A program made the translations under genes and the position numbers. A DNA stretch of 38,484 bases from positions 1 through 38,484 of the forward strand of contig PFFX01000049.1 in the NCBI GenBank assembly GCA_002783385.1, in the 5' to 3' direction. The notes below the pieces were generated by a model. It was not told the DNA's origin. It did not search any database and was given only the letters and a program-made list of their open reading frames with translations. This stretch comes from Rhodobacterales bacterium CG15_BIG_FIL_POST_REV_8_21_14_020_59_13. GTDB taxonomy: Bacteria; Pseudomonadota; Alphaproteobacteria; Caulobacterales; Maricaulaceae. The stretch's first letter is position 1. Each line of letters starts with the position of its first letter. Below are positions 1 through 38,484 of the stretch, piece after piece.

Positions 1-1
1 G

Positions 2-214
2 TCGCTGATGCTGTTTGGCGGGGCGGTTTACTGCTTCTGGCAATTGCTGCAGACGGACAATGCCCGTGACGCCATTCTATGGGCGACCGGTGTCTGGTGG
101 GGGTTTCTGGCCGTCGGTCTGATCAAGATCTGGTTCTGGATGCGGATGAACCATCTGGCTGTGCTGCGCGAGATCAAGCGCGTTGAGCTGCATCTGGTTC
201 GGGGTGCGGTCTGA
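2..214 (+). CDS. DUF6768-like small membrane protein, 3' part only
   Basis: The frame is open to the left edge of the window, so the true start is probably outside; an internal ATG lies at 8. The visible part has two hydrophobic segments (about residues 2-13 and 22-42 counted from that ATG) followed by a basic amphipathic end, with LREIKRVELHLVRG at its C-terminus. Membrane segments followed by a conserved LREIKRLEL-type tail are what I recall of DUF6768 proteins, which are often encoded near ECF sigma factors. The biochemical role is unknown. It converges on acnA, and its stop codon lies inside a strong inverted repeat. The family call is by recall, not by search. Confidence 0.55.
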   Translation, partial: SLMLFGGAVYCFWQLLQTDNARDAILWATGVWWGFLAVGLIKIWFWMRMNHLAVLREIKRVELHLVRGAV

Positions 215-227
215 GCCGCACCCCGAA
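198..227. terminator. Strong hairpin between the DUF6768-like gene and acnA
   Basis: Arms 198-209 and 216-227 are perfect 12-bp complements (TTCGGGGTGCGG and CCGCACCCCGAA) around the 6-base loop 210-215, which contains the stop codon of the upstream gene. There is no T-run on either side, so it is not a canonical intrinsic terminator. Its place between two convergent genes suggests transcript-end stabilisation or a rho-assisted bidirectional stop. Confidence 0.5.
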
Positions 228-235
228 GATCCGGA

Positions 236-2914
236 TCAGGCTGCGGCCAGACGTCTCAGGACGTAGTGGAGAATGCCCCCGCTGCGGTAGTATTCCAGCT
301 CGTTCTCGGTATCGATCCGGGCCCGCGCCTTCACGGTTTCGGTGCGGCCATCCGGGAAGGTGATCGTCACGTCCAGCACTTCACCTGGTTTCAGGGTTTC
401 AATGCCCGCGACCGAGACCTGTTCATCGCCGGTCATGCCAAGGGCTTCCCAGCCGGTACTCTCGAATTGTAGCGGCAGGACGCCCATACCGATCAAATTG
501 GAGCGGTGAATGCGCTCGAAACTCTGGGCGATCACAGCCTGAACACCGAGGAGGCTTGTGCCTTTGGCGGCCCAGTCCCGTGAGGATCCGGTGCCGTACT
601 CCTTGCCGCCGATGATCACCAGAGGCGTATTGTCAGCCAGGTAGTCCATGGCGGCGTGATAGATGTCGGCCTTCTCTCCCCCCGGCCATTTCTTGGTATA
701 GCCGCCTTCAAGGCCGTCAAACATCCGGTTCTTGATGCGGATATTGGCGAAGGTGCCGCGCATCATGACCTGATGATTGCCCCGGCGTGAGCCATAGGAG
801 TTGAAATCGCGCGGGGCGATCTGATGCTCCTGCAGATAGGTCCCGGCAGGGCTGTCGGCCTTGATCGCACCGGCCGGAGAAATGTGGTCGGTGGTGATGG
901 AATCACCAAACAGGCCGAGAATGCGCGCATTCGAGATACTCTTGGGTGTTGCCGCATCCATCGACATGCCCTCGAAATAGGGCGGGTTCTGGATGTAGGT
1001 CGAGCCCATCTCCCAGTCATAGGTCTGGCCGCCAGTGACTTTGATATTGGCCCAGATATCGTCTCCCTTGAAGACGTCGCCATAGCGCGAGGAAAACATC
1101 TCCGGCGTCACGGCGGTTCTTACAGCTTCGCTGATTTCCGCCGTAGTTGGCCAGATTTCCTTGAGGAAGACCGGCTCGTTTTCCTCATCATAGCCGATAG
1201 GATCATTCAAAAGGTCGACATTCATGGAGCCGGCAATGGCATAGGCAACCACGAGGGGCGGCGACGCCAGATAGTTGGCGCGGACATCCGGGCTGATCCG
1301 TCCCTCAAAATTTCGGTTGCCTGACAGAACAGACGTCGCCACCAGATCGGCGTCCTTGATGGCTTTCGAGATCGGCTCCGACAGAGGGCCGGAATTGCCG
1401 ATACAGGTGGTGCAGCCATAACCGACCAACTGAAACCCCAGCGCATCCAGATCATCCTGCAGGCCAGCCTTGGCGAGATAGTCAGTCACCACTTGAGAGC
1501 CCGGCGCCAGTGAGGTCTTCACCCAGGGTTTCACTTTGAGACCGCGTTTGATGGCATTGCGGGCCAGAAGGCCTGCACCAAGCATGACGGACGGGTTGGA
1601 TGTATTGGTACAGGATGTGATCGCCGCAATCACGACATCGCCATGGCCGATGGAGTATTCGGTGCCCTCGACCTTGGCGCGTTTGTGGCCCTCTGACAGC
1701 TTGTCGAATTCATCGTGCAGGACTTGGGCAAAGGCATCGGCCGCGCCATCCAGCGCTACCCGGTCTTGCGGACGCTTCGGTCCAGCGAGGGACGGCACAA
1801 CTTCGGACAGATCCAGTTCCAGCGTATCGGTAAAGACGGGATCAATTTCGTATTCCGGCCGGAATAGCCCTTGTGCCTTGCAATAGGCTTCCACGAGTTT
1901 GACACGTTCCGGATCGCGGCCGGTATCGGACAGATAGGCCAGGGTTTCATTGTCGACCGGGAAGAAGCCGCATGTGGCTCCATATTCCGGGGCCATGTTT
2001 GCAATCGTGGCTTCATCGGCCAGCGAAAGATGGTCCAGGCCGTCGCCATAGAATTCAACGAATTTGCCGACCACACCGCGTTCGCGCAGCATTTCTACTA
2101 CCATCAGAACGAGGTCGGTTGCCGTGGCGCCCTCCGGCAGTTTGCCGGTCAGTCTGAAACCGATGACTTCCGGGATGAGCATGGAAACAGGCTGGCCGAG
2201 CATGGCGGCTTCCGCCTCGATGCCGCCAACGCCCCAGCCCAGAACCGACAGGCCGTTGATCATTGTGGTATGACTATCGGTGCCGACCAGCGTATCCGGA
2301 TAGGCGATGGTTTCGCCCCCGTCTTCCCGGGTCCAGACCGTCTGGGCGAGATATTCAAGATTGACCTGGTGGCAGATACCGGTGCCCGGCGGAACGACGC
2401 GGAAATTGTCAAACGCGCTGGCGCCCCATTTCAGGAATTTGTAGCGTTCGCCATTGCGTTCGTATTCGCGCTCGACATTGCGTTTGAAAGCATCTTCAGA
2501 ACCGAAGACATCCACCATGACCGAGTGGTCGATGACCAGATCGACGGGCACCAGAGGGTTTATCTTCTCCGGATCACCGCCCAGCTGTTTTACGGCATCC
2601 CGCATGGCGGCAAGATCGACGACGGCAGGAACGCCGGTGAAATCCTGCATCAACACACGGGCCGGACGATAGGCGATTTCAGTCGTGGATTTTCGCTCCT
2701 TCACCCAATTGGCCATCGCCTCGATATCGGATTTTGATACCGTGGTGCCGTCTTCATTGCGCAACAGGTTTTCCAGCAGGACCTTGAGCGAGGCTGGCAG
2801 CTTCGATATCCCCTCCAGCCCGTTGCGCTCGGCTTCCTTGAGATCGAAATACACATAGGTTTTTCCATCTACATCGAGGTTGCGGCGGCATTTGAAGCTG
2901 TCCAGTGAAGCCAT
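236..2914 (-). CDS. acnA: Aconitate hydratase A
   Basis: Cytoplasmic [4Fe-4S] enzyme of the TCA cycle that interconverts citrate and isocitrate via cis-aconitate. The protein is about 892 residues, normal for AcnA. Visible signatures are GTDSHTTM near the substrate site, the cluster cysteine in [12 protein letters not shown], and the cysteine pair in [11 protein letters not shown]. The C-terminal swivel domain contains [14 protein letters not shown], which carries the active-site serine/arginine loop. I chose ATG 2914 (MASLDSF) because AAGGA lies 8 bases before it; the frame stays open to 2956 but those codons look untranslated. The gene is divergent from the ccm operon. The C-terminus overlaps nothing. 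Confidence 0.97.
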
Positions 2915-3066
2915 GGGGAGCATCCTTATCGGTTGGAACGCGAACGAATATCGCAAACGGGGTCTTTATGTTTCCGGGGTTTTAGACCCCGCCGCGCCCG
3001 GCTGCAATGCGGTCTGTTAGCCAATCTGTCTTGACCCCGGGGTCAGGCCGGGTGAAATCGCAGACG
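2915..3066. promoter_or_regulatory. Divergent acnA / ccmA intergenic region with GGGGTC palindromes
   Basis: These 152 bases must hold both promoters. Two dyads share one core: CGGGGTCT at 2958-2965 paired with AGACCCCG at 2984-2991, and the perfect 14-bp palindrome TGACCCCGGGGTCA at 3032-3045. Shared GGGGTC half-sites in a divergent region suggest an operator, but I cannot name a regulator. I could not assign convincing -35/-10 boxes. Confidence 0.4.
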
Positions 3067-3687
3067 ATGACACTGCCGGATTATGACCCCTTGCCGCTGA
3101 CAGTCAGCGATCTGTCGCTGGAACGTGGCGGTATTCCGTTGATATCCGGACTGTCGTTGCGCGTCGAGCCGGGCGAGGCGCTGGTGCTTCTCGGCCGGAA
3201 TGGTGTGGGCAAGACGACATTGTTGCGGGCGCTTTCCGGGGTTTTGCGGCCGGTGTCCGGCGATATCCGTTACGGCGACACGCCCGCCATCAAGTCTGCC
3301 CCGGCCATTTGCGCATTTCTGGGGCATGACAATGCCTTGAAGCCGGATGAGAGCCCGCGCCAGTCATTGGCCTTCTGGGCCGCGCTTTCGGGAAGGAGCG
3401 CAGATATCCCGGGTGCGATGGCCTCTATGGGGCTGAAAGCGCTGGCTGACCGGCCCTCGCGGCGGCTGTCGCAAGGCCAGAAACGGCGCGCAGCACTGGC
3501 GCGCATTCTGGTCCAGAACCGGCCGGTCTGGCTGCTGGATGAACCGGCAGCGCCGCTGGATGGCGAGGGACGGGAAAAACTGTCCGCCACTGTCACCGCC
3601 CATCGTGTCCGCGGCGGGCTGGTGATCGCCGCCACGCATCAGGCGCTGGACTGGCCGGATGCTCGCGTTCAGGAGCTGACGCGATGA
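3067..3687 (+). CDS. ccmA: Cytochrome c maturation ATPase CcmA
   Basis: ATP-binding subunit of the CcmABCD complex. ATP hydrolysis by this complex drives release of haem-loaded CcmE during c-type cytochrome assembly at the inner membrane. About 206 residues, the usual family length. Visible motifs are Walker A (LLGRNGVGKTTLL), the ABC signature region (RRLSQGQKRRAALARIL) and Walker B (VWLLDEPAAPLD). ATG 3067 is preferred over an upstream in-frame start at 3007, which would add 20 unconserved residues and cover the 3032-3045 palindrome; no strong Shine-Dalgarno sequence supports either. The stop overlaps the ccmB start by 4 bases, so the two are probably translationally coupled. Confidence 0.93.
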   Translation: MTLPDYDPLPLTVSDLSLERGGIPLISGLSLRVEPGEALVLLGRNGVGKTTLLRALSGVLRPVSGDIRYGDTPAIKSAPAICAFLGHDNALKPDESPRQSLAFWAALSGRSADIPGAMASMGLKALADRPSRRLSQGQKRRAALARILVQNRPVWLLDEPAAPLDGEGREKLSATVTAHRVRGGLVIAATHQALDWPDARVQELTR

Positions 3688-4349
3688 GGGCGGGCGCGAT
3701 TTTCCTGCGTGAAGCGCGGCTGGCTTTTGCCGGCGGGGGCGGGCCCGCGGCTCCGGCAGCCTTTTTTATCGCCAGCCTGACATTGGTGCCGCTGGCCATT
3801 GGCCAGTCACCGGCCACATTGCAGGCAGCAGGTCCGGGCGTTATCTGTTTCGCTGCGCTTCTGGCTGTGCTGCAGGGAGCAGAACGGCTTTTTGGTGAAG
3901 ACGTGGTGGATGGCACGCTTGAGGCTTACGGACTATCCGGGCTGCCGCTTTCTGTGGTGGCCATCGCCAAAGTGCTGGGGTCCGTATTGGCAACGCTATG
4001 GCCACTGCCGCTGGTAGGGCTGGGTGGCGGCATTGCTTTCGGATTACCGGTAGAAGCCGCCGGGATGCTGGCCTTGGCGCTGGCTGCGGCGATTCCCGGT
4101 CTTGCCTTTCTGGTGGCGATTGCAGCGGCCTTGTCAGCAGGCGCGAGGCGGGGCGGGCTGGTCATTGCGCTGATTGCGGCGCCCTTGGCCATTCCGCTGA
4201 TGGTCTTCACCGCCAGTGCTGGCCGTGCTGCGGATATCGGAAATGCGGCTGCCAGCGCCAATCTGCTGCTGACCTGTGCTGTCAGCCTGTTTCTGACAGC
4301 ATTATCACCCTTTGCCATATCGGCGGCGCTCAAGGCGCGTCTGGAATAG
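3684..4349 (+). CDS. ccmB: Haem exporter membrane protein CcmB
   Basis: Integral inner-membrane partner of CcmA in the CcmABCD complex. At 221 residues it has normal length. It shows about six hydrophobic stretches and the conserved-looking cytoplasmic segment FGEDVVDGTLEAYGLSGLP, a position where family members carry a similar DG-x-LE-x-L pattern. It starts within the ccmA stop (ATGA) and is followed after 28 bases by an unrelated periplasmic protein rather than directly by ccmC, which is the only unusual point of this operon. Confidence 0.9.
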   Translation: MRAGAIFLREARLAFAGGGGPAAPAAFFIASLTLVPLAIGQSPATLQAAGPGVICFAALLAVLQGAERLFGEDVVDGTLEAYGLSGLPLSVVAIAKVLGSVLATLWPLPLVGLGGGIAFGLPVEAAGMLALALAAAIPGLAFLVAIAAALSAGARRGGLVIALIAAPLAIPLMVFTASAGRAADIGNAAASANLLLTCAVSLFLTALSPFAISAALKARLE

Positions 4350-4377
4350 CGGAGCGCTCTGTGCTTCTATTGGTGTC

Positions 4378-5229
4378 ATGAAAATTCTTATGATCAGTGC
4401 GGCCCTGATGGCGGCGGCGTCCACCGCTTTCGCCCAGACTGAACCGCTTCTGGAAACCGTGGCCAGCGCGGAGGTCATCGAGAACCGGTTTCCAGGCATC
4501 TATACGGTATCGATAGAGATGGATCACAGCCTTGCCGATTACCCGGCTCTCATGAATGCGCTCCGCGTTTCAGAACTGGACCGGATGGCGGCGTTTGCGG
4601 CTCTGGCCCTGGAGGATCACCGGAGCCTTACAGAAGACGCCCCAGACTGGAGCTGGAATGCGTATTTCAGTAACACCGGAATCTCGGTGACTTTTGCCAA
4701 TGCGGAGATTGTGAGTCTGAACCGGTCGACGTCCTATTATACGGGGGGTGCCCATCCCAATCAGAGCCTTGATCCTGTCGTAACCCGAGCGGACCGGCTG
4801 GCCCCGGTTGGCCTGGAGGATTTGCTTGAGGATACGGCGAGGGACTCGCCCGGCCTGACGGCGCTCTTTTATGCCGTCTATCGCGAATTGATGGCCATGA
4901 AGCGTGTCCGGCTTGGGGCTGATTTTGATGAAACGATGGAGCGCGAAACTTGGCTGGCCCCACTGGCTGCGGAGCTGGGGGCCTTTCCCGGTTTTACCCT
5001 GATACCCAATGCGTCAGGTGACACAGCGGGCGGGTTGATGTTCCATTTCGAACCCTATGCGGCCGGGTCCTATGCCGAGGGCGTATATAATGTTCCTGTG
5101 CCGCTTTCTGTCTTTGAGGAATACCTCGCCGAAGAGTGGGCGGATGTTTTTGAGGGTGCGTCACCACACGACGTGTTGACGCAAGCCGGTGATGCGCTTG
5201 AGCCGGTTATCCCGGCAAGCGGAGAATAA
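4378..5229 (+). CDS. Exported DUF3298-like (RsiV/PdaC-type) protein inside the ccm operon
   Basis: 283 residues. The first 19 form a signal peptide (hydrophobic core, cleavage expected after AFA). The mature part contains YYTGGAHPN at about 121-128; the GGAHP/N signature, followed by a C-terminal region rich in acidic and aromatic residues, is typical of DUF3298/DUF4163 proteins such as RsiV and PdaC. The biochemical role of most members is unknown; RsiV is a lysozyme-binding anti-sigma factor. ATG 4378 is chosen because the signal peptide begins there, although an in-frame start exists at 4312. It lies between ccmB and ccmC in the same direction with short gaps (28 and 57 bases), so it is probably co-transcribed. 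A link to haem handling is only inferred from position. Confidence 0.72.
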   Translation: MKILMISAALMAAASTAFAQTEPLLETVASAEVIENRFPGIYTVSIEMDHSLADYPALMNALRVSELDRMAAFAALALEDHRSLTEDAPDWSWNAYFSNTGISVTFANAEIVSLNRSTSYYTGGAHPNQSLDPVVTRADRLAPVGLEDLLEDTARDSPGLTALFYAVYRELMAMKRVRLGADFDETMERETWLAPLAAELGAFPGFTLIPNASGDTAGGLMFHFEPYAAGSYAEGVYNVPVPLSVFEEYLAEEWADVFEGASPHDVLTQAGDALEPVIPASGE

Positions 5230-5286
5230 GTGCGGCCATCTGGCGCTTGCCCGCCGGATCAGGGCAGGCTAACGGGTGCAAACATC

Positions 5287-6015
5287 ATGTTCAGCTATCT
5301 CGCCAATCCCCAGCGTTTTGAAAAATTTTCCCGCATCGCGATTCCGGTGTGTGGCTGGCTGGCTCTGGCGCTGATTGCGGCCGGTCTGTGGTATGGCCTG
5401 TTTTCCTCTCCCGTTGACCGGTTCCAGGGAGATACAATCCGCATCATGTATGTGCATGTGCCATCAGCCTGGTTGGCGCTTGCGCTTTATTTTGCCATGG
5501 GCGGGGCGAGTTTCGTTTACTTCATCTGGCGTCATAATCTGGCAGATACCGCAGCGGCCTCGATTGCGCCCATCGGTGCGGTTTTTGCAGGCCTTTGCCT
5601 GATAACCGGGGCGATCTGGGGCAGGCCGACCTGGGGCGCGTGGTGGGTGTGGGATGCCCGCCTGACCTCCATGCTGATCCAGTTCCTGCTGTTTCTTGGC
5701 TATATCGCGCTTCGCGCCGCCATCGAGGATGAACGCCTTGCGGCGCGGTCTGCGGCGATTCTGGCCATGGTCGGGCTGGTCAATCTGCCCATTGTCCGGT
5801 TCTCCGTGGAGTGGTGGGATGGCATATTGCATCAGGGCGCGACGGTGTTCCGGGCCGATGGTCCGCAAATTCACGGCAGTCAGCTCCTGCCATTGGCATT
5901 GATGGCGGCCGGCTTCACCCTGATGGCGGGATGGATGGTGCTTTACCGCATGCGCAGCGCGATCATGGCCCGCAAGGCTGCCAATCTGCAGCGGCTCAGG
6001 GAGGCGCGCGCATGA
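5287..6015 (+). CDS. ccmC: Haem-handling membrane protein CcmC
   Basis: Delivers haem to the chaperone CcmE on the periplasmic face of the inner membrane. 242 residues, about six membrane spans. The tryptophan-rich WWD signature region is visible (WGAWWVWDARLTSMLI, near residues 117-132), flanked by two histidine-bearing loops, YVHVPSAW and WWDGILHQGATV, that in the family serve as axial haem ligands. The ATG at 5287 matches the family length; a GTG at 5230 directly after the preceding stop would add 19 hydrophilic residues. The stop overlaps the ccmD start by 4 bases. Confidence 0.94.
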   Translation: MFSYLANPQRFEKFSRIAIPVCGWLALALIAAGLWYGLFSSPVDRFQGDTIRIMYVHVPSAWLALALYFAMGGASFVYFIWRHNLADTAAASIAPIGAVFAGLCLITGAIWGRPTWGAWWVWDARLTSMLIQFLLFLGYIALRAAIEDERLAARSAAILAMVGLVNLPIVRFSVEWWDGILHQGATVFRADGPQIHGSQLLPLALMAAGFTLMAGWMVLYRMRSAIMARKAANLQRLREARA

Positions 6016-6170
6016 GCGGTGTCATCGAACCCGGCGCCTATATGGAATTTGTCTGGATTTCCTATGCGCTGACGGCGCTGGGTGTGGGCGGATTGCTATT
6101 CTTCATTCTGCAGGAACGGTCTTCTGCCAAACGGCATCTGAAACGTGAAGAAGACGAGGCCGGGGAATGA
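6012..6170 (+). CDS. ccmD: Haem exporter small membrane protein CcmD
   Basis: 52 residues with a single membrane span (about residues 14-33), then a charged tail (SSAKRHLKREEDEAGE). CcmD stabilises the CcmC-CcmE-haem adduct and belongs to the CcmABCD release complex. Identification rests on size, topology and exact position between ccmC and ccmG, with ATGA overlaps at both ends (6012-6015 and 6167-6170), indicating tight translational coupling. It is read in a different frame from the end of ccmC and could easily be missed. Confidence 0.88.
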   Translation: MSGVIEPGAYMEFVWISYALTALGVGGLLFFILQERSSAKRHLKREEDEAGE

Positions 6171-6688
6171 ACTGGCTCCGGCTTGTGCCCGTCATTGTTT
6201 TGTTCGGACTGGCCGGCGTTCTGGCTCTGACGCTTTTAACCCGGAGTGACAGCGGCCAGACAGACCGTCTGATCGGAGAGAGGGTGCCGGATTTTGAACT
6301 GGACGCGCTGGACGGCCATCCCGGTTTTACGCCGTCCGGCCTGACAGGTCAGCCCTATCTTCTGAATGTCTGGGGATCCTGGTGCCCGCCGTGTGAGGTC
6401 GAGCATCCGGTTCTTGTCGATCTGGCGCAGGCGGGCGTGCCGATTTATGGTATTGCGTGGCGTGATAGCGATGATAATGCCAACGCCTTTCTGGCCCGAA
6501 TGGGGAATCCGTTTTCCGGTATCGTCCTCGACCCCTTTGGCGCGGCAGTGATCGAGCTGGGGGTGACGGGTGCGCCGGAGACCTTCGTGGTCGGCGCAGA
6601 TGGCGTGATCCGGGCGCGATGGGCCGGGCCATTGACCGATGATGTCGTGCGACGGGCCATTCTGCCCGCGTTTGAGGATGGCCGCTAG
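6167..6688 (+). CDS. ccmG: Periplasmic thiol:disulfide oxidoreductase CcmG/DsbE
   Basis: 173-residue membrane-anchored thioredoxin-fold protein that keeps apocytochrome c haem-binding cysteines reduced. An N-terminal hydrophobic anchor (about residues 5-25) precedes the thioredoxin domain; the active site is GSWCPPCEVEH with cysteines 73 and 76. The later segment GAPETFVVGADG contains the cis-proline-like GxPETF motif typical of DsbE. It ends the visible ccm operon: ccmE, ccmF, ccmH and ccmI are not in this window. Its last bases overlap by 4 the 3' end of the convergent MarR-type gene. Confidence 0.92.
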   Translation: MNWLRLVPVIVLFGLAGVLALTLLTRSDSGQTDRLIGERVPDFELDALDGHPGFTPSGLTGQPYLLNVWGSWCPPCEVEHPVLVDLAQAGVPIYGIAWRDSDDNANAFLARMGNPFSGIVLDPFGAAVIELGVTGAPETFVVGADGVIRARWAGPLTDDVVRRAILPAFEDGR

Positions 6689-7248
6689 GCGTCCTTGTCC
6701 TTCTTTTTCTTTTTGGCCTGTTTTTTGGCCTTTTTCTTGGCTTTCTTTTTGGCCTTTTTCTCGGCGTCTTTCAGCTTTTTCAGCTCGGCCTTGGCTTTAG
6801 CCTCATCCTCCTCGATCGTCATCGCAATGCGGCGCAGCGTGACGAGGAAGCTGGCGCGCTTGTTCTTGGGCAGAGAAGACAGAATGGCATCATCAGCCAG
6901 ACGCGCCCCGGTCAGGGCGCGATCGTAAATGCCTTGGCCGTCATCGGTCAGGAAAATGGCATTGGCCCGCGCATCGCCAGCGACCGCTTCGCGCCGGATC
7001 AATCCCTTGATGGCCATGCGGGCGACCAGCTCGGCCAGCGTCGAGCGGTCAATGCCGGTTTCTCTCACCAGATCGGTCTGCGTAAGGCCCTCTCTCGCGG
7101 CCGTCGATGCCAGAACGGCGAATTGACGCTGGGTGAGCTTGTCCCCGGATGACAGATTCTTGGCAAAGCGCTCGGCAGCGAATTGCTGGGCGCGATGCAG
7201 GAGATGACCGGGTGATTCCGACAAATTGAATGTCTTGTCGCCGCCCAT
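6685..7248 (-). CDS. MarR-family regulator with a polylysine C-terminal tail
   Basis: 187 residues. The winged-helix region (about residues 38-105) shows the MarR pattern: LTQRQFAVLASTA, then GLTQTDLVRETGIDRSTLAEL as the helix-turn-helix, then a wing around DARANAIFLTDDG. Such proteins usually act as dimeric, ligand-responsive repressors. ATG 7248 is firmly supported by GGAGGAG with 7-base spacing; an in-frame GTG at 7269 overlaps that site. The C-terminus is odd: 19 of the last 31 residues are lysine, including AKKKAKKKAKKQAKKKKK, a histone H1-like tail absent from typical MarR proteins. A 7+7 inverted repeat upstream (7300-7320) may be its own operator. Ligand and targets are unknown. Confidence 0.85.
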   Translation of the reverse strand: MGGDKTFNLSESPGHLLHRAQQFAAERFAKNLSSGDKLTQRQFAVLASTAAREGLTQTDLVRETGIDRSTLAELVARMAIKGLIRREAVAGDARANAIFLTDDGQGIYDRALTGARLADDAILSSLPKNKRASFLVTLRRIAMTIEEDEAKAKAELKKLKDAEKKAKKKAKKKAKKQAKKKKKDKDA

Positions 7249-7299
7249 GATCACTCTCCTCCGGCTCACGGATTTGAACAGCTTATCGCAAGAGTGTCA

Positions 7300-7320
7300 C
7301 GGATCAATGACAATGATCCG
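7300..7320. promoter_or_regulatory. Inverted repeat upstream of the MarR gene, candidate operator
   Basis: CGGATCA (7300-7306) and TGATCCG (7314-7320) are perfect 7-bp arms separated by 7 bases, 52 bases upstream of the MarR start and 20 bases past the end of yciB. Size and symmetry suit a MarR-dimer operator. It could instead be a weak transcript-end hairpin for yciB, though there is no T-run. Confidence 0.35.
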
Positions 7321-7339
7321 GATACGGAAATTCCTGTCC

Positions 7340-8008
7340 TCAGGCGGGTTCCGCGGGAGCGGCAGTTTCCTCATCATCTTCGTCATCGGGCTGATGCCTG
7401 AGTGCGATCGGAATATTCGCCAGTGCAAAGATGAAGGTCAGCGCCATGATGCCCAGCTTGCCATTCGCCCAGACGCTTTCGCTCCAGGCCAGGCCGGGGA
7501 ACCAGCGGGCACTCTCGACGACGACCGAATCATTGATGTGCCGCCACAGGAATTCATTAATGAGAGCGAGGATCTGGAAAAACAGCGCCCAGCGGACGGC
7601 CAGAATCCACCAGATCCGATCGGGCAGGGTGAATATGGAGCCGAAAAGGGCTTTCCAGACATTATAGCCGAAGGCGAAACTGCCAAGGATGGCGAAAGAG
7701 TAGAGCAGATTGATAATGGTCGGCTTGATCTAAGCGAAAATCGGATCCTGCAGCCAGATGGTCAGCCCGCCGAACGATAAAACGATGACCGCCGAAACCA
7801 CCAGCATGGGCGGGAAGCGCTTTTGCACGATGGCGGCATATCCCAGCGCCAGGGCAATACCGGCCATGAAAACACCGGTGGCCCAGTAAATGGCTTGATC
7901 ACCGGCAAAATTACGGCCGATATTATAGACCAGTATGAAGGCGATGACGGGACCGACATCGGTCAGCAATTGTGCGCCCTGTCCTGCGGTTTTACGTGCC
8001 TGGCTCAT
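7340..8008 (-). pseudogene. yciB: Septation/inner-membrane protein YciB (IspZ) split by an in-frame TAG
   Basis: From ATG 8008 (GGAG lies 9 bases upstream) the frame runs 92 codons to a TAG at 7732-7730, then continues in the same frame for 129 more codons to TGA at 7342-7340. The joined 222-residue product has YciB length and its usual pattern of membrane spans. Around the stop it reads GGLTIWLQDPIFA-stop-IKPTIINLLY; E. coli YciB has the DETFIKWKPT pattern there, so the stop sits where a lysine is expected. AAG to TAG is a single-base change. The downstream half is clean: aromatic-rich spans, RHQPDDEDDEE tail, no frameshift. Options are a very recent nonsense mutation, a base-calling error, or suppression. 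YciB affects cell-envelope integrity and septation; its precise role is not settled. Confidence 0.88.
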
Positions 8009-8028
8009 GCTTGATGTCTCCGTTTACC

Positions 8029-8874
8029 TCAACCAACCTGAAGCAATACGAGGCCTGCGGCCAGAAGGATTGCCAGAAGCGTGCGTTTTAATCCAAACGG
8101 TTCTTTCAGAATAAGGGCAGCGAGTATCGCGCCAAATACCACCGAGGTCTCGCGCAGGGCGGCCATCGGCCCAATCGCTGCAATGGAAAAGGCAAACAAG
8201 GCAAAACCGTAAGATGTTGCCCCCAGAACGGCAGCAGGTGCAGCGCTGCGAAACTGCTGCCGGGCCAGATCCGGCCAGCGCCGTCCGCGCCGGACAAGCG
8301 CCATGGCAAGAATTGGCAAGGCGGTCATTAAGGAAAACCACGCCAGATAGGACAGAGGACTGCCTGCCGCCCGCACACCGGAGGCATCATTGACTGAGTA
8401 GAGTGCGGTCATCAGCGCGGCGAGGGTGGCAAATGCCAGTGCAATGACTTTCGGCACCTTGGTTCGATCCGGCCAGGCAAAGCCGATGAGTGTTGCGGAG
8501 GCCAGCGCCAGCCCGCCGATCTGCAGCATGGACAGGGCTTCACCCAGAATGAGGAAAGCAAAGAAAGCCGCCAAAGCCGGGGCGGCACCGCGCATGACAG
8601 GATAGACCAGATTCATGTCGCCGCGATCAAAGGCGGAGATCATCGACATCTGGAAGACGAAATGAAGGCCCATACCCATGATCAGAAAGGGCCATGCCTC
8701 CGCGGGCGGGGGTGGCAGGAGGAAGAGAAGCGGTACAAAGAGCACCGCACTCGTCGACATCATCACCGAACGGAAGACCAGCTTGTCGGTTGAGGATTTG
8801 GTCAGCATGCCCATCACCGCATGGGTCATGGCTGAGCCAAGCATGGCCGCCGGGCCGATGAGTTCAGGTGTCAC
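8029..8874 (-). CDS. EamA/DMT-superfamily permease
   Basis: 281 residues with about ten hydrophobic segments in two similar halves, the layout of EamA (drug/metabolite) transporters; the second half ends with the typical ETSVVFGAILAALILKEPFG. Substrates in this superfamily range from amino acids and nucleosides to drugs and cannot be predicted here. The start is GTG 8874, overlapping the ftsY stop by 4 bases (GTGA), so translation is coupled to ftsY. It sits between ftsY and yciB in the dapF-mtaB-ftsY operon, where I recall yciB usually following ftsY more directly. Confidence 0.85.
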   Translation of the reverse strand: MTPELIGPAAMLGSAMTHAVMGMLTKSSTDKLVFRSVMMSTSAVLFVPLLFLLPPPPAEAWPFLIMGMGLHFVFQMSMISAFDRGDMNLVYPVMRGAAPALAAFFAFLILGEALSMLQIGGLALASATLIGFAWPDRTKVPKVIALAFATLAALMTALYSVNDASGVRAAGSPLSYLAWFSLMTALPILAMALVRRGRRWPDLARQQFRSAAPAAVLGATSYGFALFAFSIAAIGPMAALRETSVVFGAILAALILKEPFGLKRTLLAILLAAGLVLLQVG

Positions 8875-9821
8875 GCCTCGTCAAGCCCCGCAAGCGCACG
8901 GGCAAAGGCGCGGGCGTTAAACCTTTGGAGATCGTCGATATCCTCGCCAATCCCGATAGCGTGAATGGGCAGGGCGAATTTTTCGGCGACCTGAAGCAGA
9001 GCGCCGCCTTTTGCGGTACCATCCAGTTTGGTCATGATCAGACCGGTAACATGGGCAGCTTCCAGAAACGCTTCAGCCTGCGACAGGGCATTGGAGCCGA
9101 CCGTTCCGTCCAGAACCAGTATGACCTTATGGGGTGCGGTGTCGTCCATCTTGCCCAGAACGCGGACGATTTTACGTAATTCATCCATCAATTCGGTGCG
9201 GTTCTGGAGACGGCCGGCGGTGTCGATCAACACGGCATCCAGGTTTTCACGTTTGGCGCGCTGTACCGCGTCGAAGGCGAGACCTGCGGCATCAGCGCCG
9301 AGATCGCGGCGCTCGACGGGCGCGCCCGCCCGCTCACCCCAGACGGCGATCTGCTCGACCGCAGCGGCGCGGAATGTGTCCCCGGCAACGAGCAGGGGTG
9401 ACCGGCCCTCACGGACCATGCGCGCAGCAATCTTGCCCAAAGTGGTGGTCTTGCCGGACCCGTTGACGCCGACAAACAGGACGACTTCCGGTATTGTCCC
9501 GGTCCCGATGTCCAGCGGTGTTTCAAGCGGCAGAAGGGTTTCGGCAATGGTTTCGGCGAGAACGGTTTTCACCTCCTCGTCCGTGACTTCCTTGTCGAAG
9601 CGGTCCTTTGCGAGGCGCTTCGTCACACGCAGGGCGATCGGTGCCCCCAGATCGGCGGCAATCAGGGCGTCTTCAAGCGCTTCAAGGGTTTGGCTATCGA
9701 GTTTTTTCTTGGTGAAAACGGCGGTGACGCTTTCCGAGAGTCCGCTGGACGAGCGGCGCAGGCCTGCGGTCAGCCGGGAGAAGAAACCCTTTTTCTTTTC
9801 CTGATTTTCGCTTTCGCTCAT
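8871..9821 (-). CDS. ftsY: Signal recognition particle receptor FtsY
   Basis: SRP-type GTPase that docks SRP-ribosome complexes at the inner membrane for co-translational insertion. 316 residues with a short acidic/basic N-terminal region rather than the long A domain of E. coli, as is usual in alphaproteobacteria. The NG domain shows G1 (VGVNGSGKTTTLGK, about 117-130), the insertion-box motif VAGDTFRAAAVEQ, G3 (DTAGRLQN) and G4 (TKLDGTAKGG). ATG 9821 overlaps the mtaB stop by 4 bases, and its own stop overlaps the downstream permease start. Confidence 0.97.
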   Translation of the reverse strand: MSESENQEKKKGFFSRLTAGLRRSSSGLSESVTAVFTKKKLDSQTLEALEDALIAADLGAPIALRVTKRLAKDRFDKEVTDEEVKTVLAETIAETLLPLETPLDIGTGTIPEVVLFVGVNGSGKTTTLGKIAARMVREGRSPLLVAGDTFRAAAVEQIAVWGERAGAPVERRDLGADAAGLAFDAVQRAKRENLDAVLIDTAGRLQNRTELMDELRKIVRVLGKMDDTAPHKVILVLDGTVGSNALSQAEAFLEAAHVTGLIMTKLDGTAKGGALLQVAEKFALPIHAIGIGEDIDDLQRFNARAFARALAGLDEA

Positions 9822-11125
9822 GCGGGCTCTCCGAGCAACACCTTGCCATCCTGGCCTGTAATCCGGATCGGCAGAATCGCACCGGTGCGGGCGGCTGTTA
9901 CAGTCATGCGGATGCCCGCAAAGTTTGGCGCGCGGGCAAAGCCCGGCTTTTCGACGAGCCCGTTCTGGACAGACCCGGTCATTGCTTCGAGGTGCGCGCC
10001 AAGAACCTCATCAGCCTTTTGCCGCAAACGCGCGGCCCGCGCCTTGATGACACTACGATCAAGCTGCGGCATGCGGGCGGCTGGCGTCCCCGGGCGCGGC
10101 GAATACGGGAAGACATGCAGATAAGCGAGGCCGCAGTCATCGACCAGCCGCACCGAGTCTTCAAACATATCTTCGGTTTCAGTCGGGAATCCGGCGATTA
10201 TGTCTGCGCCGAAGGCAAGGTCCGGCCGGGCGGTTTTCAGGCGCTGACAAAGATCAATGGCATCGGCGCGCAAATGCCGGCGCTTCATCCTTTTGAGGAT
10301 CATGTCGGCACCCGATTGCAGCGAGAGATGAAGGTGTGGCGCGATGCGTGGTTCGGATGTGATGGCGTCAAACAGGGCATCATCAATCTCTATGGCATCT
10401 ATGGAGGACAGCCGAAGCTGCGGCAGGTCCGGCACATTCTTCAGAATCGCCTGCACCAGACGGCCCATTTTCGGTGCGCCCGGCAGATCGCTGCCCCAAC
10501 TGGTAAGATCGACGCCGGTCAGCACGATCTCCTGATGGCCGGTGCCGGTCAGTGCTTTGACCTGTTCAACGACATCGCCGGTGGGAACAGAGCGGCTATC
10601 GCCGCGTCCATAGGGGATGATGCAGAAAGTGCAGCGGTGATCACACCCGGTCTGGACCTGCACATAGGCGCGCGCCCGGCCGTCCAGCCCGTCCACCAGA
10701 TGTCCTGCCACTTCCTTGACCTGCATGATGTCGGAGACGGAGGTTTTCCCGTTACCTCCAAAAAGAATGTTCGGCTGGAAGGTTTCAGCTTTCATCTTGT
10801 CGGCATTGCCGATGACGCGGGTGACTTCCGGCATGCGGGCAAATTCGCCGGGATTGATCTGCGCGGCGCAGCCGGTGACGATGATGGGCGCTTCCGGGTG
10901 TGTCCGGTGTGCCTTGCGGATGGCCTGGCGTGCAGTGCGCACGGCTTCATTTGTGACGGCACAGGTATTGACGATGATGGCGCCTTCAAGCCCGGCTGCC
11001 CGGGCATGGCCGCGCATGACCTCGCTCTCCCAGCTGTTGAGCCGGCAGCCGAAGGTGAGAATTTCATTCCCGCCAGATTCCGCCGGAGCCTCTGGCGGCG
11101 AGGTATGGACATCCTGATCAGACAT
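9818..11125 (-). CDS. mtaB: tRNA t6A37 methylthiotransferase MtaB
   Basis: Radical-SAM enzyme that converts t6A37 to ms2t6A in ANN-decoding tRNAs. 435 residues. The N-terminal MTTase domain supplies the auxiliary-cluster cysteines C27 (FGCRLNSWE), C55 (NTCAVTNEA) and C86 (TGCAAQ). The radical-SAM CxxxCxxC motif is C161-C165-C168 in GCDHRCTFCIIPYGRGDSRS. A C-terminal TRAM-like domain follows. The GCRLNxxE form and length favour MtaB over MiaB. It lies 48 bases downstream of dapF and overlaps ftsY by 4 bases. Confidence 0.93.
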   Translation of the reverse strand: MSDQDVHTSPPEAPAESGGNEILTFGCRLNSWESEVMRGHARAAGLEGAIIVNTCAVTNEAVRTARQAIRKAHRTHPEAPIIVTGCAAQINPGEFARMPEVTRVIGNADKMKAETFQPNILFGGNGKTSVSDIMQVKEVAGHLVDGLDGRARAYVQVQTGCDHRCTFCIIPYGRGDSRSVPTGDVVEQVKALTGTGHQEIVLTGVDLTSWGSDLPGAPKMGRLVQAILKNVPDLPQLRLSSIDAIEIDDALFDAITSEPRIAPHLHLSLQSGADMILKRMKRRHLRADAIDLCQRLKTARPDLAFGADIIAGFPTETEDMFEDSVRLVDDCGLAYLHVFPYSPRPGTPAARMPQLDRSVIKARAARLRQKADEVLGAHLEAMTGSVQNGLVEKPGFARAPNFAGIRMTVTAARTGAILPIRITGQDGKVLLGEPA

Positions 11126-11173
11126 GAGCCTGCCTAAGTGGTGGAAAGGCGTGTCTCGGTCAAGCGGCGGGCA

Positions 11174-11977
11174 TCAGAGCGTGATGCCGCCTTCAAGCTC
11201 GACCGGACCTTCCAGCCAGACATGATTATCTTCCCGCCAGTCTATGAAGAGATCGCCGCCATCCATGGCGGCATGACATTGCCGGTCCAGAAGGCCCTTG
11301 CGGTGTCCGGCGACAATGGCCGCCGCCGCGCCGGTTCCACAGGCTTTGGTGAGTCCGGCGCCACGCTCCCAGACACGGAGACGGATATGCGTCCGGTTGA
11401 GGATCTGCATAAAGCCGGCATTGACCCCTTCAGGAAAGAGCGGATCGTGTTCCGCCATTGATCCAAGCATTTCCACCGGCAGGCCGGACAGCTCCGCAAC
11501 ACCGAAAACGATGTGCGGATTGCCCATCGAGACCGCACCGGGCTGCGACACGCGGATGCCGCCGCTTTCCAGCGCGTAATCCAGCGCAATCGTCTCCATT
11601 ACCCGGGCGAGCGGAATGTCCTGCCATTTGGTCAGCGCCGGGCCGAGATCGACGCTGATGCGAAAATCACCGGTCCGACGGGCCTGCGTCAGTCCATAGG
11701 CGGTATCGAGGAGGGCGGTGTCCGTGCCGGACTGGCGGGTCAGATACCAGCCGGCACAGCGCGCGCCATTGCCGCAAGCACCGACTTCGCCGCCATCCCG
11801 GTTCCAGATGCGATAGCGTGCGTCGGCATCTGTGCTGGTTTCGAGCACCAGAAGCTGATCGAAATCATAAGCTTCTGCCAGATCGCACACGCGCTCCGGT
11901 GTCACCGCGAAGGTCTGTTTCCGCGCATCGACAAGCAGGAAAGCATTACCCGTTCCGTTCATCTTTAGGGCGCGCAT
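11174..11977 (-). CDS. dapF: Diaminopimelate epimerase
   Basis: Converts LL- to meso-diaminopimelate for lysine and peptidoglycan synthesis. 267 residues with the two-fold pseudo-symmetric pattern: the catalytic cysteines are C68 in GACGNGARC and C213 in KACGTGAAAA, and the N-terminus has KMNGTGNAFLLVDAR. Cytosolic and cofactor-independent. It appears to be the first gene of the leftward operon dapF-mtaB-ftsY-eamA-yciB; the 83 bases between its start and the divergent peptidase gene at 12061 must contain the promoter. Confidence 0.97.
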   Translation of the reverse strand: MRALKMNGTGNAFLLVDARKQTFAVTPERVCDLAEAYDFDQLLVLETSTDADARYRIWNRDGGEVGACGNGARCAGWYLTRQSGTDTALLDTAYGLTQARRTGDFRISVDLGPALTKWQDIPLARVMETIALDYALESGGIRVSQPGAVSMGNPHIVFGVAELSGLPVEMLGSMAEHDPLFPEGVNAGFMQILNRTHIRLRVWERGAGLTKACGTGAAAAIVAGHRKGLLDRQCHAAMDGGDLFIDWREDNHVWLEGPVELEGGITL

Positions 11978-12060
11978 AACAGCTTCCTTACAGGGTTTAA
12001 CTTGAATCCGTGTCCTCAGGCGCTAGGGATATTGGCAACATTATCCGGGGAGAGACCCAC

Positions 12061-14283
12061 ATGCTGCAACGATTTTTGACTGCCACGGCTGCCGGAGCCT
12101 TACTGATGGCCTGTTCTTCGGAAACACCTGACACAAACAGCGCCGAAACGGAAACTGATATGCCGGAAGCGTCCGGGACGATGGAGTCTGCGGACATGAC
12201 CGAAACGCGCAATTTCGTCCAGATTGATCCGGAAAACGATCCGCGGGTCTGGCTCGAAGAGGTCGAGGGCGAGCGGGCGCTGGACTGGGTCGAGGGACAG
12301 AACGATCGCACATTTGACCGCCTGCAGGGCGATCCGCGCTATGATGGGCTGTATCATGCAGCGCTCGAAATCTATCAGAGCAATGACCGCATCCCCTACG
12401 GCTCCTACCAGAATGGTTATATCTGGAATTTCTGGCAGGATGCGGAAAACACGCACGGGCTGTGGCGCCGGACCAGCCTTGAAAGCTATCTGTCAGAAAC
12501 GCCCGAATGGGACGTTGTGCTGGATCTCGATGCGCTGGCCGAGGCAGAGGACACGAACTGGGTCTGGCAGGGGTCCAATTGCCTCGCTCCGGATTATAAC
12601 CGTTGCATCATCACTCTGTCGGATGGTGGCCAGGACGCCTCTGTGCGCCGCGAATTCGATCTGGAAAGCCTCAGCTTTGTCGAGGATGGCTTCATCTCAC
12701 CCGAAGCCAAAGGAGGAATGAGCTGGGTTGATGAAGACACCGTGCTTTACGGTTTTGCCACGAGCGACGAGAATTCAACGACATCGGGCTATCCATCCGT
12801 CATCTATCGCTGGGACCGCGGCACGCCGATGGACTCGGCCACTGAAATCCTTCGCGGCGACCGCGAAGATGTTGGCCTGTTTGCTTTCCGGTCCGAAGAC
12901 AATGCCGGAAATGTCTACATGATGGCGTCGGAGGCCGACACTTTCTTTGAAACGACCTGGTGGTATCTTCCTGAAGGTGCTGCGCCCGCCGCCCTGCAGA
13001 TCCCGGCCAAGTCCTCCCTGTCAGGCCTGTACAATAACCAGCTCCTGCTCACTCTGGAAGAGGACTGGACGCGCGAGAATGGCGAAAGCTTCCCGCAAGG
13101 CGCGCTCCTGTCCTTCGACATGGGCGAGTTCGCGGCGAATGGTGAAATCGGTGAGGTGGCTACGGTTTTCGTGCCGGAGCCACGGCAATCGATTGGCGGT
13201 GTCGGTATCTCGCAAGACACGGTGCTGATCCAGGTTGACGATAATGTCACTGGCCAGCTCTGGCGCTTTGATTTCAACGGCGGTGCATGGTCCTCGTCCA
13301 GAATTCAGACACCGGAAAATCTCACTCTCGGGCTTTTTGGCACCAGCGTTCACCATGATCTCGCCTTCCTCAATGCCGAAGGCTTCCTGACTCCGGATTC
13401 CATGTATCTCGTGGACATCGAGGCCGGAATGGTCGAGCTGGCCGATTCAACACCGAGCTGGTTTGATGCGGAAGATCTGGTGGTTGAGCAGCTCGAAGCG
13501 GAATCCACCGACGGCACGATGATCCCTTATTTCGTGGTCCGTCACCGCGACACGGTCATGGATGGCACCACGCCGACCCTGCTCTATGCCTATGGCGGTT
13601 TCCAGGTATCGATCCAGCCGAGCTATTCCGGTGTGCGTGGCCGGCTCTGGCTGGAGCGTGGCGGGGCTTATGTCTCCGCCAATATCCGCGGCGGCGGCGA
13701 GTTCGGTCCGGCCTGGCACCAGGCGGGTCTGAAAATGGACCGCCAGCGCATCTATGACGATCTGATTTCGGTCGCAGAAGACCTGATCGAGACCGGTATC
13801 ACCACACCGCGTCATCTCGGCGTCTATGGCGGATCGAATGGCGGGCTTCTGACCGGTGTCATGTACACACAGCGTCCCGATCTCTGGAATGCCGTCGTCT
13901 CGGCCGTGCCACTGCTCGACATGCTGCGCTTCAACCAGTTGCTCGCAGGGGCGTCCTGGATGGGCGAATATGGCGATCCGTCCAATCCGGACGAGGGCAG
14001 TTTCCTGCGCTCGATCTCGCCCTATCACAATGTCGATGCGGATGGCGATTATCCGGAAATCTATCTTTACACCTCGACCAAGGATGACCGTGTCCACCCC
14101 GGCCATGCCCGCAAGTTCGCGCATCTGCTCGAGGAACTGGGCCATCCCTATCTCTATTATGAAAATACGGAAGGCGGACATTCCTCGGCAGCCAATCTGG
14201 CAGAGAGCGCGCGCCGCGACGCCTTGCTCTACACCTTCCTCAGCCAGCAGTTGATGGATGAGGATGGACCCGCAGCAGAGTAA
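12061..14283 (+). CDS. Prolyl oligopeptidase-family (S9A) lipoprotein
   Basis: 740-residue serine peptidase expected to cleave short peptides. The N-terminus is a lipoprotein signal: hydrophobic stretch, then LLMAC with C18 as the lipidation residue, although Met before Ala is a less common lipobox. It is followed by a low-complexity acidic linker rich in E, T and S (about 20-50). A beta-propeller-like region fills the middle. The hydrolase domain shows the nucleophile in GVYGGSNGGLLTG (Ser592), the acid in STKDDRVHPGH (Asp675/676) and the base in NTEGGHSSAAN (His707). ATG 12061 has GGGGAGAG just upstream. An intrinsic terminator follows. The lipid anchor suggests a periplasmic or outer-membrane location. 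Confidence 0.9.
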   Translation: MLQRFLTATAAGALLMACSSETPDTNSAETETDMPEASGTMESADMTETRNFVQIDPENDPRVWLEEVEGERALDWVEGQNDRTFDRLQGDPRYDGLYHAALEIYQSNDRIPYGSYQNGYIWNFWQDAENTHGLWRRTSLESYLSETPEWDVVLDLDALAEAEDTNWVWQGSNCLAPDYNRCIITLSDGGQDASVRREFDLESLSFVEDGFISPEAKGGMSWVDEDTVLYGFATSDENSTTSGYPSVIYRWDRGTPMDSATEILRGDREDVGLFAFRSEDNAGNVYMMASEADTFFETTWWYLPEGAAPAALQIPAKSSLSGLYNNQLLLTLEEDWTRENGESFPQGALLSFDMGEFAANGEIGEVATVFVPEPRQSIGGVGISQDTVLIQVDDNVTGQLWRFDFNGGAWSSSRIQTPENLTLGLFGTSVHHDLAFLNAEGFLTPDSMYLVDIEAGMVELADSTPSWFDAEDLVVEQLEAESTDGTMIPYFVVRHRDTVMDGTTPTLLYAYGGFQVSIQPSYSGVRGRLWLERGGAYVSANIRGGGEFGPAWHQAGLKMDRQRIYDDLISVAEDLIETGITTPRHLGVYGGSNGGLLTGVMYTQRPDLWNAVVSAVPLLDMLRFNQLLAGASWMGEYGDPSNPDEGSFLRSISPYHNVDADGDYPEIYLYTSTKDDRVHPGHARKFAHLLEELGHPYLYYENTEGGHSSAANLAESARRDALLYTFLSQQLMDEDGPAAE

Positions 14284-14304
14284 TAGCGGATCCCACGATG
14301 GAGG

Positions 14305-14333
14305 AAGCCCCGGAAAAACTCCGGGGCTTTTTT
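14305..14333 (+). terminator. Intrinsic terminator after the S9A peptidase gene
   Basis: Perfect 9-bp stem AAGCCCCGG (14305-14313) and CCGGGGCTT (14321-14329), loop AAAAACT, followed by T residues through 14333. The T-run overlaps the stop codon of the convergent oxyR gene at 14332. Confidence 0.9.
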
Positions 14334-15225
14334 ATATCACGTCCTTCAGCAATTCCGCGATCAGCCGGGCTTCGGCTTCGCGCGCCGAGCCCTTGCGCCA
14401 GGCGATGCCGATTTCGCGGCCGATAATGGCCGGCGTGAACGGCTTGACCACGAGGCCGAGACCATCAGTGACGCCGCCTTCCACAGCAAGGCGCGGCAAT
14501 AGCGTCGCCCCGAGGCCGGATTTCACCATCTGGGCCAAAGTGTGCAGGCTGGTAGCCGCAAAGTCTGACCGTGAAGCGGCGGCCGAACAGACCGAGAGCG
14601 CATGATCGCGCAGACAATGACCGTCCTCGAGCATGAGCAGTTTTTCACCGCCCAAATCGCTGACAGATAACGTGGTCCTCTTTGACAGGGGGTGATCGGG
14701 TGCGGCGGCGAACAGGAATTCATCGGCCCCCACAGCGATCGCATCAATCCCTGCGGCGTCATATGGCAGGGCGATCAGCGCGGCATCGAGATTGCGCGAA
14801 CGCAGGCCATCCAGCAGGCGGTCGGTCAGATCCTCGCGCAGATAGAGCTGAAGCTTGGGATGGGCTTTTGACAGAACCGGAAGAAGTTTCGGCAACAGGA
14901 AGGGCGCGATGGTGGGAATGACGCCAAAGCGGAAAGGCCCATTCAACGGTTCACCCGCTGCGCGGGCCGCCTGCACAAGGTCTTCTGCTTCTGCGAGTGT
15001 GGAGCGGGCGCGATCCAGGGCGGCCTCACCCGCCGGTGTGAGCGTTGCGCCACGGGCTCCGCGTTCGACCAGTGTGACGCCGAGGGTTGTCTCCAGCTCC
15101 TTTATGGCGGCGGACAGGGTCGGCTGGGTGACATGGCAAATCTCCGCTGCCCGCGAGAAATTCCCCTCATCAGCAAGGGTGACGAGAAAGCGGAGCTGTC
15201 GGAGTGTGGGCAGGGGAATCGTCAT
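14332..15225 (-). CDS. oxyR: Hydrogen peroxide sensor OxyR
   Basis: LysR-type regulator, 297 residues. The N-terminal helix-turn-helix is NFSRAAEICHVTQPTLSAAI. The redox pair is clear: C204 and C213 in DGHCLRDHALSVC, with the same 9-residue spacing and local sequence as C199/C208 of E. coli OxyR (DGHCLRDQA). Peroxide forms the intramolecular disulfide and switches OxyR to an activator. It is divergent from ahpC-ahpD, its expected targets, and a candidate binding site lies in the shared 132-base region. Confidence 0.95.
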   Translation of the reverse strand: MTIPLPTLRQLRFLVTLADEGNFSRAAEICHVTQPTLSAAIKELETTLGVTLVERGARGATLTPAGEAALDRARSTLAEAEDLVQAARAAGEPLNGPFRFGVIPTIAPFLLPKLLPVLSKAHPKLQLYLREDLTDRLLDGLRSRNLDAALIALPYDAAGIDAIAVGADEFLFAAAPDHPLSKRTTLSVSDLGGEKLLMLEDGHCLRDHALSVCSAAASRSDFAATSLHTLAQMVKSGLGATLLPRLAVEGGVTDGLGLVVKPFTPAIIGREIGIAWRKGSAREAEARLIAELLKDVI

Positions 15226-15231
15226 AGCGAT

Positions 15232-15246
15232 ATTGATATAACCTAT
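15232..15246. promoter_or_regulatory. Candidate OxyR binding site in the oxyR-ahpC intergenic region
   Basis: ATTGATATAACCTAT matches the OxyR half-element ATAGnTnnnAnCTAT at all defined positions except one (ATTG for ATAG). It begins 7 bases upstream of the oxyR start codon, so it could both repress oxyR and activate ahpC. No second element at the expected 7-base spacing is evident on either side. Confidence 0.5.
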
Positions 15247-15357
15247 GTCATACCCAAAAACAATTCATTGGCTTTATGGCCATCAAGCCCTTACCTATCG
15301 TCTTGGTGATTGGGCGAATAGCCCGAAAATTTGAAAACAAAAAACGAGGTCAGTACT

Positions 15358-15909
15358 ATGATGGGAATTGGCGAAAAGCTCCCCGCGTTTGAAATCACAG
15401 GCGTAAAACCCGGTTTCATGCACCATGAAGAAAACGGCGAAAGCGCTTTTGAACCGGTCAACCAGGACAGTTTTGACGGCAAGTGGAAAGTGCTCTTCTT
15501 CTATCCGAAGGATTTCACCTTTGTCTGCCCGACCGAGATCAAGGCCTTTGCCGATCTCAATGACGACTTTTCCGACCGTGATGCGGTTGTGCTGGGCGGA
15601 TCTGCTGACAATGAATTCTGTAAGCTGGCCTGGCGCCGGGATCATCCGGATCTCGAAAAACTGCCGATCTGGCAATTTGCCGATACGACCGGGTCGCTGA
15701 TTGATGCGCTGGGCATCCGCTCGGATGAAGGCGTTCCGCTTCGGGCCACCTTCATCGTGGATCCGGATAATGTGATCCAGCACGTCTATGTGACCAATCT
15801 GAATGTCGGCCGTAATCCGGATGACACGCTGCGGGTTCTGGACGCGCTGCAAACGGACGAACTCTGCCCCTGCAACCGTGCTGTAGGCGGTGAAACCCTG
15901 GCCGCGTAA
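15358..15909 (+). CDS. ahpC: Alkyl hydroperoxide reductase peroxiredoxin AhpC
   Basis: 183-residue 2-Cys peroxiredoxin that reduces H2O2, organic peroxides and peroxynitrite. The peroxidatic cysteine is C57 in FTFVCPTE; the C-terminal resolving region is ELCPCN with C170 and C172. Having two cysteines in a CPC arrangement and being followed by ahpD fits the AhpC/AhpD type (as in Mycobacterium), where AhpD rather than AhpF recycles it. Two ATGs are adjacent (15358 and 15361); GAGG 8 bases before 15358 favours the first. Divergent from oxyR and very probably OxyR-activated. Confidence 0.95.
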
Positions 15910-15929
15910 CCCATCGCGACCTGACCGGA

Positions 15930-15975
15930 GATGCGTCCGCCCGCCTCCCCCCCCTCCCCTGTGGGCGGGCGCATC
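15930..15975 (+). terminator. Intercistronic hairpin between ahpC and ahpD
   Basis: GATGCGTCCGCCC (15930-15942) pairs with GGGCGGGCGCATC (15963-15975), 13 bp with one G-T pair, around a 20-base pyrimidine-rich loop. It is followed by a C/T-rich stretch ending TTTT (15983-15986). It looks like a partial terminator or a processing/stability element that would lower ahpD expression relative to ahpC. Confidence 0.6.
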
Positions 15976-16001
15976 CTTCCCCTTTTCAATGGAGACATGT
16001 C

Positions 16002-16535
16002 ATGAGCCTTGATGCCCTTAAAAATGCTGTGCCGGAATACGCCAAGGATCTGAAGCTCAACCTGTCGAGTCTGGCGCGTGAAACCAGTCTGGATGACCAG
16101 AAAAAATGGGGCACATTCCTGGCATCGGCGCATGCCGCAGGCGTTCCGGCCGTCATCAGGGCGGTCGAGGCGGAAGTGACGGACAAGCTCTCGGCTGAAG
16201 CAATATCCGGTGCCAAGTCTGCGGCGGCGATCATGGGCATGAACAATGTCTATTACCGCTTTGTGCACCTGTCTTCCTCAAAGGATTACAAGACTTTGCC
16301 AGCCAAGTTGCGGATGAATGTGATTGCCAATCCAGGTGTTGACAAGGCCGATTTCGAACTCTGGTCACTGGCCGTTTCGGCAATCAATGGCTGCGGCCTT
16401 TGTATCGACAGCCACGAAGCGGAATTACGCAAGCACGGTGTCAGCGCCGAGCAGATCCAGACGGCGGTGCGAATCGCCTCGACCGTGAAGGGTATTGCGG
16501 CAGTTCTGAATGCCGAGAGCGCATTGGCGGCTTAA
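16002..16535 (+). CDS. ahpD: Alkylhydroperoxidase AhpD
   Basis: 177-residue all-helical protein of the AhpD/CMD family. The active site is [18 protein letters not shown] with C131, C134 and His138, matching the C130/C133/H137 arrangement of mycobacterial AhpD. It accepts electrons from a lipoamide carrier and reduces oxidised AhpC, and has weak peroxidase activity itself. The Shine-Dalgarno GGAG lies 7 bases before ATG 16002. Second gene of the ahpC-ahpD operon, ended by a terminator at 16567-16593. Confidence 0.95.
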
Positions 16536-16566
16536 ACTCCGTACCCGGACTGATATCAATTTCTCC

Positions 16567-16593
16567 AAAAAGGCGGCTTCCGGGCCGCTTTTT
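16567..16593 (+). terminator. Intrinsic terminator after ahpD
   Basis: GCGGC (16573-16577) pairs with GCCGC (16584-16588) around TTCCGG, extended by an A-tract on the left pairing with the TTTTT run at 16589-16593 (one bulged G). Confidence 0.75.
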
Positions 16594-16612
16594 CACATTT
16601 TATTAGCACTTA

Positions 16613-16641
16613 TTGAATTCCCTATTATGCTTTAATATACT
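16613..16641 (+). promoter_or_regulatory. Sigma-70-type promoter for the small membrane protein gene
   Basis: TTGAAT (16613-16618), a 17-base spacer, then TATACT (16636-16641). This is close to the housekeeping consensus and lies in a locally AT-rich stretch (about 16595-16720) quite unlike the GC-rich surroundings. Expected transcription start near 16648. Confidence 0.6.
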
Positions 16642-16712
16642 GATATTACTTGGTTTTTATGAGTTATCCAGAGACCTTTGACTTTTATAATAAAGTCCGT
16701 ATAGTTACTTTT

Positions 16713-17021
16713 ATGGCGATATTCCAGAACCCATACGAAGCCGTCGTTTCTCATGACCGTGATGGTCATGATGGCGGCGAAGCTGCGCGTGCCAGCCATT
16801 ATTTTTCGGTGGGGACAATGCGCCGGGCTCTGGGCTATCGGGATGTCAGCTGGGGCCGTCTTGGCATCCAAGTGCTGATCGCCCTGCCGTTGATGTCGGC
16901 TCCGCTGATCGATGCAATGGGCGATGTCGGCCCGTTTGCCATGATCGCAGGCGCGGCTCTGGCCGGTGTGACCTTCTATGTCGCTCTCGCCAAGCTTCTC
17001 GACGCAACACGCGCCCGTTGA
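16713..17021 (+). CDS. Small two-span membrane protein of unknown function
   Basis: 102 residues from ATG 16713. A hydrophilic, His/Asp-rich N-terminal part (VVSHDRDGHDGGEAARASHY) is followed by two hydrophobic segments (about residues 51-66 and 74-95) separated by a short loop. I do not recognise a family. An in-frame ATG at 16659 would add 18 residues encoded by the AT-rich leader; I prefer 16713 because codon composition changes there, but neither start has a clear Shine-Dalgarno sequence. It follows a consensus-like promoter and is followed 60 bases later by the symporter gene, so the two may be co-transcribed. Confidence 0.6.
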   Translation: MAIFQNPYEAVVSHDRDGHDGGEAARASHYFSVGTMRRALGYRDVSWGRLGIQVLIALPLMSAPLIDAMGDVGPFAMIAGAALAGVTFYVALAKLLDATRAR

Positions 17022-17081
17022 CGCGGCTCTGAACCGGCCTAATCTGCCGCCATCATAATGGCTTGGCGGGAAGCGGTTTTC

Positions 17082-18359
17082 ATGTTCAAATTCTGGTTTG
17101 GGATCACCTTGTGGAAACGCGTGCTGGGCGCGCTGGTTCTGGGTATCGGCTTTGGCTTGCTGGTCCAGCAGATCATGGGCAGCCAAGCCGAATCCTTCCT
17201 CAATGGCTATGTCCGGCCTTATGGCGAGATTTTCATCGCCCTGATCCGGATGATGATTGTTCCGCTCATCTTTACTACGCTGGTGGCCGGTGTTGTGGCG
17301 ATGAAAGAACCGGCCAAGCTGGGCACGCTGGGTCTGATGACGGTCGGGCTTTACCTGATCACCACCTTTTTCGCGAATATTATCGGCCTGACCTTTGGTG
17401 CCATCATGCGCCCCGGTGCCGGGGCGGCAGATGCTTTGGCCGGTGCGACCCCGGAAGCGATTTCGCAGGCGCGCCCGTCGGGATGGGACCAGATCCTCGA
17501 CATCATCCAGAATCCGGCCGCAGCGATGGCGGACGCCAATATCCTGGCCATCATCTTCTTTGCGTTGCTCTTCGGTATCGGCATTCTTCTGGCCGGTGAG
17601 AAGGGCGAGCTGGCCGGAAAATTCTTCGAAAGCGCCTCCGAAGCGGTTCTGAAAGTCACCACCATCGTCATGGAGTTTGCTCCCTTTGGTGTGTTCGCGC
17701 TTATTTCCTACACGACTGTCGCTTATGGCATTGAAGCCTTCCAGTCGATTTTCTGGCTGATCCTGACGGTCTATCTTGGCCTCTTCACCCATATGATCCT
17801 GATCTATGGCGGGTTGATCAAGGTGGTTTTGCGGCTGCCGGCGATTCGCTTCTTCCGCGGGATTTTCGATGCCCAGGCGGTGGCTTTTTCCACTTCTTCC
17901 AGCTCGGCCACACTGCCGGTGACGATCACCAATGCGCGCCGCAATCTGGGCGTACCCAAGGGCGTGGCGGGTTCGGTACTGCCGTTGGGCGCGACCATCA
18001 ATATGGATGGAACGGCGCTCTATCTCGGGATTCTTGCGCTCTTTGCCTCGCAGGCTTTCGGTATCGAGCTGACGCTGGTGAATTATCTGATGATCGCGGT
18101 TACCGCCGCGGTGGTATCGATCGGCGCGGCGGGCATTCCTTCGGCCTCGCTTTTCCTGCTGGCGACGGTGCTCAGCACTTTCGGGGCTTCGCCGGAACAG
18201 ATCGCGCTGGTCGTCGGCTTTATCCTGCCGGTGGACCGGGTGATGGATATGGCGCGGACGGTGGTGAATGTGACGGGGGATGCCGCGGTTGCAACCACGG
18301 TGGCAAAATGGGAAGGCGAGCTCGACGAGGAGATTTTCCGCGATCCGGCGACAATCTAG
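17082..18359 (+). CDS. Dicarboxylate/amino acid:cation symporter (DAACS/DctA-GltP family)
   Basis: 425-residue integral membrane protein that imports C4-dicarboxylates or acidic/neutral amino acids with Na+ or H+. Family hallmarks are the serine-rich re-entrant hairpin AFSTSSSSATLPVT (about 268-281) and the cation/substrate motif GATINMDGTALYLG (about 303-316), followed by IGAAGIPSASLFLLATVLS, which matches the second hairpin. The GIPSA form of that hairpin does not by itself separate DctA from GltP or amino-acid carriers, so no symbol is given. ATG 17082 is preferred over 17058 because a GGGAAG lies upstream and membrane-protein homology starts there. Convergent with the helicase gene; repeat A lies between them. 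Confidence 0.88.
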   Translation: MFKFWFGITLWKRVLGALVLGIGFGLLVQQIMGSQAESFLNGYVRPYGEIFIALIRMMIVPLIFTTLVAGVVAMKEPAKLGTLGLMTVGLYLITTFFANIIGLTFGAIMRPGAGAADALAGATPEAISQARPSGWDQILDIIQNPAAAMADANILAIIFFALLFGIGILLAGEKGELAGKFFESASEAVLKVTTIVMEFAPFGVFALISYTTVAYGIEAFQSIFWLILTVYLGLFTHMILIYGGLIKVVLRLPAIRFFRGIFDAQAVAFSTSSSSATLPVTITNARRNLGVPKGVAGSVLPLGATINMDGTALYLGILALFASQAFGIELTLVNYLMIAVTAAVVSIGAAGIPSASLFLLATVLSTFGASPEQIALVVGFILPVDRVMDMARTVVNVTGDAAVATTVAKWEGELDEEIFRDPATI

Positions 18360-18368
18360 GCCTTAGAG

Positions 18369-18400
18369 CCGTTTCACTGATTTCGAAGTCAGTGAAACGG
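18369..18400. repeat. Palindromic repeat, copy A (between symporter and helicase genes)
   Basis: CCGTTTCACTGA (18369-18380) and TCAGTGAAACGG (18389-18400) are perfect 12-bp arms around TTTCGAAG. The 26-base core (18372-18397) is identical to copy B at 19774-19799. It sits between convergent genes without a T-run. Confidence 0.85.
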
Positions 18401-18423
18401 ACCGTGACTTCAGCGAACTGGAG

Positions 18424-19743
18424 CTAGACCTGCGCCTCATGGCAATAGGCCGAGACATCATTGATCCGCGGATCAACAACAAGATCGCGCGGACGCAGGG
18501 GCCGCGACAGCCGCAATCCTTCCAGCGTCCGCGCCCGCGACAGCGCCACATAGGCCTGCCCATGCGCGAACATTCCGCGTGAAAAATCGATATAGAGTTT
18601 GTCGATGGTCAGGCCTTGCGCCTTGTGAACCGTCATCGCCCAAGCCAGCCGCAGCGGCAATTGCCTGAATGCGCCGACCACTGATTTGTCGATGGCCTTC
18701 CTGGCCGCGTCATACTGGTAGGAATAGCGTTCCCACGCCGCCGGTTCGACGCGGTGTGTTTCCGCACCGATTTTCACAAGAACCGCGCCGTCATCCAGAT
18801 CGGCCACCTCACCCATTGTGCCATTCACCCATTTGCCCGACGGATCATTCCGGATCATCATCACCCGCGCTCCACGTTTGAGCAGGAGCGGGTTTTCGGT
18901 CGGGAACAGGCGGGGATCAAACTGGCCTTCGGTTTTAGAATTATAGGCCGCCGCGTCACCCGGAAGGGCCGCAAGGCGCGCCGCATTGATGTCATGAGCG
19001 GCTTGATTGGTTGGCGTCAGAACAACATGTGTGGCGCTGGCATCAAAACCTGTGGCTTGCGTCACCCGGGCGTTCAACAACGCTGCTTCACGCTCATCCA
19101 CCCGCGCTTCGCGGACAGCTGATAATATGTCGATGAAATCCGGATCCGATTGCCGGAAAACGGTTTCCAGCTCGACCCGTAAAAATCCGGCATCGCGGAA
19201 CCCCGGCGCATTGAAAAAAAACGGCCCGCCGTAGATTTCATCGAGATATTGCCCGACTTGCCCGTCCACGACCGGCGGCAACTGGGCCAGATCACCAACA
19301 ATCACCATGCGCACACCGCCGAACGGTTCCGAGCTGTCGCGGTGCAGGCGCAAAGAATGATCAATCGCTGCCATCATGTCCGCGCGCACCATGGAGATTT
19401 CGTCAATCACCAGCGTGTCGAGCTCTTTCAGAACGCGTGCATGGCGCAATCGCCTGATATCCTGCGGCTCGATCAGCCGCGGCGGAAAACGGAAGAAGGA
19501 GTGGATCGTCTGTCCCCCCGCATTCATCGCCGCCACACCCGTCGGTGCCACCACTGCTGCACGGCCTTCCATCAGTTGCAGGAATTTGCGCAGCAGGGTG
19601 GTTTTTCCGGTTCCGGCCCGTCCCGTCAGAAAAATATGGGCCCGTCCTGCCGTCAGAAGACGCAAGGCGGGAGCGGTCGGGTCATTGGCGGGTGCGGGCA
19701 GGGTCATCAGCACAGACTGACCTGATTGGTGACGAACCGCCAT
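18424..19743 (-). CDS. PIF1/RecD2-like superfamily 1 DNA helicase
   Basis: About 439 residues. SF1B helicase motifs are in order: I/Walker A FLTGRAGTGKTTLL (about 38-51), Ia VVAPTGVAAMNAGG, II/Walker B LVIDEISMV (DE near 114-115), III IVGDLAQLPPV, then an OB/SH3-like insertion, motif V WAMTVHKAQGLTIDKL and motif VI YVALSRARTLEGLRL. Such stand-alone helicases act in genome maintenance; some unwind G-quadruplex or lagging-strand DNA in the 5'-3' direction. The exact role here is unknown. ATG 19743 is used; ATG 19707 is a credible alternative, and codons further upstream (to 19851) merely read through repeat B. The gene is bracketed by repeat copies A and B. Confidence 0.85.
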   Translation of the reverse strand: MAVRHQSGQSVLMTLPAPANDPTAPALRLLTAGRAHIFLTGRAGTGKTTLLRKFLQLMEGRAAVVAPTGVAAMNAGGQTIHSFFRFPPRLIEPQDIRRLRHARVLKELDTLVIDEISMVRADMMAAIDHSLRLHRDSSEPFGGVRMVIVGDLAQLPPVVDGQVGQYLDEIYGGPFFFNAPGFRDAGFLRVELETVFRQSDPDFIDILSAVREARVDEREAALLNARVTQATGFDASATHVVLTPTNQAAHDINAARLAALPGDAAAYNSKTEGQFDPRLFPTENPLLLKRGARVMMIRNDPSGKWVNGTMGEVADLDDGAVLVKIGAETHRVEPAAWERYSYQYDAARKAIDKSVVGAFRQLPLRLAWAMTVHKAQGLTIDKLYIDFSRGMFAHGQAYVALSRARTLEGLRLSRPLRPRDLVVDPRINDVSAYCHEAQV

Positions 19744-19768
19744 AGGCAGGCTGTCAATCCGGTGCTGT

Positions 19769-19803
19769 AGCCTTTTCACTGATTTCGAAGTCAGTGAAAG
19801 GCT
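19769..19803. repeat. Palindromic repeat, copy B (upstream of helicase and moeB-like genes)
   Basis: AGCCTTTTCACTGA (19769-19782) pairs with TCAGTGAAAGGCT (19791-19803) with one bulged T, around TTTCGAAG. The core is identical to copy A, but the outer arms differ (AGCC/GGCT here, CCG/CGG in A) while still pairing. Confidence 0.85.
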
Positions 19804-19810
19804 CCAGTCT

Positions 19811-19872
19811 CTTGTTTTGCCGCAATTTCGAACCGCGAAACCGGTTTCCACTTTTGCTGAAAATGCTTTAGT
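19811..19872. repeat. Alphaproteobacterial intergenic mosaic (RIME/REP-like) unit
   Basis: Directly after repeat B. It contains the perfect 12-bp palindrome GAAACCGGTTTC (19837-19848), flanked by CGCAATTTCGAACCGCG and by CCACTTTTGCTGAAAATGC. AAACCGGTTYCCACTTTT followed by a degenerate ATGCT is a string I associate with abundant palindromic intergenic repeats of Rhizobiales and relatives. Only one copy is seen in this window, so the repeat status is by recall. Confidence 0.5.
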
Positions 19873-19880
19873 CGAACGTC

Positions 19881-20624
19881 ATGGAAGACGAAGAGATCGA
19901 ACGCTATGCCCGCCACCTGGTTCTCAAGGAGATTGGCGGTCCCGGCCAGCAACGCCTGAGAGCGGCCTCCGCTGTGATTGTCGGGGCCGGCGGGCTCGGC
20001 GGGCCCGCAGCGCTCTATCTGGCGGCGGCAGGTGTGGGCACGGTCATGCTGATCGATCCCGACACCGTCAGCCTCGACAATCTCCAGCGTCAGATCCAGT
20101 TCACCACGGGTGATATCGGCCAGCCGAAGGCTGCCACAGCCGCCCAGGGACTTGCCCGCTTGAACCCGCTGGTGAATGTCCGCGCGGTTCAGGCTGAACT
20201 GACGCCGGAGAATGCCGGTGCCGTTCTCACCGGTGCCGATATTGTTCTTGACGGCTGCGATAAATTTGAAACCCGCTTCGCGGTAAACGCCGCCTGTCAC
20301 CGTCTGGGCAAACCGCTGATATCCGGTGCGGTGGGCCGCTGGACCGGACAATTGGGGGTTTTCACTTCGGGTCTTGGCAAGGGTTCACCGTGCTATCAAT
20401 GCTTTGTGCCGTCGCTTCCGCCAGATGCTGAAACCTGCGAGCGCGCCGGCGTGGTCGGCGCGCTGACCGGTGTTATCGGCTCCATGATGGCGCTGGAAGC
20501 CATCAAATGGATCACCGGAGCGGGCGATCCGCTGACAGGCCGCCTGATGATTTATGACGGGCTGGCCGGGACAAGCCGCACCCTGACCCTTCACCGCGAC
20601 CCGGCCTGTCCGGTCTGCGGGTAA
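19881..20624 (+). CDS. MoeB/ThiF/HesA-family E1-like adenylyltransferase
   Basis: 247 residues. It activates the C-terminal Gly-Gly of a ubiquitin-like sulfur carrier (MoaD or ThiS type) by adenylation. Visible are the nucleotide-binding VIVGAGGLGGPAALYLAAAG (33-52), the DPDTVSLDNLQRQ motif carrying the Asp/Arg/Gln residues, and a structural zinc site of two CxxC pairs, CYQC (171-174) and CPVC (243-246). GVIGSMMALEAIKW is typical of MoeB. No rhodanese domain is present. No moaD, moaE, thiS or thiG is nearby, so pathway assignment between molybdopterin and thiamine stays open. No Shine-Dalgarno sequence is evident; the leader is made of repeat units. Confidence 0.87.
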   Translation: MEDEEIERYARHLVLKEIGGPGQQRLRAASAVIVGAGGLGGPAALYLAAAGVGTVMLIDPDTVSLDNLQRQIQFTTGDIGQPKAATAAQGLARLNPLVNVRAVQAELTPENAGAVLTGADIVLDGCDKFETRFAVNAACHRLGKPLISGAVGRWTGQLGVFTSGLGKGSPCYQCFVPSLPPDAETCERAGVVGALTGVIGSMMALEAIKWITGAGDPLTGRLMIYDGLAGTSRTLTLHRDPACPVCG

Positions 20625-20635
20625 AACCGTACCAA

Positions 20636-21535
20636 TCAGTTACAGCGAGTTGCGAGCGGGTTGGTTGCCGTATCGCCGGCCGCATCCAGATAGAGCGTCG
20701 CCACCATGCGCGGCGTGCAGATAAAGCCCCAATTCCAGCTGTCATGGAAATCTGCCAGCGGATTGGCGGCCTGCACGTCTTCCAGGCTCATCCCGTCTTC
20801 AACCATTGGCGTGATGATGGCCTGTGCGGCGCGCAGCATGGCGATGGATGCCTGGATATCCTCGCGCGTTGACACTGGCCCATGTCCCGGAATGATCTGG
20901 GTCTCCGGTCCGGCGATCCGCAATCCGGTCTCCATGGCGTCCAGATAGCCGTCCACAGAGCCGCCGCCCATCAGATCAATGAAGGGAAACAGGCCGGAAA
21001 ACAGTGTGTCCCCCATATGCAGGACATCAGCGGTTTCAAAATAGACCAGCGCATCGCCATCGGTGTGAGCGGATGGCACATGCACGGCGCGCACCGTCTC
21101 GCCATTCATGTGAAACTGAATATCCTCGCCAAAAGTCAGGATCGGCAGGAAGCCATAGGCATCCTGCTCGTCCGATGCGGCCAGCCGCGTGCGGATATTG
21201 TGGTGGGCGACAATGGTCGCACCTTGCGCATGAAAGTGGTCATTCGAGCCGGTATGATCGCCATGATAATGTGTGTTCAGAATGAAGCGCGGCACACCGC
21301 CGCCGGTAAAGTCTGCAATGGCGGCTTCGACCTGTGGGCCGGTGCCGGGAAGAAGATCATCTATCAGCAAAATGCCATCCTCTCCGGTGAGCACGCCGAT
21401 ATTTCCGCCTGCTCCCGTGGTCAGCATGACAATGCCGCCGCGCAATTCAGTCGGTTCGAAAGTCAGTTCGCGGTCCTGAGCGCAAGCTGTTGCCGCAAAA
21501 ACCAGTGTGCCTGCCGTAGCCAGAATGAGTTTCAT
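20636..21535 (-). CDS. Exported metallo-beta-lactamase-fold hydrolase
   Basis: 299 residues with a signal peptide (about 1-19, cleavage near ACA-QD). The metal site is built from THYHGDHTGSND (H89, H91, D93, H94), the histidine in PSAHTDGDALVYF, the aspartate in VLHMGDTLF and the histidine in IPGHGPVS, the complete set for a dinuclear zinc MBL enzyme. Exported MBL proteins of this kind (quinoprotein-relay or cyclase-like) have varied substrates and none can be inferred. ATG 21535 has GGGAG 6 bases upstream. The first codons are duplicated 25 bases upstream (see finding). Confidence 0.87.
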   Translation of the reverse strand: MKLILATAGTLVFAATACAQDRELTFEPTELRGGIVMLTTGAGGNIGVLTGEDGILLIDDLLPGTGPQVEAAIADFTGGGVPRFILNTHYHGDHTGSNDHFHAQGATIVAHHNIRTRLAASDEQDAYGFLPILTFGEDIQFHMNGETVRAVHVPSAHTDGDALVYFETADVLHMGDTLFSGLFPFIDLMGGGSVDGYLDAMETGLRIAGPETQIIPGHGPVSTREDIQASIAMLRAAQAIITPMVEDGMSLEDVQAANPLADFHDSWNWGFICTPRMVATLYLDAAGDTATNPLATRCN

Positions 21536-21646
21536 GTCCGTCTCCCAGAATGAGTTTGACCCTGTATAGCGCGGGAAGGGCTTCAGGTCTTGTTTCTCAT
21601 ATCGGATTTACTGCCTATTCACCCTGACAGGTGCAAGCCTGCCAGC

Positions 21647-22207
21647 ATGCAACGGATACGGGTTCTCCTTCTGACAGGCTTGTTGACCGCCCTCTGCCCG
21701 GCGGTTCTGGCACAGGATGCCGATACGCCCTCGGGCTATCCGGTTCCGCGCTATGTCTCGCTGAAAGTCAGTGCCGCCTATGGGCGTGAAGGCCCGAGTC
21801 AGGATCACCGGATTATCTGGCGCTATGTGCGGGAAGGCCTGCCGCTTCGTGTCACCGCGGAAGCGCCCGGATGGCGGCGCGTGGAAGATCCGGGCGGCGA
21901 GGTGACCTGGATGCACCAGTCGCTTTTGTCCGGCCGCCGCACGGTTTTCATTCCGGAAGAAGCAGAGCTTCGCATTCGCCCGGACGCTGACGCCAATATC
22001 GAGGCTGTCGCCGAGGCGGGAGCCATTCTCGATCTTGAGCGCTGTGCCGATGGCTGGTGCCGGCTGGAAGCGCAAGGACATCATGGCTGGGTTCGCGCCG
22101 ATGTCATCTGGGGCATTCTTGCGTCTGACCTTGGTCTGGACGATGCAGAGGCACACAGCCTCGCCGCCTTGAGTGACCCGCCCCCGCATGATACCGCTGA
22201 TCGCTGA
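21647..22207 (+). CDS. Exported bacterial SH3-domain protein
   Basis: 186 residues. A signal peptide of about 22 residues (cleavage after VLA) is followed by two SH3b-like repeats. The first (about 30-95) contains YVSLKVSAAYGREGPSQDHR and ends VTWMHQSLLSGRR. The second (about 100-160) contains ELRIRPDADANIEAVAEAG and ends CADGWCRLEAQGHHGWVRAD. Secreted SH3b proteins of this type usually bind peptidoglycan or assist envelope enzymes. ATG 21647 is chosen because the signal peptide begins there; an in-frame start at 21590 would add 19 residues without it. It lies divergent to the MBL gene and 73 bases before fabA. Confidence 0.85.
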   Translation: MQRIRVLLLTGLLTALCPAVLAQDADTPSGYPVPRYVSLKVSAAYGREGPSQDHRIIWRYVREGLPLRVTAEAPGWRRVEDPGGEVTWMHQSLLSGRRTVFIPEEAELRIRPDADANIEAVAEAGAILDLERCADGWCRLEAQGHHGWVRADVIWGILASDLGLDDAEAHSLAALSDPPPHDTADR

Positions 22208-22280
22208 AAGCGGTGGATATCTGACGGCTTGATCCCCCGCTCCAATTCATAAAGCGGACCGTCACCGATCGGGATCAGAC

Positions 22281-22808
22281 ATGACAGAACGTCCAAGCGC
22301 ACTTTCCTATGAAGACTTGCTGAAATCGTCCCGGGGAGAGCTCTACGGCCCCGGCAATGGTCAATTGCCCGCGCCGCCCATGCTGATGTTCGACCGCATC
22401 ACCCACATTTCCGATGAAGGCGGTGAATATGGCAAGGGCCAGGTCATCGCGGAACTGGATATCAAAGACGATATATGGTTTTTCGCCTGCCATTTTCCCG
22501 GCGATCCGGTCATGCCCGGCTGTCTTGGTCTTGACGCGATGTGGCAGCTGGTCGGTTTCTGGCTGGTCTGGGAAGGCAATTCCGGCAAAGGCCGCGCGCT
22601 CGGTTGCGGTGAGGTCAAATTCGTCGGTCAGGTCACGCCTGACATCAAGACCGTCCGCTATGAAATCAGCATGAAGAAAATTATCCGCCGGGGGCTTGTT
22701 CTCGGCGTGGCGGATGCGCGACTATTCGCCGACGACAAGGAAATCTACAAGGCCAAGGATCTGAAGGTCGGCCTGTTCAAACCCGAAGATCTCGCCCGTC
22801 AGGGCTGA
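22281..22808 (+). CDS. fabA: 3-hydroxydecanoyl-ACP dehydratase/isomerase FabA
   Basis: 175-residue bifunctional hot-dog-fold enzyme that dehydrates 3-hydroxydecanoyl-ACP and isomerises trans-2 to cis-3-decenoyl-ACP, the branch point for unsaturated fatty acids. The active-site histidine H71 is in [14 protein letters not shown] and Asp85 in [13 protein letters not shown]; the latter context distinguishes FabA from FabZ. First gene of fabA-fabB-fabI; the 24-base gap to fabB indicates an operon. Confidence 0.97.
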
Positions 22809-22832
22809 GCCCCGAATAACAGGAGTTCATTC

Positions 22833-24047
22833 ATGCGCCGTGTTGTGATCACCGGGCTGGGCGTTATTTCGCCTATCGGAAACAATGCAGACGAGGTTAC
22901 GGCCTCGTTGAAAGCCGGCAAGACCGGCATCCGTTTCATGCAGGAATTTGCCGACCTGAATTTCAAATGCCAGGTCGGGGGCAAGCCGGATATCGACCCG
23001 GCGCAGCATGTCGACAAACGCGTCTACCGCTTCATGAGCGAGGGGGCGGGCTGGTGTTATATGGCAATGGAACAGGCCATTGCCGCTTCCGGCATCGGTG
23101 CAGACGACATCTCCAATCCGCGGACCGGCATCATTATGGGCTCCGGGGGTCCGTCTGCGAGCACCATTGTGCACGCCGCCGACATCACCCGCGACAAGGG
23201 CCCGCGCCGCATAGGGCCCTTTGCCGTGCCGAAAGCTATGAGCTCGACGGCATCGGCGACGCTGGCCACGCCGTTCAAGATTCTCGGCGTGAATTATTCC
23301 ATCACTTCGGCCTGCACGACCTCGCTGCACTGCGTCGGGGCTGCCGCTGAACAGATCCAGTGGGGCAAGCAGGATGTGATGTTTGCCGGTGGCTGCGAGG
23401 AAATTCACTGGGCGCTCTCCAATTTGTTTGATGCCATGGGCGCGATGTCGACCAAGTATAATGATACGCCCGAGCACGCTTCCCGCGCTTTTGACAAGGA
23501 CCGCGACGGCTTTGTCGGCGGGGCCGGTGCCGGTGTGGTCGTGCTCGAGGAATATGAGCGGGCGAAGAAACGCGGCGCGCCGATCCTTGCCGAGATCACC
23601 GGCTATGCGGCGACGTCGGATGGATATGACATGGTCGCCCCGTCCGGCGAAGGCGCTGTGCGCTCCATGAAACTGGCCATGGAAACCGCCGGATCGGACA
23701 TCGACTATCTCAACCCGCACGCCACTGCGACCCCGGTCGGCGATATCACCGAGATGAAGGCGGTCAGGGAAGTTTTCGGCGAAAACGCCCCGATGATCTC
23801 GGCGACAAAATCCATGACCGGCCACTCGCTGGGCGCGGCAGGCGCACACGAGCTCGTCTACACGCTGTTGATGATGCAGAACAGTTTCGTCGCGCCGTCG
23901 ATCAATGTCTTTGACATGGACCCGGATATTGCCGCCCTGAACCTGCCCATCATTACCGAAACCCGCGATGCCGAAATCAGGACCGCCATGTCAAATTCCT
24001 TCGGCTTTGGCGGCACCAACGGTACGGTCGTCGTTTCCAAAGTCTAA
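22833..24047 (+). CDS. fabB: 3-oxoacyl-ACP synthase I FabB
   Basis: 404-residue beta-ketoacyl-ACP synthase I, which elongates the cis-3-decenoyl-ACP made by FabA. The Cys-His-His triad is C161 in ITSACTTSLHC, H296 in NPHATATPVGD and H331 in SMTGHSLGAAG. AGGAG sits 8 bases before ATG 22833. Pairing with FabA supports FabB rather than FabF. It is followed after 19 bases by fabI. Confidence 0.97.
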   Translation: MRRVVITGLGVISPIGNNADEVTASLKAGKTGIRFMQEFADLNFKCQVGGKPDIDPAQHVDKRVYRFMSEGAGWCYMAMEQAIAASGIGADDISNPRTGIIMGSGGPSASTIVHAADITRDKGPRRIGPFAVPKAMSSTASATLATPFKILGVNYSITSACTTSLHCVGAAAEQIQWGKQDVMFAGGCEEIHWALSNLFDAMGAMSTKYNDTPEHASRAFDKDRDGFVGGAGAGVVVLEEYERAKKRGAPILAEITGYAATSDGYDMVAPSGEGAVRSMKLAMETAGSDIDYLNPHATATPVGDITEMKAVREVFGENAPMISATKSMTGHSLGAAGAHELVYTLLMMQNSFVAPSINVFDMDPDIAALNLPIITETRDAEIRTAMSNSFGFGGTNGTVVVSKV

Positions 24048-24066
24048 CCCGGAAGAGGTCTATCCC

Positions 24067-24888
24067 ATGTCTGACACCGTATTCCCCAAAGGCGATCTGA
24101 TGAAGGGCAAGCGCGGCCTCATCATGGGCGTCGCCAACAAGAATTCGATTGCCTGGGGCATCGCCCGGCAGCTCGCCGCACAGGGCGCGGAACTGGCCTT
24201 TTCCTATCAGGGCGAGGCGCTGGAAAAGCGCGTACGGCCGCTGGTCGAGAGTCTGGGGCAGGAGCCCTTCATGCTGTCCGCCGATGTCACCGATGATGCC
24301 TCCATGGATGCCTGCTTTGCGGCCATCGAAAAGAAATGGGGCAGGATGGATTTCCTTGTCCATGCCATCGCCTTTGCCGGCAAGGAGGAACTGGTCGGCT
24401 CCTTCACCGAGAACACCACGCGCGAAGGCTGGCACCGGGCTCTGGAAATCTCGGCCTTCTCCTTTGTTGACGCTGGAAAGCGGGCCTCGCGCCTGATGAC
24501 AGATGGCGGTGCGATGGTGACGCTGACCTATCTCGGATCGGAACGCGTCGTGCCCAGCTATAATGTGATGGGCGTCGCCAAGGCCGCGCTGGAAGCCTCG
24601 ACTCGTTATATGGCCCGCGATCTCGGCCCGTCCGGCATCCGCGTCAATGCGCTCTCGGCCGGGCCGATGCGCACGCTCGCCATGGCCGGCATTTCCGGCG
24701 GCAAAGCCCTTATGCGTACGGGCCGTGAATGGTCGATGATGAAGGAAGACACGCGCATGGAAGGCGTTGCGGGCGCGGCTCTCTACCTCCTGTCCGATCT
24801 TGGTCATTCCTGCACGGGCGAAACCCTGCATGTCGATGCCGGTTTCCACGCCGTCGCCGTGCCGAGCATGGATGATGATGACGAGTAG
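24067..24888 (+). CDS. fabI: Enoyl-ACP reductase FabI
   Basis: 273-residue SDR-fold enoyl-ACP reductase completing each fatty-acid elongation cycle. It shows the nucleotide-binding GVANKNSIAWGIA (21-33) and the YX6K catalytic pair Tyr165/Lys172 in SYNVMGVAKAALEAS, with Tyr155 in LTYLGSERV, the arrangement specific to FabI. ATG 24067 has GAAGAGG upstream; the frame is open further left but overlaps fabB. Most FabI proteins of this sequence type are triclosan-sensitive, though I do not predict that here. The operon ends at the terminator at 24918-24950. Confidence 0.97.
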   Translation: MSDTVFPKGDLMKGKRGLIMGVANKNSIAWGIARQLAAQGAELAFSYQGEALEKRVRPLVESLGQEPFMLSADVTDDASMDACFAAIEKKWGRMDFLVHAIAFAGKEELVGSFTENTTREGWHRALEISAFSFVDAGKRASRLMTDGGAMVTLTYLGSERVVPSYNVMGVAKAALEASTRYMARDLGPSGIRVNALSAGPMRTLAMAGISGGKALMRTGREWSMMKEDTRMEGVAGAALYLLSDLGHSCTGETLHVDAGFHAVAVPSMDDDDE

Positions 24889-24917
24889 GGGTTCCGCCGC
24901 TATTGTTCTGCCATCCA

Positions 24918-24950
24918 GGACCCCGCCGGATCGCTCCGGCTGGGTTTTTT
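24918..24950 (+). terminator. Intrinsic terminator after fabA-fabB-fabI
   Basis: GCCGGA and TCCGGC form a 6-bp stem around TCGC, extended by flanking CCC and GGG across a mismatch, followed by six T residues (24945-24950). Confidence 0.88.
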
Positions 24951-24967
24951 ATCGGCCGAAAGCGGGC

Positions 24968-27427
24968 CTAGTCGTCCGCGCTGTCGTCCGGGTCAGCCTC
25001 GGACCCTGCCAGATCCCGCTTGGTCGGGTCCTCTTCCGGCAACACCCAGGTGTTCATCCAGTCAATGGTTTCGGCCAGGACGTGGAGCACGCTTTCCCGC
25101 CCGCCATAGCCATGGCTTTCATAGGGCAGCATGACGAGGCGGGCCGTACCGGCATTGCCTTTCACCGCCGCAAACATGCGTTCGGACTGGATCGGATAGG
25201 TGCCGGAATTATTGTCGAGCTGACCGTGGATCAACAGGATCGGCTCGTTGATCTCGTCCGCATGCATGAAGGGTGAAAGCTCGAAATAGGTCTCCGGCGC
25301 TTCCCAGAATGTCCGGCGTTCGGACTGGAAACCGAAAGGGGTCAGCGTCCGGTTATACGCGCCGGACCGGGCAATGCCGGTGCGGAAGATGTCGCTGGCC
25401 GCGAGCAGATGCGCGGTCATGAAGGCGCCGTAGGAATGCCCGGCAATCGCCACGCGTTCGCCATCGCCAAAGCCGCGGCGCACTGATTCCGCAACCGCGG
25501 CCTCTGCCGACAACACCAATTGTTCGATGAAGGTGTCATTCACCGTTTCGGGATCATCCCCGACCACCGGCATGGTGGCGTTTTCCAGAAGCGCATAGCC
25601 CTGCGTCACCAGAAAGCGCGGGCTGGTTCCTGCAATGCGGGTGAATTCATAGGGCGAACCGCGTACCTGACCGGCGGTTGCCGCATTATTGTATTCCAGC
25701 GGATAGGCCCAGATCAGCAGGGGGAGCGTATCGCCTTCTTCATAGTCCGCAGGCAGATAAAGCGTCGCCGAAAGCGGTACGCCATCGGCGCGCTCATAGG
25801 TGATCAACTCGCGCGAGATCTCGTTGAGCTGCGGGTGCGGATTGGGGAAATTGGTGATGAAGCGCAGCTCGCCCTGCCCATGCAGGCGCACATTCGGCGG
25901 GGTCTCCGGGTCCTCATAGGAGGTCAGGAAAACAGAGCCGTCTGAGTCGACGAGGCCGATCACCCGTTCGAAATTCTCACCGCTATTGCGCCACAGCTCC
26001 TCGGTTTCGAAGGTGTCGAAGCTCACACGGCGAAGGAAAGGCCGGTTGCCGTCCGGGGTTGCCCCATTGCCTGTGTAATAAAGATATCCGTCCTCGACAG
26101 CCGCCACGCTTTGCCCGTATTCATTACGCACTGTCTCTGGTGAGCCCGGATCGGCATAGGCGTCCTGGAGATTGCGTTCTTCGGCCAGACGCGGCTCGGC
26201 TCCGTCTGCTGCAAAATCAACCACCCAGCGGCGGATGATGCGGGTATCGCGGTCATATTCGACCGCCAGTCCGGTCTCGCCCTCGGACGTGAACTGTGTG
26301 CCGTAATAGCGGTCCTCGAACCGGGCGACCTCTACCGGTTCGCCATTGAATGGCGCAGACAGCGCCCAGAGACTGTCACGCTCATCGGTTTCTAGACGCG
26401 GATCACCGCCATCCAGAGCCTCGGCCCAGACCACACGCGCCGGGTGCGAGGCCTGCCAGCCCACGCTGCGGCGGCCGGTGATCACGCCGCCAATCGGCAC
26501 ATTGTCCGCAATCGGCTGACGCGCGATTTCCGCGATCTCATTGCCATCCAGGTCAATGACATAGGTGCGGTCGGCAAAGCCCGCCCAGTTCACATCATAG
26601 GAGAAGGGCTGTTGCATCGCTCTGATCAGGATCATCTCTCCGCCCGGTGCCGGATCAGCGGAATAGATCAGGTCCGGATCGCCCACAGGGCGCGGGCCGC
26701 CGCGGCTGGCATTGACCAGTACGAGCTGGCTGGTGGCCATCCAGGCAAACAGTCCGGCGTCATGACTGTCGGTCAGAAGATCCTGATAGGTGCGGACCGG
26801 CGCTTCATAGCCGCCCGCTTCCTGGATGACAGGCCCGGCTGGCACCAGCGGCCTTTGCGGCATCGGGCCGCGATTGGCCGGCACCGTATTGACCAGCAGC
26901 GTTTCGCTGTCAGGCATCCAGCTGACCGGATCAAAGACCGCATTGATTCCGCCGGAAATCACTTCGCGCGCCCGGGCGCGCTCCACATCCGCCACCCACA
27001 GCGACAATTCATCGCCGCTGGTGACGACAAAGGCCACAGAGCGCCCGTCTGGTGACCAGTCGAAACCGGACAGGCCGATATCGTCCGGCAAATCGATGGG
27101 GCGCTCTTCACCGGTCTCGACATCAATGACGGAGAGGCCAATGGCCGTGCGTGGCCCATGGCGGCCATTCGTCGCCACATCCAGCCGCAAACCAGCCAGC
27201 CTTTCCATCGGACGGGCCAGCTCGGCAACCGGCGGCAGGCTCTCCCGATGGATCAGCAAGAGATGGCGGCGGTCCGGCGAGAACGTCGTCCACGGCGCGG
27301 CGGGCGCGTCAACGATATCGACGATCTCCTGCGGCGGCAGGCGGTAGGCCTCCTGCGCGGACGCCGGCGAATAGGCGGAAAGAAAAAGCGCTGCACTGGC
27401 CACTGCGGCGAGACCGGGTTTGATCAT
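24968..27427 (-). CDS. Exported S9 peptidase (glutamyl-endopeptidase, S9D-like)
   Basis: 819 residues with a signal peptide (about 1-24, cleavage after ASA). A long beta-propeller region contains repeats such as WSPDGRSVAFV and WMPDSETLLV. The C-terminal alpha/beta-hydrolase has the nucleophile Ser665 in IAGHSYGAFMTAH, Asp738 in LIHGQLDNNSGTY and His772 in YESHGYGGRES. GHSYGAF and HGQLDNNSG resemble chloroplast/bacterial glutamyl endopeptidases (S9D) more than dipeptidyl peptidase IV. The tail is acidic (EADPDDSADD). It is convergent with fabI. Cleavage specificity is inferred from family only. Confidence 0.85.
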   Translation of the reverse strand: MIKPGLAAVASAALFLSAYSPASAQEAYRLPPQEIVDIVDAPAAPWTTFSPDRRHLLLIHRESLPPVAELARPMERLAGLRLDVATNGRHGPRTAIGLSVIDVETGEERPIDLPDDIGLSGFDWSPDGRSVAFVVTSGDELSLWVADVERARAREVISGGINAVFDPVSWMPDSETLLVNTVPANRGPMPQRPLVPAGPVIQEAGGYEAPVRTYQDLLTDSHDAGLFAWMATSQLVLVNASRGGPRPVGDPDLIYSADPAPGGEMILIRAMQQPFSYDVNWAGFADRTYVIDLDGNEIAEIARQPIADNVPIGGVITGRRSVGWQASHPARVVWAEALDGGDPRLETDERDSLWALSAPFNGEPVEVARFEDRYYGTQFTSEGETGLAVEYDRDTRIIRRWVVDFAADGAEPRLAEERNLQDAYADPGSPETVRNEYGQSVAAVEDGYLYYTGNGATPDGNRPFLRRVSFDTFETEELWRNSGENFERVIGLVDSDGSVFLTSYEDPETPPNVRLHGQGELRFITNFPNPHPQLNEISRELITYERADGVPLSATLYLPADYEEGDTLPLLIWAYPLEYNNAATAGQVRGSPYEFTRIAGTSPRFLVTQGYALLENATMPVVGDDPETVNDTFIEQLVLSAEAAVAESVRRGFGDGERVAIAGHSYGAFMTAHLLAASDIFRTGIARSGAYNRTLTPFGFQSERRTFWEAPETYFELSPFMHADEINEPILLIHGQLDNNSGTYPIQSERMFAAVKGNAGTARLVMLPYESHGYGGRESVLHVLAETIDWMNTWVLPEEDPTKRDLAGSEADPDDSADD

Positions 27428-27490
27428 CTGGAATGCCCCTGAAAAATTCAGGTTTCAACATAAGCAGCTATGGCGCGGCGTCCAGTTACC

Positions 27491-27528
27491 AAAAGGAAAG
27501 GCCCCGGCGTAATACTCCACCGGGGCCT
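27491..27528 (-). terminator. Intrinsic terminator of the leftward pnp transcript
   Basis: On the minus strand AGGCCCCGG (27528-27520) pairs with CCGGGGCCT (27507-27499), 9 bp with a 12-base loop, followed by TTTCCTTTT. It ends the rimP-to-pnp gene cluster. Confidence 0.78.
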
Positions 27529-27551
27529 GATGTGCCGAAAGAATAAGGCTT

Positions 27552-29690
27552 CTATTCCTCTTCTTCGGAGGTTTCGCTTTCCTTGATATCCTGACCGGTT
27601 TCCTGATCGACAACTTTCATCGACAGGCGGACCTTGCCGCGGTCATCAAAGCCCATCAGCTTCACATAGACTTCATCGCCTTCGGCAACGACGTCCTTGG
27701 GATGGCTGACGCGCTCATTCTTCATTTGCGAGACGTGAACCAGGCCGTCTTTCGGGCCGAAGAAGTTCACGAAGGCGCCGAAGTCCATGACCTTGACGAT
27801 TTTACCCTTGTAGATCTTACCGATTTCCGGCTCGGCCGTCAGGCCATGGATCCAGTCAAGCGCAGCGCGAATGGCCTTGGCGTCGGAGGACGAGACCTTG
27901 ATCACGCCATCATCATTGACATCGACCTTGGCACCGGTGACTTCCACGATCTCGCGGATCACCTTGCCACCGGTTCCGATCACATCACGGATCTTGTCAG
28001 TCGGAATGGTGATCGTCTCGATGCGCGGCGCATATTCACCGACTTCTTCCCGGGCTGTACCGAGGGCCTCATTCATCTTGTCGAGAATGTGGGTGCGGCC
28101 ACCTTTGGCCTGCTCCAGCGCGGTCTTCATGATGTCTTCGGTGATGCCGGCAATCTTGATGTCCATCTGCAGCGAGGTGATGCCTTCTGACGTCCCGGCC
28201 ACCTTGAAGTCCATATCGCCAAGATGATCTTCATCTCCGAGAATGTCGGAAAGAACGGCAATCCCTTCAGGGTCCTTGATCAGACCCATGGCAATACCGG
28301 ACACCGGGCGGGTGATCGGCACACCGGCATCCATCAGCGCAAGCGAGGCACCACACACCGTCGCCATGGAGGACGAGCCGTTGGATTCCGTGATCTCGGA
28401 GACCAGGCGGATCGTGTAGGGAAAGTTTTCTGCCGAGGGCAGAACGGCATTCACTGCACGCCAGGCCAGCTTGCCATGACCGATTTCGCGGCGGCCCGGA
28501 GCCAGGCGGAAGCTGGTTTCACCCACCGAATAGGGGGGGAAGTTGTAATGGAGCATGAAGCGCTCCTTATACGTCCCCGTCAGGGCGTCGATGAATTGCT
28601 CATCTTCGCCCGTGCCCAGAGTGGCCACGACCAGGCCCTGCGTTTCACCGCGGGTGAACAGGGCAGAACCGTGCGTACGCGGCAATATGCCGGCTTCAGC
28701 CACAATCGTGCGGACCTCATCCAGTTTGCGGCCATCAATCCGTTTGCCGGTCTTGATGATGCCACCACGGACGATGGAGGACTCCACGCCCTTCAGAACA
28801 TCAGCGAGCACAGTAGCCGGAACACCCTCCGGATTTTCATCGCTTTGCCCCAGGGCATCCCTGGCCTTGTCCTTGGCCGCGCCGACAGCCGCATAGCGCT
28901 CGGTCTTGTCGGTGATGGTGTAGGCCGCAGCCAGATCGGCTTCGACCAGCTTGCGGACCCTGGCTTCCAGATCGGAATGATCTTCCGGCTGATAGTCCCA
29001 CGGCTCCTTGGCACATTTTTCTGCCAAGCGGATGATGGCATCAATCACCGGCTGGAACGCTTCATGACCGAACATCACGGCACCGAGCATGATCTCTTCG
29101 GACAGCTCCTTGGCTTCCGATTCCACCATCATCACGGCATCGCCTGTGCCTGCCACGACCAGATCGAGCGCACTGTCTGCAATATCATCGCAGAGCGGGT
29201 TCAGCACATATTCGCCATTCATGTAGCCAACACGCGCCGCGCCGATCGGACCCATGAAAGGCAGACCGGAAATGCAAAGCGCTGCAGAAGCGCCAATCAT
29301 GCCGACGATATCCGGATCATTCTCCATATCGTGCGACAAGACCGTCAGCATCACCTGGACTTCATTCTTGAAGCCTTTCGGGAAGAGCGGACGAATCGGA
29401 CGGTCGATCAGACGGGAAGTCAGCGTTTCCTTTTCGGTTGGCCGGCCTTCGCGCTTGAAGAAGCCTCCCGGGATTTTCCCGGCGGCGAAATATTTTTCCT
29501 GATAGTTGACCGTCAGCGGGAAGAAGTCGGCTCCCGGCTTGACGCTTTTGACGCCGACAGCGGTCGCCAGAACAGTTGTCTCACCATAGGTGATCATGAC
29601 AGCACCGTCCGCCTGGCGGGCGACCTTGCCGGTTTCGAGGATCAGCTCACGGCCGCCCCATTCAATCGTTTCTTTGTGTATCTCAAACAT
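27552..29690 (-). CDS. pnp: Polyribonucleotide nucleotidyltransferase (PNPase)
   Basis: 712-residue 3'-5' phosphorolytic exoribonuclease and degradosome component. Two RNase PH-like halves (about 1-210 and 300-545) flank a helical linker. The C-terminal KH domain (about 553-615) contains [17 protein letters not shown], and the S1 domain (about 620-690) begins [22 protein letters not shown]. The N-terminal [20 protein letters not shown] is typical. It is the last gene of the cluster, 41 bases after rpsO; the rpsO-pnp neighbourhood is conserved across proteobacteria. Confidence 0.98.
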
Positions 29691-29731
29691 CTCGTGCGTG
29701 CTTTCATCCCGTACGTCGTCTCAACCAGCGA

Positions 29732-30001
29732 TTAGCGGCGGAGGCCCAGCTTCTTGATCAAAGCCTGATAACGGGCCTCATCCTTGCCTTTCAGATAGTC
29801 CAGCAGCCTGCGGCGCTGGGACACCATCTTCAGAAGACCACGGCGGGAATGATTATCCTTTTTGTGGGTTTTGAAATGCTCCGTCAGATTGGCTATACGT
29901 TCGGTCAGGATAGCCACTTGGACTTCCGGAGATCCCGTATCGCCCTTCGTCTGGGCATTTTCAGAAATAAGCGCACTCTTGCGCTCTTGCGTTACCGACA
30001 T
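29732..30001 (-). CDS. rpsO: 30S ribosomal protein S15
   Basis: 89 residues, the standard S15 length, with hallmarks [16 protein letters not shown] (21-36), [20 protein letters not shown] and LDYLKGKD. It binds 16S rRNA at the 20/22 three-way junction and nucleates platform assembly. A short GCCCC/GGGGC hairpin (30018-30032) sits 16 bases upstream of its start next to AAGGAAAG, which could serve S15 autoregulation, but this is speculative. Lies between truB and pnp. Confidence 0.98.
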
Positions 30002-30033
30002 CGGACTTTCCTTTCTTGCCCCTTACCGGGGCT

Positions 30034-30990
30034 CTAGAGGCTGTGATTGAAAACGCGCGCCGGAACGAATTTTCCCGCCTGCGCGTCTCCCAGAGCGACC
30101 GCCATCCCGCCGTACATCGCAACCGCCAATCGAGACCCGTCTTTTCCGGAAAGATCACGAGGACGCCTTTGGGCACGAAGCTCCTGCGCAATGCGCGGGA
30201 GCAGGACGATGGACCGCCCCTGCCTTAAATGAGACGCCTCCTCCTCGGTTACGGCCAGTGCCGGGATGTCGTCCAGCGCGGTCTCAACCGGGGCAAGCCC
30301 CTCAAAAGCGCGGCCCTTATGGGCCAAATCTGACAATTCGTCCAGCGATATGGCAGCAGACTCTTCAAATACACCGACTGCGGTCCGGCGCAGGCTGGAA
30401 ATATGGCCTTCCGTGCCGAGTTTTAGCGACAGATCCCGGGCAATAGCGCGGACATAGGTGCCCTTTCCGCATTCCATTTCAAACACGGTTTCATCCGCCG
30501 AGGGCGCGCCGATTATGTCGAGTCGGTCAATCCTCACCGGGCGCGCCGCGATCTCGACGTCCTCACCGGCCCGGGCCAGATCATAGGCGCGCTCGCCATC
30601 AATCTTGATGGCCGAATATTTCGGCGGAATTTGCTCGATATCGCCCACAAAGTCCGGCAGCTTTACCTTTATGGCCTCGATATCCGGGCGGACGTCCGAC
30701 GTTGCAACAACCTTGCCTTCAGTATCCAGCGTATCGGTGGAGACGCCCCAGCGAATGGCAAAGCGATAGATCTTTCCGGCATCCTGGGCGAAGGGCACGG
30801 TTTTTGTGGCTTCTCCCAGCGCAATCGGCAACATGCCCGTCGCCAGAGGGTCGAGCGTGCCGGCATGCCCGGCTTTCTTGGCGTCAAACAGGCGGCGCAC
30901 AGCGGACACAGCCTGGGTCGACGTCATATCCAGTGGCTTGTCCAGCAACACCCAGCCATGAATGTCCTGACCGCGCTTGCGGCGGCCCAT
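30034..30990 (-). CDS. truB: tRNA pseudouridine-55 synthase
   Basis: 318-residue pseudouridine synthase acting on U55 in the T-loop of tRNAs. The catalytic aspartate is D47 in [14 protein letters not shown]; the N-terminus [13 protein letters not shown] and the later [14 protein letters not shown] are family motifs. A PUA-like C-terminal region follows ([10 protein letters not shown] and after), as in longer alphaproteobacterial forms. Its ATG at 30990 shares one base with the rbfA stop, so translation is coupled. Confidence 0.96.
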
Positions 30991-31415
30991 CAGTCTTCAT
31001 CCTCGGCGGCAAGGCCCGGATCAAGGTCGCGCTTCACCGAAGGGCTGGCGAGAAGGTCGTCAATCCGGCTCGCCTGATCAAACCGGTCATCGGCAATAAA
31101 GCGCAGCTCGGGCGTGTATTTCAGCTCGATCTCCCGGCCCAACTGCCCGCGCAGAAAACTGGCGCAGCGGTTCATGGCTTTTGCGACAACATCCTTGTCA
31201 CCCTGGGCGAGGGGGGCGACATAAACCCGCGCTGCCTTGAGGTCGGGCGAGGTGCGGACTTCAGTGATGGTCACATCAATCCCGGCCAGATCATGATCCC
31301 GCAGCTCCTTGCGCTGCAGGATTTCAACCAGCGTATGGCGGATCAGTTCTCCGGCACGAAGCTGTCTCTGGGAAGGCATTTTGGCGCCCGCGTGGGGCGA
31401 TCCGTGGCGGGTCAT
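30990..31415 (-). CDS. rbfA: Ribosome-binding factor A
   Basis: 141-residue KH-like protein required for late 30S maturation and cold adaptation. Recognised by [19 protein letters not shown] near the N-terminus, the region [20 protein letters not shown] and the C-terminal [13 protein letters not shown]. The start at 31415 agrees with the length of N-termini I recall from Caulobacter-type RbfA; an internal ATG at 31379 is the alternative. It overlaps truB by one base. Its upstream neighbour is trkH, not infB. Confidence 0.94.
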
Positions 31416-31436
31416 GAAAACCTCGTTCTCGAAAGG

Positions 31437-31487
31437 CCGGGATCGAACCGGTGCATTCGCTTCTCAAAAGGGCGCGCGGTCTACCGC
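31437..31487 (-). other. tRNA-like remnant between trkH and rbfA
   Basis: On the minus strand, CCGGTTCGATCCCGG (31451-31437) is a textbook T-arm with 4-bp stem and TTCGATC loop. Upstream lies GCGGTAGACCGC (31487-31476), reminiscent of a D-arm, and between them a pyrimidine-to-purine CCCTTTTGAGAAGCG region resembling an anticodon arm. The anticodon stem and acceptor stem do not close properly, so I do not call a functional tRNA. Confidence 0.3.
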
Positions 31488-31508
31488 TTCACGCCTTCAA
31501 TGGCAAGC

Positions 31509-32960
31509 CTACCGCATCCAGAAGCGTGGCGTGAAAAGAAGCAGGATCACCACCAGCTCCAGCCGCCCCATCAGCATGACCCCGCACAACAGCCATTTGG
31601 CAGCGTCCGGAAGCGGAATGAAATTACCTGCTGGCCCGATGACTTCTCCCAGGCCGGGGCCGACATTGGCGATCGCCGTCGCCGAAGCTGTCAGCGCCGA
31701 AACCGGATCGAGCCCCATGGCTGAAAGAAGAATGGCAGCCACAGCAAAGGTGCCAACGAACAGGCCACCGAAAAGCGCAACCGAGGCGATATCCTCGTCC
31801 GTCAATTGCCGGCCTGCATGGTGCGCCCGCACCACCGAATTCGGCATTGAGGCCTGATTCAAGGCGCGTCTGATCGATTTCAGCACGATCAGAACGCGGA
31901 AGGCCTTGAACCCGCCCGCTGTTGACCCGGCACATCCGCCAAGAAAAGTGAGCACAAATGCGCCGGTGATGGCGAGCGGCCCCCAGAGCTGGTAATCGCC
32001 AACCGCATAGCCCGTCGTTGTGATGAGAGATGCCGTCACGAACAAGGCCGATCTTATTCTGTCCCCGGCGCCCAGATCCGGCCCGGTTTGCGACAGCACC
32101 AGCAGCAAAGTGAAAGCTGCCACGATCACCAGAAAAGTGACGATCTCCTCATGGGCCGCAAAGCTCAGGAGATGAAACTGGCTAAAAAATCGGACATAGG
32201 CGAGGAATGGCAACGATCCCGCAATCATGAAAACGATGGCCACCCATTGCGATCCCGCAGAGAAATTGCCCATGGAGGCATCGCTGGTCGAATAGCCGCC
32301 GGTTGAGACCGTCGTCATGGCATGGGTCGCGGCTTCAAATCCGGTCATGCCGGTCGCCAAATACCCCACAATGCAGCCCAGTGTCAGGCCCAGATAGAGC
32401 AGCACAATGGACGCCGCGAGCTGGCCCGGCCGGGCAATGACCCGGTCACGTGATTGATTTGATGATTCCATCTGGAAAAGCTGCATCCCGCCAACCCGCA
32501 GGAAAGGCAGAATGGCAATAGAGATACCGATGATCCCGATGCCGCCAATCCATTGCAAAAACGCCCGCCACAAGAGAATCGACGGCGACGCTGAATCCAG
32601 CCCCGTCATCACAGTGGAGCCAGTCGTCGTGATCCCCGAAACAGATTCAAAAACCGCATCGGTCCAGTCCAGCCCGACCGCTACGCCAGTAAAGGGAATG
32701 GCGGCCAGTAAAGGCAGGCCCATCCACGCACCGGCTGTGAGCGCAACTGCGCCACGATAATCAATGGCCGGTTCGGCATCCCGACCCAACAGGTACAGGA
32801 TTCCGCCTAGAAATCCGGATACTATTGTGGTGGCAAAAAAAGACGCTGCGGCCTGATCCGCATACACGAACCGGGACATCAGTGCCACAAAACCGGAGAT
32901 CATCCCCAGGCCAAGACAGAGCGAGCCAAGGATCAGGAAGACGATCTGGTATTTGCGCAT
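31509..32960 (-). CDS. trkH: TrkH-family potassium uptake protein
   Basis: 483-residue integral membrane subunit of a Trk/Ktr potassium uptake system, with about ten hydrophobic segments and pore-loop signatures such as SVSGITTTGSTVM (near 105) and the later MTTVSTGGYSTSD, TASLITTTGYAVGD and a degenerate ATAIANVGPGLGEV, one per repeated MPM unit; their central glycines form the K+ filter. A cytosolic TrkA-type regulator would be expected elsewhere. It lies 33 bases downstream of infB and 93 bases upstream of rbfA, in the same direction, splitting the usual infB-rbfA pair. Confidence 0.92.
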   Translation of the reverse strand: MRKYQIVFLILGSLCLGLGMISGFVALMSRFVYADQAAASFFATTIVSGFLGGILYLLGRDAEPAIDYRGAVALTAGAWMGLPLLAAIPFTGVAVGLDWTDAVFESVSGITTTGSTVMTGLDSASPSILLWRAFLQWIGGIGIIGISIAILPFLRVGGMQLFQMESSNQSRDRVIARPGQLAASIVLLYLGLTLGCIVGYLATGMTGFEAATHAMTTVSTGGYSTSDASMGNFSAGSQWVAIVFMIAGSLPFLAYVRFFSQFHLLSFAAHEEIVTFLVIVAAFTLLLVLSQTGPDLGAGDRIRSALFVTASLITTTGYAVGDYQLWGPLAITGAFVLTFLGGCAGSTAGGFKAFRVLIVLKSIRRALNQASMPNSVVRAHHAGRQLTDEDIASVALFGGLFVGTFAVAAILLSAMGLDPVSALTASATAIANVGPGLGEVIGPAGNFIPLPDAAKWLLCGVMLMGRLELVVILLLFTPRFWMR

Positions 32961-32993
32961 CGCCCGACCTTAAACCCTGACTGGTTCATCCGG

Positions 32994-35576
32994 TCAGAGT
33001 TTGCGTTCGACTTCCTCGACTTCGAAGCATTCGATGAGATCGCCTTTCTGAAGGTCTTCATAATTCTCGAATGCCATTCCGCATTCCGTGCCGGCACGGA
33101 CTTCCGGGACTTCGTCCTTGAAGCGTTTGAGCGTCTTCAGCATGCCTTCGTGGATGACGGTGTCGTCGCGCAACAGGCGGACGCCCGAGCCGCGCTTCAC
33201 AACACCTTCGGTCACACGGCAGCCTGCCACCTTGCCGGCCTTGGAAATATTGAAGACTTCCAGGATTTCAGCATACCCGATGAAGGTTTCGCGCTTCTCG
33301 GGTGCCAGCATGCCTTCCAGCGTGCCTTTCACATCATCGAGAATATTGTAGATAATGGAATAATACCGGATCTCGACGCCTTCGGCTTCGGCCATCTGAC
33401 GGGCCTGCTTGTTGGCGCGGACATTGAAGGCAAAGACCGGCGCACCGGATGATTTGGCGAGCAGGATATCGGATTCATTGACGCCGCCTGCGGCCCCGTA
33501 AATGACCCGGGCTTTCACCTCATCATTGCCGATTTTCTCCAGCGACTGCGCAATGGCTTCGGCCGAGCCCTGAACATCGGCTTTCACGACCAGTGGCATT
33601 TCCTGGATTTCGCTGGATTTGAGGCGTGCCAGCATCTGTTCGAGCGAGGCTCCGCCGGTTCCCGCCGCAGATATGGACTGGCGCTTCTGACGCTGACGGT
33701 AATCAACAATCTCGCGCGCCCGCGCTTCACTATCGACAACCGCAAACAATTCGCCCGGTTCGGGGGCGCCATCGAGGCCGAGAATTTCGGCCGGCTGTGA
33801 CGGACCCAATTCCTTGAGCTGCTGGTTGCGTTCATCAATCATGGCCCGCACACGGCCCCATTGAGCGCCGGCGACCAGAATGTCACCGCGTTTCAGCGTG
33901 CCGCGCTTGACCAGAACCGTGGCCACAGAGCCGCGGCCCTGCTCAACCTGGCTTTCAACCACAACACCATCAGCGGCGCGGTCTGGATTGGCTTTCAGCT
34001 CCAGAAATTCCGCCTGCAGCGAAATGGCATCGGTCAGCTCCTGCAGGCCGGTCTTTTTCAAGGCCGAAACCTCGATCGCCTGCGTCTCGCCGCCCATGCT
34101 TTCAACCACCACTTCATGCTGAAGCAAATCGGTCAGAACTTTTTGAGGATTGGCCCCTTCGCGGTCCATCTTGTTGATCGCAACAATGATCGGCGCGCCT
34201 GCGGCCTGAGCGTGTTTGATGGCTTCGATGGTTTGCGGCATGACACCATCATCGGCGGCCACCACCAGGATCACGATATCGGTGGCTTGTGCCCCGCGCG
34301 AACGCATGGAGGAAAAGGCGGCGTGGCCCGGGGTATCCAGGAAGGTGATCCTGTCGCCGGATTTCAGCTTCACCTGATAGGCGCCGATATGCTGGGTGAT
34401 ACCGCCCGCTTCACCAGCGACGACATCTGTGGCGCGCAAGGCATCCAGCAGCGAGGTCTTGCCGTGGTCCACATGGCCCATAACGGTCACAACCGGCGGC
34501 CGCGGCTTCTTGCTGGCTTCCGGGTCATCATCCGCGATGAAGCCTTCTTCAACGTCGGATTCCGACACGCGTTTCGCAATGTGGCCGAAATCTTCGATGA
34601 TCAGCTCGGCGGTATCGAGGTCGAGCACGTCATTCACACGGACCATCTGGCCCTGCTTCATCAGGTATTTGACGACATCTGCGGCGCGCTCGGCCATACG
34701 AACGGCCAGTTCCTGAACCGTAATGGCTTCCGGCAACACCACTTCTCGCTGGATCTTGTCGCGGTCACCGCCCTGCTGACGGCGTTGCTTTTCACGCTCA
34801 CGCGCCCGGCGCACAGAGGCCAGCGAACGCTGACGATCTTCATCGCCATCCAGAATGTTCTGGATGGTCAGCTTCCCGGAGCGGCGGCCATGGTCGGACT
34901 TGGCGCGGCTTTTCTCCGGGGCAGCGCGGCCCGGTCCGGGCGCGCCTTTCTTTTTGACGCGGCCACCCATGGCTTCAAGCATGGAGTCGGCATCATCACT
35001 GTCATGGTTCTTGGGCTTGTCTTTTGTTTTCGGACCCTCGCGGCGGGCCGGTGCCACATCGTCCGGATCGCCTTTGGCGGGTGCGGGAGCGGCAGCTGCA
35101 GCGGCCGCAGCCGCCGCCTCGGCCTCGGCTTCCGCCTTGCGGCGTTCGGCATCCGCCACTTCTTCAGCTTCCCGGCGCTGCTTTTCTTCAAGCAGGCGCT
35201 GTTCTTCCTCGGCGCGCTGGGAGCGCTCGGCCTCGGCGGTCTTGCGGCTTTCTTCTTTTTGCGCAGCTTCAGCACGCGCACGCTGAATGGCGCGCTGGCG
35301 GGACAGCAGCTCTTCTTCGGACAGGCCGAGTTCGCGGGCCTTGGCGGCCAGCGGTGTTTCGCCCTTCCTCTGGGTCGCGCCCGGCTGCGGCTTGCCCGGA
35401 GACTTCGATGCGTCTCCCTGTTGCGGAGAGGCGACGCGCTTGCGTTTTTTCTCGACCACCACAGATTTGGAGCGGCCGCGCGCAAAGCTTTGCTGCACGG
35501 TGCCTGACCCTCCGCGATTCAGCGAAAGAGGCCGGCGGCCGGAACCCCCCTGATTACGATCGTCGTTGTCGCTCAT
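32994..35576 (-). CDS. infB: Translation initiation factor IF-2
   Basis: 860-residue GTPase that positions fMet-tRNA on the 30S subunit and promotes 50S joining. A long low-complexity N-terminal part (about 1-275) is rich in Ala, Glu, Arg and Lys, including a heptad-like helical stretch (about 95-160). The G domain has G1 GHVDHGKT (367-374), G3 DTPGH (414-418) and G4 NKMD (468-471). Domains II-IV follow with the C-terminal fMet-tRNA-binding part. ATG 35576 begins MSDNDDRN. A 117-base leader with a hairpin separates it from the ylxR gene. Confidence 0.98.
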
Positions 35577-35653
35577 GCGAACCTTTCAACACGGCCTATT
35601 CCGGGGAGTTCGCTGGCGGCCGATCAACCAACGTCCCGTTTTCAAGTCAACAA

Positions 35654-35689
35654 GGCTTGAAGGCCCACTAAACTAGCCAGCTTCAAGCC
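35654..35689 (-). promoter_or_regulatory. Hairpin in the infB leader
   Basis: GGCTTGAAG (35654-35662) and CTTCAAGCC (35681-35689) are perfect 9-bp arms with an 18-base loop, immediately after the ylxR-type gene and 78 bases before the infB start. It may be a partial terminator or processing site; the downstream side on the minus strand is only moderately T-rich. Confidence 0.45.
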
Positions 35690-35693
35690 GGAT

Positions 35694-36293
35694 TCAACCA
35701 TTCTCACCCGCTTTTGCTGCCGGATCGATTATCCGGAAGCCCGAAAGCCGCGTCATGACCTCCCCAAAAGCCCGCCCCTGCGGACCACTGGAAAGCACTG
35801 CATGGACCACACTGTCGCGTCCGGCAGCCTGTCCGAGTTCAGCTGCGGTAAAACATCCCGCCACTGGAATCCCGCCCCATTTCGCCGCGGCCAACCGGTC
35901 CAGCTTGCCCCGGCCATCGGCTGCGCCATCGCTGGCTTCGATCCGCCACGCCGGCCGTTCCGCCTTCAGTGACAGGCGGACCGCATCCATTCCTGCTGCC
36001 AGCGACCCGGCTTTTCGCGCCAGTCCGATAAAGGACAGGGCGCGCGCCGCCAGAAGCCGTTCGACGTCATCGGCAAGGCAGGCCGGCGCTTTTGCGCCAT
36101 CAAGCGCCCGCGCCAGCTTGCCTTTCTTTGTGGCCAGTTCGACCGAAGCACGGTCGGCGCTGACCCAAGCCCCCCGGCCCGGCAATTTGGCGGCGATATC
36201 CGGCACCACATTTCCGGCGGGGTCAGCTACAAAACGGATCAGTCCGCTTTCCGGGCCGCTTGTCCCCTTGGCAATGCAGCGCCGCTCGCGCAT
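35694..36293 (-). CDS. YlxR-YlxQ-type RNA-binding protein (DUF448 + L7Ae fold)
   Basis: 199 residues. The N-terminal DUF448/YlxR domain (about 1-85) starts RERRCIAKG, contains LIRFVADPAGNVVPDIAAKLPGRGAW split over two strands, and continues RASVELATKKGKLARAL. The C-terminal part (about 85-190) is an L7Ae/YlxQ-like domain starting LSFIGLARKAGSLAAGMDAV. The fusion is common in alphaproteobacteria between nusA and infB. YlxR proteins bind RNA, and RnpM-type members modulate RNase P; the role here is unproven. It starts 14 bases after nusA ends. Confidence 0.88.
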   Translation of the reverse strand: MRERRCIAKGTSGPESGLIRFVADPAGNVVPDIAAKLPGRGAWVSADRASVELATKKGKLARALDGAKAPACLADDVERLLAARALSFIGLARKAGSLAAGMDAVRLSLKAERPAWRIEASDGAADGRGKLDRLAAAKWGGIPVAGCFTAAELGQAAGRDSVVHAVLSSGPQGRAFGEVMTRLSGFRIIDPAAKAGENG

Positions 36294-36307
36294 GTCTGCA
36301 CCAGAGC

Positions 36308-38020
36308 TCAGTCCTTGGCCTCTTCCTCATCGTCTACCGGCGCATCCAGATCAACACCCAGTGCCGCAGCTTCGGCGTCCAGCGCGTCCAGATCCATATC
36401 GGCGATATCCACATCGCCGTCACCCTCTTCTTCGCTGGTTTCTTCGGCTGCGGGCTGCGGCAAGTCGTCTTCGGAAATCCAGCCTGCGGCGACACGCGCT
36501 TTCAGGATCATCATTTCCGCATCTTCCTGGGACAGCTCGAATTCTTCCAGGATGCCCGCCTCGCGAACCCGCGCGCCATCCCTGGTTTCAAACCAGCCGC
36601 GCAGATCGTCAGGCGTAAATCCGGCAAGATCATCGGCCGTCCTGACTTCATTTTCACCCAGCTTGACCGCCATGGCGAGATCAATACCGTCGATTTCCAA
36701 CAGCCCGTCTTCCACGCCCAGCTCGGTCCGCTTGGCATCCTGAGCGGCTGCCAGCTTGTCGAGATGTTCCTTGGCACGGGTCTGGATTTCGACGGCGGTG
36801 TCGTCGTCAAAACCCTCGATGACTTCGATTTCGCCGAGATCGACATAAGCCAGCTCTTCGACGCTTTCGAAGCCTTCTGTTGCCAGAAGCTGGGCGATGA
36901 CTTCATCCACATCAAGTGCATCCATGAAGATCGCCGTACGTTCGGCAAATTCTTTCTGACGGCGCTCGGATTCTTCCTGCTCGGTCAGGATGTCGATCGA
37001 CCAGCCCGTCAGTTGCGAAGCCAGGCGCACATTCTGGCCCCGGCGGCCAATGGCCAGCGACAACTGATCATCCGGCACCACAACCTCGATGCGTTGATCT
37101 TCCTCGTCGAGCACCACTTTGGCCACTTCGGCAGGCTGAAGCGCGTTGACGATGAAGGTCGCCGGATCATTATTCCACGGAATGATGTCAATCTTCTCAC
37201 CCGCAAGTTCGGACACCACGGCCTGAACACGCGACCCGCGCATGCCGACACAGGCCCCGACCGGGTCAATCGAGCCATCATTGGAAATCACCGCGATCTT
37301 GGCGCGGGAGCCCGGATCACGGGCCACGGCCGGAATCTCGATAATGCCTTCATAAACTTCCGGCACTTCCTGTGCGAACAGGGCGGCCATGAAGTCGGGA
37401 TGGGCGCGCGACAGGAAGATTTGCGGCCCGCGCGTTTCGCGGCGCACATCATAGATATAGGCGCGGACGCGGTCGCCATTCTTCAGGTTTTCGCGCGGAA
37501 TGCCGTCATTGCGGCGGATAATGCCTTCAGCCCGTCCCATATCAATGAACACATTGCCGTATTCGACGCGCTTGACGATACCGTTGAGGATTTCGCCAAC
37601 GCGGTCCTTGTATTCTTCATACTGGCGCTCACGCTCGGCATCGCGCACTTTTTGCGTGATCACCTGCTTGGCAGCCATCGAGGCGACCCGGCCAAATTCA
37701 ATCGGCGGCAATTCTTCAGAGAAGACAGTACCGATTTCGGCGTTGGGATCGATTTTCCTGGCATCAGCGAGGCTCATTTCCTGAGCATCGCTTTCAACCT
37801 CTTCGACCACCGTCGTGTGCCGGGTCAGAGACATTTCACCCGTCTTCGGGTCGATTTTGGAGCGGATATCCAGCTCGGCCCCGTAGCGCGAACGCGCTGC
37901 TTTCTCAATCGCCTCTTCAATGGCTTCGATCACGATGCGCTCATCGATCGATTTTTCATGCGCCACAGCCCGGGCAATGGCGAGCATCTCGGTCTTGTTT
38001 GCACTGACGCCGATATTCAT
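36308..38020 (-). CDS. nusA: Transcription termination/antitermination factor NusA
   Basis: 570 residues. The N-terminal RNA-polymerase-binding domain is about 1-125 (with [15 protein letters not shown]-like helices), followed by S1 (about 130-200, [20 protein letters not shown]), then KH1-KH2 (about 230-345, [20 protein letters not shown] and [17 protein letters not shown]), and then acidic helix-hairpin repeats. The very acidic end ([19 protein letters not shown]) is usual for alphaproteobacteria. Its ATG overlaps the rimP stop by 4 bases, consistent with the conserved rimP-nusA coupling. Confidence 0.98.
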
Positions 38021-38484
38021 GGCGTGTCTCCACTTGTTTCATCCGAGCCGGATGGCGCACCGCGCGCCGCCAGGCCGGCCTTGATCAATTCATCGGTGAG
38101 CACGAGCTTGGCATCGGCAATCCAGTCAAACGGGATCACCGCCGTTTCGTCCTCATTGGGCAGGTCAATCAGCACCGATCCGTCTTCAAAGCCGGCGAGC
38201 TGACCGTTAAATCTTTTCTGTCCCTCAACCAGACGGTCGAGTTCCAGCTTGGCCTTGAACCCCTCCCAGCGCGCAAAGTGCGCCGGCAGGGTCAGGGGCC
38301 GGTCGATACCGGGCGAGGATACTTCCAGATTGTATTCGCCACTGATCGGGTCCGTCTCTTCAAGAATGTCGGACAGGCCGCGCGACAGTTTCGCGCAATC
38401 CTCCACATCCATGGTGCCGTCAAGTTTTTCGGCCATGATCTGGACAGTCTGCGTCTTGCCCGACTTCACGCGGATGCGTACAAT
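38017..38484 (-). CDS. rimP: Ribosome maturation factor RimP, 5'-truncated by the window edge
   Basis: The C-terminal 155 codons or so are visible; the frame continues past the right edge (codons for IVRIR precede VKSGKTQTVQIMAE). Visible signatures are DCAKLSRGLSDILEE and YNLEVSSPGIDRPL, the latter a RimP hallmark, then the C-terminal SH3-like domain with ADAKLVLTDEL. RimP promotes 30S assembly. A GTG at 38469 is an internal codon and not the start. Confidence 0.95.
   Translation of the reverse strand: MVRIRVKSGKTQTVQIMAEKLDGTMDVEDCAKLSRGLSDILEETDPISGEYNLEVSSPGIDRPLTLPAHFARWEGFKAKLELDRLVEGQKRFNGQLAGFEDGSVLIDLPNEDETAVIPFDWIADAKLVLTDELIKAGLAARGAPSGSDETSGDTP

Follow-up and report, generated by a model that had tools for sequence, protein, structure and literature searches.

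A single in-frame TAG interrupts an otherwise undecayed yciB reading frame in one draft alphaproteobacterial genome

Results

The yciB reading frame of the genome analysed here is interrupted by one in-frame TAG, which is unique among the relatives examined, and selective constraint is unrelaxed on both sides of it. We lean, somewhat beyond even chances, towards a recent nonsense mutation in the yciB gene of this lineage, or of the strain that dominates the assembly, with loss of the gene's function. The frame lies in the window, i.e. the whole stretch of DNA analysed, which corresponds to bases 1 to 38,484 of the 43,852-base contig C41. The assembly consists of 173 contigs totalling 2.32 Mb, with 92.74% completeness and 0.88% contamination, and our guess is that it is a metagenome-assembled genome. 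Judged by its best named matches, Hyphobacterium indicum 2ED5 and Hyphobacterium sp. DHS20C06, it probably belongs to the genus Hyphobacterium.

The interrupted frame

The frame runs on the minus strand from 8008 to 7340: an ATG at 8008-8006 is followed by 92 sense codons, the TAG at 7732-7730 (codon 93), 129 further codons and a TGA at 7342-7340, the layout described in the first-pass annotation. The interrupted, ispA/ispZ-like frame as a whole (7340..8008) matches the Pfam family PF04279 over its full length with 126.5 bits and one TAG inside. The two halves, 7733..8008 (92 codons) and 7340..7729 (129 codons plus the TGA), also exceed the PF04279 (IspA) cut-off of 28.7 bits separately, with 59.2 and 60.0 bits, and their matches nearly abut, covering profile positions 3-73 and 76-175 of 176. 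Owing to the TAG at codon 93, the gene lacks one continuous frame over the family length. Scored singly, both halves miss the NCBIfam equivalog cut-offs, with 44.6 and 61.5 bits for TIGR00997 (cut-off 165.2) and 59.5 and 87.9 bits for NF001323 (cut-off 196). The 25 residues before the stop are 96% identical, and the 25 after it 92% identical, to the intact YciB of a sister genome of the same genus (hereafter G003), from which we conclude on sequence grounds that this is not a chance open frame. A profile search of the assembly returned no second PF04279 copy.

If the stop acts normally, the first half is the sole product expected. The first in-frame ATG past the stop is codon 188, which leaves 35 residues, and the second half has no in-frame GTG or TTG; the first-pass annotation had likewise noted that no ATG comes early enough for a separate second product. 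That the two halves function as separate proteins is therefore practically negligible as an explanation: each half alone does match the PF04279 family, but the second has no in-frame ATG, GTG or TTG before codon 188, and a separate second-half product was rejected for want of a usable start.

Both neighbouring genes, also on the minus strand, have intact frames in the list of open reading frames. Upstream lies a predicted EamA-family transporter (8029..8874; PF00892, 56.1 bits) and downstream a predicted MarR-family regulator (6685..7269; PF12802, 51.2 bits). A promoter and terminator scan of the yciB region gave no promoter-like site. The minus strand carries six terminator-like sites between 7586 and 8748, all of them inside the EamA and yciB frames, where 2.5 are expected from shuffled sequences.

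The stop position and the gene among relatives

We searched 60 genomes for YciB, our own included, and obtained a match in 56 (55 relatives); the 30 best loci of those matched were aligned, again with our own (29 relatives). At the position of the stop the 29 aligned relatives carry Tyr in 20 cases, Phe in four and Lys in five. Intact YciB proteins were found for six relatives of the same genus, all with Tyr, encoded by TAT or TAC, at this position. They come from six of the seven other genomes of the genus; the seventh, G004, which is 69% complete, gave no YciB match. This comparison, proposed in the first-pass annotation as a check, corrects one of its details: the lysine expected there is not the residue of close relatives, and the postulated change from AAG to TAG finds no support in the six same-genus codons.

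A PF04279 match was found in 125 of 137 genomes of the family, with an internal stop listed solely in the genome of the window. A PF04279 gene is present in 94 of the 95 family genomes with a completeness of at least 90% and a contamination of at most 5%. By these sequence comparisons, almost every genome of the family thus has yciB, and among those examined only this assembly carries the stop.

Several individual cases were noted along the way. An apparently shared TAG in three relatives (G019, G021 and G023) turned out to be the gene's own terminal stop drawn into the alignment, and was discarded. One TAG is also listed for the G055 match, which spans query positions 30-219 and lies outside the aligned loci; it may or may not be of the same kind. 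The genome G028, 98% complete, is without a PF04279 match. In G071 the match covers only PF04279 positions 2-74, ending near the position of the window's stop, possibly at a contig end.

Selection on both sides of the stop

For the loci L003 and L004 (85% DNA identity), which represent the two closest genomes, the dN/dS ratios are 0.040 and 0.050 in the part before the stop, falling to 0.018 and 0.021 in the part after it. The corresponding values before and after the stop are 0.107 and 0.047 against L005, and 0.057 and 0.034 against L006; some of the dS values underlying these ratios approach or exceed saturation. The downstream half therefore shows strong purifying selection without relaxation, no weaker than that on the upstream half.

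This undiminished constraint means that a real stop would be very young. From five nonsynonymous changes at 270 sites we obtained a rough 95% upper bound on the unconstrained time of about 7.5% of the lineage's own branch, a figure that assumes zero constraint after the loss and equal branches, with dS near saturation. A sequencing error leaves the same trace as a young mutation. We give considerable weight, short of even chances, to the reading in which the organism's yciB is intact and a single base of the assembly is wrong, for example through low coverage or reads of a minor strain. An intact gene would fit both the complete lack of decay around the stop and the near-universal presence of yciB. 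The draft is also fragmented, with its 173 contigs, and one false stop in the roughly 104,600 codons compared below needs just a low error rate.

Background frequency of internal stops

The evidence against such an error comes from the frequency of broken genes in the two sister genomes. Genes predicted in 1.6 Mb of G003, chosen by their codon usage, were compared with 809 kb of the genome of the window, and the reverse comparison was made as well. Here, 15 of the 329 genes matched (104,586 aligned codons) show at least one stop away from their ends. In most of the 15 the part upstream of the stop is short or lacks coding character, pointing to over-extended starts. We then applied a filter for coding-like sequence, set after seeing the table: 30 codons or more on either side of the stop, with third codon positions accounting for at least 55% of differences. 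Two of the 329 genes pass it: yciB (79% and 78% before and after the stop) and a 571-residue gene at locus L136 (63% and 69%). In the reverse direction stops appear in six of 310 G003 genes (100,193 codons), and two pass the filter, L217 (58% and 69%) and L203 (77% and 67%). The clearest coding signal of the four belongs to yciB.

The number of internal stops is thus the same in both genomes (2/329 versus 2/310), which speaks for a background of ordinary nonsense mutations, and an excess of broken genes is not seen relative to the sister genome. The other three cases all involve TGA. Locus L136, on contig C33 of our own genome, has two in-frame TGA codons near 2904 and 2982 relative to the 571-residue G003 gene, and in G003 the loci L217 (near 5930) and L203 (near 5540) carry TGA where our genome has Trp, with coding-like flanks.

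The comparison also flagged frame breaks, in three genes of this genome and five of G003. Of ours, two are neighbouring paralogues that match one another, and the third shows a weak match of 50-68% identity. None of the three is thus a clear indel error; this too argues against a poor consensus. In G003, two of the breaks belong to one pair of neighbouring paralogues and the others lie on L226, L160 and L227. A published table gives 56 pseudogenes in what is presumably the Hyphobacterium column, the order of columns being deduced (PMC7661000); if so, gene disruption would be no rarity within Hyphobacterium.

TAG as a terminator and read-through of the stop

Amber read-through was the third reading in the first-pass annotation, besides recent loss and consensus error; the latter two both stand as candidates, and the use of TAG in this genome speaks against read-through. 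TAG ends 195 of the 663 genes predicted in the 809 kb examined (29%), comparable figures in G003 being 454 of 1,343 (34%). For 87 TAG-ended genes with an orthologue of at least 65% identity, 85 end within 15 codons of the end of the G003 gene; the exceptions are yciB and a gene at L105 17987-18313, whose match is 68% identical. A search for a suppressor tRNA, also proposed in the first-pass annotation, gave no CTA anticodon among the 35 tRNA genes found, a set that is incomplete (an Ile tRNA with anticodon gat, for instance, is missing from it). Folding of the RNA around the stop is no stronger than in shuffled sequences (z 0.53), so that a structured read-through signal is not seen. Recoding of TAG was ruled against on the normal termination of the 85 genes and the lack of a CTA tRNA among the 35.

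We therefore consider it very unlikely that read-through of the TAG, whether by means of a suppressor tRNA, a weak release factor RF1 or near-cognate decoding, yields some full-length YciB. The equal constraint on the downstream half would be predicted by long-standing read-through as well, but no relative keeps a TAG at this position, and there is hence no sign of a long-standing read-through site.

A further point in favour of read-through is that RF1 (prfA) is absent from the assembly, while seven of the eight genomes of the genus have a match over the cut-off. The RF1 model TIGR00019 scores 477.3 to 496.7 bits in the seven other genomes, relative to a cut-off of 423.25. In this assembly no match exceeds the cut-off and the best reaches 222.7 bits. 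That match resembles the weaker, RF2-like second TIGR00019 match present in six other genomes of the genus (247.1 to 265.4 bits), and is presumably RF2.

At first the absence of RF1 from a genome with an internal TAG seemed a striking coincidence, and we now attribute it to a probable gap where contig C119 begins. A G003 stretch of 4,044 bases that includes prfA was compared with our genome, 40 of the 73 candidates being scored. Among these, the stretch matches only from its base 3509, which corresponds to base 1 of C119, apart from two pieces of 99 and 52 bases elsewhere in the genome. In the G003 stretch prfA ends at base 2553, and C119 thus starts 956 bases downstream of it. Because the contig begins just downstream of the expected place, prfA probably lies in the gap, which is the simplest account of its absence. 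It is highly improbable that the lineage has lost or weakened RF1 and tolerates a leaky TAG, with yciB as an early gene whose internal TAG is decoded as an amino acid.

Overall we find no sign of an unusual genetic code and no support for read-through, be it through recoding or through suppression, in a draft whose tRNA and release-factor sets are incomplete.

Discussion

When a gene that is intact in relatives carries a single stop and no further decay, the commonest cause is a recent nonsense mutation, followed by an error in base calling or assembly. For a recent mutation speak the intact Tyr of the six same-genus proteins, the presence of a stop in one of 125 family genomes, the lack of decay and the lack of a second copy. 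Against a real loss stands the retention of yciB in 94 of the 95 good-quality family genomes, given which a loss is unexpected. We infer that the cells themselves carry this base.

Under the recent nonsense mutation that we prefer, a single base substitution would have turned a conserved Tyr codon of yciB into TAG, recently, in this lineage or in the strain dominating the assembly. Ribosomes would then stop after 92 residues, with about 40% of the Pfam domain made, and the truncated product would presumably be inactive, so that the YciB function would be lost.

The finding is ordinary: one stop codon in one draft genome carries little weight by itself. If the stop is real, a gene kept in nearly every complete genome of the family can be lost, and the strain is a natural test of the role of YciB in a marine alphaproteobacterium. 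YciB of E. coli acts with the lipoprotein DcrB in the upkeep of membrane fluidity, according to PMC9487459, which cites Mychack and Janakiraman 2021; the title of the cited work, which speaks of synthetic lethality between YciB and DcrB, implies that E. coli survives when YciB alone is lost. The case of prfA also indicates that, when a release factor is missing from a draft genome, contig ends should be checked before a new genetic code is proposed.

Of the known systems, amber recoding shares with our case a TAG inside a conserved frame and a draft without RF1; on the other hand, TAG is a normal terminator here and a suppressor tRNA was not found. The gene resembles YciB/IspZ, the 'intracellular septation protein A' (PF04279, TIGR00997), in that both halves exceed the Pfam cut-off and it has a single copy and a full-length match; it differs in the TAG interruption and in that neither half reaches the NCBIfam equivalog cut-off. 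An ordinary nonsense pseudogene would have the same properties as this one, namely one substitution, no further decay and a background frequency as in the sister genome, with the difference that the gene hit here is nearly universal in its family and that the base is known from the assembly alone.
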